From positions 1 through 64,000 of the forward strand of contig JAMLHI010000005.1 of assembly GCA_023957235.1 (NCBI GenBank): a stretch of 64,000 nucleotides of DNA. The letters are read 5' to 3'. A program made the position numbers and the translations under genes. The notes beneath the pieces were generated by a model. The model saw nothing but the letters and a program-made list of their open reading frames with translations. It ran no database searches and was not told the origin of the DNA. This stretch comes from Chitinophagales bacterium. GTDB lineage: Bacteria > Bacteroidota > Bacteroidia > Chitinophagales > JADIYW01. This document shows, in pieces, positions 1 through 64,000 of the stretch; the stretch's first letter is position 1, and each line of letters begins with the position of its first letter.

Positions 1-380
1 CAGTTTTCTGCTCCGAAATCCGCCACTATGCAAAGCCACCAACGTCAGGCTGTAAAAAAAGTCCTTTTCTTCTAAATTACCAATCGTAAAAAACTAAGAA
101 AAGTTAGCATTTGCTTTTTTAGAGAACTTATTTTTAGGCTGCTATACTTTGCTTGTGAAAATAAAAGGGCTGAAAATGGCTGAAATAAAGTCTATTTTCT
201 GCAAAAAATCTCCTCCTGGGTACTTTGGTGTACACACGGTGAATACCAATAATTATAGGCATTTTTTGTACAAATATTATACTTTAAAAAATACGAATTT
301 TTTACTACTTTTGAATGAGTCAGTGAATGATTTTTTTACAGACTGACGTTATGTGACATAATAAAAAAAACATCAAAAGA
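1..380. other. Non-coding accessory DNA with cassette boundaries
   Basis: I see no convincing gene here. On the minus strand, positions 35-60 read TTTTTTTACAGCCTGACG followed by TTGGTGGC. This closely matches the plus-strand cassette boundaries at 331-357 and 1340-1365. The stretch therefore holds two boundaries facing away from each other, one at about 43 pointing left and one at about 348 pointing right. The right part, 238-347, is the first copy of the 110-bp direct repeat. A possible 65-codon frame over 149-346 runs into that repeat and looks spurious. Confidence 0.6.
238..347 (+). repeat. 110-bp direct repeat, copy A
   Basis: This copy is nearly identical to 1247-1356, with a few mismatches around the middle (about 292-301) and one just before the boundary. 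Both copies end in a T-run, ACAGACTG and then (A/G)CGTTA, and each is followed within 50 bp by the start codon of an unrelated gene (381 and 1395). Its placement at the front of each gene suggests an array-specific attC-like recombination repeat. No integrase gene is visible in the window. Confidence 0.85.
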
Positions 381-899
381 ATGAGACACTTAGTGACAAT
401 TTTTGTTTTGATGCTTTACTCGACTTTGATGACTAAAGCTCAAACCAGTTATTCTGGAAAAATTGAAGTTGGTTATCAGCATTATTTATTCAGGACTCTG
501 ACAGTTGAGCCAGGACATGGTTGGAAAGGCTACAATCTTGACAAAGAGCAAAATGCTTATAACATTACAACTTCTCAAGGAATAACTTTTGCCACTAGAA
601 AGTTATTTGCAGGTATAGGAATTGGATACCACAACTTTAAAGGCACTGACGGCATTTCAATTTTCGGAGATTTCGAATATTTACCGTTAAAAAACAAAAT
701 AACACCTATATTAAATTTGAGACTAGGTTACAATCATATTTGGAATCAATATGAAGGTGGAACTGGGACAATGCTCACAGAACTTGGACTTGGGCTAAAT
801 TATAAAATAAATGAAAACTTTGGAATCTATTTAAAGTCTGGAATTTTCATAAGTCAACAAGCCTTTTTGATACCAATAACTTTAGGTTTTAGATTTTAA
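381..899 (+). CDS. Small outer-membrane beta-barrel protein (cassette 1 gene)
   Basis: The 172-aa product has an N-terminal signal peptide ending near 'TKAQ' (residues 1-21). Alternating hydrophobic and aromatic strands follow, and the chain ends in '...TLGFRF', with the terminal Phe typical of outer-membrane barrels assembled by BAM. The size fits an 8-stranded OmpA/OmpW-like barrel. The gene stands alone, starting 33 bp after the cassette core GTTATGTG (348-355) and ending 26 bp before the complementary core CACATAAT (926-933). Nothing identifies its specific function. It is most likely a surface or envelope protein carried as mobile cargo. Confidence 0.6.
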   Translation: MRHLVTIFVLMLYSTLMTKAQTSYSGKIEVGYQHYLFRTLTVEPGHGWKGYNLDKEQNAYNITTSQGITFATRKLFAGIGIGYHNFKGTDGISIFGDFEYLPLKNKITPILNLRLGYNHIWNQYEGGTGTMLTELGLGLNYKINENFGIYLKSGIFISQQAFLIPITLGFRF

Positions 900-1394
900 A
901 ACAAAAATAATTAACAGAATTACGCCACATAATAAGGCATTGCCAAAAGCGGGGCTGAACGGCTATATTGGGCATTTATGCAAGGTTCAACATTCGTTCT
1001 TCGATTGAACTTTTGTGCAAAAAATCTGCTCTATCTCAAATTTACCAACCATTTTTCAGTATTATGCCTAATAATTATAGGCTGAAATATTTCGTCTCAA
1101 CAAAGAAAGACACTCCTTTTGTGTCTAAACAAGAGATTGGATACCTCATTGCTTTAAATCCAACTTGTACTCAAAAGCATCGATAAACCAAATTTCATTA
1201 TCCCTGGATATCTGGCTCTATAAATTTGAAAAGGTAATCTGCTATTGGTGAATACCAATAATTATAGGCATTTTTTGTACAAATATTATACTTTAAAAAA
1301 TACAATATTTTTACTACTTTTGAATGAGTCAGTGAATGATTTTTTTACAGACTGGCGTTAGTGGCAACTTTAGACAGACCTTCAATAATTTAAT
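900..1394 (+). other. Cassette 1 tail, attC-like region
   Basis: This is non-coding. In order it holds the inverse core CACATAAT (926-933) followed by AAGGC and a GC-rich patch AAAAGCGGGGCTGAACGGC (946-964), a copy of a dispersed 'TACCAACCATTTTTCAGTA' element (1043-1061), an imperfect palindrome GCCTAATAATTATAGGC (1066-1082), a small hairpin TATTGGT-gaat-ACCAATA (1243-1260), and repeat copy B ending at 1356. At about 430 bp from inverse core to next core it is much longer than a textbook attC (roughly 60-140 bp), so it is only integron-like. A 72-codon frame at 968-1186 has no recognisable protein character. Confidence 0.55.
1247..1356 (+). repeat. 110-bp direct repeat, copy B
   Basis: This is the second copy of the 238-347 repeat. 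It ends directly at the core GTTAGTGGC (1357-1365) that opens cassette 2. Unlike copy A, it is preceded by sequence completing a TATTGGT/ACCAATA hairpin, so copy B may be the more intact version. Confidence 0.85.
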
Positions 1395-2342
1395 ATGAAC
1401 GAAATTTTAAACAAACTTAAAGCAAAAATCACAGGACACCGTGATACATATAATCGTAACGAAACCGCAGTTAGACGACAACTAATAGAGCCAATTCTAG
1501 ATGAACTCGGTTGGCACACAGACGACCCTTCTTTGGTCGAATTAAATGCTACAACTGAAGACAGAGATATTCCAGATTACTCATTATTGAAAGACAAAAG
1601 AGTAGAAACCTATGTTGAAGCCAAAAATCTGTCAACAAATATTATTGTCCATTTACCTCAACTTGCAAGATATTGCATCAATAATGGTAAAGAGTTTGGA
1701 ATAATTACCAACGGTAACGACTGGCTATTAATCAAAACTTTTGAGAAAGATACCAAACCTAAAGACCGCATTATTTGGCAAGTTTCAATAGAGAATGACA
1801 ATGTTTCGACTATCAAAAACAGACTTTCAAATATTTCAAGAGAACAAATTGGTAGTCTTCCTGAACTTATTGAAAAGGAAAAACAAATTCAGAATTTTTG
1901 GAGTGAGTATGTGTCTGATGAGAATAAACTCGTTGACAAACTATCAATTGAAATTGCTAAAGAGTTTTTAGCTAAACATCCTGATGAAGATTACGAACAG
2001 GAAACGATTATTTATTTTTTCAAATCAAAGTTATGGGCTTTTTTAACCGAAAGAACAGTTACAGATAATATCGAACCGGATACTAACAGTTCATTTAAAA
2101 ATCAAAATTCGGACAGAACTAATTATAGTTTCACTAAACTTAAAAAATCTGGAACGCCATCTGTGAGTGACTGGGTTAAACAAATTCCTGAACTTCGCAA
2201 AATATATGGACTTAATTCTTGGAGAGACATTTGTGACCATTTACACATACCGGTTGAGGGTGACAGTGCGAGGCGAAGATTAAAAAAGTGGGTAGAACAA
2301 AATAAACCAAATTGGGTGACAGTTCCCGAACCGAAAAAATGA
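1395..2342 (+). CDS. Orphan HsdR N-terminal-like PD-(D/E)XK nuclease (cassette 2 gene)
   Basis: The 315-aa protein resembles the N-terminal nuclease domain of type I restriction R subunits (HSDR_N family). The stretch NETAVRRQLIEPILDELGW (22-40) is characteristic. It is followed by P60-D61 and E75-x-K77 ('YVEAK'), which fits a PD-(D/E)XK active site, and then 'LARYCINNGKEFGIITNG'. There is no helicase motor and no HsdM or HsdS neighbour, so it is not a functional type I R subunit. Residues about 250-315 form a separate basic tail with a possible small DNA-binding fold. The gene lies between the core GTTAGTGGC (1357-1365) and its near-complement GCCACTAAAC (2351-2360). A stand-alone defence nuclease is plausible but not shown. 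Confidence 0.75.
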   Translation: MNEILNKLKAKITGHRDTYNRNETAVRRQLIEPILDELGWHTDDPSLVELNATTEDRDIPDYSLLKDKRVETYVEAKNLSTNIIVHLPQLARYCINNGKEFGIITNGNDWLLIKTFEKDTKPKDRIIWQVSIENDNVSTIKNRLSNISREQIGSLPELIEKEKQIQNFWSEYVSDENKLVDKLSIEIAKEFLAKHPDEDYEQETIIYFFKSKLWAFLTERTVTDNIEPDTNSSFKNQNSDRTNYSFTKLKKSGTPSVSDWVKQIPELRKIYGLNSWRDICDHLHIPVEGDSARRRLKKWVEQNKPNWVTVPEPKK

Positions 2343-2374
2343 GAAAAGCAGCCACTAAACATTATGAAGAATAG

Positions 2375-2412
2375 AAAAAAGCCCTAACAAATAAAATTGT
2401 TTGGGGCTTTTT
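2375..2412 (+). terminator. Intrinsic terminator after the nuclease gene
   Basis: AAAAAGCCCTAACA and TGTTTGGGGCTTTTT form an imperfect hairpin with an 8-nt loop, an A-tract before and a T-tract after. It can work in both directions. It closes cassette 2 and separates it from the retron module. Confidence 0.75.
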
Positions 2413-2596
2413 GCTATTCGTTGTTCAGCAACAAGCTCAGCATATCATTCAGTGACACGATTAAATCTTTTCATATAGGTGGTTTCGTAGCTTTTATCTA
2501 CTCTATTTTGTTAAGTTTTTGAGTGTAAAAAACTGTTGTATGTAAAAAATCTTCATATACAAAGCTCCCCTTATCCAAAAAGGATGAAGGTTTAGG

Positions 2597-2636
2597 TGTC
2601 TTGTCCTATAATAGGTTTACACTCAAAAGTATAAAA
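2597..2636 (+). mobile_element. Solo left end of the IS3-family element
   Basis: TGTCTTGTCCTATAATAGG and the next 20 bases match the left end of the complete IS (15684 onward) with only a few differences. The match stops before the transposase start codon. It is therefore a remnant or a solo terminal repeat. It sits 139 bp upstream of the DnaB-like gene. Confidence 0.75.
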
Positions 2637-2774
2637 CAATTTCAAGATGAGATATTTTCATTTTTTTTACGAAACGAAAAGTCAAGCAAAAAAAGCAAAA
2701 GAGCCATTAGTCAAAACAGGAAAATAATTATCAACATTGAAAACTAACCTAAGCATAATCCATACCTTCACAAA

Positions 2775-3866
2775 ATGAATCAGGGAATAAAAGATAAAAT
2801 TGAAAATCTAATCGGCAGACAAGACCTTGAAGAAAGAGAATTGCTTTCTCATTTGAAGCAGATTGTTTACGAATCGGAATTGCAAAACAGTGTTGCAAGA
2901 GAATCAAAGAGCATTTCCGACCTTGTTTCTGAAAATGTAAATCAGCTAAAAAGTAATAGCCAAAACAACAATACAATAAAAAGTGGTTTTGCCGATTTTG
3001 ATAAAATGTTTGGTGGCTTTGGTTTGGGAGAGTTTGTTGTAATCGGTGGCAGACCTGCAATGGGAAAAACACAGTTGCTTGTTAACCTATCGCTTAATAT
3101 TTCGCAAACAGTTCCTGTTCTTTATTTCACTTTTGATTTGTCGGAGCTTTTACTGACAAGCAGATTTATTTCTTCGCTTTCAGGAATTGCAGTCAATAAG
3201 ATTTTACAACACGAACTCACTGAGGAACAGAAGAAAATCTTATCCGCTAAATCAAAAGAGATTGGCAAATACAAAATCTTTGTGAACGACAGTTGCAATT
3301 ACTCTTTCTCTGCTATGAAAGCTATTTGTCAAAAGCATATTCAGGAGGATGGAGTGAAGGTGATTATTGTTGACTATATACAAATGATGAGTTCAAACAA
3401 ATACCGCAACAATCGTGAACTTGAAATCAGTTATATCAGTCGAGAGTTGAAAAACATCGCCAAAGACTTTAATGTTTGCGTGATTGCAACAAGTCAATTA
3501 AGCAGAGCCGTTGAATCAAGAGGCGGTTCAAGACACCCACAACTTTCAGATTTAAGAGATAGCGGAGCAATTGAACAAGATGCTGACAAAGTAATTTTTA
3601 TTTACCGACCCGAATATTACGGATTTGAAAGTGATGAAGATGGCAATAACACGGAGGGATTAACAGAAATTATTTTGGCAAAGAACAGAAACGGAAGTTT
3701 AGGAAGTATCAAACTTTTGAGAGATAATAACTTTACCAATTTCAGAAGTTTTGACACCTACAAAAATGATTTTTCCTTTTCTCAAAATAGATTAGATGAA
3801 ATAACGGCTAAAAACCCGAATTTAAAAAATTTTACAGACAATTTAGAATCAGAAACACCGTTTTAA
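2775..3866 (+). CDS. DnaB-like helicase C-domain protein, candidate retron effector
   Basis: The 363-aa protein consists of the RecA-like C-terminal motor of replicative helicase DnaB. It shows Walker A GRPAMGKT (92-99), Walker B VIIVDYIQ (196-203), SQLSRAVE (240-247) and DLRDSGAIEQDAD (259-271). It lacks the DnaB N-terminal collar domain and has only about 65 residues of mostly helical, polar sequence in its place, so it is shorter than the usual 450-500 aa. At the place of the catalytic Glu in the family's 'SLEMS' motif it has Asp (FTFDLS, D121). The stop codon lies 12 nt before the retron a1 repeat, so gene, ncRNA and reverse transcriptase look co-transcribed. I infer a role as the retron's effector or DNA-sensing partner. 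An independent phage or plasmid replication helicase is the alternative. Confidence 0.75.
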   Translation: MNQGIKDKIENLIGRQDLEERELLSHLKQIVYESELQNSVARESKSISDLVSENVNQLKSNSQNNNTIKSGFADFDKMFGGFGLGEFVVIGGRPAMGKTQLLVNLSLNISQTVPVLYFTFDLSELLLTSRFISSLSGIAVNKILQHELTEEQKKILSAKSKEIGKYKIFVNDSCNYSFSAMKAICQKHIQEDGVKVIIVDYIQMMSSNKYRNNRELEISYISRELKNIAKDFNVCVIATSQLSRAVESRGGSRHPQLSDLRDSGAIEQDADKVIFIYRPEYYGFESDEDGNNTEGLTEIILAKNRNGSLGSIKLLRDNNFTNFRSFDTYKNDFSFSQNRLDEITAKNPNLKNFTDNLESETPF

Positions 3867-3878
3867 AAATGAAGATAT

Positions 3879-4046
3879 TGAGCCGTTGTTTAAAGAATTA
3901 TGATGTCAAATATTTATGACATTGCGGTTGTGTTCCGCAACCCGTGAAGTAGTGGAAAGAGTGAGAATTAGCGCCTTTATTGCGATGCTCACTTCGTTCC
4001 GCTTCTCATAAAGGCGATTAAGTCAAAGATAATTTACAACGGCTCA
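3879..4046 (+). ncRNA. Retron msr-msd non-coding RNA
   Basis: An 11-bp perfect inverted repeat, TGAGCCGTTGT (3879-3889) and ACAACGGCTCA (4036-4046), has the position and length of retron a1/a2. Inside it are ATGTCA/TGACAT (3903-3908/3917-3922), TTGCGG/CCGCAA (3922-3927/3935-3940), and a longer msd-like hairpin CGCCTTTAT/ATAAAGGCG (3972-3980/4008-4016). The last stem can be extended outward by four pairs with one bulged A. The reverse transcriptase starts 8 nt after a2. The order a1, short msr hairpins, long msd hairpin, a2, RT is the retron arrangement. I cannot identify the branching guanosine, and the msr/msd boundary is approximate. Confidence 0.85.
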
Positions 4047-4054
4047 TTTTTATT

Positions 4055-5173
4055 ATGCCAACAGTTGAAAAAATATTAACCTTTTCCCAAGCCCATAAAA
4101 GTATAATTCAAAAATACTTTCATGGTGGTTATTACTATTCAAACACACCTAAACTAATACAAGAAATTAAGAAACACGAACTCAATGCTTTATTCCTACT
4201 TTCAATAGAAACACCAACCGAACTTTGCAGATTTCTTAAAACTTCTTTCTTTGAGTTGGAAGAACAAATCAATGACCCTATTTACAAACATTACGCTATT
4301 AAAAAGAAGAGAGGAGGAAACAGACAAATTTATTCGCCAGAAAATAAATTAAAGGCAATTCAAAGACGTTTAAATTATTTTTTGCAAGCCTATTACTTAT
4401 GGATAAAACCCAATGAAGTTTTTGGCTTTGTTGTCAATCCGCATTACTTAGGAAACTATTGCAATATTGCTGAAAATGCGAAACCGCATATAGGCAAAAA
4501 ACACTTATTGAATATTGACTTAAAAGACTTCTTTCCGAGTATTTCGGCAAGTCGTGTAAAATCGGTTTTTACATCTTCCTATTTCAATTTTAGTGAGCAA
4601 ATAGCAACTGCATTGACCCTTTTAACTACTTATGAAGGCCATATTCCAATTGGAGCTCCTACTTCACCAGTCATTTCAAACTTTGTTTGCTTTCAATTGG
4701 ATGCAGATTTGAAAAGTTTTTGCGACACAAACGGATTGCGATTTACACGCTATGCTGATGATTTGACCTTTTCGTCTGACACACTAATTTCCTTCGATGT
4801 TGTTCTTGATATTATCAATCTGATTAGAAAAAACGGATTTGCGATAAACGAAAAGAAACTTCGCTTGAAATCGTCAAATCGCAAACAGACTGTTACAGGT
4901 TTGATAGTAAATGAAAAGGTAAATGTTGATAGAAAACTATTGAAGAAAATCAGAGCCATGTTGCACGACCTCACGACAAACGGCATTGATATTGCAACCA
5001 AAGGGCACTTTAATTTGAATGGTGAAATTGAACCAAAGCACAGAGCAAAATTTATTCAACGCCTTGAAGGTTATATCAACTTTGTTGGACAAGTGAGAGG
5101 AAAAAGTGATGAACTTTATTTCAAACAGAAAACTTTATTTGATAGTTTATTTGAATCCAAGAACAAAGAATAA
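4055..5173 (+). CDS. Retron-type reverse transcriptase
   Basis: The 372-aa protein copies part of the adjacent structured RNA into msDNA. Retron hallmarks are in order: NAKPH (141-145, the NAxxH motif), NIDLKDFFPSI (153-163, first catalytic Asp), GAPTSPVISN (200-209), YADD (233-236, catalytic Asp pair) and VTG (280-282), followed by a basic thumb region with V-D-R...RAMLHDL. There is no maturase, endonuclease or protease domain, which excludes a group II intron or diversity-generating RT. The start at 4055 leaves only 8 nt after the a2 repeat, as usual for retrons. The likely role is anti-phage defence with the upstream DnaB-like gene. The retron subtype cannot be assigned by eye. Confidence 0.93.
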   Translation: MPTVEKILTFSQAHKSIIQKYFHGGYYYSNTPKLIQEIKKHELNALFLLSIETPTELCRFLKTSFFELEEQINDPIYKHYAIKKKRGGNRQIYSPENKLKAIQRRLNYFLQAYYLWIKPNEVFGFVVNPHYLGNYCNIAENAKPHIGKKHLLNIDLKDFFPSISASRVKSVFTSSYFNFSEQIATALTLLTTYEGHIPIGAPTSPVISNFVCFQLDADLKSFCDTNGLRFTRYADDLTFSSDTLISFDVVLDIINLIRKNGFAINEKKLRLKSSNRKQTVTGLIVNEKVNVDRKLLKKIRAMLHDLTTNGIDIATKGHFNLNGEIEPKHRAKFIQRLEGYINFVGQVRGKSDELYFKQKTLFDSLFESKNKE

Positions 5174-5192
5174 CTAACCCAGAAAAAATACA

Positions 5193-5329
5193 AGTCTTCC
5201 ACTAAAATAAAGTTTCACTAAAAAGTAAAAAAATGGACTAAAAATAAAACTATTGCTGGATTAAAATATCACTGTTAACTAAGTGTTGGGTTTATCAAAT
5301 AAACTGTCATCATTTTTTTGGACGAATCA
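5193..5329 (+). mobile_element. 137-bp MITE-like deletion derivative of the IS
   Basis: The left 46 bp align with the left end of the IS at 15684, including CACTAAAAAGT and the first bases of its transposase gene (ATGGAC). The right 30 bp (AAACTGT...TTTTGGACGAATCA) align with the IS right end at 17119-17146. About 60 bp of unrelated sequence lies between, so almost the whole transposase is deleted. It starts 19 bp after the RT stop codon. I found no clear target duplication. Confidence 0.7.
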
Positions 5330-5433
5330 ATAAGTCAAACCAAAAAGAGCTTAAATTTTTCCCAACGCTCGAAAATCCGAACGGTTGATAATTAAGTCCA
5401 AACAAATACATCAAGACGGTAAGACATAGTTGA

Positions 5434-7515
5434 TTACCACTTCACTTCTATTTCATTGCTGAAGTCTGATTGCCTTCCGTCTTTATGAATAGCTTTCACC
5501 CTATAACGTACATTTTGGCCAGAATTATATTTTTTATCTGTAAACCTCAAATCTCTTATTCCAGATTTATATATGGCATAAGAATTCTGATTTACTGAAC
5601 GATAAATCACGAATGTTACATTCTCTATATTAGGAAATTTCCATGACAACAGGCAGTTGAAATCGCCATCTAACTGGTAACTCAGGCTTTCAATATCACT
5701 CAGTTTTTTGATGATATAAGCAGTAGCAGTTACTGTTCCAGGAGATTCTGACATTAGATTTGATTCGTCAATCGCTTTTAATTTATATTCATATTTATTT
5801 CCGGCAACTACATCTTTATCTAAAGTCAAAATCTCCTTATTGAATATTGTATAGTTAAACTTTTTAATTTCTTGATAATTCTGCTCACCTTTCAAACGTC
5901 TGTATAAAATATGCTCTACGACATCGGCAGAAGGGCTTGGATACCAACGGATTTCAACACCCTCCTTTTTACTTTCAGTTCTAACAAACAAAGGTTGTGC
6001 AGGTGGAACAATATCTGGTTTAGTCAAAACTAGAACATCAGAATATTCACTATAATTAGAACGATGATCTATTGCTACCACTTTATAATATATCTTCTTT
6101 GTTGACACTTTTAAAGGTATGGTATCATGCCAAACAGTATCAGTGATATATTTTGGTGTTTGATTGAAAAATATTTTTCCACCATCATTATTAAAATGGA
6201 CATAATAACCTTTTAGATCATTCTCTTTGCCCAAGTCCCAAGAGACTGTTACTACACCATTAGAGTCTATGCTCCCTTTTAATCCTTTAGGTTTATCTGG
6301 CGGAATGCTATCTTTATAGCCACCATAAATAGCTGAAGTCACATTCACATTTCCTTCGCGATCAAATACTCCAATAAAATAATAGTTATGCTTGAGCTCA
6401 TTGAAGTTTTCGTCAATAAATGAACGAGAATTAGAAGGTAAAGGCTCTTTGGTAAGTTCTATAAAATTATTATCTACTTCATTGCTCTTAGAAATTCTAA
6501 AGCCTGCAATATCAGTATCTTTGGAGTTGACATCCCATGAAATTTTCAACCTCGAACCTCCAAGATACTCTGTTTGAACATTATACGGAGCTTCAGGTTT
6601 TGTGCGATCTTTTGCCATAGCTTCTATATTGTCGCTCATAGGGCCTTTAGTAGCAAAAGGTGTCAATCCTTCAATTCTATATAAATAAGGTTGATAGTTG
6701 ACAGGTACAGAATCTTGATAGACAAACCTATTCTCATTCTTATAAGACAAATAAGAAGTAGGTAAATCATTGCGTTTTTTCCATGTTTGTCCTTTATCAT
6801 CTGAACGATAAATATTATAGGCAGAATAATATTCTTTATTGACAATTTTATCCCATAACAAATCAATAGTTTTCTCCCCAGAAACAATTTCAGCAATCTT
6901 AATTTTGGGAAATTCAAAAGGCACACATCTTACCATACTTACACCTACTTCATATTCATGTTGGTAGTTATTGCTATTGACCATGATACGATAAACATAG
7001 GATTTTCCCTTTTGAATATCTTTATCTTCATATCGCAAAGCCGATGCGAGTGCTGCATTTCTACTAAACTCAGATGCTAACAAACAGGCAGAATATAGAT
7101 TTTGTATTTGGTCAGCTTTTTCCATCATATTATAAAGATTGGCATTACTGCTATCACGACTACCATGTACGGCTTGACCTGCAACCATCAATAATGTATC
7201 AGTCGGATTTTTTTTGACTAAATCTTTCCATTTATCAAGTGTCAAAGGTTGAATAGTGTCCAATAGTGTCCATTCTAAATCACTTGCTGTGTTACTGGTA
7301 TCTATTTCTCTTCTTTCAATTCTATAACCATAAAAGTTGTTCAAAGACCAAAATCCGGGAGAAGAAGGCACCCAGCGAAGGACTACCCTATTTTCATCAT
7401 TAAAATAGATTGAAATCAGATTTATTTTATATATCGAACTATCACTCTCTGACTGCCCAAATATTTTTCCAACAAAACAGAAAAATATAAAGAATAGGAT
7501 GATTTTGTTTTTCAT
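5434..7515 (-). CDS. Secreted fibronectin type III repeat protein
   Basis: The 693-aa product has a signal peptide (residues 1-21, ending 'KIFGQ'). Behind it are about five or six FN3-like beta-sandwich repeats with the pattern 'V.L.W......YYVYR......YRV.A.D', for example around 40-95, 205-300, 310-395, 405-500 and 505-600. There is no enzyme motif and no obvious T9SS C-terminal sorting domain. It is the last gene of a minus-strand operon, 41 bp after the 2480-aa protein. FN3 arrays act as spacers or binding modules on the surface, so it probably works with the two upstream products at the outer membrane. The specific function is unknown. Confidence 0.75.
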   Translation of the reverse strand: MKNKIILFFIFFCFVGKIFGQSESDSSIYKINLISIYFNDENRVVLRWVPSSPGFWSLNNFYGYRIERREIDTSNTASDLEWTLLDTIQPLTLDKWKDLVKKNPTDTLLMVAGQAVHGSRDSSNANLYNMMEKADQIQNLYSACLLASEFSRNAALASALRYEDKDIQKGKSYVYRIMVNSNNYQHEYEVGVSMVRCVPFEFPKIKIAEIVSGEKTIDLLWDKIVNKEYYSAYNIYRSDDKGQTWKKRNDLPTSYLSYKNENRFVYQDSVPVNYQPYLYRIEGLTPFATKGPMSDNIEAMAKDRTKPEAPYNVQTEYLGGSRLKISWDVNSKDTDIAGFRISKSNEVDNNFIELTKEPLPSNSRSFIDENFNELKHNYYFIGVFDREGNVNVTSAIYGGYKDSIPPDKPKGLKGSIDSNGVVTVSWDLGKENDLKGYYVHFNNDGGKIFFNQTPKYITDTVWHDTIPLKVSTKKIYYKVVAIDHRSNYSEYSDVLVLTKPDIVPPAQPLFVRTESKKEGVEIRWYPSPSADVVEHILYRRLKGEQNYQEIKKFNYTIFNKEILTLDKDVVAGNKYEYKLKAIDESNLMSESPGTVTATAYIIKKLSDIESLSYQLDGDFNCLLSWKFPNIENVTFVIYRSVNQNSYAIYKSGIRDLRFTDKKYNSGQNVRYRVKAIHKDGRQSDFSNEIEVKW

Positions 7516-7556
7516 AACCTTGCTATTTAATATTTTTAATATATCGAGTGAACATA

Positions 7557-10500
7557 TTAATTTCCAGGTATCTCAAAATAAGTTGCTTGGAAACTTCCTT
7601 CCATATCCTCACCAGATGTATTAGGGAATAAGTATCTAATTCCAAAATCTTGTCTTTCTGGTCTGTATTGTACATATCTCATTTGGTCAATTACTGAACT
7701 TCTTAAAGCATGAGAATTGTAAAAAGCACGTTCAGTAGGATAAAAAAGGAAGTTGTACATAGAAGAACCAACATTATTACTAAGTGTTAAAATATTTTCA
7801 CCGAATACATTATTATAATAATCTCTTTCCCTAAATACATAAGAAGAATTATTAAATCTCTGAATAGAACTCTGTAATTGACGATACAATGAATATCCTT
7901 TTACCGATAGAGAATAAGTGATTTTCATATTGGGGTTAGAGATAGATAAATTGGTTCCAATACTAATAGGTGTACTTATACTAGTAATAGGAATTATAAT
8001 ATTTTGTGATCTTGTCTCTTCAGCCGCTTTAAATGCATAATTTATTTCATCCTGAGACAATGCATTATTCCCATTTGATAGAGAAATGAACTTTTCAAAA
8101 TCTCCAAAATCCACATAAGATATTCCCACAGAAGGAATCGAAACATATCGACTTATAGTGCCTATCGAGTGAGTCTTACCATCCATTGATAGATTTCTTA
8201 ATAATGAATTCATCACTTTATTTGTAGCATTATTTCTATATGCTTTAGCAAGGCTATTAGGAGCAATAATAATTTGATCAAGCAATTGCAGATATCTATT
8301 TCGTGGCAGAACTGCTGTAGATGGAAGAGATATTGTTGCAAATTCATTATAATACCCAGATGGAGGTTGAAGCACAAATTGCACACGAGGGTTAAATGTC
8401 CTAGCATTACTTAATGGTAGCACCTTAAATGAGGTATTATCTATCCACTCAGTTGACTCTTCCAAATCCTTTCCAATTTTATAAATTTTCATATCCGCCC
8501 CCAACTCTTCGATATTCCATTCTGAAGGGTTAGCATGAATTTTCTCTTTAAATGTATTGTACTTAGATGTTCTAAAATGATAGGAATATAAAATCTTAAT
8601 TTTGATTGCTTTTGCAGCATCCGAAAGTTTAAATTCTTTAAATTGATTAGACAATATAGTGCTCTCTCCAATTGTTTTTGACAAGTTTTTAATATCATAA
8701 AGCTCAGTTTGAGACTTGATAGTCAGACCATCTGAAAGAGTTCCATTTTCAATACCAGCTTCAACTATATAGACATTTTCTTTTGCTTTAGGTTGGTGGC
8801 TTGGTTCTGATGGAGGTGCTGTTTGCACAACATAATTCTGAGGAGCCATACCTACTAATTTAAAGGTACTTAAATCAGTATTTGTAATATCTAATCTATA
8901 TATTTTGCTATTTTTCAATAATGAAATATCAAATTGCACTCCTTTTTTATTTCCGATAATACTCAGAGGAACCGATATAACATAATTGGAGCCTTCCTCT
9001 GTAAATGTTGCGAAAAGAGGACCTGTCAGACATCCATTATTACCTTGTTTACAAACGATATATCCTTTATTACCATCTGTTTCACCTTTAAGAAAATAGC
9101 GTTGATTAATATACGGATAAGTAAAATATATATTCTCATCCACTAAATGATCTGGTTCTGGTCCTGTAGTAAAAGTAACCTCTTTAATTTCCTTATAGAC
9201 CTGCCCCCTATCTCTTAAATCTTCTCCATTTTCTCTCACTTTTGCTTCTACAGTAATTTTAAATTGGGTATTGGGGTCAAGTCTGTCTGTCGGCATGGCA
9301 GTATATACATGATTATTATCAGTCCATTGAGACTCTTGAAGTGCCAAAGGGGCGGAACTATTTAATCTAGTGATTTTAAAATTACTCATATAGGGACTTA
9401 ACCTTCTAATGATAGGAGGATCGACCGCAGAGGCATATTCCTCTATTTCATAAGTTCTCTTCATGTCCATAGAGAATGAAGCAGACAATTTAGAATAAAT
9501 GGAGACATCTCTCGCTTGATCTGCTGGAGAAATATCTTGAATCATTTGTATTCCAGCAAAAGGATTTCCGGTCGTTGCAATACACACATCACCCACTGAG
9601 AGTGAAAAACTACATCTACCTTCTGCTAGGCCATTACATACATTGTAATAAAAGTTGCCTTTCCCACTCATCCATTCAGGATTAGGTAGCCCACCACTGA
9701 GGATAAGAGCTGCGCTAGCTCTTAGTATTTCTGCTTTTATCTCTGTAACAAAAAGATTGATTTTGATTCCAAATACACCTTTTATGCCTGCATAAAATTG
9801 ACCTGTTGCATACCATCCATCAATACCTGGAGGAGGGGCAGATGTTGACCATCCGCTACAGCGACGATCACCGCTATCATCATGGGTAATATTAATATCA
9901 ACACCCATTACAGCTTTCAAATTAAAAAAGAATGGGAAAAATTCAACATCCCCTGTGTTTAATTTCATAGTCAATCCTGCCGCAAAACCAGAGCCAAGTC
10001 CCATACCTCGTGGAGGCTCTTTCCCTGCTAATAAACTATTTGGATCTCCTTCAGGACTCCTAAAGTCTGCTCTGTCGCCTGCACCTTCATGAAAGATGTC
10101 TAAAAATTCTTGATCTGGATTTGGAAGAATAGTTGGAAGACCATCACCGATCATCAAATAATTATAAACTTCAAACAGTCTTTGTCCAGCAATAGTCAAG
10201 CTGACTCCAGCTTTAGCAGAAGGTTCTCCCATTTTAAAATAATAGTTATTCCTTTCTGCATGAAATACTGCTAATACCATAAAATTTTCAGCAGTATAAT
10301 TTCTAGGAATCTCAAATCCTGGAGGTACTGTACCCGCACCTTTAAGCATTGGTGCATCAGGAGGAATTGCCAGTTTCACAAATAGCACACCATGAAAAAT
10401 TGGGTTGTCTCCTGCTGGTTCCCATAAATCCAGTGAAACATAACCATCTACTCCAGCGGGCTTAGCTAAACTCGAAATACTGATTCCGTCAGACATTACT

Positions 10501-13500
10501 TTGAATTTACCTTTAATAAATAAATGAGATAGTCCTCCACTTTCGCTAAATTCCGCACCGAGAGTAGCAGCAATATTGTATGCTTTTCCTTCATCATTAG
10601 AGCCAATTAAGACAGTAATTTGAAGCCCAAATTTTGTATTATAGTTGTTAGTATAGGTAGCTGCTCTAGCGGACGAAGTGGCAGTAACATTATTTGCCTC
10701 AGTCAATGCACTCTGAGTCATGTGATAGTAAAATCCACCACCAAGACCATAAAGTGACACACCTGAAAACAGAGTAATTCCAGAGCTGAAAGCAACAATA
10801 CCATCCACATAAAAATAAGTGTACCAATCTGGTGAATTAAATTCTGTAACAAATCTATCTCTTTTATAAGTACCAAATTCAGCTGCAATTTGAGCTTCTA
10901 CTTCTATTCCTACTTTAATTTTAATAGCCAAGCTACCTTCTACACCTTCCTTGGTTTCAGTTTTATAAAACCTTAAAGACCCATCTAATTCCAACGCACT
11001 AACCGTTACCTGTAAATTGATTTCATCTAATCTAACTCCATTAACAGTAAAATTTTTAAATCCATTTTCTATATCTGGATTGATGAGCAATGCAATTTTA
11101 GCAGACGCTGCAAAACCTTCATTATCAGCAGCTAATATTATTTTAGGCTCAATAACTATTTCTTCATTGGATATCGAAAAAGATTCTAGCGTAATAGGAA
11201 ATCCCGACATGGTAGAACTACTTCCTCCACCACCACCTGAAGGCGAATCTCCATCAGGAGAAGGACCTCTTACATTATCACCCCCTAGATAAGTCATATA
11301 CCCAAAATTGCCTGAAGGATCATCATCAAAAAGATAGCCTGTTCCTCCACCGCTAGGTCTGCCCATCCCTTCTAGTCCTGTAAGACCATAATTAAAATTG
11401 TGAGTAGTATCAATGCCTCTATTAGAACTAATTCTCAAATTTTCGACCCAAATTCCAGGTAGCGACAATGAACTAGGCATGCTCATTCCACTTGGTAAGA
11501 AATCATTTTTGATAGTCAGACTTGCACAAAGATTCATCTCAATAAATGTTTCTGCTCCTACATTGAGTTCTACATAAGTTGCAGCACCAATTGTAGCTTC
11601 TGCCATAGAAATAGGAATTTTAATATCCCCTTCAGGTCTAACATTTACTACAAACTTAAATTCGCATTCTTTATGCTCTAAAGCAGCACAATATTTCAAA
11701 AATTGTGTAGAGTCGGCAATAGGGATGCCCAACTTACCATCAAATTTGACGATTCTAAAGTTGTTTTGAATCATGTGAAATGCAATAGTGTCTAATGAAG
11801 CTTTCCATCCAGACAAACTGCCTTCTTCTTCCCATCTCAAAAGATTGGTAGCATATAGTTGGAAAGAGAGACCGGTATTATCAATAAACATATTATTTAG
11901 AGAGATACTTATAGACCTTTCGCTACTAGAACCCTCAATAAACTTAGGGGTTTTTACACTGAGTTCACCCATGAAAAATCCTTTCCATGTATTCTCCATA
12001 CCAGCAGTATTAAATGCACTGTGATTATAGCCTTCTGGCAGTGAACTTGTTATATTTGAAGGATTTTCAATATCAGAAAAATCTATCCAAACACTATCCC
12101 CAGGAACAAATCTCCATCCATCCAAATCAGGTATTTGAAAGGGTTGCAAATGCATTCTTGCTATAAATCCATCCCCTTTGGTAACTTTGACAGACATCTT
12201 TCCCTCTACTTGTCCTTCTTCTTTGATATTTCCATCTTCATCTTCTGGCAACATCCAATCTCTAGTAAACTTGGCCGTAGCTGCAAGTGTCAGAGACTTG
12301 AAACCACTACAATCTAATTCTAATGAAGTGATATCTAATGGATTGGTTCTTCCTTCAGCTCCATTGACAATAAATTGATTGCTATTTCCGAGGTCAAATA
12401 CTCGATCTTGAGGAAGGAAGATTTTAATATCATTATGAAGGCCATTATTTGTCATACACACGTTGGCTCCCAAAGAAAAGAAACCACCCACAGCATCAGT
12501 TGACATCTCACCTATTGCAGGGATTTTTAAATTAGCTAACATGGTCAAAGAAGCAGTATCCTTTTCAAAAGTCATAGAAGTGATACCTACAGTAATAGTA
12601 TTTCCATCAATTTCTTTATCAATACCTAAGGGCAAGGCAACTTCTGAACCTGGAGTCAGCATACTGATTAACTTATGAGTAGTAGCTAAACTAGCTTCCA
12701 AAGCATCTGCTTCTGTTTCTTCCATATCAAAAATACCATCAGCAATTTCTCTGACATGGAATGGAGTTGAATTATCAACTTCAGGATCCACATTTCCAGA
12801 TATCATTTGTTGTGCAGCATTGACTTTTAGGTTAGTAAAGTTGACCTTCAGCTTTATATTATTAAAGAAAGGAAGGGTAATAACTGCCTTTCCATTTCTA
12901 CTACTGCTACCAGTCGCTTCTTTAATTGTCATTGTAAATCCTGCAACTGTCACTTCATCTCCCACTTGAACCGGATCTCCCTCAGTTGTATTAGTAATTG
13001 CAGGAAATATGCAAGTTGAAGAGCAACCAGTAGAATCTTCTCCTTCAGGTGTTGCTGTAGAATCTACTGTGGCTACTAATGAATGACTTAAGATCAATTT
13101 TCTGATTGCACTTGGATGATAGATATCAGCTTCTGTAATGGCAACACCACTACCACATGGAGTAAAAGTATTAAATCTATAAGGATCTTTTAACCACACA
13201 ACCCTCCAATACAAAGTATCTTCTACAAGTAAATTAGCTGTAAAGTTCACATCTTTATAGACTTTATCATAAAAATTATCTAAATCAAATTCTCTTCGAG
13301 GTGTATTGTCATAAACTCCAGTTGTAGCATCCATATTAGGATTAGATATATCAAAACTTGCCGCATTGTTATATGGGTCACTTTGCACCTTTTCCATTTT
13401 GCAAAAGATAATATTCTCAGGTTCAAAAGTATTTTTCTTTGAAACTTGTAAGACACATTTTTCTCTAACATATAATCCTGGCACTACTGGATCTGAATTG

Positions 13501-14999
13501 CCTTCAATATGAAAGATTTTGAATGGAGGCAAAGGGTTTTCAGGCTTATTGCCGGTTTTGAAAGTAAATTCTATATTCCCTGAATCAAGTACAGCATTGT
13601 CTTCTGGTGATAAAAGAATAGGACGTGTCATCCCAATTACTGATGGCACAGAACCAGAAGTAAAATTGACATTTTGTGTTTGATTACGTCCCCTATTATC
13701 TGTATATTCAAAAGTAGATTCTATGACGGCTTTGACATTTTCTCCTCTATTGGCACTGAAATGTGGACTACCAGTATGTAAAAATGGCATATAAGTTTCA
13801 TAATCACTATCTGTAGGTAAGAAAAAATCTAACTGTGTACTTCCAAATTTTCTAGTAAAATAATTTTCTAAAAAAACTCTTGGTCCAATTGTATTCCAGT
13901 TGTTGTTATAGGTGTCATGGCTGCCCATCGTTAAACCATAATAGTTCAAATTAGCATCAACCGACTTGAAGTTAGCACAAGATGGATCAAATTTTCCAAC
14001 ATAAAATAAATCTGTATAAGGAATCGTATCTCCTGCACTAGGAAATATCACACTAGCAGTAATATGAGGGTTTAGGCAATCAATAGAGCTTCCTCCGCTA
14101 CTTGACGCATTTCCATAAGTGAAAATAATTATTCGACTCATTCCGCTGTTACTGAAAGAACTCGTTTCACTATGTGCAATAACTTGTGCAGCTAAAATAT
14201 CTCCAGGTTCAATATCCAAAGTACGACCTTGCTCAACAGAAAAATAACTTCTTTCTGTTAAATTGCGTTCATCAATGATAGGACTATAGGCATTAAATTT
14301 GTCTATAGGATATCCTTCCATCATAAATCTTTCAGCTTCTTCTTGATTATCTATTCGTACTACCCTTAAATCAAACTCTACATCGGCATCTAATGTAGGA
14401 TTGACAACATCAAATGACCAAAAAATATGAAGATTATTCATTTCATTCTCTGGTACTACGCTGCCATTCAAAGGTCCCTGAATCTCAGGAGGATTTCTAT
14501 ACGTAACCGAAAATCTGTGGCAGTTATTTTCTCCCGGCATTGAAACCAATTCATTGGTAGAGACATCTCTTGCCTCCATACATATTGTATATGTTCCTTC
14601 TGGCAATTGCCTTGTTCTTCTTATACTTTCTATTAATCTGGGTTGGTTAATATAATAGTCTTCAAAAGAAGAATTTTGATATTCATCCATCAAACGAGTC
14701 AAGGTAAGAGAAAGTAGTCCGGGAGGAACTAAAATTTCATTTAATGAAGCTATATTTCTATTGTGCATGGTAATAGGCCCCATGCTAGACAAACCACTAA
14801 TTTCAATTACTAAATATACATTTTGATCTGTAGATGAAGAATTTTGAATCATCACTAGTGTATTATCTGTCAAAGTTTCAACAGAACCCATTATTTCCGA
14901 ATAGCCTGACAGATTGATAGTTAAAGGATAAGACTGAGCACTCATCCTTGTTATACCTAAAAAGCAAGTTAATATCAAGAAAGAAATTAGACTTTTCAT
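7557..14999 (-). CDS. Giant secreted surface protein of unknown function (2480 aa)
   Basis: It has a signal peptide (1-22, 'MSAQ'). The N-terminal ~300 residues look like tandem Ig-like domains ('YPLTINLSGYSEIMGS...', 'PPEIQGPLNGSVV...IFWSF'). Further on are a paired-Cys segment (GCSSTC, about 660), long beta-rich stretches, a Gly/Ser linker (SGGGGGSSS, about 1255), and another Ig-like domain of Big_5 type (ISPADQARDVSIYSKLSASF, about 1795). The N-terminus may belong to the family of large Bacteroidota proteins annotated as TANFOR-domain, but I am unsure. The start codon overlaps the stop of the upstream barrel gene (ATGA, 14996-14999), so translation is coupled. It is probably exported as part of a surface assembly with the barrel and the FN3 protein. 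Confidence 0.7.
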   Translation of the reverse strand: MKSLISFLILTCFLGITRMSAQSYPLTINLSGYSEIMGSVETLTDNTLVMIQNSSSTDQNVYLVIEISGLSSMGPITMHNRNIASLNEILVPPGLLSLTLTRLMDEYQNSSFEDYYINQPRLIESIRRTRQLPEGTYTICMEARDVSTNELVSMPGENNCHRFSVTYRNPPEIQGPLNGSVVPENEMNNLHIFWSFDVVNPTLDADVEFDLRVVRIDNQEEAERFMMEGYPIDKFNAYSPIIDERNLTERSYFSVEQGRTLDIEPGDILAAQVIAHSETSSFSNSGMSRIIIFTYGNASSSGGSSIDCLNPHITASVIFPSAGDTIPYTDLFYVGKFDPSCANFKSVDANLNYYGLTMGSHDTYNNNWNTIGPRVFLENYFTRKFGSTQLDFFLPTDSDYETYMPFLHTGSPHFSANRGENVKAVIESTFEYTDNRGRNQTQNVNFTSGSVPSVIGMTRPILLSPEDNAVLDSGNIEFTFKTGNKPENPLPPFKIFHIEGNSDPVVPGLYVREKCVLQVSKKNTFEPENIIFCKMEKVQSDPYNNAASFDISNPNMDATTGVYDNTPRREFDLDNFYDKVYKDVNFTANLLVEDTLYWRVVWLKDPYRFNTFTPCGSGVAITEADIYHPSAIRKLILSHSLVATVDSTATPEGEDSTGCSSTCIFPAITNTTEGDPVQVGDEVTVAGFTMTIKEATGSSSRNGKAVITLPFFNNIKLKVNFTNLKVNAAQQMISGNVDPEVDNSTPFHVREIADGIFDMEETEADALEASLATTHKLISMLTPGSEVALPLGIDKEIDGNTITVGITSMTFEKDTASLTMLANLKIPAIGEMSTDAVGGFFSLGANVCMTNNGLHNDIKIFLPQDRVFDLGNSNQFIVNGAEGRTNPLDITSLELDCSGFKSLTLAATAKFTRDWMLPEDEDGNIKEEGQVEGKMSVKVTKGDGFIARMHLQPFQIPDLDGWRFVPGDSVWIDFSDIENPSNITSSLPEGYNHSAFNTAGMENTWKGFFMGELSVKTPKFIEGSSSERSISISLNNMFIDNTGLSFQLYATNLLRWEEEGSLSGWKASLDTIAFHMIQNNFRIVKFDGKLGIPIADSTQFLKYCAALEHKECEFKFVVNVRPEGDIKIPISMAEATIGAATYVELNVGAETFIEMNLCASLTIKNDFLPSGMSMPSSLSLPGIWVENLRISSNRGIDTTHNFNYGLTGLEGMGRPSGGGTGYLFDDDPSGNFGYMTYLGGDNVRGPSPDGDSPSGGGGGSSSTMSGFPITLESFSISNEEIVIEPKIILAADNEGFAASAKIALLINPDIENGFKNFTVNGVRLDEINLQVTVSALELDGSLRFYKTETKEGVEGSLAIKIKVGIEVEAQIAAEFGTYKRDRFVTEFNSPDWYTYFYVDGIVAFSSGITLFSGVSLYGLGGGFYYHMTQSALTEANNVTATSSARAATYTNNYNTKFGLQITVLIGSNDEGKAYNIAATLGAEFSESGGLSHLFIKGKFKVMSDGISISSLAKPAGVDGYVSLDLWEPAGDNPIFHGVLFVKLAIPPDAPMLKGAGTVPPGFEIPRNYTAENFMVLAVFHAERNNYYFKMGEPSAKAGVSLTIAGQRLFEVYNYLMIGDGLPTILPNPDQEFLDIFHEGAGDRADFRSPEGDPNSLLAGKEPPRGMGLGSGFAAGLTMKLNTGDVEFFPFFFNLKAVMGVDINITHDDSGDRRCSGWSTSAPPPGIDGWYATGQFYAGIKGVFGIKINLFVTEIKAEILRASAALILSGGLPNPEWMSGKGNFYYNVCNGLAEGRCSFSLSVGDVCIATTGNPFAGIQMIQDISPADQARDVSIYSKLSASFSMDMKRTYEIEEYASAVDPPIIRRLSPYMSNFKITRLNSSAPLALQESQWTDNNHVYTAMPTDRLDPNTQFKITVEAKVRENGEDLRDRGQVYKEIKEVTFTTGPEPDHLVDENIYFTYPYINQRYFLKGETDGNKGYIVCKQGNNGCLTGPLFATFTEEGSNYVISVPLSIIGNKKGVQFDISLLKNSKIYRLDITNTDLSTFKLVGMAPQNYVVQTAPPSEPSHQPKAKENVYIVEAGIENGTLSDGLTIKSQTELYDIKNLSKTIGESTILSNQFKEFKLSDAAKAIKIKILYSYHFRTSKYNTFKEKIHANPSEWNIEELGADMKIYKIGKDLEESTEWIDNTSFKVLPLSNARTFNPRVQFVLQPPSGYYNEFATISLPSTAVLPRNRYLQLLDQIIIAPNSLAKAYRNNATNKVMNSLLRNLSMDGKTHSIGTISRYVSIPSVGISYVDFGDFEKFISLSNGNNALSQDEINYAFKAAEETRSQNIIIPITSISTPISIGTNLSISNPNMKITYSLSVKGYSLYRQLQSSIQRFNNSSYVFRERDYYNNVFGENILTLSNNVGSSMYNFLFYPTERAFYNSHALRSSVIDQMRYVQYRPERQDFGIRYLFPNTSGEDMEGSFQATYFEIPGN

Positions 15000-15683
15000 T
15001 TGGATTTATTTTTACTAGTGAATGAATAACTATAGTTGAGTCTAACCCTAAACTCATTTTTGGAAGTAAGAATTTTAGTATCTCTGTACAATTGATTAAT
15101 ATTGAGAGAAAGGAGATGATGTTTGGGATGTTTATACTGAATAGAAAAATTGGAAGTAATGACTTGTCCATCTTTTATTTTCTCCACGCTGTTGGTTCTA
15201 TATGATAATTGTGCCCTAAAATTCAAATACTTTGCGACAGTTATGCCATAAAAACCTGTTACACCAATACGGCGAGTCTCTCTTTGATCTCCTGCATCAA
15301 AATTAGTAAAATCTACACTGACACCTACATTCCATTTATTATTAATATTGTATCTATAACCTAAACTTGAATACAGTGATTTACTTTTTGCAATTAAAGA
15401 ATCAGCATGTATAAGATCTGACTTGCTATTGCTTGCATTAGCATATAAAGAATGATAAGAATCTTTTTTCTTGCCCATCTTATATTGAATTCCACTATTC
15501 CATCCTGTATAATTGGTAGAAAGTCGAATAGTATCCCCTACTTCTTTATAAGTAGGCATCGTATTTTGTGCTAGATTATTATACGACCCTTGTAGCCCCA
15601 GCTTTTTAGTAACATTATAATTGACATTGACAATATAGACAGACCTTCGTTGTGGTCTTCCAGTATAACCGTCTTTATTATAA
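14996..15683 (-). pseudogene. C-terminal part of the IS-split outer-membrane barrel gene
   Basis: This half encodes the last 227 residues of the barrel. From the IS edge it reads 'NKDGYTGRPQRRS' and continues without a stop to 'SYSFTSKNKSK'. An internal ATG at 15559 could restart a 187-aa fragment. Alternating beta strands such as 'FRVRLNYSYSFTSK' and 'GLQGSYNNLA' mark an outer-membrane barrel. The stop overlaps the start of the giant gene. The other part is at 17147-18165. Confidence 0.85.
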
Positions 15684-17146
15684 TGTCTTGTCCTAAAATA
15701 GGTTTACACTAAAAAGTGTAAAAAATGGACAAAAAAATCATTCAAAAAGCGGGTAAATATTTTACCGTAGAGGAGAAACACAAGATCATTCAGGAGTTAA
15801 TTTCTACTCAATGTACCAAGGTGGAGATTTGGGAGAAATACACTGGTGAAGAACAAGAGCACGGGCAGTTGCTTCGCTGGATGCGACAATTAGGCTACAA
15901 TACTGGAATCAAAACCAGAAGACCTAACTTTGTATCAAATCTATATCCAATGGTACAGAAAAAAATCAAACCAGACAGAGCAACTAACAATGATGATAAT
16001 CATTTGATAACCTGCAATTAAAAAAGCGAATAGTGGAATTAGAAAAAGCAATTAAAAGATGCAGAGCTAAAAGCAATTGCTTTCTCTACAATGGTAGATG
16101 TTGCTGAAAAGGAGTTTAAAATTCCGATGAAAAAAGTTCAATACCAAACCATAGAAGCCATGAAAAGTAATTTTTCACACATAGGATTAGCCAAGCTATG
16201 TGGATGGTTTGGTATCAGCAGACAGGCTTATTATCAAAACAATTGGGAAGGAATCTCAACTACCTTGGAAGAAGATTTGGTAATACAACGGTAAAAGAAA
16301 TCCGTAAAAAACATCGAAGAATGGGAACACGAAAACTATATGAAATGTTTACAACCATTCCTACTTGAACATCAAATAAAAATAGGCAGAGATGGATTAT
16401 TCAACCTACTGTCTTCCAATCATTTACTCATAAGGAAAAGAAAGCGGAGGATACAGACCACTAACTCTTACCATTGGCTAAGAAAGTATCCCAATCCCTA
16501 ATACGAGAATTTGTACCAACAACTCCAAACCAGCTATGGGTGAGCGATATCACTTACTGGAAAATTAACACTGGCGAACACCTTTATATCAGCTTGATTT
16601 ACCGATGCCTACTCATAAAATTGTAGGCTATCCGGTAGCTGAAACAATGGAAGCCATAGAAATATTGAAACTTTGCATAAGGTCTCTCTGCTTGGGGCAG
16701 AGAGCCTTATGAATCTTATCCATCACAGTGACAGAGGCATTCAGTATTGTAGCCATGCTTATGTAAAGTTATTACAGGACAATGGTATAAAAAATTAGTA
16801 TGACCGAAAATGGAAATCCTTTAGAAAATGCAGTAGCAGAGAGAATAAACGGAATTATTAAAGATGAGTATTTAGAAACGTATGACATTAATAATATCAA
16901 TGAAGCCAAGACACTACTCAAAGACATAGTGAATTTATATAACAGCGAAAGACCTCACATGAGTATCAGTAATTTGACACCAAATCATATTCATCATTCA
17001 AAAACCAAGATAAAAATAGAAAGATTATGGAAGAATTATTATCGAAAAAATCCTACTATTGTAAACCCAAATCAGGACTAAAAATGAATTGTAAACTTAT
17101 AACAGAATTAATCTATTAAACTGTAAACTTTTTTTAGGACGAGTCA
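15684..17146 (+). mobile_element. IS3-family insertion sequence, 1463 bp
   Basis: The ends are related inverted repeats. The left reads TGTCTTGTCCTAAAATAGG and the right, on the minus strand, TGACTCGTCCTAAAAAAAG, both starting with TG. The flanking TAA (15681-15683 and 17147-17149) is a 3-bp target duplication, the size usual for IS3-group elements. Removing the IS and one TAA restores the reading frame of the interrupted gene exactly, which fixes both boundaries. Related end sequences occur at 2597-2636 and 5193-5329. Confidence 0.93.
15725..17081 (+). pseudogene. Degraded IS3-family transposase (orfA/orfB)
   Basis: OrfA-like coding starts at 15725 (98 aa, 'MDKKIIQKAGKYFTVEEKHK...LLRWMRQLGY', a helix-turn-helix type). 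OrfB is broken. A segment at 16091-16294 carries 'GLAKLCGWFGISRQAYY'. A region of frame changes at 16295-16799 still reads 'VSDITYW' and 'HHSDRGIQYCS'. A C-terminal piece at 16800-17081 has 'NPLENAVAERINGIIKDEYL' and 'YNSERPH', which contains the last catalytic Glu region of the rve/DDE domain. At least two frameshifts make the enzyme inactive unless the sequence has assembly errors. Confidence 0.88.
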
Positions 17147-18165
17147 TAAACTTGAAATCCCACACTTGACATCAAACTAAGTTTGCCTTTAAAAAGGCTC
17201 CCACTTAAATCTGCTAAGTAATTATTATAATTTGTCTGTAAAAATGAAACTCCCAAACTACTATAAAATGGATCAATATGTTGATATTTGAAACCGACAT
17301 TCATCGTTTTTATCCTTACTGATATTTTTGCATCATAAGCAAAAGACATTCTTGATGAACTATTAGTTGTATTGATAAAATTGAATCCTTTCAACCATTT
17401 GTTGTTGTCTTTAATAGGATCTCCATTGAGATTAGGTGTAAAAAGACTTGCAGCACCATTTGCACTGAACGTCAATATTTTAAATATTGTTTGTTGAGTC
17501 TCAAGTCCCAAAACCAAATTCTCAGAAGGTAAAATCTGACTTCTTACCAAGGTGTCAATTGAGCCAGTTTTAGGATTATCCTTTGCATGAAACAAATGAA
17601 TTTTAAACGAATTAGAAGGTTTGCCAAAACCCAATCTTACGCCATAAGCCCATCTTTTATAAAAATCAATGTCTGAGTCAGCAAAAGTTGCATATTGGTT
17701 ACCCATAAAATAAGGCTCAGCCACTTTCCCTGCAAAAGCTAAGAAATTAAATTTCTTCAAAGTCAACTCCACACCACCTCCAAGCATAGTCATTCCAGTC
17801 AGTGCATAAGGAGAAAGTACATAAGACCTATAGCCAAGATGAAGTTTTATTGCTTTATAGGAAGGACTGATGCCAAATCGTTTGAAAGATAAAGTATTGA
17901 TTCCTGTTCCATAGTTACTGAAATAAAATGAAAATGGAATCTGAAATACACTATAAAAATCTAAATTCAAATTAATCCCCAAATTATATCCTATTGGAAA
18001 ATCATTGATATTACGAATACCATCCAAATAGCTTATTCCGGCGTTGACACTTCCTGAGATGCTTACAGGTTTTGCTTCCTTAATACCACTCAACTCCTGT
18101 GCATATAGATTATGCGCAAACACAAGTAAAGTAAAAGTGCTCAATATATTCCTAATATTTCTCAT
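17147..18165 (-). pseudogene. N-terminal part of the IS-split outer-membrane barrel gene
   Basis: The start chosen is ATG 18165, where a good signal peptide begins (MRNIRNILSTFTLLVFAHNLYAQ). A start 24 bp upstream is possible. The native sequence runs 340 residues to 'GFQVY', after which the frame enters the IS and stops at 17134. The body is rich in amphipathic strands with aromatic girdles ('FQIPFSFYFSNYGTG', 'AYDAKISVRIKTMNVGFKYQ'), so it is an integral outer-membrane beta-barrel. Joined to 14996-15683 it gives 567 aa. It was the first gene of the operon with the giant protein and the FN3 protein, and may have been their anchor or export partner. Confidence 0.87.
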
Positions 18166-18779
18166 AATACACCTAACACTAAAGAACAATTAATCAAAAA
18201 ATTTAAAATTCATTTAAAACACATTTGCTTGATTGCCTATGTTTTATATATATGATTTTTTAAATTCAATCTTGTTTAATTGTTAACTATATTAAAAAAC
18301 TCATTATAAAGTTAAATAAAACCAAGCATTTTAACAATATTTATATAAATATACTTTATTAATTACATAATTACAATATCTTAAAAATTTAATTGATAAA
18401 TAATTTTATAATTTAAACTATCAAAAGATATGTATCTATATGCGACAGTTGACAATAATCAAATACTCCAACTAATAAAGTATCTAAAAAATAATTCAAT
18501 ATCTAAGAATAAGAAAATATACCATTAGTATTTGCACAAAAAACATTTGAAAATTTGATGAATTAATTATACAGTTTAATATCAAATGTTATAGGACTGG
18601 TCATTGAGGCTTGGCCATCTAGCAGTTCAATAAACTCACTGTAGCACCTGTCGAGATGCTCGAAATGACTACTCTAAAAATGACGATTCTCAAAATGACG
18701 GTTCGAGTATTTAGGCAAGTCAATAACCATTCCTCACCGTCCAGTCATTAAATCTTGGGCATATCGAACATTTGAAAAC

Positions 18780-18887
18780 GTCATTTCGAAACGAAACGTA
18801 GTGGAGTGAGAATTGAAAATCAGCGGAGCTAAATCTCTAAGATTAACAGCATTCCTCAAAGAGATCTCTCCTTTTGGTCGAGATGAC
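18780..18887. repeat. Palindromic dispersed repeat, copy 1
   Basis: The left arm GTCATTTCGA (18780) pairs with GTCGAGATGAC (18877-18887), and inner arms ATCTCT/AGAGAT add a second stem. The right 57 bp, within the 69-bp unit 18831-18899, are nearly identical to copy 2. The left arm carries extra sequence (ACGTAGTGGAGTGAG) compared with copy 2. Confidence 0.75.
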
Positions 18888-18926
18888 GGCGTTCATGAAA
18901 GGAGTATTGAGTAGTTTTATAGTCCC

Positions 18927-19007
18927 GTCATTTCGACGAGGCACGAGGAGAAATCTCTAAGATTAACAGCATTCCTCAAAGAGATCTCTCCCTTTGGTCG
19001 AGATGAC
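18927..19007. repeat. Palindromic dispersed repeat, copy 2
   Basis: This is an 81-bp imperfect palindrome. GTCATTTCGAC (18927-18937) pairs with GTCGAGATGAC (18997-19007), and GGAGAAATCTCT pairs with AGAGATCTCTCC inside. The region 18951-19019 repeats 18831-18899 with two differences. It is REP- or MITE-like, and the GTCATTTCGA...GGAGAAATCTC pattern is common between genes of Bacteroidota. Confidence 0.8.
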
Positions 19008-19176
19008 AGCGTTCATGAACAGCGTTCCCAAAAGAGACTCCTCCTATCGTCGGAGTGACGGCGTTCAGAAAGAGAGTATTGAGAAAAGAGAAGATTAATT
19101 TGTCCCTTTGACGGTTCGAGTATTTCGGCAAGCTCAATAACCATGCCTCACCATCCAGAAGTACTCGGTCATTGAG

Positions 19177-19208
19177 GCTCTCGAAATGACCGCTCTCGAA
19201 ATGACCAC
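19177..19208. repeat. Short tandem repeat of GCTCTCGAAATGACC
   Basis: Two adjacent 15-bp units, GCTCTCGAAATGACC, are followed by a partial third (ACTCAAG). A degenerate version (CTCGAAATGAC, CTCTAAAAATGAC, CTCAAAATGAC) lies at about 18657-18697. Both probably derive from the same palindromic repeat family. Confidence 0.6.
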
Positions 19209-19308
19209 TCAAGTACCTCACCGTCTAGTGATGTTCGGTCATTACGACTGGTATGCTTTTATTGAACCCCTTAAATTACAATTAGTAAAAAAATAATCAA
19301 TAACAGTC

Positions 19309-21270
19309 CTATTTAAAAATCACAGTGCCTGGAATTTTTGCAATTTCCTTTTTACTATTCTGGAGAGTCAATTTTTCAAAAAGTTTCTGTTCTATTAAAG
19401 CATAATTTTCATCAGTTTGATCAGCAGACAGCTCCTTGATTTCCTGATCGATAATCTTCAGTCGCTCCAAAATTTTGTGATACATAAATCTATTTATTGT
19501 AGATATAACATCATTTTCCCAAACTCTCTCATTGCTTTTGACAATAATACTATAATCAGACTCCCATTTAGGACTTAGTTGGTATGGAGAAATATTGAGG
19601 TCAATAATAAACGTTTTAATTTCATCATCTTGATAAAAACCTTCATTCTGAAGTTGCTCAAAAGGAACACCTTTATCATAATGCTCGATACAGGTATTGA
19701 ATATCTTTAGACACAAAGCATCAGAAAAGGGAATACCTTCAATATGATTTAAAATATAATGAATAACCAGTTCTTCATCTTTCATGACACGGTGGCCATG
19801 TTGAAACAACACCCTCAATATCTCCTTTTCTTGTATCGCTAAAATATTTTTACTGGAATCTTCTGCAATAATTTCTGGTTCTATTTTCACAGACAAATCA
19901 ATCAGATCTTTAGCAATCTGAATATCTGCAAGTCCACTTAAATGTTTTCTTTGCTTATGTAAGTGAATAGAAAATTTATTCACCTCTTTGATCAAAATAT
20001 CTTCAGACAATTCAGCAAGCATGCTACATTCTTTAGTATAATATGCTTTTCGGATAGGATCTTGAATTAAAGCAATACTTTCTACTATATTACGGATGGA
20101 ACTAGCTTTTAATGAAGGATCATTCTTAGCTGATTTTAATAAAATCTCTGATTTAAAAAAGATAAAATCTTTCTTATTTTCCTCTATAAATTGCAAAGTG
20201 GCCTCCGACCCATTGGCTTTCACAAATGAATCTGGATCTTCCCCATTAGGAAGCACAACGACCTTGACATTCATATCTTCCTCAAGCATAATATCCACAC
20301 CTCTAAGGGCTGCATTAATTCCTGCCTGATCACCATCATAAATCAAAATAATATTATTAGAAAACCTTTTGATTAATTTGACTTGCTCTTTGGTAAGCGC
20401 GGTTCCAGAACTAGCAACAACATTGGCTATTCCTGCTTGATAAAAGCTTAAAACATCTGTATAACCTTCGACTAGATAACAAGCATCTTGTTTACGTATT
20501 TCATTCTTAGCTTGAAATATCCCATAAACCAATTTTCCCTTGGTATAAATTTCTGTTTCTGGCGAATTGATATACTTTGCTTGCTTAACATCTTTAGACA
20601 TTATCCTGCCACCAAAAGCTACTACTTTCCCACTCAGATTGTGAATGGGAAACATGACTCTAGCACGGAAAAAATCATAAGAATGTTGTTCGTCTTTTGT
20701 TCTAACTAATCCAGCTTTTTCTAATATATTTAGTTGATAACCTGCTTTTTGGGCAGATTTAGTGAAATTTTCAAAACTATCAGCAGCATAACCCAACTCA
20801 AAATCATGAATTGTTTTATCTGTGAACCCTCTGAAATGAAAATATGAAAGTCCTACTAGTTTTCCTTCTTCTGTATTTAATAATGCATCATGATAATATT
20901 TAGCAGCATATTTCATCGCAATCAACAAACTCTCCTTGGCAGTCTGTTCACTTTTCTGCTCTTCAGTCAAAGGAGTATCTGTTTCTTCAATTTCAATCTT
21001 ATACTTTGCAGCCAAATATTTCAAGCCTTCAGGATAACTTAAATGTTCATGTTCCATCACAAATTTCAATGGATCACCTGCTGCGCCACATCCAAAACAT
21101 TTATAAATGTTTTTTGCAGGTGAAACTACGAAAGATGGTGTCTTTTCATCATGAAAAGGACAGACTCCTTTAAAGTTGGCTCCAGCTCTTTTTAAATGCA
21201 CAAAATCTCCTACGACCTCTTCTACTCGGGCATATTCCAAGATTTTATTGATGGTATCCTTTGAAATCAT
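19309..21270 (-). CDS. dnaG: DNA primase
   Basis: The 653-aa enzyme makes RNA primers for lagging-strand synthesis together with the replicative helicase. The N-terminal CHC2 zinc-binding domain has C37, H40, C58 and C61 (CPFHDEKTPSFVVSP...YKCFGCG). The catalytic core follows, with its Toprim parts 'YLVEGYTDVLSFYQAG' (about 266-281) and 'IILIYDGDQAGINAALRG' (about 308-325). The C-terminal helicase-interaction region is less conserved. The length is normal for the family. It is transcribed alone on the minus strand, with non-coding DNA on both sides. Confidence 0.97.
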   Translation of the reverse strand: MISKDTINKILEYARVEEVVGDFVHLKRAGANFKGVCPFHDEKTPSFVVSPAKNIYKCFGCGAAGDPLKFVMEHEHLSYPEGLKYLAAKYKIEIEETDTPLTEEQKSEQTAKESLLIAMKYAAKYYHDALLNTEEGKLVGLSYFHFRGFTDKTIHDFELGYAADSFENFTKSAQKAGYQLNILEKAGLVRTKDEQHSYDFFRARVMFPIHNLSGKVVAFGGRIMSKDVKQAKYINSPETEIYTKGKLVYGIFQAKNEIRKQDACYLVEGYTDVLSFYQAGIANVVASSGTALTKEQVKLIKRFSNNIILIYDGDQAGINAALRGVDIMLEEDMNVKVVVLPNGEDPDSFVKANGSEATLQFIEENKKDFIFFKSEILLKSAKNDPSLKASSIRNIVESIALIQDPIRKAYYTKECSMLAELSEDILIKEVNKFSIHLHKQRKHLSGLADIQIAKDLIDLSVKIEPEIIAEDSSKNILAIQEKEILRVLFQHGHRVMKDEELVIHYILNHIEGIPFSDALCLKIFNTCIEHYDKGVPFEQLQNEGFYQDDEIKTFIIDLNISPYQLSPKWESDYSIIVKSNERVWENDVISTINRFMYHKILERLKIIDQEIKELSADQTDENYALIEQKLFEKLTLQNSKKEIAKIPGTVIFK

Positions 21271-21455
21271 AAAGTGATATAAAGTTATGAAAAATAAAAA
21301 TGGATTTTCATCAAAATTGTATTAAACGTATACCAGATTGAAAGTAGAGTTCAGACGATAAATACACTCTTTTGTTAGAAAAAGTAGATTTGAAAATGAA
21401 AGATTCATCTTCTTAAAAAACTACAAATGCAATCTTTGGCACACTATTTTAAACC

Positions 21456-23105
21456 TTATTCTGCGAAGGCAATGACTGAGTAATATTCATTTTCAAAAAC
21501 AGAAATATCTTTTTCAGCATTAGAAGAATTTACACCTAAAACAGTCTGAATATGCTCGTGTACCAATGGATAAATATTTTTTAATGAAGGACGTTCAAAA
21601 TAAAGCCTTCCAGTACGTCTGACAATAAAATCAGAAACAGTCTGACACATTTCATGCTGAATGGAATAATCTATTTCTGCCAATAACAAAGCATTCGTAT
21701 TTTTGGAATATTTAAGAGCAGCATTATTTAAAATTTCCACTGCATTGGAACCATATTTTCTTGCTAAGGATTTAACAGATTTCGAATCAAAATAAGAATA
21801 CGTATCCGCTAATTTCTCTTCAAAATCTACAATACTTTTCTCTCCTGAGATATCTCCACCAGAAAGCACAATGTTATCAGTAGTACAAGAAATATAAGAC
21901 CGTCCCTCCTCTCTCATTAATTGTTTCAAGGCAACATCAACGGCTCTTTCTGCCATCTTTCTAAATCCTGTCAATTTTCCTCCAGCAATCGAAATCAAAC
22001 CCGACTCAGAAATAAATACCTCATCTTTTCTAGATAGATCTGATGGAGATTTGCCATCTTCATGAATCAATGGACGTAAGCCTGACCAAGAAGACTTGAC
22101 ATCAGACACTTGTAGATGGACATGAGGAAAGATATAATTTGCCGCTTTAAGTATGTATTCTACATCTGAAATATCAGCAAAACATTGCTCCAAGTTTCCT
22201 TTATAATTAGTATCTGTAGTCCCAATATAAACAATATCTTGCCTAGGAATTGCGAAAACCATACGTCCATCAGTAGGCACATCAAAATATACTGCTTGTC
22301 GAATGGGTAGCCTCTCTTTAGGCACTACAATATGAACTCCTTTAGTAAGATGCAAACGCTTGCCTTTTAGCGAATTATCAGATTTTCTTAAATTATCTAC
22401 CCAAGGTCCTGAGGCATTAATAACCTTTTTAGCTTTAATTTGAAAAGTCAATCCTGTCCTCAAATCACTGACAAGAGCGCCTTTTACTATTTCATTGTCA
22501 TAAATCAACTGATTGGCCTGTACATAATTGATGATAGATGCACCTTTTTTGGCTGCAGTTTTTAGTACTTCAATAGTTAATCTCGCATCATCTGAACGAT
22601 ATTCAATATAAATACCTCCGCCTAATAGTATATCATCCCTTAGTAAAGGTTCTTGCTCTAAGGTCTTTGATTTATTCAACATAAATCTACGCTCTTTCTT
22701 CTCTACTCCTGCTAAACGGTCATAAACATACAGTCCAAAAGAAGTAGAATACTTACCTAGTGAGCCACCTTTAATAATAGGTAATAACATTCTTTCAGGA
22801 TAAACTATATGTGGAGCATTATGAAACAAAATTGTCCTTTCTTGTCCAGTCTCCCTGACAATACCAAATTCCATTTGTTTCAAATATCTCAAGCCACCAT
22901 GAATCAACTTCGTCGAACGGCTACTTGTTCCTTCTGCAAAATCTCCCTTTTCTATTAAGGCTACCTTCAATCCTCTCGTAGCAGCATCTAGTGCAATACC
23001 TGCTCCAGTTATCCCGCCACCTACAACTAATATATCAAACTCCTGAGAACTCATCGTTTCAATGAGTTGATTTCTACCAAAACTATTCAAAGTATCCGTA
23101 TCCAT
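21456..23105 (-). CDS. glpD: FAD-dependent glycerol-3-phosphate dehydrogenase
   Basis: The 549-aa flavoprotein oxidises sn-glycerol 3-phosphate to dihydroxyacetone phosphate and passes electrons to the quinone pool at the membrane. It shows the dinucleotide-binding motif VVGGGITGAGIALDAATRG (27-45) and the family signatures 'GTSSRSTKLIHGGLRYL' and 'GPWVDNLR'. A C-terminal DAO_C-type helical domain follows (about 415-535). The start at 23105 leaves an 18-residue leader; M19 (MSSQEF) is an alternative. No glpK or glpF lies next to it, so it is a stand-alone gene. Confidence 0.94.
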   Translation of the reverse strand: MDTDTLNSFGRNQLIETMSSQEFDILVVGGGITGAGIALDAATRGLKVALIEKGDFAEGTSSRSTKLIHGGLRYLKQMEFGIVRETGQERTILFHNAPHIVYPERMLLPIIKGGSLGKYSTSFGLYVYDRLAGVEKKERRFMLNKSKTLEQEPLLRDDILLGGGIYIEYRSDDARLTIEVLKTAAKKGASIINYVQANQLIYDNEIVKGALVSDLRTGLTFQIKAKKVINASGPWVDNLRKSDNSLKGKRLHLTKGVHIVVPKERLPIRQAVYFDVPTDGRMVFAIPRQDIVYIGTTDTNYKGNLEQCFADISDVEYILKAANYIFPHVHLQVSDVKSSWSGLRPLIHEDGKSPSDLSRKDEVFISESGLISIAGGKLTGFRKMAERAVDVALKQLMREEGRSYISCTTDNIVLSGGDISGEKSIVDFEEKLADTYSYFDSKSVKSLARKYGSNAVEILNNAALKYSKNTNALLLAEIDYSIQHEMCQTVSDFIVRRTGRLYFERPSLKNIYPLVHEHIQTVLGVNSSNAEKDISVFENEYYSVIAFAE

Positions 23106-23292
23106 TTACCAAAAAAACTTCATTTTTAAAAAGTGAATGCAAAAATTAAAGATTGAAATATGAAATAATAAAGGAGCTCATATTCTCATTTTTTCCATTC
23201 TATCTGCAATACACAATGTTATACTTAACAAAAGTTGAATTAATACCTATTTTAAAAAGAAAATAAAAAAAGATATATCAACTTTCTATTCA

Positions 23293-24921
23293 TTATACCT
23301 GAAAAACTCCAACATTAAATTTTTCTACTGGTGCATGATCAGCTGCTTCAATACCCATAGAAATCCATTTTCTTGTTTCCAATGGGTCAATAATTGCATC
23401 TATCCATAATCTAGCCCCTGCATAATAAGGGGTAGTTGTTTCATTATATTTATCGGTAATATTATTTAGCAACTCATTTTTCTCTTCTTCAGAGAGCTTT
23501 TTTCCTTTTGATTCCATTGATGCTACTTGAATTTGAAGCAATACTTTAGCAGCTTGTTCTCCTCCCATCACAGCAATTTTAGACATTGGCCATCCCACAA
23601 TTAATCGTGGATCATAAGCTTTTCCACACATAGCATAATTTCCAGCACCATAAGAGTTGCCTGTTACAATAGTGAATTTAGGCACTGTACTATTTGAAAC
23701 AGCATTCACCATTTTGGCTCCATCTTTAATAATACCACCATGTTCAGAACGGCTACCCACCATAAATCCAGTAACATCTTGCAAAAACACCAAGGGAATC
23801 TTTTTTTGATTACACAACATGATAAACCTCGCAGCTTTGTCAGCTGAGTCTGAATAGATGACACCACCGAATTGCATTTCCCCTTTAGCACTCTTTACAA
23901 CACTTCTTTGGTTGGCAACGATTCCGACAGCCCACCCGTCTATACGTGCATAGGCACAAATAATAGTCTGACCATAATCCGATTTATATTCTGTAAATTC
24001 TGAATCATCAACAAGCCGTCTAATGATTTCTCTTGTATCATAAGGTTTATGAGTAGCTCCTGAATAAATACCGTAAATTTCTTCTTCTTTTAAAGTTGGA
24101 GATTTGGCTTCTATCCTATCAAAACCCGCTTTATCATGACTTCCAAATTGTGAAACCAATTGTTTGATTGTATCTAAGCAAGTTTTATCATCCGGAACAT
24201 TATAGTCACACACTCCACTGATAGCCGTCTGGGTATGAGCACCTCCAAGTGTTTCTTTATCAATATTTTCACCAATTGCTGCTTTCACCAAATAAGGTCC
24301 TGCCAGAAATATAGAACCTTGTTGATTGACTATTAAAGATTCATCAGACATGATAGGTAGGTAGGCTCCACCAGCCACACAACTCCCCATAATCGCAGAA
24401 ATCTGAGGAATGCCCAAAGAAGACATTTTGGCATTATTTCTAAAAATTCGACCGAAATTTTCTTTATCAGGAAAAATTTCATCTTGCATAGGTAAAAATG
24501 CTCCAGCACTATCCACTAAATAAATTACAGGAAGCCTGTTTTCCATTGCGATTTCCTGTGCTCTCAAATTTTTCTTTCCAGTAATCGGAAACCATGCACC
24601 CGCTTTAACTGTAGCATCGTTAGCAACAACCATACACATTTTACCAGAAACATATCCAATAACAGTTACAACCCCACCTGACGCACATCCGCCGTATTCT
24701 GGGTACATTCCCTCACCAACCAATGCTCCGATTTCTATATGTTCACTACCTTTGTCCAACAAGTAATCTATCCTTTCTCGGGCAGTCATTTTTCCTTTTT
24801 TGTGCTCAGACTCTATCTTCTTTTCTCCTCCTCCTAAATAAACTTTCTTGAGTTTAGATTTTAATTCATAGATAGCCAATTTCATGGCATCTTCATTCTT
24901 GTTGTATTCCAGTTCGTTCAT
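23293..24921 (-). CDS. Acyl-CoA carboxylase carboxyltransferase subunit (methylcrotonyl-CoA carboxylase beta-like)
   Basis: The 542-aa protein transfers carboxyl from biotin to an acyl-CoA. It has two crotonase-fold halves. The first carries 'GGCASGGVVTVIGYVSG', 'VYLVDSAGAFLPMQDEIFPD'-like sequence and 'MGSCVAGGAYLPIMSDE', the second 'GVIYSDSADKAARFI' and 'GNSYGAGNYAMCGKAYDPR'. These match the beta subunit of 3-methylcrotonyl-CoA carboxylase more closely than propionyl-CoA carboxylase, so leucine degradation is the likely pathway. No biotin-carrying alpha subunit is adjacent and must lie elsewhere. A good promoter lies upstream at 24947-24976. Confidence 0.9.
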   Translation of the reverse strand: MNELEYNKNEDAMKLAIYELKSKLKKVYLGGGEKKIESEHKKGKMTARERIDYLLDKGSEHIEIGALVGEGMYPEYGGCASGGVVTVIGYVSGKMCMVVANDATVKAGAWFPITGKKNLRAQEIAMENRLPVIYLVDSAGAFLPMQDEIFPDKENFGRIFRNNAKMSSLGIPQISAIMGSCVAGGAYLPIMSDESLIVNQQGSIFLAGPYLVKAAIGENIDKETLGGAHTQTAISGVCDYNVPDDKTCLDTIKQLVSQFGSHDKAGFDRIEAKSPTLKEEEIYGIYSGATHKPYDTREIIRRLVDDSEFTEYKSDYGQTIICAYARIDGWAVGIVANQRSVVKSAKGEMQFGGVIYSDSADKAARFIMLCNQKKIPLVFLQDVTGFMVGSRSEHGGIIKDGAKMVNAVSNSTVPKFTIVTGNSYGAGNYAMCGKAYDPRLIVGWPMSKIAVMGGEQAAKVLLQIQVASMESKGKKLSEEEKNELLNNITDKYNETTTPYYAGARLWIDAIIDPLETRKWISMGIEAADHAPVEKFNVGVFQV

Positions 24922-24946
24922 TATGCAAGTTTAAAATCGCAAGGTT

Positions 24947-24976
24947 CAAAAATAGTAATTTTTGATGAAAGTCAAA
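24947..24976 (-). promoter_or_regulatory. Bacteroidota-type promoter of the carboxyltransferase gene
   Basis: On the minus strand TTTG (24973-24976) is followed after 18 nt by TATTTTTG (24954-24947). This fits the -33 TTTG / -7 TAnnTTTG pattern of Bacteroidota primary sigma promoters. Transcription would start near 24940, about 20 nt before the ATG at 24921. Confidence 0.6.
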
Positions 24977-25071
24977 AAAAGGAATTCTTTTAAAAATGAA
25001 AAGCGAATAAAACACCTTCATCCTAAAAGCATGGAGTCATTATCACCAAAATCTTACAAAGATTTATTCTA

Positions 25072-26385
25072 CTACAGTATTATCCTATTGGCAAATGACT
25101 TATCAAAACTAACAGTTGCTTTGAGATTGTACATAATACCAAAAAGCCCTACAAAAGCTCTATGAAGAAACAAGGCATGTTGTGAACCTCTAGCTGCATT
25201 ATCATTTTTCAATTCTTGCTTACTGTTTAATTCTTCTCCAAAAGATTGCAAATCAATATTGTATTGCTCATCTCCAAAATCAAAACTTTCAGCTCGTAGT
25301 GGTCGGCTAATCAATTCTATTATTCCAAGTGTAATATCTGAATACATTTTTTCCTCTTCAGGTGTATCAGATTCTCTTATAAAATCAAGATTTAAAAATA
25401 TTTTTCTTAGTTGATTTGGGTCATTCAGTACCTCTTCTTTAATCAATGAAAAGTAATGATTATAAAAATCTGAAGATAATTCTTTTGAACAACCAAAATC
25501 TATTACTCCCAATTTTAAATCATCTGTAACTAGAAAATTACCAGGGTGTAAATCTGCATGAAATTTTCTTTTACTATGTATCTGGTCTTGAAAGAAATCA
25601 ACTAAAGTTTGAGCAATGATATTCTTTTTTTCTTGACATGTTTCATTTTTGATAAAATCATTCAAGCTTTGACCTTCCAACCAATCCATAGTTAAAATTC
25701 TATGATTGGATAATTCTGGATAATATTTTGGAACAACTATTCTAGGATGATTTTCTGCTACCTCTAAAGCATCTTCTCCATTTTTCAATTCTTTGACATA
25801 GTCTGTCTCTTCAAGTAATCGTTCAACTATCTCTACAACATACTGTTCAACTGCTGCAGCAGAAACGCCCATATATCTCAATACAAATGGCTTGACCATA
25901 TTGATGTCTGATTGAATACTATCAGCCACTCCAGGATATTGAATCTTCACTGCCAATTTTTTACCATCTTTATATGCCTCATGAACCTGTCCGATGGAAG
26001 CAGCAGCAACAGCATCTGGATTAAAATGGTCATATAAATCATAAGGTGATTTATCCATATATTTTCTGAAAGTATTCATCATCAATGGACCAGATAATCT
26101 CATTGCATTATTCTGAGCAGAGGCAAATTTTTCGGCATAAGCCTTTGGCAAAACTCCTGTATCTACGCTCAACATCTGAGCAATTTTTAAGGCTGTACCT
26201 TTCAATTGGGATAAGACATTAAAGATTTCCTCAGCATTTTTTCTATCTAATTCATCTCTATCATCTTTTCCAAATGCTTTCTTCGTATAATGAGTTACAT
26301 AATTGCCACTCATTTTTACTCCAGCTTTAAAAAACTTAGAGGCTCTCGCCACTTTGCCAACAGGTATTTTACTTTGTGTTTCCAT
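25072..26385 (-). CDS. ABC1/UbiB-family atypical kinase
   Basis: The 437-aa protein belongs to the ADCK/UbiB protein-kinase-like family, often linked to isoprenoid quinone or lipid metabolism. It has the Ala-rich nucleotide loop (AAASIGQVHEA, about 127-137), 'LAVKIQYPG' with the ATP-binding Lys, 'FHADLHPGNF' (catalytic loop) and 'LGVIDFGCSKEL' (metal-binding Asp). The N-terminal family motif reads 'LKGTALKIAQMLS'. There are no clear C-terminal membrane helices. The start overlaps the end of the TetR-like gene by 17 bp, so the two are translated together. It acts probably in the cytoplasm or at the membrane surface; the substrate is unknown. Confidence 0.88.
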   Translation of the reverse strand: METQSKIPVGKVARASKFFKAGVKMSGNYVTHYTKKAFGKDDRDELDRKNAEEIFNVLSQLKGTALKIAQMLSVDTGVLPKAYAEKFASAQNNAMRLSGPLMMNTFRKYMDKSPYDLYDHFNPDAVAAASIGQVHEAYKDGKKLAVKIQYPGVADSIQSDINMVKPFVLRYMGVSAAAVEQYVVEIVERLLEETDYVKELKNGEDALEVAENHPRIVVPKYYPELSNHRILTMDWLEGQSLNDFIKNETCQEKKNIIAQTLVDFFQDQIHSKRKFHADLHPGNFLVTDDLKLGVIDFGCSKELSSDFYNHYFSLIKEEVLNDPNQLRKIFLNLDFIRESDTPEEEKMYSDITLGIIELISRPLRAESFDFGDEQYNIDLQSFGEELNSKQELKNDNAARGSQHALFLHRAFVGLFGIMYNLKATVSFDKSFANRIIL

Positions 26386-26977
26386 TATAGTTTTGTTTTA
26401 TCATAAACTGAACAAGGTCAACTACGCTATCTATTGCATTAGGAGCTATTGTGTCAAATAATAAATTGACAAATTTTTCCACAGCCACATCTGTCTGCTC
26501 TTTATTTTCACTTTTATCATTAGACCAAAAAGTCAAAATAGACATCAGTGTTAACCCAAAAAGCTTAGGATATATATTATTAATAAACGGACGTTTTTGT
26601 ATTTCTCCTCGCTCTTGACCCTCTTCTATCAAAACTTTAACAAATGATAAATATTCTAATTTAAATTTACTCAACAAAGGGCTCTTCCACCATGACAAAA
26701 TTGATGGTAATTGTAAATTTATTTGTTGCTCGTCTTCAGAAATATTATGAAGCAATGCAAATACATAAGCTAACATTTTTTCTCTGGCGATATACTCATT
26801 AAATGTTGGCTCTTCAATACATTGTTCCAAAGTCAAAGTAGCATAATCCATCCAAATATTTTTCTCAATATCAAAAACAGTATCATATTCTGACAAATCA
26901 TTGGAGATTTCAGAAATATGCTTTGGCAAACGGTGGTTTTGAAGTACAAACTCCTTGTATTGATGTATTACAGTCAT
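26369..26977 (-). CDS. TetR-like protein with degenerate N-terminal domain
   Basis: The 202-aa all-helical protein resembles TetR-family regulators. The N-terminal 50 residues (YKEFVLQNHRLPKHISEISNDL...FDIEKNIW) have the spacing of a TetR helix-turn-helix but lack a strong DNA-binding motif. Residues 70-200 look like a TetR ligand-binding domain, with aromatic-rich helices. It overlaps the ABC1 kinase gene and is upstream of it in the same operon, so it probably controls or works with the kinase. It may no longer bind DNA. Confidence 0.55.
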   Translation of the reverse strand: MTVIHQYKEFVLQNHRLPKHISEISNDLSEYDTVFDIEKNIWMDYATLTLEQCIEEPTFNEYIAREKMLAYVFALLHNISEDEQQINLQLPSILSWWKSPLLSKFKLEYLSFVKVLIEEGQERGEIQKRPFINNIYPKLFGLTLMSILTFWSNDKSENKEQTDVAVEKFVNLLFDTIAPNAIDSVVDLVQFMIKQNYNGNTK

Positions 26978-27035
26978 ACTTATTTAAAATAGATAAAAAA
27001 TTATTTAGAATGATTACTCAAATTTAAAACCAATA

Positions 27036-27068
27036 TTGCTTAATAAAGTTCTATTAAGGCTATGTTTG
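27036..27068 (+). promoter_or_regulatory. Probable promoter of the polyprenyl synthetase gene
   Basis: TATGTTTG at 27061-27068 matches the -7 TAnnTTTG element, with TTG at 27036-27038 as a -33 candidate. The 22-nt spacing is slightly long. The start codon is 19 nt further on. Confidence 0.45.
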
Positions 27069-27087
27069 CATTATAACAAAGTTAAAT

Positions 27088-28062
27088 ATGCGTATCTTAA
27101 ATGATTTGAGGAAAATTTTTGTTCAATACTTGAATGAAAATCTATTCACACAATCACCAAAAGAGTTATATGAACCGAATAATTATTTTTTAAATATCGG
27201 AGGAAAGCGCATGAGACCAGTATTGGTTTTATTGGGCTCACATCTCTATAATAAAAGATATGAAGATGTCTTACCTGCTGCAATGGCTATAGAATATTTT
27301 CACAATTTTTCTCTTATTCATGATGACATCATGGATGCTGCTCCATTAAGAAGAGGACAAGCAACAATTCATGAAAAATACAACTCCAATACTGCAATTC
27401 TGTCTGGAGATGCATTATTAGTATATGCATATAAATTTTTATCGCTTATTCCTCAGGAAAATCTAAAAACAATTCTAGAAATATTCAGCGATACAGCCAT
27501 TGAAGTCTGTGAGGGTCAACAACTGGATATGAATTTTGAAACCCAAGCATCTGTTACTGAAGATGAATATATATGGATGATTAGACAAAAAACATCTGTT
27601 GTTCTCGCAGCAGCAATTAAAATTGGAAGTTTAATTGGAGGTGCTTCAAATGAAGATGCAGAATCTTTGTTTCAATATGCTTTAAATCTAGGAATTGCTT
27701 TTCAAATTCAAGATGATATTTTAGATTGTTATGGAAATATAGAATTAGTAGGAAAACAACCTGGTGGCGACATTATTCAAAATAAAAAGACTCTATTATT
27801 AATCAGAGCTTTGAATCACTGTCAAGATGCAGGCGACAAAACTTTAATTGATATTATGAATAAAAAATATTCCAATTCATCTGAAAAAATAAAAGATGTA
27901 TTGAATATTTATGAAAAATACCAAATAAAAAATTCCGTTGAACAAAGCAAACAATCATATATAGATAAAGCAATAGCACATTTAGATGCTATTCTTTTAG
28001 AAAAAGAAAAAAAAGATATTTTATTTCAATTAACAGAATATTTAGTCAAAAGAGATTATTAA
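27088..28062 (+). CDS. Polyprenyl (isoprenoid) diphosphate synthase
   Basis: The 324-aa enzyme condenses isopentenyl diphosphate with allylic diphosphates to make a prenyl chain for quinones or the C55 carrier. Both aspartate-rich motifs are present: DDIMD (about 86-90, first DDxxD, followed by RRG) and DDILD (about 210-214). The 'GGKRMRP' substrate motif is at about 37-43. The chain length cannot be read from sequence alone. It is divergent from the TetR-like/ABC1 pair, and since ABC1 proteins often serve quinone pathways, a common role in quinone supply is possible. Its end overlaps the convergent TPR gene by 4 bp. Confidence 0.93.
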   Translation: MRILNDLRKIFVQYLNENLFTQSPKELYEPNNYFLNIGGKRMRPVLVLLGSHLYNKRYEDVLPAAMAIEYFHNFSLIHDDIMDAAPLRRGQATIHEKYNSNTAILSGDALLVYAYKFLSLIPQENLKTILEIFSDTAIEVCEGQQLDMNFETQASVTEDEYIWMIRQKTSVVLAAAIKIGSLIGGASNEDAESLFQYALNLGIAFQIQDDILDCYGNIELVGKQPGGDIIQNKKTLLLIRALNHCQDAGDKTLIDIMNKKYSNSSEKIKDVLNIYEKYQIKNSVEQSKQSYIDKAIAHLDAILLEKEKKDILFQLTEYLVKRDY

Positions 28063-29261
28063 TCAGTCAATTTTAAATAAGAACGAATCACTTCAAACAC
28101 TTCATTGTCAGGATAGTATATCTCTTTGAAATATTTTTCAGCTTCTAAGAATTTAATTCTTGCCTCTTTGCTATTCTCTCTATAAAGTATTTGTCCTTGA
28201 AAAAAACAAATATTGCCCATTACTGATTTATCTCTAGCAAATTTCTTTTCTAATTCAGACAATGCCATTAAAACAGGTAGATAATCTACTTCTCTTTCAT
28301 AATAAGCTTGAATCACTCGATTATATACTTCAGGACTACTAGGATTCAACATTAAAATATTGAATACTAACTGGTTTTGTATAGGCATCTTTTCTCTAAT
28401 TGCTATATACAAATAGTCAAGCAATGCTTCTGGATTTTTGGGAGATAAAAGCAAAGCTTTATCAATAAACAAGATAGCAGTATCAGTCTTGTGTTGAAGA
28501 TCATAGGCATAACTAACCAACCTGAGTGCATCCACTTTGGGTGAAGTTTCTTCATACAAATTATGAGAAACCATAGCATAATCAATTGCTAGACTATAGT
28601 TTCGCAATATATACTCGACATAAGCTAGATTGTAATAAGCAGGAGGATATTTACTATTCAAAGAGATAGGTTTACGCAACATTCTTTGAGCTTCATCATA
28701 CTTACCTTGACCGATTAAGATATATCCTAACACAAAATAAGTCTCAAAATCAGCACTATTATTTTCTATACATTTTCGATTAACTTGTTCAAGTTTTGAT
28801 GTTAAAACATCTTTAGAAATAGACATATTATCATCATAATGTAGAAAATAATCATAGAGATAATCAGCCTGAGCTTTATATAAAAATCCCTTTTCTGGAT
28901 ACAATTGAATAAAAGAATCTAAAATAACATCTGCATTCAATGCATATAATTGATATTCTCCAGAACGATTTCTTAACTCGGAAATCTTCTGTCCAGGAGA
29001 TAAATTGATAAAACCAAATTTTTCAAATTGCAAATGGACAACATAAAAATGAATAGCTAAATTCAATTTTATCAAAAAAAGCTCTAAATCTTTGTTTTTA
29101 GGATCCACCTTTTCAATTAATTGATAAGCATCTAATATTCTCCCAGCAAGAACAAGACTATCACTCTTTTGTAATATAAAAGATTTATCTACTTGTGCCG
29201 ATAAACTTTTTAAGCTACAAAAAATAATGAATGATACTACTATTAGCCTTTTTAAATTCAT
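28059..29261 (-). CDS. Periplasmic or secreted TPR-repeat protein
   Basis: The start at 29261 (MNLKRLIVV...SLSAQ) gives a clean signal peptide; an ATG 18 bp upstream would add six residues. The 400-aa mature region is helical, with TPR pairs best seen at about 175-300 ('YFVLGYILIGQGKYDEAQRML', 'YYNLAYVEYILRNYSLAIDYA', 'AILFIDKALLLSPKNPEALLDYL'). TPRs act as protein-binding scaffolds. No partner is evident from the neighbours. It is convergent with the polyprenyl synthase gene, with a 4-bp overlap of stop codons. Confidence 0.7.
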   Translation of the reverse strand: MNLKRLIVVSFIIFCSLKSLSAQVDKSFILQKSDSLVLAGRILDAYQLIEKVDPKNKDLELFLIKLNLAIHFYVVHLQFEKFGFINLSPGQKISELRNRSGEYQLYALNADVILDSFIQLYPEKGFLYKAQADYLYDYFLHYDDNMSISKDVLTSKLEQVNRKCIENNSADFETYFVLGYILIGQGKYDEAQRMLRKPISLNSKYPPAYYNLAYVEYILRNYSLAIDYAMVSHNLYEETSPKVDALRLVSYAYDLQHKTDTAILFIDKALLLSPKNPEALLDYLYIAIREKMPIQNQLVFNILMLNPSSPEVYNRVIQAYYEREVDYLPVLMALSELEKKFARDKSVMGNICFFQGQILYRENSKEARIKFLEAEKYFKEIYYPDNEVFEVIRSYLKLTD

Positions 29262-29313
29262 TTTATACTTAAAATCCATTTATATTTAGCAATATATCTA
29301 ATTACTAGCCAAA

Positions 29314-29577
29314 ATGAGAGATTGTTCTTCAAAAAAGATAGGTTATTCTTCAGAAAGTAGTGCGATATCTGCTTTATTGGAAGCACATCAAAAATCAAAT
29401 TTTGAAATAAATAATGGCCCTCAAAATATTTATAGATGTTCAATTTGTGACCAATATCATCTGACCTCCAAAAAACCAAGCCATGCTATTTTAAAACAAA
29501 ACTCAACAATAGCAAATGAAACAATAAAAAATGACATCCAAAGATGGACTAATAAGTTTAAAAATTTTAAAAGATAA
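29314..29577 (+). CDS. Small CxxC protein of unknown function
   Basis: The 87-aa, basic protein contains 'YRCSICDQYHLTSKK' (about 40-54), a half zinc-ribbon of the kind seen in small Bacteroidota proteins with a C-x-x-C-x-x-x-H-L-T-S signature. The N-terminal 'SESSAISALLEAHQ' is helical. It is divergent from the TPR gene and followed by the convergent pirin gene. Conserved-looking residues rather than context support it as real. The function is unknown. Confidence 0.55.
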   Translation: MRDCSSKKIGYSSESSAISALLEAHQKSNFEINNGPQNIYRCSICDQYHLTSKKPSHAILKQNSTIANETIKNDIQRWTNKFKNFKR

Positions 29578-29587
29578 TAGCACCTAT

Positions 29588-30472
29588 TTATTCAATAGAA
29601 CCATCCAAATATCCAAACTCTCCATTATTGTAATCAACAAATGCTTTTGAAATTTCATCAAAAGTATTCATAACAAAAGGGCCATGAGCAGCTATTGGTT
29701 CGCCTATAGGTTCTCCACTTAGCACCAATACCAAGGATTCTTCAAGTGCTTTCAATTCAAAATTTTCACCATCATTCTTCATTAATACAAAATTATCCAA
29801 ATCTGCAGACTCATTATTGACAGCAACTTTGCCTTCAATGATAAGCAATCCTGTATTAAAATTGGCTGGAAAAGATAATTCTAATGAACTATCCTTTTTC
29901 AATCTAATATTATATAAATGAATAGGACTAAAAGTGGATGCAATCCCTTTAGCATTTCTATACTCTCCTGCTATTACTTCAACTTCTCCCCTCTTGTTAT
30001 CTAATAGAAATTTTTCAAAATCTTCATGACTTAAAGCCTGATACTTAGGTTTAGACATCTTATACTTAGCAGGGAGATTGACCCACAACTGAACCATTTG
30101 GAAATCACCGCCTTTCTTAGAAAATTCCTTTTCATGATATTCTTTATGAAGTACCCCTTTTGCTGCAGTCATCCATTGTACATCACCTTTGTGAATCACT
30201 CCTCCCCCGCCATGACTATCATGATGAGCCACACTACCTTGATATGCAATGGTAACAGTTTCAAACCCTCTATGAGGATGAACACCAACACCCTTAGGAT
30301 AATTTGAAGGCGGAAAATAGAATTTTGAATTATAATCCAACAAAATAAATGGGTCCATTCTCTTCATTTCCATTCTATAAACACTTGGAATAAAATTATG
30401 AACTCTAAAACCGTCTCCAACAAAATGAGGCTCTGGAGGAGAGACAATCATTTCTACATTTTTTATATTCAT
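29588..30472 (-). CDS. Pirin-family cupin protein
   Basis: The 294-aa double-cupin protein has the pirin metal site in the N-terminal cupin: 'GVHPHRGFETVT' (His pair, about 61-72) and 'HHDSHGGGGVIHKGDVQWM...GVLHKEY' (about 77-115, further His/Glu ligands). The C-terminal cupin (about 195-285) lacks the metal-site pattern, as usual. Some bacterial pirins are quercetin dioxygenases and others interact with enzymes; the role here is undecided. It is monocistronic. Confidence 0.92.
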   Translation of the reverse strand: MNIKNVEMIVSPPEPHFVGDGFRVHNFIPSVYRMEMKRMDPFILLDYNSKFYFPPSNYPKGVGVHPHRGFETVTIAYQGSVAHHDSHGGGGVIHKGDVQWMTAAKGVLHKEYHEKEFSKKGGDFQMVQLWVNLPAKYKMSKPKYQALSHEDFEKFLLDNKRGEVEVIAGEYRNAKGIASTFSPIHLYNIRLKKDSSLELSFPANFNTGLLIIEGKVAVNNESADLDNFVLMKNDGENFELKALEESLVLVLSGEPIGEPIAAHGPFVMNTFDEISKAFVDYNNGEFGYLDGSIE

Positions 30473-30609
30473 CTACTATTCAACAATAAAATCGAAAAAA
30501 AGTTGTCATAAGGGCAAAAAGTGAGCTAATATTTTGATGGTGAAATTTAAATAACTATTATAAAAATCAATTCTTCTAAAATTATTACTTCCAACTCTAA
30601 TTCTTTATA

Positions 30610-30617
30610 TAAATTTG
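30610..30617 (+). promoter_or_regulatory. Possible thrS -7 element
   Basis: TAAATTTG matches TAnnTTTG, but no TTG is seen at the right distance upstream. Transcription would begin only a few bases before the ATG at 30628, giving an almost leaderless mRNA. Confidence 0.3.
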
Positions 30618-30627
30618 TGCATATTTT

Positions 30628-32559
30628 ATGAGTCAGATTAATATTACTTTTCCTGATGGTTCATTGCGAGAATATGCAAAGGGCATTAGTGCTATTGAAA
30701 TAGCAAAAGGATTAAGCAATTCATTAGCTAAAAAAGTGTTGGCAGCTAAAGTGAATGGTGAAGTGTGGGATTGTTCACGTCCAATTACAGATAATAGTAC
30801 TTTACAATTATTGACATGGGAAGACGCAGAAGCGCAATCAACCTTTTGGCATTCATCAGCACACTTAATGGCAGAAGCATTAGAGTCTTTATATGAAGGA
30901 GTCAAGTTTGGAATTGGTCCTCCTATTGAAAATGGATTTTATTACGATATCGATTTAGGTGGTAAAACACTTTCAACCAATGACTTTGAGGCAATTGAAA
31001 AAAAAATGCGTCAACTTGCAGAAACTAAAAGTGAATATGTTCGTGCTGAAGTCAAAAAAGAAGATGCTATAAAATATTTCACACAGAAAGGAGACCAATA
31101 CAAACTAGAACTATTGGATGGGCTTGAGGATGGCAAAATAACCTTTTATACACAAGGAAATTTCACTGATTTATGTAGAGGTCCCCACATCCCAAATACT
31201 AGTCATATCAAAGCTATCAAACTGACAAAAGTTGCAGGAGCTTATTGGAGAGGAGATGATTCACGCCCTCAATTGACAAGAGTTTATGGAATCACCTTTC
31301 CTAAACAAGAGCAATTAGATGAATACAATAAGCTGATAGAAGAAGCCCTCAAACGCGACCATAGAAAGCTAGGCAAAGAATTGGAATTGTTTACATTTTC
31401 AGATAAAGTTGGGATGGGACTTCCTCTTTGGTTGCCTAACGGTACACTTGTTAGAGATAAGCTAGTGGAATTTTTAAAGGCAGAGCAAATCAAAAGAGGA
31501 TATAAGCCCGTTGTCACACCTCATATTGGCAAAAAAGATTTATATATCACTTCTGGACATTATGAAAAATATGGAAAAGATTCTTTTCAACCTATTTTAA
31601 CTCCAGAAGAAAATGAAGAGTTTTTTTTAAAACCCATGAACTGCCCTCACCATTGCGAGATTTATAAATTTGTTCCTAAATCATATAGAGAACTACCTTA
31701 TAGAGTAGCCGAATTTGGCACAGTATATCGCTATGAGCAGAGTGGTGAATTACACGGATTGACAAGAGTAAGAGGGTTTACTCAAGACGATGCACACATC
31801 TTTTGTACTGCAGAGCAGTTAAAAGGAGAATTTAAAGAGGTTATTTCATTGATTAAATATGTATTTAACAGATTAGGTTTTGAGAAGTTCACTGCGCAAA
31901 TCTCTTTAAGAGACCCTGAAAAAAAAGAAAAATATATTGGCTCAGAAGACAATTGGCATAAGGCAGAACAAGCTATTATTGAAGCCACTGAAGAAATGGG
32001 GCTAGAAACTATCACTGAGTTGGGCGAAGCAGCATTTTATGGACCTAAATTAGACTTCATGGTAAAAGATGCCATCGGTCGTTCATGGCAACTAGGGACA
32101 ATACAAGTTGATTATAACTTACCTGAAAGATTTGACTTGGAATATATCGGTGCAGACAATGAAAAGCATAGACCCATCATGATTCACCGTGCACCATTTG
32201 GTTCACTAGAAAGATTCATGGCTATTTTAATAGAACACTGTGCTGGAAATTTCCCATTGTGGCTTGCACCTAGACAAGTAGCTATCTTACCCATCAGCGA
32301 TAAATTCACTTCTTATTCTGAAGATATACTGAATACATTATTATATTCAGATGTCAGAGCACATATTGATACTAGACCTGAAAAAATAGGTAGAAAAATT
32401 CGTGATGCTGAGGTTAGCAAAGTGCCTTATATGATTATCATTGGAGAAAAGGAAATGGATAACGACCTTATCTCTATTCGTCGTCATGGAGAAGGAGACA
32501 TTGGACACATGTCAATAGATGAGTTTATGAAACTATTAACAGAAGAAAATTATCATTAA
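30628..32559 (+). CDS. thrS: Threonyl-tRNA synthetase
   Basis: The 643-aa class II enzyme charges tRNA-Thr. Domains in order are a TGS domain (1-62), an editing domain with '[11 protein letters not shown]' and a Cys-rich metal site '[15 protein letters not shown]' (about 180-194), the catalytic core with motif 2 '[37 protein letters not shown]' in two parts and zinc ligand Cys in 'MNCPHH' (about 338-343), motif 3 '[11 protein letters not shown]', and the anticodon-binding domain (about 540-640). Full length. It is followed by infC after 32 bp, a common gene pair. Confidence 0.98.
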
Positions 32560-32591
32560 TTTTTGTATTTTTGACCAAAATTTAAATCAAT

Positions 32592-33137
32592 TTGATTCCT
32601 AGAAGAAAAATGGCCCCACCGGTCAAAAAAGTAAATGAACATAGATTAAACGAGGAAATCACTGTTCCTCAAATCAGATTAGTTGGTGATGGAATAGAAC
32701 CAGTAGTCATTCCTACTTCAAAAGCCTTATTAATGGCAAAAGAAGAAGATTTGGACTTAGTGGAAATCTCTCCGAAAGCAGATCCTCCTGTCTGTAAAAT
32801 CATGGATTACAAAAAATTTCTTTACGAAAAGAAGAGAAAGGAAAAGGAATTAAAAGCAAAGTCTCATAAAACTGAAATTAAAGAAATTAGATTTTCGCCA
32901 AATACCGATGACCACGATCTCAATTTTAAAAAGAAGCATGCTATCAAGTTTCTTCAGGAAGGAGCGAAAGTCAAAATCTATGTTCAGTTTAGAGGAAGAG
33001 CAATTATGTTTAAAGAAAGAGGAGAACTTCTGCTTTTGCAATTTGCTCAAAGCTTAGAAGATTATGGCGCATTAGAAAGCATGCCTAATCTTGAAGGAAA
33101 GAGAATGATGGCATTCATAGCTCCTAAGAAAAAATAA
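32592..33137 (+). CDS. infC: Translation initiation factor IF-3
   Basis: The 181-aa factor binds the 30S subunit and checks start-codon pairing. The N-domain (about 15-85) has 'EITVPQIRLVGDGIEPVVIPTSKAL' (in two parts: ITVPQIRLVGDG, EPVVIPTSKAL) and 'DLVEISPKADPPVCKIMDYKKFLYE'-type sequence; the C-domain (about 95-180) has 'EIRFSPNTDDHDLNFK' and 'LEGKRMMAFI'. The start is uncertain: TTG at 32592, the next codon ATT (32595; E. coli infC uses ATT), or ATG at 32610. A rare start would allow IF-3 to limit its own synthesis. The genes rpmI and rplT, which normally follow, are absent; a terminator follows instead. Confidence 0.95.
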   Translation: MIPRRKMAPPVKKVNEHRLNEEITVPQIRLVGDGIEPVVIPTSKALLMAKEEDLDLVEISPKADPPVCKIMDYKKFLYEKKRKEKELKAKSHKTEIKEIRFSPNTDDHDLNFKKKHAIKFLQEGAKVKIYVQFRGRAIMFKERGELLLLQFAQSLEDYGALESMPNLEGKRMMAFIAPKKK

Positions 33138-33152
33138 TTTTAAAAATATTAA

Positions 33153-33187
33153 AAAAATCGTCAGCAAGCAATTTGTTGGCGATTTTT
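33153..33187 (+). terminator. Intrinsic terminator after infC
   Basis: AAAAATCGTCAGCAA pairs with TTGTTGGCGATTTTT (two G-U pairs) around a short loop, with a T-tract following. It ends the thrS-infC transcript. Confidence 0.8.
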
Positions 33188-33307
33188 CTATTATCAGTCT
33201 TTACGATAGTTTCAAGACGATTTACCAACCATATTTCAGTATTATACCAAATTTTGTGATGGAAAATAAATCGCAACACTTACTTATAAGAAATCAAGAG
33301 ATCAGTT

Positions 33308-34354
33308 CTAATTATAAAATTCAGCATCTACATAAGCTTTATCTCCATTCAACTGGAGCGCTTTTTTACCTGCAGATGAGATTCTAAAGCCTATATTCAA
33401 ATTATCTGAAGTCTCTGGCAACTTCCCAATTACTTTTACAAATACAACTCTTTTATTAACCAGATTAGTCACCTTAATGATTGTTCCTACAGGAGCTGTT
33501 TTGTGCAAAGCAAAATAACTGTCTGACATATTAGGATTTTCAGTATTGATCCAAGTAATAGTCACCCTTGAAGATTGTAAATTCAATCCATTATTTTTTG
33601 CTTCAATAAATGCATTTTCCAATTGAGATTGAGGACTTTTGCTATTCACATTCTTAAGTGCAGCAGATTCTGCTTCTGTTGAAGGTTTTGGGAATATTGG
33701 ACTTTCGGGCTTATTAGGAGTTACAGATGGAGCAATAGGTTTTTTCTCAGATTCAACTGGTGGTGAAACTATTGGTTTTGGCGAAACTTCTGCCTTAGCT
33801 TCTTTTTTCACATTCTCATTCAAAAGATGATTTTTAATCAATAATTTTGAACCCACTTTAATATCATTTCCTTCTAAATGATTCCATGCTTTTATTTCTT
33901 CAATAGAAACGTTATAAATTTTTGAAATAGCATACAAAGTTTGTTTTTCAACTACTAGGTGTTCAAGCATTTGAAATTTATTATTTTGTACTGTTTTATC
34001 TATTGAAGGAACTTGGATATTTGTTTTGAATTGTTGAGATTCAGTTCCTGTCGCTCCAGCAAATGGCTGAGTAGTCATTTTTTGAGATGGAGAATGCTTA
34101 ACTTGACCTTGTTGAATTTGAGCGTCTAAAGTAATGCTAGGAATTTTTACAGTGTCCCCTATCTGAATACTATAATTCACAATTTGAGGATTGGCTTTTA
34201 ATAAATCGTTGATATGGATTTTATAATTTCTAGCAATGCCATATAAAGTTTCACCAGAAACAACTATATGACTTACAACATTTTGCGCATAAATATTTAA
34301 ATTAAAAATGTAGGATATTACTAATAAAGACACAATAAATTTTAATTTTTCCAT
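33308..34354 (-). CDS. LysM / RlpA-like cell-wall protein
   Basis: The start at 34354 gives a signal peptide (MEKLKFIVSLLVISYIFNLNIYAQ); a start 21 bp upstream is possible. Two LysM domains follow ('VSHIVVSGETLYGIARNYKI', in parts, near 30-75, and 'EHLVVEKQTLYAISKIYNV', about 131-175). These bind peptidoglycan. A Pro/Ser/Lys-rich linker (about 185-245) leads to a C-terminal double-psi beta-barrel-like domain ('FALHKTAPVGTIIKVTN', 'VKVIGKLPETSDNLNIG') as in RlpA. It probably acts in periplasmic peptidoglycan binding or remodelling. Confidence 0.85.
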   Translation of the reverse strand: MEKLKFIVSLLVISYIFNLNIYAQNVVSHIVVSGETLYGIARNYKIHINDLLKANPQIVNYSIQIGDTVKIPSITLDAQIQQGQVKHSPSQKMTTQPFAGATGTESQQFKTNIQVPSIDKTVQNNKFQMLEHLVVEKQTLYAISKIYNVSIEEIKAWNHLEGNDIKVGSKLLIKNHLLNENVKKEAKAEVSPKPIVSPPVESEKKPIAPSVTPNKPESPIFPKPSTEAESAALKNVNSKSPQSQLENAFIEAKNNGLNLQSSRVTITWINTENPNMSDSYFALHKTAPVGTIIKVTNLVNKRVVFVKVIGKLPETSDNLNIGFRISSAGKKALQLNGDKAYVDAEFYN

Positions 34355-34421
34355 TTTTGTTTTATATTTTGACAATAAAATATTTAAGGATTGATTACTT
34401 TTAATTACTTTCTTTCAACAA

Positions 34422-35810
34422 ATGTGGTCTAAACAAATGAAAAATCAGACACTTTCCCTTTTTTTAACGATTCTTTTATCATTCGTTTTTCATTTATTGA
34501 TGATTGCTGATACAAATATCAATAAAAATGCCATAAATATTTACCACATCCATTTGTCTGAAGAAATCCAACCGGCAGCTGCCCGTATGATAAAAAAATC
34601 ATTTCTAGAGGCACAAAAATCTAATGTGGACTATATTCTTCTTGAAATCAATACTTATGGTGGTCGTCTAGATGTGGCTGACTCAATAAGAACTAGAATA
34701 CTCAATTCTAAGATTCCAACAATTGCATTTATCAATAACAATGCAGCTTCTGCTGGTGCATTGATATCATTGGCTTGCGACAAAATCTTTATGGCTCCTG
34801 GTTCATCAATAGGTGCAGCTACTGTCGTCAATGGAAATGATGGACAGGCATTGCCTGATAAATATCAGTCTTATATGCGTAGTATGATGCGTTCAACTGC
34901 TGAAACTAAAGGCAGAAATCCTAATATTGCTGAAGCTATGGTTGATGAAAGGGTGATTGTGCCAGGCATTAGAGACTCAGGAAAAGTATTGACACTGACA
35001 GCTACAGAAGCATTAAAATATCATATCGCTGACAATATTTCTGAAGACACTAAAGATATTTTTAAAGATTTGAATATCCAAAATTACAATCTTATCGAAC
35101 ATCAAATCACTGCTACTGATTCTGTCATTAGTTTTTTATTGAACCCATTGGTGAACAGTATTCTAATTTTAATAATTATTGGTGGTTTATATTTTGAATT
35201 TAAAACTCCTGGACTTGGCTTATTTATTTTAGCTTCCTTGACTGCAGCTATTTTATACTTTGCACCTTTAATCATTGATGGCACAGCCAATATTTGGGAA
35301 ATTCTTTTATTCTTAATTGGAGTTGTTCTCATACTATTAGAAATTTTTATTATCCCAGGGTTTGGAGTTACGGGTATTGCAGGTATTATCTGTATAGTTG
35401 CAGGACTAACATTTAGTTTGGTAAATTTCAATGGTTTTCAATTTGAATTTAATTTTATTACTGGAGATTTATTAGCTCGTTCTTTTTTTAGAGTGGTGGC
35501 TATTATTTCTGTTGCTTTTGTAATTATTTTCTTCTTTGGTGAATCAATCATCAACCTGCCAGGATTTAATAGACTAGTGCTCAAATCAGAACAATTTTCA
35601 CACAAAGGATTTACTACCAGACAAGATGAATTATATCAAATGATAGGAAAAGAAGGAGTTGTCATCCAACCTTTGAGACCAACAGGGAAAATAAATATAG
35701 AAGGTAATCTATATGAAGCTATTAGCAACTCCCATTATGTTGAAAAAAACACAATAGTCAAGGTGTTAAGCATTAATGGTTATTCTTTAACTGTAAGCCC
35801 TAAAGCATGA
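34422..35810 (+). CDS. NfeD-family membrane serine protease
   Basis: The 462-aa long NfeD/SppA-like (ClpP-class) protein starts with a signal or membrane helix (MKNQTLSLFLTILLSFVF; a start at codon 6 is possible). The protease domain has 'ASAGALISLACDKIFM' with the catalytic Ser (about 104-119) and the Lys in the following 'KYQSYMRSMMRS' region. Four or five membrane helices come next (about 230-390), and a soluble OB-fold NfeD domain ends the chain (about 400-460). It probably works on membrane proteins together with a stomatin-like partner, which is not in this window. Its stop overlaps kdsB (ATGA). Confidence 0.92.
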   Translation: MWSKQMKNQTLSLFLTILLSFVFHLLMIADTNINKNAINIYHIHLSEEIQPAAARMIKKSFLEAQKSNVDYILLEINTYGGRLDVADSIRTRILNSKIPTIAFINNNAASAGALISLACDKIFMAPGSSIGAATVVNGNDGQALPDKYQSYMRSMMRSTAETKGRNPNIAEAMVDERVIVPGIRDSGKVLTLTATEALKYHIADNISEDTKDIFKDLNIQNYNLIEHQITATDSVISFLLNPLVNSILILIIIGGLYFEFKTPGLGLFILASLTAAILYFAPLIIDGTANIWEILLFLIGVVLILLEIFIIPGFGVTGIAGIICIVAGLTFSLVNFNGFQFEFNFITGDLLARSFFRVVAIISVAFVIIFFFGESIINLPGFNRLVLKSEQFSHKGFTTRQDELYQMIGKEGVVIQPLRPTGKINIEGNLYEAISNSHYVEKNTIVKVLSINGYSLTVSPKA

Positions 35811-36493
35811 AAATAACAGGAATTATCCCTGCAAGATATGCTTCATCTAGATTTCCTGGCAAACCATTAGTGTTGATAGATGGTAAGCCAATGATTCAAC
35901 ATGTGTATGAACAATGTAAACAATCTACAATACTTAGCGATATCATAATTGCTACTGATCATCAAGAAATTTTAAAAACAGCTATAGGTTTTGGAGCAAA
36001 AGCCGTTATGACCTCTCCACAACACTTATCTGGCACTGATCGTTGTGCTGAAGTAGCTGAATATACCCATACTGATGCTATTATCAATATTCAGGGAGAT
36101 GAGCCACGCATCCATCCCCAACAAATCAACCAGCTAGGCAGGCTGCTCATTGAAGGCTTTCCAATTGCAACTCTAGCGATAAAAACAGATTTTAATAATG
36201 CTCAAAATCATGACATTGTAAAGGTTGTTAAAAACATTTATGATAAAGCACTCTATTTTTCTAGAGCTCCTATTCCCTATCATTCTACCCATTTATATTT
36301 TCAACATATTGGAATTTATGGTTTCCAAAAAGAAATTTTATTAGAAATATCAAAACTCTCCCCAAGCCAATTAGAATTATCTGAAAAACTAGAACAGTTG
36401 AGATGGTTAGAAAACGGGTATGAAATTATAGTTGGTGAAACTCAATACTCCAGTATCTCTATTGACAGACCTGAAGATTTGCTGAAAATATAA
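35807..36493 (+). CDS. kdsB: 3-deoxy-manno-octulosonate cytidylyltransferase
   Basis: The 228-aa enzyme activates Kdo to CMP-Kdo for lipopolysaccharide inner-core synthesis. It shows the nucleotidyltransferase signature IIPARYASSRFPGKPLV (5-21), 'IIATDHQEI', 'GTDRCAEVAE' and 'INIQGDEPRI', and ends with 'ISIDRPEDLLKI'. It is slightly shorter than the usual ~245 aa but has all core motifs. It overlaps the NfeD gene by 4 bp, so the two are cotranslated. The nearby lptB on the other strand fits the same LPS pathway. Confidence 0.95.
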   Translation: MKITGIIPARYASSRFPGKPLVLIDGKPMIQHVYEQCKQSTILSDIIIATDHQEILKTAIGFGAKAVMTSPQHLSGTDRCAEVAEYTHTDAIINIQGDEPRIHPQQINQLGRLLIEGFPIATLAIKTDFNNAQNHDIVKVVKNIYDKALYFSRAPIPYHSTHLYFQHIGIYGFQKEILLEISKLSPSQLELSEKLEQLRWLENGYEIIVGETQYSSISIDRPEDLLKI

Positions 36494-36587
36494 GTTGAAT
36501 TCAATATAGGTAATGTACTGAAAAATGGTTGGTAGAAATATCAAAAAAAGAAGATAGCACACTCACTATCATTGAGAAAATGTCAAA

Positions 36588-37322
36588 TTACTTGTAATTC
36601 TTTCTTAGTTCAAAATTTTGTCCTAAATATACTTTTCTTACAGTAGGATCTTCTGCTAACTCTTCAGCTGAGCCATGTTTCAAAATCTTTCCTTCAAATA
36701 ATAAGTAAGCTCTATCTGTAATCGAAAGTGTCTCTTGAACATTATGATCTGTAATCAGAACGCCAATATTTCTATTTTTTAATTCTGCAACAATAAACTG
36801 AATATCTTCAACGGCTATCGGATCAATACCAGCAAAAGGCTCATCTAATAAAATAAATTTTGGATTAGAAGCTAAAGCCCTTGCTATTTCAGTTCTCCGT
36901 CTTTCTCCACCTGAAAGTACTTTGCCCAAATTTTTTCGTACATGCGTCAAATTCAAATCTTCAAGCAATTGTTCCAATTTATCCCTTTGTTCAGATTTGC
37001 TGAGTCCTGAAAATTCTAATATAGCTTTAATATTGTCTTCAACACTTAAAGAACGAAATACTGAATTTTCTTGTGGGAGATATCCTATCCCTAATTTTGC
37101 TCTTTTATACATCGGAAACTTGGAAATATCCTTGTCCTCCAAAAATATTTTTCCTTTATCTGGCGTCAACAATCCTGTGATCATATAAAAAGATGTAGTT
37201 TTCCCCGCACCATTAGGCCCAAGAAGACCAACTATCTCACCTTGATTGACCTCAATAGAAACTTCGTTGACAACCACTCGCCTACTATACGTTTTAATCA
37301 GTTTATCTGATCTTAATACCAC
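36588..37322 (-). CDS. lptB: LPS export ABC transporter ATPase
   Basis: The 244-aa ATPase powers extraction of LPS from the inner membrane with LptFG. Walker A is GPNGAGKTT (about 34-42), the Q-loop '[12 protein letters not shown]', the ABC signature '[15 protein letters not shown]' (about 137-151), Walker B '[13 protein letters not shown]' and the H-switch '[10 protein letters not shown]'. The wording '[11 protein letters not shown]' is typical of LptB. It is 5 bp downstream of recJ, which is odd functionally but suggests one operon. Confidence 0.95.
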
Positions 37323-37327
37323 TGTTT

Positions 37328-39046
37328 TTATTTTAAATCCTTAACTCTTAATTCAATATTCTGATGACCATTCCAATCATTTAAATACAATTGGTAACAG
37401 ATGTCAAACTTAGATTTACTTCTTAAATATGGAATATAATCCCACATATTATACCCAATTCCAGATTTCGACATTTGTCCAGGCTTTGAAACATGTAATT
37501 TGAGATGTGATTTACCTACAAATCCATTATTACCAGTATCTCTTACATCTCTTGTTACGAAAGTAGGCTTGTGATTGCCATTCCCAAATGGAGCCATTCT
37601 TTTTATCCATTCATAAAACTCAGGAGTAATATCTTCTAGCTCGATGACATCATCTACCTCTATTTTCTGAACCAATTGCTCATTCTCAATACGTTCTTCT
37701 ACAATTTGCTCAAAAAGTTGAATGAATTTTTCAACATACTTCCTTTCCATACTGAAACCAGCAGCATATTTATGACCACCAAACTGTGCCAAATATTCAC
37801 TGCAAGAAGCAATCGCTTCATATAAGTCAAATCCTCCAATAGAGCGACCTGAACCTATTATCATTCCATTAGATTCTGTAAGAATGAGCGCAGGTTTGTG
37901 GAATTTGTCAACCATTCGAGAAGCAACAATTGCAATCAATCCTTGATGCCAATCTTCTTGAAAAATAACGATGGCTTTCTTATTGTCAAAATCCTCATCC
38001 TCTTGTATAATATTTAAAGCAGATGAGGTAATATCTTTATCCAATAATTGCCTATCATAATTATTATCATGAATAAATTGTGCTTTTTTCCTAGCTTCCT
38101 TAGAATTTGACTCAATGAGTAATTCAACAGCATAGGAAGCATGTAGAATTCTTCCAGCAGCATTGATTCTAGGACTGATAGTAAAAACCAGATCCATTAA
38201 CTCCAATTTTCTTTTGGCTTTGACAATATCTAATATAGCCTTAAATCCAGCTCGACTTCTTTGGTTGATATATTTCATACCAAAATGAGCCAAAATTCTG
38301 TTTTCACCACTGAGAGGCACTGTATCTGCTGCAATGCTTACTGCAACAAAATCAAGCTGTGAAAATAAAAAATCTTTATCTAAATGGTATTTCTGTGTAT
38401 ATGCTTGAATCAGTTTAAAACCCACTCCACATCCACTCAAATCTTTATAAGGATATTCGCAATCTACTCTTTTGGGATTTAATACAGCAAGTGCATTGGG
38501 CAATGATTTTTCAGGTAAATGATGGTCGCAAATAATGATATCAATATTCTTCTCTTTAGCATAATTGATTTTACTATGCTCTTTAATTCCACAATCCAAA
38601 ACAATCATTAAAGAATATGAATTTTCAGCTGCAAAATCAATCCCATCATTAGAGATACCACAACCTTCCTTATTTCTATCAGGTGTATAATATCCTATAT
38701 GTGGATAATATTTGATAAAAAAGGTATAAAGCATGGCAACAGAAGTAATTCCATCGACATCATAATCTCCATAAATAAGGATTTTCTTTCCTGATTGAAT
38801 AGCTTGATGGATACTATCTACAGCTATATCCATATCTTTCATCAGAAAAGGAGAATGCAAGAAGTCTAATGAAGAATTAAAAAATCGTTGTGCTTCCTCT
38901 TTGTTTTTAATTCCTCTAAGAACTAAAATCTTACAAATTGAAATCGGGAGATTTAATTCAGAATGAAGAGAGTTTACGATAGAGTCATCTGCTTGTAAAA
39001 ACAACCATTCCTTAAACTTTGGAGTTATTATTAATGACTCTGGCAT
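37328..39046 (-). CDS. recJ: Single-stranded-DNA-specific exonuclease RecJ
   Basis: The 572-aa 5'-3' exonuclease acts in recombination and mismatch repair. The DHH-family motifs are '[11 protein letters not shown]' (about 85-95), '[11 protein letters not shown]', '[20 protein letters not shown]' (about 164-183) and '[15 protein letters not shown]'. The DHHA1 domain contains '[16 protein letters not shown]' and '[11 protein letters not shown]' (about 395-430), and an OB-fold ends the chain. Full length. lptB follows directly. Confidence 0.96.
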
Positions 39047-39364
39047 ATACTATTTTACTATTCTTTATAATTGTTTACTTTATTTTTTAATAACTCACTT
39101 GTCAATCATTTGATTTACACTCAAATATTCACATAAATTTAAACTATTTATTTCATTCTCTTATAAAGTTATAGCAACATAAAAATTGTATCAATTGTTG
39201 TGGATAATTTGAATAAAAAATGAAATATATAAATGATTATTTTGTAAATATACGGAAATATAAAAAATGTTCTCTCTTGCAAATTTTAATATTTTAAATT
39301 AATCAAAAATAGAGAAATATATTTTTTCTTATCTTGGAGAATATTTTCTAGTTCTAGATTTTTT
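39047..39364. other. AT-rich divergent intergenic region
   Basis: This 318-bp gap separates the divergent recJ-lptB operon and the MORN-like gene. It is strongly AT-rich and I see no gene, repeat or RNA structure. It must contain promoters for both directions, but none is clear by consensus. Confidence 0.5.
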
Positions 39365-39922
39365 ATGAAAACAATTCTTGCATTTATCTTTCTATTTTTC
39401 TCCTTTTGGACAATTCAAGCTCAAAATTTAGACATCGATACGGTATCTACTTATGATGTTAATCTCTCAGATTATATGACTACAAATGGACGTGTGTTTT
39501 ATGCCAATGGCAAAACAATTTCAAAGGATAAATATGAATTTTATAGAGAGTCATGGAAGAAACTTCAAGAATGTCAGCCTTGTAAAGTTTACACTTATAA
39601 TATTGATGGGATATTAAAGCATATTTCTATTCAATATAATGAATGCCTAGTCAATAATTTTGTTGAATATTATCCTAATGGGAAAATAAAAGTAGAGGGA
39701 AATTTCAAGGCAGTAGAAAACAATGACTGGTCCAATTTAAGGCTCAGAGGCTTGTGTAGTATTCGAGAAGGAAATTGGAATTATTATAATGACAATGGCG
39801 TATTGTCTTATATAGAAACCTATGAAAATGGCAAAGTAATCAACACAGAATATATTAAAGAAGAAAAACCTAGTACAATCAATAAATTCAAAGATGTATT
39901 CAAAAGAAAAACAGAAGAATAA
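39365..39922 (+). CDS. Secreted MORN-like repeat protein
   Basis: The 185-aa protein has a signal peptide (1-20, ending 'TIQAQ'). Beta-hairpin repeats of the MORN_2/YwqK type follow, for example 'EYYPNGKIKVEGNFKAVE' (about 102-119) and 'GNWNYYNDNGVLSYIETYENGKVI' in two parts (about 137-160). A Cys pair occurs in 'CQPC'. Such proteins are abundant in Bacteroidota and mostly uncharacterised. No toxin gene lies next to it, so the antitoxin label sometimes given to this family is not supported. Confidence 0.65.
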   Translation: MKTILAFIFLFFSFWTIQAQNLDIDTVSTYDVNLSDYMTTNGRVFYANGKTISKDKYEFYRESWKKLQECQPCKVYTYNIDGILKHISIQYNECLVNNFVEYYPNGKIKVEGNFKAVENNDWSNLRLRGLCSIREGNWNYYNDNGVLSYIETYENGKVINTEYIKEEKPSTINKFKDVFKRKTEE

Positions 39923-39979
39923 TCTGTCTTTGCCAAGTGAGCCACTATTTCAATATATATTTAGAAATATCTTTGCTTC

Positions 39980-40822
39980 ATGTTCAGTGAAGGAATAATT
40001 TTAATGGCGATAGCTACGCTTTGCTTTTCACTATTGAGCGTATGTGTTAAATATATTGGTCATATTCCTGCACATGAGATAATATTTTTCAGAGGTATTA
40101 TCTCTTTAGTTTTGAGTTATGCTCACATCACAAAATTAAATATTCCAGTATTTGGCAATCATAAAAAATTATTAATAGCTAGAGGGTTTTGGGGAACAGC
40201 TGCTTTGACATGTTTCTTTTTTGCAGTACAAAAAATCCCATTAGCTACCGCTGCTACGCTACAATATACTGCTCCTATTTTCACTGCTATATTTAGTATT
40301 TTTTATCTGAAAGAAAAAGTCAGCACTATTCAATGGTTATTTATTTTTTTAGCGATGGTGGGTGTTGTGCTAATCAATGGAATTGATGGCAATGTCAATT
40401 TATTTTATTTTATACTAGCAGTACTTTCAGGAGTATTTTCTGGTTTAGCTTATGTCATTGTCAGGAAATTAAAATCTACTGAACATCCAGCCGTCATTGT
40501 TTTTTATTTTCCATTTATAGCAGTACCTATTATGTCAATCTGGACTTATTTTGACTGGGTGCAACCCCAGGGGAAAGACTGGTTGATTATTTTACTGATA
40601 GGACTATTGACACAATTGGGACAGTTTTTAATGACCAAATCACTACAAAAAGAAAATGCAGCCAGAGCAACAAGTGTAATGTTTGTAGGAACAGTCAATG
40701 CATTTATTTTCAGCATTTTATTATTTAAAGAACATTATAATGCAATTAGTATTGTAGGTATCTTTGTCGTTACAATTTCCGTTATCTCAAATATTTTTTT
40801 CACCTCAAGAAAAATAGTTTAA
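39980..40822 (+). CDS. DMT-family (EamA) transporter
   Basis: The 280-aa inner-membrane protein has about ten hydrophobic helices in two EamA repeats. The first contains 'EIIFFRGIISLVLSY' and 'PLATAATLQYTAPIFTAIFS' and the second 'GLLTQLGQFLMTKSLQKENAARATSVMFVG' in parts. It exports or imports a small metabolite; the substrate is unknown. It is followed after 2 bp by the methyltransferase gene, so they share a transcript. Confidence 0.9.
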   Translation: MFSEGIILMAIATLCFSLLSVCVKYIGHIPAHEIIFFRGIISLVLSYAHITKLNIPVFGNHKKLLIARGFWGTAALTCFFFAVQKIPLATAATLQYTAPIFTAIFSIFYLKEKVSTIQWLFIFLAMVGVVLINGIDGNVNLFYFILAVLSGVFSGLAYVIVRKLKSTEHPAVIVFYFPFIAVPIMSIWTYFDWVQPQGKDWLIILLIGLLTQLGQFLMTKSLQKENAARATSVMFVGTVNAFIFSILLFKEHYNAISIVGIFVVTISVISNIFFTSRKIV

Positions 40823-40824
40823 AA

Positions 40825-42180
40825 TTGAAGAAAAGCAGTTCTCTCCCAACACAATTTAAACAACAAATCCAGCAACTATTGGGTGCAGAAGCCACTACAT
40901 ATTTTAATAGTTTGGATGAAGAAGAGGTCAGTTCTATCAGAATCCATCCTCTCCACGCCTATTCTCCTGAGATAGACACAGCTATTATTCCATGGGAAGA
41001 GCATGGTCGATATTTATCTGAGCGACCGGTATTTGCTCATGACCCAGCTTGGCATGGAGGTATGTACTATGTTCAAGAAAGTTCATCAATGCTGACAGGC
41101 TATATTTGTAAAAATTTATTTCACTCTCCTATTGTAGCATTAGATTTATGTGCAGCTCCTGGTGGAAAATCTACTCATTTATTGGATGTTTTACCTCATG
41201 AAAGTCTTTTAGTAAGTAATGAAATCATTTCAAAGCGCAATCAGATTTTGGCAGAAAATATTCAAAGATGGGGAAATGGCTATAATATTATTACTAAAGG
41301 CGAATCTCATGAATTTGCATCATTGGAACAGTTCTTTGATTTAGTTGTGATTGATGCCCCATGCTCAGGTGAAGGTCTGTTTAGAAGACAAGCAGAAGCG
41401 ATAGAGGAATGGAGTGAAGAAAATGTGCGTATATGTACAGAAAGGCAAGAAAATATATTGAACAATATTCTTCATTCCATCAAGACTGGAGGATACTTGT
41501 GTTATAGCACATGTACCTATGAATTGTCAGAAAATGAAGGACAAGTACAAAAACTATTAGATACAGGCTTGTTTGAGCTGATAAAGATTGATATAAAAGA
41601 TTTTAGTGGATTACGTGAAGGCTATATTCCAGGGACGGTAAGATGCTGGTCGCATTTGGTCAAAGGAAGTGGTTTTTATATTTCCCTCTTAAAAAAAGTG
41701 GCACATACTTCTGAGAGTTTACAAATAAGAAAAAAAAGACTATGGAATTGGAAATCATCAAGAAAAATTCCAAATCCTTTAGAGCACTTTGTTCAAATCA
41801 CTCAGAAATATACTTTATATCAATCGGGTGAATTTCTACGAGCATTTCCACAAAAATATCAATATGAATTATCGTCAATTGCTGAAAATGTGTCTATTAC
41901 AAATTTTGGAATTAATTTAGGCAAATTAAATAAAGAGATTTTCACTCCTGCTCATGCGCTAATATATTCTACATTATTACATCCTGATATTCCAAAATAT
42001 ACATCAGATGACAAAACCTTGGCACTTGATTTTTTAAGAAGAAAAGAGATACCTGTTTTAAAAATCCTAAAAAATGGTTGGGCTGTATTTCAATGGAAAA
42101 ATATTCCTCTAGGATGGATAAAACAAAATGCTCAACGTGTCAATAATTATTATCCTTTGAATTGGATGCTCAGAAAGTAA
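40825..42180 (+). CDS. RsmF/RsmB-like RNA cytosine-C5 methyltransferase
   Basis: The 451-aa NOL1/NOP2/Sun-family enzyme methylates cytosine in rRNA using SAM. It shows 'LDLCAAPGGKSTHLLD' (SAM-binding motif I, about 109-124), 'DAPCSGEGLFRR' (motif IV with catalytic Cys, about 176-187) and 'YSTCTYELSENE' (motif VI with the second Cys, about 228-239). A C-terminal RsmF-like/PUA-type region follows. It starts with TTG, 2 bp after the transporter stop; no nearer ATG fits the N-terminus. Confidence 0.92.
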   Translation: MKKSSSLPTQFKQQIQQLLGAEATTYFNSLDEEEVSSIRIHPLHAYSPEIDTAIIPWEEHGRYLSERPVFAHDPAWHGGMYYVQESSSMLTGYICKNLFHSPIVALDLCAAPGGKSTHLLDVLPHESLLVSNEIISKRNQILAENIQRWGNGYNIITKGESHEFASLEQFFDLVVIDAPCSGEGLFRRQAEAIEEWSEENVRICTERQENILNNILHSIKTGGYLCYSTCTYELSENEGQVQKLLDTGLFELIKIDIKDFSGLREGYIPGTVRCWSHLVKGSGFYISLLKKVAHTSESLQIRKKRLWNWKSSRKIPNPLEHFVQITQKYTLYQSGEFLRAFPQKYQYELSSIAENVSITNFGINLGKLNKEIFTPAHALIYSTLLHPDIPKYTSDDKTLALDFLRRKEIPVLKILKNGWAVFQWKNIPLGWIKQNAQRVNNYYPLNWMLRK

Positions 42181-42182
42181 AA

Positions 42183-43079
42183 TTAAAAATATTCTAGAAA
42201 GTTCGTATCCTTTCCAGATACTATCCTTTTATATCTATTATGCAAAAGATGTCCAATTGTGTCTTCCCAATCTAATTTCAATTGATGTCCATTAATAAAT
42301 TTGACACCCGCTACTTCAGCAGCAGTGCCAGTAAAAAATGCGCCATCTGCTTGAGTAACATCTTCAACACCAAACTCTCTTTCAATCACCTCAATTCCCA
42401 TTTGCTTGGCTATATCCATAAGCGTTTGTCTCGTAATACTAGGAAACACTTTATCTGACGGGGGAACGTATAATTTTCCGTTTTTCTCATAAAAAAAGGA
42501 ACATCCTGGACCTTGAGCAACATAGCCCTCTAGGTCAAGCATAAGTGCTTCATCATAACCCTTATCTCTAGCTTCTTTAGTTGCCAAAATATCATTGGGA
42601 AAATGTCCAATAATCTTTGAGTCAATATAGGTAGTTTTAGGATGAAGTCGCCTCCATGAAGATACCATTACATTTAACTCATTGTTATCATAGTATCGAG
42701 TCCATTTCCAACAAGTCATTAATACATTAGGGTGTTCAGCATCAGCTCTTAAAGTCATGTTTTTATCCATGAATACCAGAGGTCTAACATAGGCTTCTTT
42801 CAACCCATTTTTCTCTATCAATTCATAGGCATAATTGATCAATTCTTGACTAGTATATGGTACACTTATACCCATTTTTTCAGAGGAAGCTAGTAACCGT
42901 TCAAAATGTCTTCTCACTTTAAAAAGATGTGGTCCCTGTGCTGTATGATATGCCCGAATTCCTTCAAAAACGCCATATCCATAATGTAATGTCTGGTTGA
43001 ATGGACTTATTTTGAAATCTTTTACATTTCTAAAATTGCCATTAAAAAATAAAATCGTTTTATCGGTATGATATAGCAT
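42183..43079 (-). CDS. ilvE: Branched-chain amino acid aminotransferase
   Basis: The 298-aa PLP fold-type IV enzyme makes valine, leucine and isoleucine from their keto acids. It shows 'LHYGYGVFEGIRAYHT' (about 31-46), 'YIDSKIIGHFPNDILATKEA' around the PLP Lys (about 151-170), 'GYDEALMLDLEGYVAQGPG' and 'GTAAEVAGVKFING'. Full length. It is convergent with the methyltransferase gene (2-bp gap) and monocistronic. Confidence 0.94.
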   Translation of the reverse strand: MLYHTDKTILFFNGNFRNVKDFKISPFNQTLHYGYGVFEGIRAYHTAQGPHLFKVRRHFERLLASSEKMGISVPYTSQELINYAYELIEKNGLKEAYVRPLVFMDKNMTLRADAEHPNVLMTCWKWTRYYDNNELNVMVSSWRRLHPKTTYIDSKIIGHFPNDILATKEARDKGYDEALMLDLEGYVAQGPGCSFFYEKNGKLYVPPSDKVFPSITRQTLMDIAKQMGIEVIEREFGVEDVTQADGAFFTGTAAEVAGVKFINGHQLKLDWEDTIGHLLHNRYKRIVSGKDTNFLEYF

Positions 43080-43211
43080 AATCGTTTGAAAGTTAATATT
43101 AACAAGTTAATTAAAAATATTTGCTTTTAATGTTTTCGTACTACAAAACTTCATTAATAGTTTTTTTCATTTGCGAATAGTCCTATTTTTGAACAATTTA
43201 TAACAGAGAAG

Positions 43212-45242
43212 ATGAAATATAATAAGTTATTTATAAGCGTTTTAGTTGTATTATTTTTGACATCATGTGTACTTATTAAAGAACAACGTAATCATAAAAA
43301 ACATCAGAATATTGAATACGAAGCTGTATATAATGACGAAACTGAAAAATTGGATTTTGAATCTGCAAGCAGAACAAGTGACTCAAATGAAATTTGGTAT
43401 CATCCCAATCCATGGTGGAGAATAAAAAGTGAACCATTTACAACAAGTAATCCAAGCGTTCAGAATATAAGATTTAGACCACAATATGGCTTTTCTTTTT
43501 ATATAGATCCTAATACCCATCTGTCAGTTAAAGATGTTTGGGATTCATGGATTCATAAAAATGCTTTTTCAACTCTTCCTAACCCTGCTGCTCACAATTG
43601 GCAAGCATTTATATCCACTTATAAAGATTTATTTTCTGCACATCCAGAATATTTGGCTGAAAAAGATGGGAAAAGATTAGGATATGGAAAGACTTCCAAA
43701 TTGTGTGTAAGCAATCCTGATGTACAAAAGCTTTATATACAATACACAAAAGATAGAATCTTAAAAAATCCTGAGATAGATATGTTTAGTGTTGAACCAT
43801 CTGATGGCGCTGGACATTGTACATGTAATAATTGTACAAAAATTGGAAGTGTAAGCAATCAAGTATTTTATTTGGCCAATATTATAGCAAAAGGTATCAA
43901 AAATATATTTCCTAATAAAACCCTAGGGTTATATGCATATTATTTTCATGCAGATGTACCTTCGTTTCCTCTTGAAGATAACATATTGGTTCTAGTCGCC
44001 CCGCAAGGCTTCCAAGACTTCTATAGTGCTCCTCTTGGACTATTAAATGCGTGGTATGATAGACATAAAAACATCGGAGTAAGGGGATATCTAGCGATAC
44101 CTCAATGGAAGGCAGAACAACCAAGAGTCTATAAGGATTATTTTTTTAATGAAGTATTATTTGCAGCAAATATTAATAGTAAGTTTGTAGAATATGAAAC
44201 AGGGACAAGTCTAAATACTATTTTGTTTAGTACTTTATTAAGTAAAATTTCAAAAAATCCTAGTCTGACTTGGGAAGAGGTGTTCGATAAATTTTTAAAC
44301 GATTGTTTTCCCAGCTCAAAAATCCCAATGGAGAGACTTTTTAATCGATGGTTTAATGAAGCGTGGATTAAAGGTGGCGATGAAATTCTCTATAGTTTAT
44401 ATGATATAAATGAAGCTTCAAAACTTACAAAAAATCGTCATGAATTACAAAGAATAAGAGACTTAAAAGCATATGTCAATTATTTGATAATCTATGAAGA
44501 TTTTAGTCTAAATAAAAACAATAAGGCGGCAGTAATCAAGCTCTTTGATTATCTATATAATTCTTCCAATAGAAATATTGTAAATGTCTATGCTCTAACT
44601 AGGTTATTAGAAAAATATTATAATAACTATGATGGTTTGAAAGAAAAATACATTTATAAAAAAATCGAAGATAAAAAATGGATACAATACCTTTCTGACA
44701 ACGATATTGACAAACTTTTTGAAGAAAATATTCGAAAATTTACGCCAATAAAAAGTAATTATCTAACAATAGATGACATTAATGATATATTTAATCAGTA
44801 TCATGAAAACATACAGTATATTAAGGACTTTTCAATGTCATTAAGGTATAGAGATAATCTATATTTTTATAATCTTTCTAATACCATCAAAATAAAACCC
44901 ACTTATTCTGCAAAAGATAGCAAAACAATTATAAGCATTGAGAGTGTTGGTTCTAGTAATATATTCTTTTCCCAAAAATTCCTTGATAACAATGAAGAAT
45001 GGGAAGTTAATATCCCCAAAAATACCATTTATAAAATTTCTCAAAAAAGGGTAAGTTCATGCGACGTTTCTTTAAAGGGAGAAGTTATACCCATGACTTC
45101 AATTATCCCCAAAAACGTTGCAAACAAGTACAATGTAAATAAATTTGATAAAAATAAAAAATTGATAAAAACAGAAAGTACAATTCCAATTTTAGATGCC
45201 TTTCCTATATATATATTAACCCCTAAAATTAATTCAAATTAA
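43212..45242 (+). CDS. DUF4838 lipoprotein
   Basis: The 676-aa protein has a lipobox near residue 19 ('FLTSCVLIK'), so it is membrane-anchored. The DUF4838 region (about 60-400) contains 'FSVEPSDGAGHCTCNNCTKIG' in parts, with two CxxC-like Cys in the pattern D-G-x-x-x-C-x-C-x-x-C, and 'VRGYLAIPQWKAEQPRVYKD' nearby. DUF4838 proteins look like glycoside-hydrolase-type barrels and often sit in polysaccharide loci, but no such locus is here. The C-terminal 250 residues are low in similarity to anything I recognise. The function is unknown. Confidence 0.8.
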   Translation: MKYNKLFISVLVVLFLTSCVLIKEQRNHKKHQNIEYEAVYNDETEKLDFESASRTSDSNEIWYHPNPWWRIKSEPFTTSNPSVQNIRFRPQYGFSFYIDPNTHLSVKDVWDSWIHKNAFSTLPNPAAHNWQAFISTYKDLFSAHPEYLAEKDGKRLGYGKTSKLCVSNPDVQKLYIQYTKDRILKNPEIDMFSVEPSDGAGHCTCNNCTKIGSVSNQVFYLANIIAKGIKNIFPNKTLGLYAYYFHADVPSFPLEDNILVLVAPQGFQDFYSAPLGLLNAWYDRHKNIGVRGYLAIPQWKAEQPRVYKDYFFNEVLFAANINSKFVEYETGTSLNTILFSTLLSKISKNPSLTWEEVFDKFLNDCFPSSKIPMERLFNRWFNEAWIKGGDEILYSLYDINEASKLTKNRHELQRIRDLKAYVNYLIIYEDFSLNKNNKAAVIKLFDYLYNSSNRNIVNVYALTRLLEKYYNNYDGLKEKYIYKKIEDKKWIQYLSDNDIDKLFEENIRKFTPIKSNYLTIDDINDIFNQYHENIQYIKDFSMSLRYRDNLYFYNLSNTIKIKPTYSAKDSKTIISIESVGSSNIFFSQKFLDNNEEWEVNIPKNTIYKISQKRVSSCDVSLKGEVIPMTSIIPKNVANKYNVNKFDKNKKLIKTESTIPILDAFPIYILTPKINSN

Positions 45243-46840
45243 TTCATTTTTACTGATTTTAATACTAGCATATTCATCGCATTAGATGGCATATAACTAA
45301 TATTTGGACCAATAAATCGAATCAATTCATCATAAAACAGTGGCACAATAGGTGCATCTTCCATCATAATATTTTCCATCTCAAGATATAATTTAGAAGA
45401 CTTATCGTTGTCTGATTGCATGGATTTTACATATAAGCTGTCATATTTCTGATTGTGATAACGAGTGTAATTTGGAGGAGCTGAATTAGGTCCATAAAAT
45501 AGTGCTAAAAAATTTTCCACATCTGGGTAATCTCCTATCCAAGATGCTCTGAAAAAATCTACATCATTTTTAGCCATTGCTTCTCTAAGAAAAGAACCTG
45601 GAGACAGTTGAATCTCAACTTTTATACCTATCTCTTCTAAAGACTTGGCAATAAATTCAGTCAAATCTTGATAATTTGGATTAGAACTTAGTACAATCGG
45701 CTTCATTCCTTTTCCATCTGGATAACCTGCCTTTTCTAGTAATTGCCTCGCTAATTTTGGTTGATAAGAATAACCTTTCACATTTTCATTAAAGCCATTG
45801 ACACCTTGAGGTACAATCCCATAATGTGCAGGAATTCCGATTCCGTTTCTTAAATATAAAATCATCTTTTCTCTATCAATAGCATAATTGATTGCCTGCC
45901 TAACCAATTTATTCTTGAGAGCTTGATTTTTAACTTTATCCATAGAAAAACCTAAATATTCTGTGTTCATATATGGACCTCTTATCATTTTTACTTGACC
46001 TTTAAGTTCATCTTTTAATTCCCCTTTTGAATTTAAAACCTTGTCTATAAAAGACTTATCTATTCCAGAAACAAAATCTAACCCTCCTTGCAAAAATTGA
46101 AGAAACTCTACTGCTCTGTCATTTAAAAAACTAACTTTTACACCATCAATATAAGGAAGTGGATTTCCAGCACTATCGGTTTCAAAATAATTTTTATTGC
46201 GTTTTAATACTAGAGCATTATTCTCTTGCCATTTGACCAATTGAAAAGGACCCGTACCTATTGCAATTTTCCGAAAATCTTTTTGATATCGTTCAACAAT
46301 TTCTTTGGGAACAACAGAGCAATATTGAAGCGTCAATATACTAGATAAAGGCCTGAAAGGATTTTTTAAATGAATTATAAATGTTGTATCGTCTTTAGCT
46401 TCAAAGGGAATTGAATCTCTGACTCGACCATTAAACAGCCAAGCACCTGTTGACGCAATGCTATTATCAATGAGCCTATTGAAGCTATATACAAAATCAT
46501 CTGCTACTACCCTTCTCCCTTTCCCTGAATTAAATATAGGGTGGTCATGAAAATATACATCATCACGCAAATAAAAAGTATAGACCAATCCATCGTCTGA
46601 GATTTCATAATGTTTAGAAATTGATGGAATAACATTCAATTCATCGTCTAATTGTAACAACCCATTATATAGCTGATTGCACATCCACATAGTAGATTGA
46701 TCTTTGGAAAAGGCTGGGTCTAATGAACTAAGTCCTGCATTCAAATTCAATTTAAAAACTTGATGTCTAGATAAATCTTGACGATTGTTGCAACCTATCA
46801 AGATAAGACAGAAGAATAAAAAGAATTGAAACACTTTCAT
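45239..46840 (-). CDS. Peptide-binding lipoprotein of an ABC importer (SBP family 5)
   Basis: The 533-aa protein has a lipobox (LILIGC, about 12-17). The SBP_bac_5 fold follows: 'LDPAFSKDQSTMWMCNQLYNGLLQLD' in parts (about 38-63), 'YTFYLRDDVYFHD' and 'GTGPFQLVKWQENNALVLKRN'. It captures oligopeptides or similar solutes for an ABC importer whose permeases are not adjacent. Its stop overlaps that of the DUF4838 gene by 4 bp, the two being convergent. The FMN reductase gene lies 9 bp upstream on the same strand. Confidence 0.9.
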   Translation of the reverse strand: MKVFQFFLFFCLILIGCNNRQDLSRHQVFKLNLNAGLSSLDPAFSKDQSTMWMCNQLYNGLLQLDDELNVIPSISKHYEISDDGLVYTFYLRDDVYFHDHPIFNSGKGRRVVADDFVYSFNRLIDNSIASTGAWLFNGRVRDSIPFEAKDDTTFIIHLKNPFRPLSSILTLQYCSVVPKEIVERYQKDFRKIAIGTGPFQLVKWQENNALVLKRNKNYFETDSAGNPLPYIDGVKVSFLNDRAVEFLQFLQGGLDFVSGIDKSFIDKVLNSKGELKDELKGQVKMIRGPYMNTEYLGFSMDKVKNQALKNKLVRQAINYAIDREKMILYLRNGIGIPAHYGIVPQGVNGFNENVKGYSYQPKLARQLLEKAGYPDGKGMKPIVLSSNPNYQDLTEFIAKSLEEIGIKVEIQLSPGSFLREAMAKNDVDFFRASWIGDYPDVENFLALFYGPNSAPPNYTRYHNQKYDSLYVKSMQSDNDKSSKLYLEMENIMMEDAPIVPLFYDELIRFIGPNISYMPSNAMNMLVLKSVKMN

Positions 46841-46849
46841 TATATATCC

Positions 46850-47374
46850 TTACATTTTTGAAAATAAATCTATCTGCTGATCTATTAAACTCAAAGTTTC
46901 TTTTGATAAAAAATTTCCATTCTCATCAAATTGTTTACTTACAGAAGAAATTGGAATTTTACAATGTAAGACATTTATTCTTAGATAGTTAAGTACATTA
47001 GTAAAGTCATCCATTCCTCTTAAATTTCCTGCTCTCCCATCTGCAACTCCTACTAAGGCTGCTTTTTTATTATGATAACTTTTTTTAATGTCACTTGCAT
47101 CAATCATCAATTTTAATATTCCTGGATAACTTCCATTATACTCAGGGATAATAAAAATAAATTTAGAAGCAGACACTAAATACTTCATTTCAATTTGAGA
47201 AAATAGAGAGGATTTTATATCATACATTTCATTACTTAATATATCTGCTGGTAAATCTTGCAAGTCTAAAAACTGAAAATCAACTTTCTTATTGATTAAT
47301 CTACTGATATAAACATCAGTAACTTTTTTTGTCCAGCTATTCGGGCGATTAGTACAAGATATAATAGTTATCAT
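46850..47374 (-). CDS. NADPH-dependent FMN reductase-like flavoprotein
   Basis: The 174-aa flavodoxin-like protein shows 'ISCTNRPNSWTKKV' (phosphate loop, about 5-18) and 'IIPEYNGSYPGILKLMIDASD' in parts (about 75-95), the family signature, and 'AALVGVADGRAGNLRGM'. It reduces FMN or a quinone/azo substrate with NAD(P)H. It lies 9 bp before the binding-protein gene and is probably cotranscribed with it. Confidence 0.88.
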   Translation of the reverse strand: MITIISCTNRPNSWTKKVTDVYISRLINKKVDFQFLDLQDLPADILSNEMYDIKSSLFSQIEMKYLVSASKFIFIIPEYNGSYPGILKLMIDASDIKKSYHNKKAALVGVADGRAGNLRGMDDFTNVLNYLRINVLHCKIPISSVSKQFDENGNFLSKETLSLIDQQIDLFSKM

Positions 47375-47486
47375 ATTTCAAAAAATAAAAGACAAATATA
47401 ATAGTTCAAATTCATTTCAATTGATTATCCACATTCCATGTGGGCAACTAAGCATATTCTTTAAGCGTATTGATGAGGATATACTT

Positions 47487-47494
47487 TATCTTTG
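47487..47494 (+). promoter_or_regulatory. Probable -7 element of the UPF0173 gene
   Basis: TATCTTTG matches TAnnTTTG, 21 nt before the ATG at 47516. The nearest upstream TTG (47470-47472) is only 14 nt away, closer than the usual spacing. If correct, transcription starts near 47501, which excludes the TTG start at 47492. Confidence 0.4.
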
Positions 47495-47515
47495 TTATTG
47501 AAAAAAACACAGAAT

Positions 47516-48199
47516 ATGAAGTTCACATATTATGGTCATTCATGCTTTGCAATAGAAATCAGAGGTAAAAAAATTTTATTTGATCCATTTATTACACCGA
47601 ATGAATTGGCCAATCAGCTTGTGTCTATTCAAGATATTCAATGTGACTATATTTTTATTTCTCATGGTCATGCCGACCATATTGCAGATGCAGTAGAAAT
47701 TGCAAAGAGAACAAATGCAAAATGTGTTGCAGCATTTGAAGTGACAGACTGGTTGCAAAAACAAGGAGTTTCAAATATTCATCCGATGAATACTGGTGGA
47801 AAATGGAATTTTGACTTTGGTATTGTCAAATGTGTAGTTGCCCAACATTCATCTGGACTTCCTGATGGCACTTACGGAGGCAATCCTATGGGATTTGTTT
47901 TTATCACAGAAGAAGGAGATTTTTATTATAGTGGAGATACTGCATTAACATTAGATATGCAATTGATTCCTAGATGGGCTGATTTGAAATTTGCTATTTT
48001 ACCAATTGGCGACAATTTCACTATGGATGCAGAAGATGCTACTATTGCAGCTGAATTTATTAAAACCAATAAAGTCATTGCTGTTCATTACGACACATTT
48101 GGATATATAAAAATCGATCACGCACACGTAAAAAGAATATTTGCTGAAAAAGGCATTCAGTTATTGATGCCTAAAATCCATCAAACAGTCGAGATATAA
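47516..48199 (+). CDS. UPF0173-type metallo-beta-lactamase-fold hydrolase
   Basis: The 227-aa metal-dependent hydrolase starts with 'MKFTYYGHSCFAIEI'. The MBL zinc motif is 'FISHGHADHIADAVE' (HxHxDH, about 54-68), a later His lies in 'CVAQHSSG', and Asp in 'FYYSGDTALT'. The substrate is unknown. A longer TTG start at 47492 exists, but the chosen ATG fits the family's N-terminus. parA follows 10 bp downstream, so they may be cotranscribed. Confidence 0.9.
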   Translation: MKFTYYGHSCFAIEIRGKKILFDPFITPNELANQLVSIQDIQCDYIFISHGHADHIADAVEIAKRTNAKCVAAFEVTDWLQKQGVSNIHPMNTGGKWNFDFGIVKCVVAQHSSGLPDGTYGGNPMGFVFITEEGDFYYSGDTALTLDMQLIPRWADLKFAILPIGDNFTMDAEDATIAAEFIKTNKVIAVHYDTFGYIKIDHAHVKRIFAEKGIQLLMPKIHQTVEI

Positions 48200-48209
48200 G
48201 AAAAATACT

Positions 48210-49013
48210 ATGGGAAAAATCATAAGTGTAGCCAACCAAAAAGGCGGAGTAGGCAAAACGACAACGGCAATAAATTTAGCAGCTAGTTTGGCCATTTTAG
48301 AATACAAAACCTTGTTAGTGGATGCCGATCCTCAAGCCAATGGTACCAGCGGCTGCGGATTCGATCCAAAAGCAATCAAAATCAGTTTATATGAATGCTT
48401 GATTGATGAAAAATCTGCTAAAGATGTAGTTTTAGAGACAGAAACACCTAATTTATTTTTAATACCATCTCACCTTGACCTAGTCGGAGCAGAAATCGAA
48501 TTAATCAATCATCCTAATCGCGAAAATATTATGAAGCAGATGCTTGAACCTATCAAGAACGATTTTGATTTTATAATAATTGATTGCTCGCCATCATTAG
48601 GATTAATTACTGTCAATGCGCTTACTGCTTCAGATGCAGTATTAATACCTGTCCAATGCGAGTTTTTTGCTCTTGAAGGTTTAGGCAAATTACTAAATAC
48701 CATCAAAATAGTACAGACAAGATTAAATACAGAATTAGAAATTGAAGGAATTTTATTGACCATGTATGATACTAGGCTCAACTTGTCTAATCAAGTCGTT
48801 CAGGAAGTCAAAAGAAGATTTGGAGACAGTGTATTCAGAACAATTATACATAGAAACACCCGATTAGGTGAGGCTCAGAGTATGCGTACTCCAGTTATTA
48901 TGTATGACGCTGATAGTAAGGGAGCATTTAATTATCTAAATCTGGCAAGAGAAATCTTACAATCCAATGATTTAATATCGTCAATTGATGGTTCAACTGC
49001 AGAATTAAACTAA
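48210..49013 (+). CDS. parA: Chromosome-partitioning ATPase ParA (Soj)
   Basis: The 267-aa ATPase binds DNA non-specifically and moves ParB-parS complexes. It has the deviant Walker A KGGVGKTTTAINLA (about 11-24) with the signature Lys, Walker A' 'LLVDADPQAN' (about 36-45) and Walker B 'FIIIDCSPSLGLIT'. It starts directly with the P-loop, as chromosomal Soj-type proteins do, with no plasmid-type N-terminal HTH. parB follows after 1 bp. Confidence 0.96.
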   Translation: MGKIISVANQKGGVGKTTTAINLAASLAILEYKTLLVDADPQANGTSGCGFDPKAIKISLYECLIDEKSAKDVVLETETPNLFLIPSHLDLVGAEIELINHPNRENIMKQMLEPIKNDFDFIIIDCSPSLGLITVNALTASDAVLIPVQCEFFALEGLGKLLNTIKIVQTRLNTELEIEGILLTMYDTRLNLSNQVVQEVKRRFGDSVFRTIIHRNTRLGEAQSMRTPVIMYDADSKGAFNYLNLAREILQSNDLISSIDGSTAELN

Positions 49014-49014
49014 T

Positions 49015-49914
49015 ATGGCTAAGAAAAAATTTGTTGGTAGTGGGATAAGAGCTTTGCTTTCTGATATGAGCGAAGAAGCAGAAGTGGTAAAAATAAATGA
49101 ATATGATGTTGATTCCATTATTAATACCGTTTCAAAAATTCAATTAGAAGAAATTGAAGTCAATCCATTTCAACCCAGAGTGGATTTTAACGAAAATGCT
49201 TTAATGGATTTGGCTAATTCTATCCGTATTCATGGAGTTATTCAACCGATTACTGTTAGAAAAATTGCTCCTAAAAAATATCAACTTATTGCAGGAGAAA
49301 GAAGATTACGAGCCTCAAAAATGGCTGGTCAAGTTGATATTCCTGCTTATGTAAGAGAAGTAAACGATCAGGAATCTTTAGAAATAGCATTGATAGAAAA
49401 CATTCAAAGAGAAGATTTGAATGCAATGGAAATTTCTATTAACTACAAGCGACTAATTGATGAATGTGAGCTGACTCATGAATCTTTAGGGGAAAGATTG
49501 GGAAAAGATCGCTCTACAATAACTAATTATCTACGTTTGCTCAAATTACCTCCTGAAATCCAACATGCACTGAAAGCAAGATCGATTAGTATGGGTCATG
49601 CTAGAGCTTTAATCGCTTTACCTGAAATTGATAAATTATTATATGCATTTAAGGAAATCGAATCAAAAGGACTTTCTGTTAGAAAGACTGAAGACTTGGT
49701 GAGAAGTCTTAATAGTGATGTAAAAACTGTAACAAATAAGAACAGTGGAACCAAGCAACTGCCTACTTCTTATCTACAGGTGCAAAATAGATTGACAGAT
49801 GCCTTAGAAACTAAAGTAAAAATTAAAAAGGGAAATACTGACAAGGGAGAGATTGTGATACCATTTTATTCAGCAGCAGATTTAGAAAGACTAATAGAAC
49901 TTTTGGAGAAGTAA
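49015..49914 (+). CDS. parB: Chromosome-partitioning protein ParB (Spo0J)
   Basis: The 299-aa CTP-dependent DNA clamp loads at parS. The N-terminal ParB/sulfiredoxin domain has 'EVNPFQPRVDFNENALMDLA' (about 46-65) and 'YQLIAGERRLRASKMAG', with the CTP-binding GERRxRA motif (about 98-105). Then comes 'IALIENIQREDLNAMEIS'. The HTH follows (SLGERLGKDRSTITNYLRLL, about 160-179), and then the dimer domain. I found no parS-like palindrome in the window. Confidence 0.96.
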   Translation: MAKKKFVGSGIRALLSDMSEEAEVVKINEYDVDSIINTVSKIQLEEIEVNPFQPRVDFNENALMDLANSIRIHGVIQPITVRKIAPKKYQLIAGERRLRASKMAGQVDIPAYVREVNDQESLEIALIENIQREDLNAMEISINYKRLIDECELTHESLGERLGKDRSTITNYLRLLKLPPEIQHALKARSISMGHARALIALPEIDKLLYAFKEIESKGLSVRKTEDLVRSLNSDVKTVTNKNSGTKQLPTSYLQVQNRLTDALETKVKIKKGNTDKGEIVIPFYSAADLERLIELLEK

Positions 49915-49993
49915 TAAGATTTGTTTTCCTTCAATCTTCTTTATCAATAGTGAATATTTTCATTTTATTGGCAAGTAATAATATTTCTATTTT

Positions 49994-51187
49994 ATGAATA
50001 TTCAAGAATACATTCATCAAAGAGTAAGAGAAATTGAAGATGAATTAATCACTACAAGAAGATATCTTCATGCACATCCAGAACTAAGTTTCAATGAAGA
50101 AAAGACGATGCTTTATATTTCTAGTCAATTGACTAAAATAGGCATCCCTCATCAAACTCATATTGGTGGATTTGGAATAGTTGGTATCATAGAAGGCCTC
50201 CAGCCATCTTCCAAAACAATTGCTTTGCGTGGTGATATTGATGCACTTCCAATATTGGAGCAAAACAATGTCCCTTATGTTTCTACTTCTCCTGGCATCA
50301 TGCATGCCTGCGGACATGATGTACACACAACCAACGTATTGGGTGCTGCAAAAATTCTTAATGAGATAAAAGAACATTTTTTTGGTACAATTAAGTTGAT
50401 TTTTCAACCTGCAGAAGAGAAATTGCCTGGTGGTGCTTCTCTAATGATAAAAGAAGGTGTGCTTGAGCATCCTTCTGTTCAAACAGTCATAGGACAACAC
50501 GTTCTGCCCCAATTAGAAGTAGGTAAAATAGGACTACGACAGGGAGTTTATATGGCTTCTGTAGATGAGATTTATATTACTGTCAAAGGGAAAGGAGGCC
50601 ATGGAGCACAACCCAACCTCACTTCTGACCCTATTGTTGCAGCTTCTCAAATAGTCCTTGCTCTTCAACAAATTAATAGCCGAAAAGCCAATCCTATCAT
50701 ACCGACAGTGCTAACAATAGGAAAATTCATAGCAAATGGCACTACAAATGTTATTCCTTCAGAAGTTCAACTAGAAGGGACTTTTAGAACATTTGATGAG
50801 ACATGGAGAGTAGAAGCACATACACATATCAAGAACATAATTGACGGTATTGCTCTAGCCACAGAAACTGAGATTCTTTTACGAATCGAACATGGCTATC
50901 CATTTCTAAAAAATGACGACTTTTTAACTCAGCAAGTGACTAACTGGGCAAAAATGTTTATAGGAGAAGAAAATGTTGAACTCCTCCCTATCCGAATGAC
51001 TTCTGAAGATTTTGCATATTATAGTCATAAAGTTCCTTCTTGTTTCTATCGACTTGGGACAGGTAATTTAAAAAAAGGCATTACATCCTCCATCCATACA
51101 ACTACTTTTGATATAGATGAAGCGGCTTTAAAAATTGGAGCCGGATTGATGGCTTGGTTGGCATACAAACAACTTGAATTCTTATAA
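49994..51187 (+). CDS. M20-family amidohydrolase / peptidase
   Basis: The 397-aa metallo-hydrolase is of the hippurate hydrolase / N-acyl-amino-acid amidohydrolase type. It shows 'RRYLHAHPELSFNEEKTM' (about 22-39), metal ligands in 'MHACGHDVHTTNVLGAAKIL' (about 103-122, Cys/His pair), 'FQPAEEKLPGGASLMI' (about 137-152, catalytic Glu) and a late His in 'SSIHTTTFD'. The lid domain is around 185-300. It cleaves an acyl or amino-acid conjugate in the cytoplasm. It stands apart from parAB by 79 bp. Confidence 0.93.
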   Translation: MNIQEYIHQRVREIEDELITTRRYLHAHPELSFNEEKTMLYISSQLTKIGIPHQTHIGGFGIVGIIEGLQPSSKTIALRGDIDALPILEQNNVPYVSTSPGIMHACGHDVHTTNVLGAAKILNEIKEHFFGTIKLIFQPAEEKLPGGASLMIKEGVLEHPSVQTVIGQHVLPQLEVGKIGLRQGVYMASVDEIYITVKGKGGHGAQPNLTSDPIVAASQIVLALQQINSRKANPIIPTVLTIGKFIANGTTNVIPSEVQLEGTFRTFDETWRVEAHTHIKNIIDGIALATETEILLRIEHGYPFLKNDDFLTQQVTNWAKMFIGEENVELLPIRMTSEDFAYYSHKVPSCFYRLGTGNLKKGITSSIHTTTFDIDEAALKIGAGLMAWLAYKQLEFL

Positions 51188-51204
51188 GCGTAATATCAGC
51201 TTGC

Positions 51205-51543
51205 CTACGCTATCTTTTGATGAGCTTCTTCCAGTTTTTTATTCACTTGCCCAGTAATAAAATGAAAAAGCATTATAAAATCAGACATTAGACTCCATAA
51301 AGGATATTGAAAAGTAGCAGGTTTATTTTTCTCAAAAACAAAATGTCCTACCCAAGCAAAGCCATAACCTATTACAGGCATTAATACAAATTTCCACCAA
51401 ACAGGAGAAAGAATTGCCGATATTAATGTAGCAATAAACAAACTTGTCCCTATATAATGAAGCCTTCTACAAGTGAGATTAGAATGCTCTGTCAAATAAT
51501 ATGGATAAAATTCTTTTAATGATTGAAATCGATTTATGCTCAT
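51205..51543 (-). CDS. Mpo1-like (DUF962) membrane protein
   Basis: The 112-aa protein has about three hydrophobic segments and the family motifs 'YPYYLTEHSNLTCRRLHYIG' (about 13-32) and 'GYGFAWVGHFVFEKNKPATF' (about 59-78), with conserved His. The yeast homologue Mpo1 is an Fe-dependent dioxygenase of 2-hydroxy fatty acids; whether this one has that activity is unknown. It is convergent with the M20 gene. Confidence 0.85.
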   Translation of the reverse strand: MSINRFQSLKEFYPYYLTEHSNLTCRRLHYIGTSLFIATLISAILSPVWWKFVLMPVIGYGFAWVGHFVFEKNKPATFQYPLWSLMSDFIMLFHFITGQVNKKLEEAHQKIA

Positions 51544-51796
51544 GACTAAAAATTATTAATACCAAATTAGTAAAAAAAGTGAATTTTTAGTGTTAAAGAA
51601 AAGTTTTAAATTGACCATAGCAATTTGAATGTAGAAAAATATAGTTGGAGAACCTCAAATTTTAATTTGAAAAAAAAGGATATAATTAATTTATTTGATA
51701 CTGTCAACTTTTTTTACCGAAATATCATATTTTTTATGATTTTTTTGAAACATTGAATGTTTTTATAACGTAAGTATAGGAAATCAACCTAATACT

Positions 51797-52666
51797 ATGA
51801 AACAGTTAAAAATTACTACTAAAATTACTACTCGAGACTCCTATTCTGTTGATAGGTATTTAAGTGAAATTTCTAAACTTCCTATGGTAAAAGAAGAGCA
51901 GGAGATTGATTTGGCTAAAAGAATCAAGAGTGGTGAAAAAAAAGCTTTGGACGAACTAATCATTGCCAATCTGCGATTTGTAGTTTCAGTTGCCAAGCAA
52001 TATCAAAATCAGGGGCTTTCACTCAATGACCTTATTAATGAAGGGAATATCGGATTGATAAAAGCAGCTACAAAATTTGATGAGACCAAAGGCTTTAAAT
52101 TTATTTCCTATGCCGTATGGTGGATACGTCAATCGATACTTCAAGCATTGATGGAACAACCGAGAATTGTTAGGCTCCCTATGAATAAAGCAACGATTTA
52201 TAGTCAAATATCAAAAATAGCTAGTGAATTTGAACAAAAAAACGAAAGAGAGCCTTCAAATGAGGAAGTTGCTGAATTATTAGGAATTAAAGTGACTGAA
52301 ATTGATATGCTTAAACCTTGCTTATCCTATCATATCTCTACAGATCAGCCTGTTGGCGAAGAGAATATAGAGACATTTGGTGACTTTCTTTCAGATAATT
52401 CTGTCCCTCGACCAGATACTTTCTTGAATGAGAAAGCTATGCAGGTTCAGATTGACAGCGCCCTTTCTATTCTTAGCCCTAGAGAATTAATGATTATCAA
52501 ATATTATTATGGCATGAATTACTGCCATCAACAATATAGCCTTGATGAGATTGGAGAAAAAATGTCTTTGACAAGAGAACGTGTTAGACAATTAAAAGAT
52601 AAATCTTTGAGAAAAATCAAAAAGTCAACGGGTACTGTCCTACTAAAACAATATTTGTGTTCATAG
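51797..52666 (+). CDS. rpoD: Primary-type RNA polymerase sigma factor (RpoD/SigA)
   Basis: The 289-aa sigma-70 is of the short form found in Bacteroidota, without the long 1.1 region. It has region 1.2 'VDRYLSEISKLPMV' (about 17-30), region 2 'IANLRFVVSVAKQYQNQG' and 'LINEGNIGLIKAATKFDETKGFKFISYAVWWIRQSI' in parts (about 75-112), region 3, and region 4 'SLDEIGEKMSLTRERVRQLKDKSLRKIK' in parts (about 245-272). It is expected to read the TTTG/TAnnTTTG promoters seen here. A terminator at 52695-52725 ends the gene. Confidence 0.95.
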   Translation: MKQLKITTKITTRDSYSVDRYLSEISKLPMVKEEQEIDLAKRIKSGEKKALDELIIANLRFVVSVAKQYQNQGLSLNDLINEGNIGLIKAATKFDETKGFKFISYAVWWIRQSILQALMEQPRIVRLPMNKATIYSQISKIASEFEQKNEREPSNEEVAELLGIKVTEIDMLKPCLSYHISTDQPVGEENIETFGDFLSDNSVPRPDTFLNEKAMQVQIDSALSILSPRELMIIKYYYGMNYCHQQYSLDEIGEKMSLTRERVRQLKDKSLRKIKKSTGTVLLKQYLCS

Positions 52667-52694
52667 TTTTCATGGTTTTTTATTCATATTTTGG

Positions 52695-52725
52695 AAGCAC
52701 TCTCTAATAAAGAGTGCTTTTTCTT
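52695..52725 (+). terminator. Intrinsic terminator after rpoD
   Basis: AAGCACTCT pairs with AGAGTGCTT around a short loop and is followed by a T-rich tract. It lies between the rpoD stop and rpe. Confidence 0.85.
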
Positions 52726-52736
52726 ATCTTTACGAT

Positions 52737-53396
52737 ATGCGAACTCCTATCATTGCTCCATCAGTACTATCTGCAGACTTTGCCAACCTCAAAGCCTCCT
52801 TCACTCTTTTTAGCGAAAGTCAGGCCGATTGGGTTCATATTGACATTATGGATGGAAGGTTTGTTCCAAATATTAGTTTTGGCTTACCTGTAGTGAAAGC
52901 CATGAGGTCATTAACTGATAAATTTTTTGACGTCCATCTAATGATAGTTGAGCCAGAAAAATATATAGAAGAATTTCATAAAGCTGGAGCAGAACAGATT
53001 ACTGTACACATTGAAGCATGTACACATTTACATAGAACTATACAACAAATACACAATGCTGGTATTAAAGCTGGAGTCGCTGTCAACCCACACACTCCTA
53101 TCTCCTTATTGGAAGATATTTTACCCGATGTTGATCTTATCTGTTTGATGTCAGTCAATCCAGGATTTGGTGGACAAAAATTTATCCCAGGAACTATCAA
53201 AAAAATTCAACAATTAGTATCACTAAGAGCTTCAACTGGCTCACATGCTTTAATTGAAATAGACGGTGGAGTCACTCTCAATAATGCCAAAGAAATTTTT
53301 GAAGCTGGAGCAGATGTTTTAGTAGCTGGAAGTTCTGTGTTCAATGCTCCTCATCCAATTAAAGCAGCTAATGAATTGAAAAATATTGTATGTTAG
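52737..53396 (+). CDS. rpe: Ribulose-phosphate 3-epimerase
   Basis: The 219-aa TIM-barrel enzyme interconverts ribulose 5-phosphate and xylulose 5-phosphate in the pentose phosphate pathway. It shows 'APSVLSADFANL' (7-18), 'VHIDIMDGRFVPNISFG' with metal ligands (about 33-49), 'DVHLMIVEPEKYI', 'LMSVNPGFGGQKFIP' and 'IEIDGGVTLNNA'. Full length. The TonB receptor gene follows within 20 bp. Confidence 0.97.
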   Translation: MRTPIIAPSVLSADFANLKASFTLFSESQADWVHIDIMDGRFVPNISFGLPVVKAMRSLTDKFFDVHLMIVEPEKYIEEFHKAGAEQITVHIEACTHLHRTIQQIHNAGIKAGVAVNPHTPISLLEDILPDVDLICLMSVNPGFGGQKFIPGTIKKIQQLVSLRASTGSHALIEIDGGVTLNNAKEIFEAGADVLVAGSSVFNAPHPIKAANELKNIVC

Positions 53397-53412
53397 TTTG
53401 AGTTTATCATAT

Positions 53413-55917
53413 ATGCGTTATATATTTTTAGCTATTACTGGTTTTTATTTTATTTCAGCATCCTTTGCACAATCCTTGGAATTAAAAGGAATGATAAAAG
53501 ATGACTATGGCAACGGTATTTCAGGAGTTAATATTTCAGCAGAGACAAACACTGGAAAGTATGGTACTATATCTGAGGAAAATGGCACTTACCAAATTCA
53601 ATTGAAGCATCATCAACAAAAAACAATTGTAGTTACATTTAAACATATCTCATTTGAAACAAAAACTGTCAGATTGCAGACATCATTGGGCAAAAACCAA
53701 CAAATGGATATTAGTATGGAGGAAGCAACAAAAGTATTGGACTCTGCCATTGTAACTATCCATACCAATACAAATTCAGACATAAGTGAGACTAAACTTA
53801 ATCCTGAAAACACGACCATGCTTCCATCCGTTAGTGGCAATACCGTTACAGATTTGATTAAGACACTGCCCAATGTAAGTTCTAATAATGAACTTAGTTC
53901 TCAATATTCAGTACGTGGTGGAAATTATGATGAAAATCTTGTCTATGTTAATGATTTTGAAATATATCGACCTTTTTTAGTTTCAAACAGTCAGCAAGAA
54001 GGTTTAAGTTTCATCAACCCTGACTTGACCGAAAGTATTTCATTTAATGCAGGCGGTTTTGAGGCAAAATATGGAGATAAAATGTCTAGTGCACTCAATA
54101 TCAAATATAAAAGGCCTAAGAAATTAGGAGGAAGTGCTACTATGAGCCTATTAGGAGCCTCTGCTCATCTAGAAGGAGCCTCAAAAAATCAAAAACTTTC
54201 TTATTTATTCGGTTTGAGATATAAATCTAATGGCTATCTCTTAGGTAGTTTAGATAAAAAAGGAGAATACAGTCCTAGATTTCTAGATATACAGACTGAT
54301 ATTATTTATACTCCCTCACCAAAAACAGAACTAGAATTACTATTGGGTTTGAGTAATAATAGATTCATTTTTATTCCAGAAACTCAATCTACTACTACAG
54401 GAACATTCAATCAAATAATGCGATTGTCAGTCTATTTTGATGGAAAAGAAAATTCATATTTCAATAACAAAATGGGAGGTTTGGCATTCAAATATAGACC
54501 TAATAACCGTTCAATATATAAAATCATCAGTTCTGCTTGGCAAATCAATGAGAGTGAAAATTTCAACATCATAGGCGAATATTTTTTAGATGAGATTGAA
54601 TCTGACTTTGATAGCGAAAACTTTGGAAAAGTAAAAAATAATTTAGGCATTGGAACATTTCATGACTGGACTAGAAATTCTCTAAAAGGAAATATTTTTA
54701 ATATAGGATTAAGAAATACTCACATCTTCAACAACCATACATTAGAATGGGGAACTTCAATACAGTATGAAACTTTTGAAGATAATATCAGTGAATGGGA
54801 CAGAATAGATTCAGCGGGATTTTCCATTCCATATATTGGTTTACATCCTACAATCATCAACCGATTGAAATCAAATATTCATCTTGATGGAATCAGATAT
54901 CAAGCTTATTTGCAAGATGAATGGCAAATATTAAATGGCAAAAATAAATTATCTGTCAATGGTGGTTTAAGAATGCACTATTGGGATGTCAACAAGCAAT
55001 TTGTCATTAGCCCAAGAGCTCAAATATATTTCAAACCCAATACAAGGAAAGATTTTTCATTAAAAATGTCTGGTGGTATTTATGCACAACCTCCATTTTA
55101 TAGGGAGTTAAGAGATTTTGACGGGCAAATTCACAAAGATGTAAAAGCACAGAAAGCATATCAGTTTGTACTAGGCTCAGAATTGAATTTTCAATTGTGG
55201 AATAGAAATTTTAAATTCACTTCAGAAGCATTTTATAAAAAACTAACAGATATCATTCCTTATCAAGTAGAAGATGTAAGGATACGATATTTCGCTACAA
55301 ATAATGCTAAAGGCTATGCCGCCGGAATTGGCGTTCGCTTATTTGGTGAATTTGTCAAAGGGACAGACTCTTGGATCAGTTTGAGTTTTATGAAAACGGA
55401 AGAAGATATTCTCAATGATTATTATTACAAATACTATAATAAAAACGGAGAACTTATCAGTGGATTTTCCAATGACCAAATCGCTACTGATAGCTCTTTG
55501 ATTCACCCAGGATATATACGTCGCCCATCCGATCAAAGATTTAATATGAGTATCTTTTTTCAGGACTACCTAGTGAAGAATAAAAACTTTAAAATGCACA
55601 TGCAGCTTCACCTAGGAACAGGCTTACCATTTGGACCACCAGACAGAAAGAGGTATAATGACGTGTTTAAAATGCCTCCATATCGTAGAGTAGATATCGG
55701 ATTTTCATATTTGATTGTAGATGGGGAAAAGCAAAACAAAAACCAGTTTTTCAAACACTTTGACAAAATATGGTTAAGTGCTGAAGTGCTGAATCTCCTA
55801 GGAGTACAGAACACTTTGTCCTACCGTTGGATCAAAGACATCAGCAATACACTATGGCCTCTCCCTAATTATCTCACTTCGAGAAGAATAAACGCAAAAC
55901 TATACATTAGTTTTTAA
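53413..55917 (+). CDS. TonB-dependent receptor with carboxypeptidase-like N-domain
   Basis: The start at 53413 gives a signal peptide (MRYIFLAITGFYFISASFAQ); an upstream start at 53386 would overlap rpe. A CarboxypepD_reg-like domain (about 22-105) is followed by a plug ('NTVTDLIKTLPNVSSNNELSSQYSVRGG' in parts, about 140-170) and a 22-strand barrel ending 'NAKLYISF' with terminal Phe. It imports a large or scarce substrate across the outer membrane. There is no SusD partner, so it is not a SusC-type glycan importer. Confidence 0.92.
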   Translation: MRYIFLAITGFYFISASFAQSLELKGMIKDDYGNGISGVNISAETNTGKYGTISEENGTYQIQLKHHQQKTIVVTFKHISFETKTVRLQTSLGKNQQMDISMEEATKVLDSAIVTIHTNTNSDISETKLNPENTTMLPSVSGNTVTDLIKTLPNVSSNNELSSQYSVRGGNYDENLVYVNDFEIYRPFLVSNSQQEGLSFINPDLTESISFNAGGFEAKYGDKMSSALNIKYKRPKKLGGSATMSLLGASAHLEGASKNQKLSYLFGLRYKSNGYLLGSLDKKGEYSPRFLDIQTDIIYTPSPKTELELLLGLSNNRFIFIPETQSTTTGTFNQIMRLSVYFDGKENSYFNNKMGGLAFKYRPNNRSIYKIISSAWQINESENFNIIGEYFLDEIESDFDSENFGKVKNNLGIGTFHDWTRNSLKGNIFNIGLRNTHIFNNHTLEWGTSIQYETFEDNISEWDRIDSAGFSIPYIGLHPTIINRLKSNIHLDGIRYQAYLQDEWQILNGKNKLSVNGGLRMHYWDVNKQFVISPRAQIYFKPNTRKDFSLKMSGGIYAQPPFYRELRDFDGQIHKDVKAQKAYQFVLGSELNFQLWNRNFKFTSEAFYKKLTDIIPYQVEDVRIRYFATNNAKGYAAGIGVRLFGEFVKGTDSWISLSFMKTEEDILNDYYYKYYNKNGELISGFSNDQIATDSSLIHPGYIRRPSDQRFNMSIFFQDYLVKNKNFKMHMQLHLGTGLPFGPPDRKRYNDVFKMPPYRRVDIGFSYLIVDGEKQNKNQFFKHFDKIWLSAEVLNLLGVQNTLSYRWIKDISNTLWPLPNYLTSRRINAKLYISF

Positions 55918-56064
55918 GGCAATACAATCTTTTTCTTAAAGAGATGCTTATAAAAAATTTAGAAATATAATTTTTACACATTGAACATCTCTTTCTTATT
56001 CAAATAATAACATTGGATTTAACAATATATTTAATTTTTGGTTTCTTTTTAGACAAATAAACTT

Positions 56065-56072
56065 TACTTTTG
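56065..56072 (+). promoter_or_regulatory. Probable -7 element before the glycosyltransferase pair
   Basis: TACTTTTG matches TAnnTTTG, with TTTTTG ending at 56040 upstream (24-nt gap, somewhat long). The start codon is 28 nt downstream. Confidence 0.4.
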
Positions 56073-56099
56073 CCTTCTTGAATTTTAAATCATTTTTTA

Positions 56100-56834
56100 A
56101 TGTATTTGTATAAAGATTGGGCTGCTGTTATCCCCATGGCCAATGAAGAAGAAGACTTTGAGCCTTTTGTAAAATTACTCACTTCAGTCCTTGATGTTAT
56201 TGAAAGCGGTAAGATTTATTTTGTAATTGACAATGCCTCAAAAGATAGCACATTGGATCTGGCTAGAGCATTAGAAAAGAAAGATAATCGTTATGAAGTT
56301 GTTTGGGCACCACAAAACAGATCTGTAGTGGATGCATATCTTAATGGATTTAGATATGCTTATGATAAAGGCCATGAATTAATCATTGAAATGGATGCAG
56401 GTTTGTCACATGACCCTAGAGCATTACCCATGTTTTTAAGAGTACTTAATGAAGGAAATGAATGTGCTTTTGGAAGTAGATTTATTAACGGTGGTTCTAT
56501 GGGCGACTCTCCTTTTAAAAGAAGAATGTTATCTAAAACAGGGACTGTCCTTGCTAATCTCTTATTAGGCACTAAATTAAAAGATATGACATCTGGATTT
56601 CAAGGTTTTCATAGAGATGTTATAAAAGCTATTTTAGATTACAAATTACTCTCAAAAGCTCATTTTTATCAGACAGAACTAAGATATCTTTTGAGACATA
56701 GGCGGATTTTTGAAGTACCTATTCATTATAAAGCACCTTCACCAAGAGTATCTCAATCTGCTATCAAAAATGCTAATCAAACTCTTCTACATTATTTTAT
56801 AGAAAGATTAAAAGGAAACAAACCAACTATTTAA
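56100..56834 (+). CDS. Family 2 glycosyltransferase
   Basis: The 244-aa GT-A-fold enzyme resembles dolichyl-phosphate-mannose-synthase-type GT2. It shows 'VIPMANEEEDFEPFV' (about 10-24), 'VIDNASKDSTLDLARAL' (about 42-58), 'IIEMDAGLSHDPRALP' (donor-binding Asp, about 96-111), 'FGSRFINGGSMGD' and 'DMTSGFQGFHRDV'. It has no membrane segments. It is in one operon with the STELLO-type gene 9 bp downstream. The sugar and acceptor are unknown. Confidence 0.92.
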   Translation: MYLYKDWAAVIPMANEEEDFEPFVKLLTSVLDVIESGKIYFVIDNASKDSTLDLARALEKKDNRYEVVWAPQNRSVVDAYLNGFRYAYDKGHELIIEMDAGLSHDPRALPMFLRVLNEGNECAFGSRFINGGSMGDSPFKRRMLSKTGTVLANLLLGTKLKDMTSGFQGFHRDVIKAILDYKLLSKAHFYQTELRYLLRHRRIFEVPIHYKAPSPRVSQSAIKNANQTLLHYFIERLKGNKPTI

Positions 56835-56843
56835 TACACTGCT

Positions 56844-57854
56844 ATGTCTAAAAAATCATTAGTAATTACATCAATTGCTCCATCTACTATGGAATCTCTT
56901 CACACTTACACTAATGAATGTAAGAAAAGAGGTCTTGATTTTATTTTAATTGGAGATACTAAGTCTCCTGCTGACTTTCATATTGATGAATGTGATTTCT
57001 GGTCAGTAGATAGACAGTTGACTCTCAGTTCTGAATTTGCCAAAATATGTCCTACTCGTCATTATGCACGTAAGAATATTGGATATATTATTGCCATGCA
57101 GAGAGGTACAGATGAAATTGTGGAAACAGATGACGACAACTATCCAAGAGAAGAATTTTGGAAAGAACACAATAAAGTAGTTAACGCTAAAGATATTAGA
57201 AATCTTGGATGGGTGAATGTATATAAATATTTTGCAGATTCATTTATTTGGCCTAGAGGTTTGCCTTTAGAAGAACTTCAAAAACCATTGCCTGAGTTAG
57301 ATACATTTAAAGACAAAGATATTACCTGTCCAATTCAACAAGGACTTGCTGATGAAAATCCAGATGTTGATGCAGTATTCAGATTGGCTTTTCCTCTCCC
57401 TCTAAATTTCAAAAAAATTGGCAATATTGCGTTAGGAGATAATGCATGGTGCCCATTCAATAGCCAAAACACATATTGGTACAAAGAAGCTTTTCCTTTG
57501 TTATACCTTCCATCCTATTGCAGTTTCCGTATGACAGATATATGGAGAAGTTATGTTGCACAAAGAATTTCATGGGCAAATGGCTGGAGCGTATTATTCC
57601 ATGATGCTACTGTTTGGCAAGAAAGAAATGAGCATAATCTCATGAAAGATTTTGAAGATGAAATACCTGGATATTTGAATAACGTCAAAATTTGTCAAGG
57701 TTTGGCAGCCTTAGATATCAAAGGTGGCAAAGAAAATATTTTAAATGACTTAGTGACTTGTTATGAATATTTGACAAGTGCTGGTTTCGTAGGAAAAGAA
57801 GAAATGCCATTAATTCATGCATGGGTGAGAGATTTGGAAAAATACTGGATTTAA
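56844..57854 (+). CDS. STELLO-type glycosyltransferase-like protein
   Basis: The 336-aa protein resembles the STELLO/DUF288 family first known from plants and nematodes. It shows 'SLVITSIAPSTMESLHTYTN' (5-24), 'FILIGDTKSP', 'CPTRHYARKNIGYIIAMQRG' (about 69-88), 'IVETDDDNYP' (DxD-type site, about 93-102) and a later 'RMTDIWRSYVAQRISWANGW' (about 228-247). It probably works with the GT2 enzyme on a surface glycan. A strong terminator follows at 57872. Confidence 0.82.
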   Translation: MSKKSLVITSIAPSTMESLHTYTNECKKRGLDFILIGDTKSPADFHIDECDFWSVDRQLTLSSEFAKICPTRHYARKNIGYIIAMQRGTDEIVETDDDNYPREEFWKEHNKVVNAKDIRNLGWVNVYKYFADSFIWPRGLPLEELQKPLPELDTFKDKDITCPIQQGLADENPDVDAVFRLAFPLPLNFKKIGNIALGDNAWCPFNSQNTYWYKEAFPLLYLPSYCSFRMTDIWRSYVAQRISWANGWSVLFHDATVWQERNEHNLMKDFEDEIPGYLNNVKICQGLAALDIKGGKENILNDLVTCYEYLTSAGFVGKEEMPLIHAWVRDLEKYWI

Positions 57855-57871
57855 CAATCCCCTTATATTTT

Positions 57872-57906
57872 AAAATAGCCTGAAATGATTTCAGGCTATT
57901 TTATTT
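57872..57906. terminator. Bidirectional intrinsic terminator
   Basis: AAAATAGCCTGAAAT and ATTTCAGGCTATTTT are perfect 15-bp inverted arms around a single G, with A-tract and T-tract flanks. It closes the glycosyltransferase operon. Confidence 0.92.
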
Positions 57907-58010
57907 TATAACATCCCATTTAGTAGAGAATGATTACAACTAAAAAATTGTCAAGGGTATGAATTTGTCAGCATAAAAAATATCTTTACCTTTTGAATGA
58001 ATTAGTATCT

Positions 58011-60941
58011 ATGAAAATATCACAATTTATCATTATTCTTCTTTTGGGTTTTCCTCTTATTTCAAATGCACAATCTAATAAAAACAAAGAATTTACAGTT
58101 AAAGGGCAAGTGACTGATGCAGAGAATGGAGACGAACTCATTGGTGTTAATATATTTGTCGAAGGTCAGAAAGTCAAAGGAACAATTACAGACTATAATG
58201 GATATTATAGCTTAACTTTTAATGATTCAGTGATATTGGTGTTTAAATTTTTAGGCTATAAAGAAGTGACTAAACTAGTCAATTCAGATTTAGAATTTAA
58301 TCTTCAACTCGAGCCCGAAGGAATAGAACTCAATACGGTAGTCGTAAGTGCTTCTAGAAAACAAGAAAAGATTTTAGACGCACCTTCTTCTATTTCAGTC
58401 ATTAATAGTGAAGTGATTTCCAATAAAGCAGGTGTCAGCACCTTAGATTATTTAAAAAGTGTTTCTGGTGTTCATATCAATAAGAGTGGCATTCAAGGAG
58501 GCAACCCATCAGTCAGAGGATTTAATGGATATTATTCCAATGATTTAATGACTTTAGTGGACAATAGAATAGCTTCTCTCCCATCTCTTAGACTCAATGC
58601 TTATAGCATGATTCCTACAGACAATGATGATATTGCTAGAATGGAAGTTTTAAGAGGGCCTGCTTCAGCACTTTATGGACCTAATACAATTAATGGTGTA
58701 GTTCATATTATTACCAAATCACCTATTGATGAGCAGGAAACTAAAATCACCATGAGTCTTGGTGCAAGGTCATTTATTTCAGATACATTAATATCCAAAG
58801 ACAATCCCAATCCAAGATTTGACAACGAAAGTCTGACTTCTAGAATGATTTATGCCATGAGTTTCAGACATGCGGACTCCATTAAATCCACAAAAAAGAG
58901 AGGTGTAAAAATGGGCTATAAACTATCTGCAAAATCTTTCAAAGGGCTAGATTGGAAATATAGCGATCCCAACGAACCAGTTAAAATTGTAAGATACTTG
59001 CCTACTGCAGATGGCCCAAAATATCTGAATAGAGACGGTTCAATCGACCCTAAAGGTAAAGGACAAGAAGTACCCAATCACCGCAATGAGGATATCAATA
59101 AATACAGTGCTGATGCTAGAATGGATTTTAGATTTAATAAAAATGTAGATTTAATATTATCAGGAGGATTCAATGATTACTCAGGTGTCGAAATGACTCC
59201 TATTGGTGCTATGCAGAACAAACACTGGAAATATTATTATACACAAGCGAGAGTTACATGGAAGAAATTATTTGCTCAGGCCTATATGAATGGAAATAAT
59301 GCTGGAGATACTTATTATGTTCCTACTGGAGGAATTTATATAGACAAATCCAAGTTCTATGGCACTCAAATCCAACATAGTACAGAGATAAAAAAGCGAT
59401 TGAATCTCATCTATGGAGCTGATGCATTTTTATACAGACCCAATACAGAATATACTTTACATGGCAACTATGAAGACAAGGATAATATCACTGAAGTGGG
59501 CACCTATCTTCAAGCAACTTTTGAATTGCATCCCCGAGTACAGATCTTAGCAGCTTCAAGAATGGATTATGGCACACAACTTAAAAAGTTGACTGTATCA
59601 CCTAGGGCGGCTTTCATATACAAACCAGGTACTGGACAAAATTTGAGATTTGTTTTTAATAAGGCCTACCGCACTGCTGGACCTAGCGCATATTTTGCAG
59701 ATGTATCTCAAGCAACAATTCCTATTGATATCCCTGTGAGAGCATGGGGAACGCCCAACTCAGGATTTCAATATAGCTTTGCAAACAATCCAAATTATAA
59801 TGATCAGAGCCTTCCACAATTTAGATCGCCGTATGCAGAAGATAAAAATGCTTATTATAATGTCGGAGATCCTAATTTCAACAATATTGGATGGCAAGGA
59901 ATTCTAAGTGCAATTAAACAGCAATTTGTTACACAATTTCCAAATATGCCCGACCTGCCTATAATAGATGAAATTATTGATAAACTTATTGCAGATTTGA
60001 CTCCTGCAACAATTCCTTCTTCAGTCAATCAAGTAGTCAGGGATTTGAATTCGACTACCAAGACATTTGTAGAATCTGACTGGACAAATATAAAAGACAT
60101 TCAGGGTTTAAAACCAATGACTGCATATAATTATGAAATTGGATATAAAGGAATTGTAGCAAAAATGTTGTCCTTGTCTATTGATGTTTATCGTACTGAT
60201 TTTAAAAATTATGTTGCACCTGTCACATTTGTTACTCCTGCTGTCATGTTTGACCCAGATGCACTATTGAATTATGTAGGTCCAGAAATCAGTCAGAGAT
60301 TTAATGATAAAAACAATGCCATTTATAAGACATTATTAACAGCTTTATTAGATAAAAACTCAAAATTTGGTGGAAATAGTAATGGAACGGGAGAAGATGA
60401 ATTGTTAGCATTATTTAAGACAGCAGTCAGCAATCTTCCAATTGGAATTATTACTCCTCGCCAAGCCAATGGCCCAGAAATGCTTTTAGTGACTAGAAAT
60501 ATCGGCAATGTTTCTTTATATGGAATGGATTTGGGAGTCACTGCTTTTCTTTCTCCTCATTTAAATATACAGGCCAATTATTCTTTTGTCAATAAAGATT
60601 CAATTGAAGTGCCTGGAGCTCAATATGGATATGTAGCCCTTAATGCTCCTAAACACAAAGTTAATGCAGGAGTAAACTATCATATTAAGAAAATAGGTTT
60701 GAATATCGGCACTAGATTTCAATGGATGGCAGGATTTCCTGTTAATTCTGGAAATTTTACTGGGCGAGTAAAACCATATCATGATATAGATTTAGATTTG
60801 TCTTGGACTCCTACTTTTCATGACAAACTCAATATCACATTATCTGTTCAAAATCTATATAACAATGAGCATCAGTTTTTTATCGGTTCACCTGTGATAG
60901 GCTCTATGGCAATTTTAAGATTGGGATATAAATTCTTGTAG
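58011..60941 (+). CDS. TonB-dependent outer-membrane receptor
   Basis: The start at 58011 gives a signal peptide (MKISQFIIILLLGFPLISNAQ); an ATG 18 bp upstream is possible. A CarboxypepD_reg-like domain (about 28-105, 'VKGQVTDAENGDELIGVNIF') is followed by a plug ('VVVSASRKQEKILDAPSSIS', 'MEVLRGPASALYGPNTINGV' near 210) and a barrel to residue 976 ending 'AILRLGYKFL'. The plug is of the classical siderophore/vitamin type rather than SusC. An inserted region at about 620-700 is unusual, with a proline- and Asn-rich loop. The substrate is unknown. Confidence 0.92.
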   Translation: MKISQFIIILLLGFPLISNAQSNKNKEFTVKGQVTDAENGDELIGVNIFVEGQKVKGTITDYNGYYSLTFNDSVILVFKFLGYKEVTKLVNSDLEFNLQLEPEGIELNTVVVSASRKQEKILDAPSSISVINSEVISNKAGVSTLDYLKSVSGVHINKSGIQGGNPSVRGFNGYYSNDLMTLVDNRIASLPSLRLNAYSMIPTDNDDIARMEVLRGPASALYGPNTINGVVHIITKSPIDEQETKITMSLGARSFISDTLISKDNPNPRFDNESLTSRMIYAMSFRHADSIKSTKKRGVKMGYKLSAKSFKGLDWKYSDPNEPVKIVRYLPTADGPKYLNRDGSIDPKGKGQEVPNHRNEDINKYSADARMDFRFNKNVDLILSGGFNDYSGVEMTPIGAMQNKHWKYYYTQARVTWKKLFAQAYMNGNNAGDTYYVPTGGIYIDKSKFYGTQIQHSTEIKKRLNLIYGADAFLYRPNTEYTLHGNYEDKDNITEVGTYLQATFELHPRVQILAASRMDYGTQLKKLTVSPRAAFIYKPGTGQNLRFVFNKAYRTAGPSAYFADVSQATIPIDIPVRAWGTPNSGFQYSFANNPNYNDQSLPQFRSPYAEDKNAYYNVGDPNFNNIGWQGILSAIKQQFVTQFPNMPDLPIIDEIIDKLIADLTPATIPSSVNQVVRDLNSTTKTFVESDWTNIKDIQGLKPMTAYNYEIGYKGIVAKMLSLSIDVYRTDFKNYVAPVTFVTPAVMFDPDALLNYVGPEISQRFNDKNNAIYKTLLTALLDKNSKFGGNSNGTGEDELLALFKTAVSNLPIGIITPRQANGPEMLLVTRNIGNVSLYGMDLGVTAFLSPHLNIQANYSFVNKDSIEVPGAQYGYVALNAPKHKVNAGVNYHIKKIGLNIGTRFQWMAGFPVNSGNFTGRVKPYHDIDLDLSWTPTFHDKLNITLSVQNLYNNEHQFFIGSPVIGSMAILRLGYKFL

Positions 60942-60979
60942 ATAAAAATCAATCAATCTTTTTTAATTTATAAACATGA

Positions 60980-62116
60980 CTATTTTATTGCCATATTATC
61001 AGGAGTATAATAGATATCATTCTGATCTATCTTATTAGAAAGATTTTTTAACATCTCATACCATTTTAATCCCCCTTTATTTTCTCCTAAACGGATAATG
61101 ACTACACCTGTCGATTTATTAATCATCATTATCTGACCCTTAAAACCAGCTGCATAATACACATCACTCTTTTCATCCCAAGTGCTATACCACCAGCCAT
61201 TGCAATAGTCTTGCTTGTTATCTCTGCAATCTGCATCTACACAAAATGTATTCGTATAAGGGCTTAAAATTTGTTTCCCATCTTTCTTTCCATTATTGAC
61301 AATAAGATTTCCAAATTTTGCCAAATCTCTAGCAGAAATATTTAATCCGCCATAAAACTTTGGATTATTACTAGTCTTGCTATCCACGCTCCATGCTACT
61401 GGATCTTCCATTCCCAACTTTGAAAATATTTTCACTTCTAAATAATCCAATAAAGGCTGACCGACTGCCTTTGAAATGCATGTACCTAAAATCTGAGTGT
61501 CAATCGATTTATAAGTATAAACCTCTCCAGGTTCATGGGCTAAGTTGGGATGTAAAATGGCCTTTGAAACATCTTTTAAATAATAAAATTTAAGAGTACT
61601 CATCAACTTCCCATATTCATCATAATCAATTCCAGAACGCATTTGTGCCAAATGAAATAGTGTTATTTTAGACAATTTTCCTTCTTTAAATTCTGGAATA
61701 AAATCACTTACTGGCTGATCAATTGACTTAATTTTACCTTCTTGAATAGCCATGGCTAAAGCCGTAGTAATAAAAACTTTGCTGACAGAAAATATTTGTG
61801 TCTGATCTCCTTGATCTATTCCATTAAAATATTTTTCATAAACAATTTTCCCATCTTTCAGAATTAGGAAAGATGTAGTATTGCTCTTTTCCAGCATTTT
61901 ATCCAATTCTGAATATTTATCACTATACTTTAAAGGTGCCCAATCCTTCAAATCTGGAATAGTCGCTTTTGAATAAAGCATATTGTGTTGAGTAGAAGCT
62001 ATCTGCAATTCCTGAGTCCCATATATCTTTCCATCATAAATGGTGGGTATTCTAAGTGATGAACACGAAGAAGCCAAAAACAAAATCAAAAATGAATATA
62101 TTATAGTTTTCAACAT
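60980..62116 (-). CDS. Class C beta-lactamase-like serine hydrolase lipoprotein
   Basis: The 378-aa protein has a lipobox (FLASSCSSL, about 13-21). The serine hydrolase fold shows 'FSVSKVFITTALAMAIQEG' with the SxxK catalytic pair (about 104-107), 'YKSIDTQILG' in the place of the YxN motif, and 'YYAAGFKGQIMMI' in the place of the KTG region. It is the esterase/DD-peptidase-like family; the true substrate is unknown. It is convergent with the TonB receptor gene. Confidence 0.87.
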   Translation of the reverse strand: MLKTIIYSFLILFLASSCSSLRIPTIYDGKIYGTQELQIASTQHNMLYSKATIPDLKDWAPLKYSDKYSELDKMLEKSNTTSFLILKDGKIVYEKYFNGIDQGDQTQIFSVSKVFITTALAMAIQEGKIKSIDQPVSDFIPEFKEGKLSKITLFHLAQMRSGIDYDEYGKLMSTLKFYYLKDVSKAILHPNLAHEPGEVYTYKSIDTQILGTCISKAVGQPLLDYLEVKIFSKLGMEDPVAWSVDSKTSNNPKFYGGLNISARDLAKFGNLIVNNGKKDGKQILSPYTNTFCVDADCRDNKQDYCNGWWYSTWDEKSDVYYAAGFKGQIMMINKSTGVVIIRLGENKGGLKWYEMLKNLSNKIDQNDIYYTPDNMAIK

Positions 62117-62286
62117 AATTAAAAATGGTGAGAATAAAATTAATAATAAAATATTTAACTACCAATTTATAATTAGCTATTTGTGTTAATTTATATTTAT
62201 TTTAAACATTCAAACCATATTTATCTTAAAATGTGAAATTCATTTATCTGACAAAGGCTTATATTGTGGTCAATTAATATTATCAC

Positions 62287-62871
62287 ATGCCAGAAAATTT
62301 TAATCAGGAAGAAATAGATGAACTAGCAGCTAATTATAAAAAAATAATAAGCCTCATTGGAGAAGATGCAGAAAGAGAAGGTTTATTAAAAACTCCTGAA
62401 AGAGTAGCAAAGGCTATCAAGTCTATGACAAGTGGATATCTACTGGACCCTGTTGAAATTGTTCGTTCAGCTTTATTTCATGAAAATCATCACGAAATGG
62501 TAATTGTTAAGGATATAGAATTGTACTCTATGTGCGAGCACCACATGCTTCCGTTTTTTGGCAAAGCTCATGTGGCATATATCCCTAATAAAACTATCAC
62601 TGGATTGAGTAAAATAGCAAGAGTTGTAGATGCTTTTTCACATAGATTACAAGTACAAGAAAGATTGACAATGCAAATAAGAGATTGCCTCCAAGAAGCA
62701 CTTGACCCTCAAGGTGTAGCTGTAGTAATTGAAGCCAAGCACATGTGTATGATGATGAGAGGAGTACAGAAACAAAATTCAATCACTACTACATCCGCAT
62801 TTACAGGTCAATTTGAACATGAGGCTACTCGTTCTGAATTTATCAGATTGATTAGTGCAGATTTGATGTAA
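62287..62871 (+). CDS. folE: GTP cyclohydrolase I
   Basis: The 194-aa enzyme converts GTP to dihydroneopterin triphosphate, the first step of folate/pterin synthesis. It shows '[23 protein letters not shown]' in parts (about 29-51), '[22 protein letters not shown]' (zinc Cys and His, about 81-102), '[23 protein letters not shown]' in parts and '[22 protein letters not shown]' with the second zinc Cys (about 158-179). Full length, monocistronic. Confidence 0.97.
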
Positions 62872-63043
62872 TTGAATACTCGATAATCAGTAATTCTTAT
62901 GCTCCAAATTTTTCATAGTTTGGATATTAAATTACACATACAATATCAAGAACATAATATTGTTCACTTTGGCTAATAATAGATTTTTTTAGTCATTTTG
63001 CTTTAAGACTATAAATAATCCAATTGAATAGACTACTAGTCGG

Positions 63044-64000
63044 TTAATCTTTTAAACAACGACAACTGTAGCCATTGCCTTTATTATCATTTGATAAGCC
63101 CGCATCAATGCTATTATGTCCTAAATGCATATACCATGCAACTTTTGTATTTTCTCTATCTGTGGCACTCCAGAAATAAGCATCTGAATTAAAATTAGTA
63201 TAACTACTAGCATCATAAATACGATAACCTCCTGGCATTCCCGTAAAGCCAGATTCATTAGTGGCATCGCTTTCAGTATTAGGACTGAAAGATGTCCAAT
63301 ATCCAGTATATAATGATAACACACCTCTTGATTTTAATTTACTACCTGCTCTTGGAACCAAATAGGCAAATAGAGCTTCCCACTCTGTATTTGAAGGAAT
63401 ATGCCAACCTAATGGACAAAGTTTATCAGTATTTACCGCATACCAATTATACAACTTACCAAATAGTCGATTATATGAGGAATCATTTCTAAAATAAACC
63501 CAAGCTCCTGTTGTATTGTTTTTCCAATCTACTTTATCCTCAGCCATAGATATCAAAGCTCCGTCATTATACCTAGTAGTCTTTAAATTTTCTGCCATCC
63601 AAGTTTGTGCGCCTATCTGAACAGTTGGATATTTATTACCGTCAATATCTATCAAACTACCATAAATCAGGGAAGGGTTTAAAAAATACTTGATAGAATC
63701 AGGAATTGCATTTTTCGTTTTAAATTCACCTAGATAGCCATAAGCTGTGCCTTTGCTATTAGTAGCATAGGCACGTATATAATATCTAGTATTTTTGGTT
63801 AAACCACTTAAAACACTAGTAAAATCACCCGTACCAATACCGTCTTTAGTAACAAAACTATTATCAATAGTCGGAATAGTGTCAGTACTATAACATACAC
63901 CTCTTGCGATAACTGGACTACGGCCATCATACGCAATATGTCCACCAGCAGTTGCTGATGAAGATGTTATATTACTAATCACTCCTGTTGTTATTGAAGG
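63044..64000 (-). CDS. FISUMP-domain surface protein, 5' end outside the window
   Basis: The reading frame is open to position 64000, so at least 318 C-terminal residues are present and the start lies beyond the right edge. An FN3/Ig-like repeat ('SNITSSSATAGGHIAYDGRS', then 'VIARGVCYSTD') is followed by the Fibrobacter major paralogous domain: 'DGNKYPTVQIGAQTWMAENL' and 'LYNWYAVNTDKLCPLGWHIPSN' in parts, ending 'GYSCRCLKD'. This is a common surface module of Bacteroidota with unknown binding partner. Confidence 0.88.
   Translation of the reverse strand, partial: PSITTGVISNITSSSATAGGHIAYDGRSPVIARGVCYSTDTIPTIDNSFVTKDGIGTGDFTSVLSGLTKNTRYYIRAYATNSKGTAYGYLGEFKTKNAIPDSIKYFLNPSLIYGSLIDIDGNKYPTVQIGAQTWMAENLKTTRYNDGALISMAEDKVDWKNNTTGAWVYFRNDSSYNRLFGKLYNWYAVNTDKLCPLGWHIPSNTEWEALFAYLVPRAGSKLKSRGVLSLYTGYWTSFSPNTESDATNESGFTGMPGGYRIYDASSYTNFNSDAYFWSATDRENTKVAWYMHLGHNSIDAGLSNDNKGNGYSCRCLKD

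Follow-up and report, generated by a model that had tools for sequence, protein, structure and literature searches.

Putative gene cassettes of an integron-like platform in a Bacteroidota genome, and the recombinases found beside related arrays

At the start of a contig of a Chitinophagales bacterium, two genes each lie between a pair of short complementary words, which raises the question of whether they are integron gene cassettes and, if so, what kind of recombinase would move them. The window, that is, the whole stretch of 64,000 nucleotides analysed here, belongs to a genome of 3.0 Mb in 17 contigs (G000). On sequence evidence alone, we put a probability of roughly 0.87 on the reading that the window units are gene cassettes belonging to an integron-like platform of the Bacteroidota.

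The units at the contig start

The features are collected in Table 1. The core words quoted in the original prediction are present in the sequence at the positions given for them. In cassette 1, 12 of the 15 positions of the two ends form Watson-Crick pairs, and the remaining three are A.C on the top strand and G.T wobbles on the bottom strand. In cassette 2, TTAGTGGC is fully paired, there is one surplus A in AAAC, and pairing restarts past position 11. By our own estimate, the chance of each core pair alone is about 0.5% (4^-7 to 4^-8, multiplied by the size of the search space). Since two units by themselves prove little, the same grammar was sought elsewhere.

Table 1. Features at the start of the window, in window positions.
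Feature	Positions	Strand	Remarks
Cassette 0, right half of attC, GAAATCCGCCACTATGCAAAGCCACCAAC	1..42	+	Cut by the contig start; layout like the right ends of attC in C16, e.g. AAAATCCGCCACTTCGCAAAGCCGAAAAAC followed by GTT
Element E1, ~305 nt, no gene	43..347	+	Terminal inverted repeats GTCAGGCTGTAAAAAAA / TTTTTTTACAGACTGAC
Cassette 1, 5' core to 3' core	348..933	+	
Cassette 1 5' core, GTTATGTGACATAAT	348..362	+	Position 11 is A, a feature of all array cassettes
Cassette 1 gene, 172 aa	381..899	+	Outer-membrane-like protein, judged from sequence
Cassette 1 3' core, ATTACGCCACATAAT	919..933	+	
Cassette 1 attC, left ~97 nt of the standard ~124-nt site, right part missing	930..1026	+	From homologue alignments
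Element E2, left arm lost	1011..1356	+	Right part shares 96% identity with E1; carries promoter-like TACTTTTG
Cassette 2, 5' core to 3' core	1357..2360	+	
Cassette 2 5' core, GTTAGTGGCAACTTT	1357..1371	+	
Cassette 2 gene, 315 aa	1395..2342	+	HSDR_N-type domain (like the N-terminus of a restriction-enzyme R subunit)
Cassette 2 3' core, AAAAGCAGCCACTAAAC	2344..2360	+	
Short attC-like hairpin, AAC-ATTATGAAGAATAGAAAAAAGCCC..GGGGCTTTTTGCTATTC-GTT	2358..2424	+	Behind cassette 2

The protein of cassette 1 has no match in Pfam, NCBIfam or PADLOC, and its gene has a counterpart with 75% DNA identity in a genome of the same genus (G033). No relatives of the cassette 2 protein were found in the genome contig collection searched. 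Neither cassette has an intact standard attC. Matches to the cassette 1 attC from the order all stop at, or within a few nucleotides of, window position 1026 (query 727). The tail of ~430 bp behind the gene of cassette 1 had been offered as a reason to suspect a distinct recombination system; this argument fails because the tail is a truncated ordinary attC (~97 of ~124 nt) plus element E2, while the suspicion itself gains support from the recombinase beside the arrays, which is not an IntI. The hairpin behind cassette 2 has near-copies behind cassettes in locus L020 and in G033 and could double as a transcription terminator. No recombinase was found on the contig of the window, and Rfam gave no match for positions 1-6000.

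Arrays, end pairing and attC hairpins

The genome contains cassette arrays on contigs C16 and C3, close to tyrosine recombinase gene fragments, and also at the start of C17, which opens with a core. In C16:11863-27944, 12 cassettes follow in a row from an attC ending at 11863 back to a 5' core at 26025, and a 13th unit, at 27944, lies before this run and adjoins a recombinase remnant. The C16 units end in a hairpin, mostly of 124 nt from AAC to GTT, and each has its own core pair of 9-10 nt. The cassettes generally stand head to tail and carry one gene each, with imperfect hairpin sites of ~124 nt, sometimes of ~60 or ~80 nt. Their counts depend on the thresholds of our home-made finder, and many arrays are cut by contig ends.

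The general form is a 5' end GTTRNNNNN.. that is complementary to the cassette's own 3' end, ..NNNNNYAAC, and not to the ends of its neighbours. To avoid circularity, 35 units were defined from the arms of the attC hairpins alone, without use of the cores. Over positions 4-10, their own ends matched at 5.86 of 7 positions on average, compared with 2.51 for the ends of other cassettes, and none of 20,000 permutations reached the observed total. At least six of the seven positions matched in 30 of the 35 units, as opposed to 1.7% of the cross pairs, and the neighbouring ends in situ had 2.64 matches of 7, with 0 of 25 reaching six. The original prediction held that the cores match within a cassette and differ between cassettes, and that a lack of such correlation in other copies would refute it. 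Both the hairpin-defined units and cassettes from other genera agree with it, in that a 5' core correlates with the 3' core of its own cassette but not with those of other cassettes.

Positions 1-9 are paired in all 65 cassettes, by selection, and positions 12-14 pair again at 66-92%. Position 11 is an A in 65 of 65 cassettes and in all 39 of a second set from complete genomes (104/104); in neither set is it ever part of a Watson-Crick pair, and its usual partner is C, which gives a mismatch on the top strand and a G.T wobble on the bottom strand. The complementarity of the ends spans ~15 nt, with the A at position 11 unpaired or in a wobble, and both window cassettes obey this grammar, A11 included. 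As a positive control, the same finder, run with looser thresholds, recovered class 1 integron cassettes on plasmids with an own-end pairing of 8-13 nt, so the view that own-end pairing is a property of integrons could be upheld. By the same token, extended end pairing was rejected as a novelty, and only A11 and the anatomy of the sites differ. A genome-wide count of inverted pairs of GTT-initial 10-mers gave no excess over other trinucleotides in this AT-rich DNA, and the signal therefore needs the hairpin as an anchor.

According to the folding energies, the joined circle is more stable as bottom than as top strand in 64 of the 65 cassettes. In all 65, the circle gives a more stable structure than the in-situ arrangement, as would be expected if the R' end is swapped on insertion. 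Mismatches in the hairpin arms are A.C on the top strand, and hence wobble pairs on the bottom strand, in a ratio of 168 to 22, and of 103 to 14 in the second set. Extrahelical bases are absent from 51 of 80 attC stems, with a mean of 0.44 versus 2.14 in IntI sites, and 56 of the 80 stems have a one-sided (4,0) or (3,0) bulge at the R/L border, which is the crossover. The contrast in extrahelical bases needs a larger set, because the IntI-type control for site anatomy comprises only 7 sites and the short sites of ~60-80 nt have more extrahelical bases or bulges (1.19). Measured against the criteria for integrons, the arrays are bounded by attC hairpins with RYYYAAC/GTTRRRY-type cores, which here are longer than 7 nt, and bottom-strand-selective folding of attC is met by energy and wobble asymmetry, without activity having been shown. 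The criterion of extrahelical bases in the attC stem is not met.

One cassette of C16 (24272-23500) is 88% identical over 821 nt to a stretch in G041, a genome of a different family, where it has the same core pair. The homology runs from 11 nt before the 5' core to 29 nt past the attC. A lack of movement of such units between strains was the other outcome named beforehand as a refutation, and a homology that ends at the cassette borders in another family points the opposite way. Lone attC units, from AAC to GTT, are common to different families at 80-98% identity, with alignments that repeatedly end at GTT, and the C16 stretch is matched in 59 of 150 genomes of the order. Movement of the cassettes is inferred from such comparisons of sequences; the recombination itself, whether attI x attC or attC x attC, was not shown and is likewise inferred.

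The recombinase beside the arrays

The search for an IntI or another tyrosine recombinase, which had been proposed as a check, led to a recombinase that adjoins the arrays and is not an IntI. In many Bacteroidota, the arrays at most loci start 35-330 bp downstream of a tyrosine recombinase gene and are co-oriented with it; in G088, G042 and G009, the recombinase lies directly upstream of the array in the same direction. The first cassettes begin after the recombinase stop codon at a common motif, roughly GYATATAnnnnA directly before GTT, and this shared motif meets, at most loci, the criterion of an attI beside the recombinase gene with the first cassette located there. Within equal flanks of 20 recombinase loci in complete genomes, 39 cassettes lie downstream and 4 upstream, those 4 all in one locus. 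Arrays accompany 13 of these loci; the other 7 have no downstream array at the thresholds used, and one of them has upstream cassettes. The closest recombinases of the scan have cassettes downstream and never upstream, and the more distant ones have almost none. Array-linked recombinases occur in many named Bacteroidota, for example Algoriphagus, Flavobacterium, Winogradskyella, Aquiflexum and Alkalitalea, and the family is found in 115 of 395 Bacteroidota genomes (E <= 1e-70). In the genome of the window, C16 and C3 retain only 3' fragments of such genes. Among the matches of the search, one intact candidate is present besides the Xer-like proteins, a protein of 339 aa at C11:3-1019, which runs off the contig end and has no array visible beside it; its relatives include the recombinases next to the arrays of G088, G042 and G009.

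Two attI-like copies, at C16:27940-28000 and 28785-28850 (L026), flank a degraded toxin-antitoxin-like stretch by the 3' remnant of a recombinase gene, as if an insertion had duplicated attI. Close relatives of the array recombinases are also encoded by MAGs named Undinarchaeales, Spirochaetota and Firmicutes (L158, L167, L172), with no array seen nearby, and reflect either transfer or mis-binning.

Between the catalytic Lys motif and HxxRH, 32 array-linked recombinases have 63-68 aa, compared with 72-73 aa in Xer and 107 aa in IntI. The IntI insertion, which holds the I2 helix region, is therefore absent from all 32 proteins measured, and the criterion of an IntI-specific additional domain (I2 helix) is not met. 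The score against the IntI model TIGR02249 is 182.8 bits, below the cut-off of 265. Proteins above this cut-off are missing from the genome of the window and occur in 1 of 150 genomes of the order. That genome, G018, encodes a genuine IntI (C40:3280-4542, L066; 421.9 bits) with a divergent cassette, so the two kinds of platform occur together among related bacteria.

The presence of this IntI leaves some room for a reading in which the units are ordinary, CALIN-like classical cassettes moved by an IntI elsewhere in the population, with the I2-less neighbour being unrelated to them. IntI enzymes and their sites are generally known to be able to work in trans, and own-end complementarity is equally present in class 1 cassettes. 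We nevertheless consider it improbable, since a true IntI is as rare in the order as stated above whereas the array-linked recombinase is present in 115 of 395 Bacteroidota genomes, since the I2-less gene lies within 35-330 bp upstream of many arrays in the same orientation, and since the sites differ in their few extrahelical bases, one-sided bulge, conserved A11 and asymmetric spacers.

The comparison with IntI integrons, class 1 and sedentary chromosomal ones alike, has two sides. The tandem promoter-poor cassettes, the GTT..AAC cores, the own-end complementarity, the bottom-strand-biased hairpins of attC and the insertion point near the recombinase gene are shared. However, the Bacteroidota array recombinase lacks the additional domain with its I2 region, the arrays are downstream and co-oriented while those of class 1 integrons and G018 are divergent, and the sites are marked by A11, by a one-sided bulge at the crossover and by a scarcity of extrahelical bases. 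The system works like an integron but fails the test of IntI membership, and we therefore call it a variant of, rather than an ordinary, integron. The window cassettes and the arrays on C3 and C17 resemble CALIN, clusters of attC without an integrase, in that they have no intact recombinase next to them, but CALIN are defined by IntI-type attC models, and the Bacteroidota sites and the recombinase of the relatives are of another type.

The best NCBIfam matches of the array-linked recombinase are XerA/Xer models, under the cut-off, and a modest AlphaFold model (8 sequences; mean pLDDT 77.5, pTM 0.47) has XerA and VchIntIA as its closest folds. The catalytic domain without the IntI insertion is likewise shared with Xer and XerA. 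These similarities would suit a scheme in which XerC/XerD mobilise the cassettes as in IMEX elements and the array-linked recombinase is a dimer-resolving Xer paralogue, yet this is very improbable. The Xer-like proteins of the genome are separate from the array-linked type, at 32-35% identity, the arrays are linked to the array-recombinase family and not to the sampled Xer-like genes, and the sites presumably do not resemble dif. In a quick tree, the array recombinases fall on one side of a branch with a support of 90 (not starred), apart from IntI (99, starred) and from the four Xer sequences sampled (100, starred), although many deep forks are unresolved. The criterion for a dimer resolvase, clustering with the XerC/XerD of the host, is not met in this tree. 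They also differ from Xer in having a cassette array attached and often a ~70-aa N-terminal extension with an invariant Trp pair, for which Pfam gave no match. A1 separates the family only imperfectly from other Xer-like proteins. At L180 and L182, the array-linked recombinases are 676 and 704 aa long, with very long N-terminal extensions.

In the integron-like platform that we favour, the I2-less recombinase would excise and insert circular cassettes, acting on the folded bottom strand of attC with exchange at G^TT. Insertion would swap the cassette's matching R' for that of its neighbour, attC would be fully paired only in the free circle, and the crossover would be marked by a one-sided bulge of 3-4 nt, where IntI sites have a two-sided spacer and extrahelical bases for the I2 helix to read. 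With less assurance, we lean towards the broader view that single-strand recombination of folded attC evolved twice, or predates I2, in a Xer-like recombinase without I2 in which the one-sided crossover bulge replaces the extrahelical bases, giving a phylum-wide gene-capture platform in Bacteroidota with mobile, gene-less promoter elements at some junctions.

Integron integrases have been said to need the additional domain of IntI or to be defined by it (PMC9668308). I2 has been described as a helix found in no protein other than IntI, which docks the extrahelical bases of attC and confers single-strand recombination; direct proof of this causality is unavailable, because deletion of I2 kills IntI1 (PMC7790495). 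A natural family without I2, with sites that mostly lack the bases read by I2, makes this question directly testable. In a survey of tyrosine recombinases, the insertion was not fully conserved in the integron-like subgroup (PMC8138268), with whose sequences the Bacteroidota family may overlap. Surveys that choose integrases by the additional domain (e.g. PMC2426708) would miss this family, and IntegronFinder 2.0 reported a single complete integron in Bacteroidetes proper, in Salinibacter (PMC9024848). We found no earlier description of the system in the open-licence literature; preprints and subscription papers were outside the scope, and such a description cannot be excluded. Given the share of sampled Bacteroidota genomes that carry the family, the phylum may have a main route of gene exchange that has gone unnoticed. 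If experiments confirm the system, nature has a second way of swapping such cassettes.

Element E and the surroundings of the window cassettes

The 110-bp repeat of the original prediction measures 114 bp in the window (238-351 and 1247-1360, 96% identical), and the proposed search for more copies located about ten others, complete or fragmentary, elsewhere in the genome. As a candidate attC, the repeat was rejected, because it makes up the right part of element E and is located behind the attC. E1 sits precisely at the junction of an attC and the following cassette and carries the promoter-like TACTTTTG 45 nt before the core. TAnnTTTG, which we take to be the Bacteroidota -7 promoter element, is located at -45/-46 before the core in 16 of 27 right ends of E from three genera, compared with 1.5% at random positions. 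We infer that E is an insert at cassette junctions that has no gene and supplies a promoter to a cassette that would otherwise be silent. The two window cassettes stand alone, away from any array, each behind a copy of this repeated element whose outward promoter probably drives it.

E has terminal inverted repeats of 17-20 bp, no gene and many copies, and thereby meets the terminal-repeat criterion of MITEs; by eye, and without an empty-site comparison, its flanks have no obvious target-site duplication. It is hardly credible, though, that the window contains only scattered repeats or MITE-like elements with flanks that happen to match, without a cassette system of its own, for while this would agree with the structure of E and with just two units with broken tails, every full-length copy of E with a readable left end has an attC end before it and a GTT core after it, the window cassettes follow the array grammar including A11, cassette 1 retains ~97 nt of a standard attC, and the own-end permutation test gave 0/20,000.

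E also lies between an attC and the next cassette in L018, L020, L096 and L105. C10 and C14 of the window's genome have contig ends within E, as has G046 C42 on either side, which indicates that the element breaks assemblies. In another genome of the same genus (L058, G033:C12:32000-35000), repeats of ~180 nt consist of a short attC-like hairpin fused to the right end of E and alternate with toxin-antitoxin-like modules at a spacing of ~1 kb, and the own-end core pairs are weak there.

Right beside the window cassettes, positions 2775-5173 encode a lone 363-aa protein with a DnaB-like helicase C-terminal domain and, after it, a reverse transcriptase of the retron type (372 aa); the two are possibly a defence unit. 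The best PADLOC matches of the reverse transcriptase are RT-Protease_XI and RT-Toprim, and an intergenic stretch rich in inverted repeats, at ~3900-4050, could be its ncRNA.
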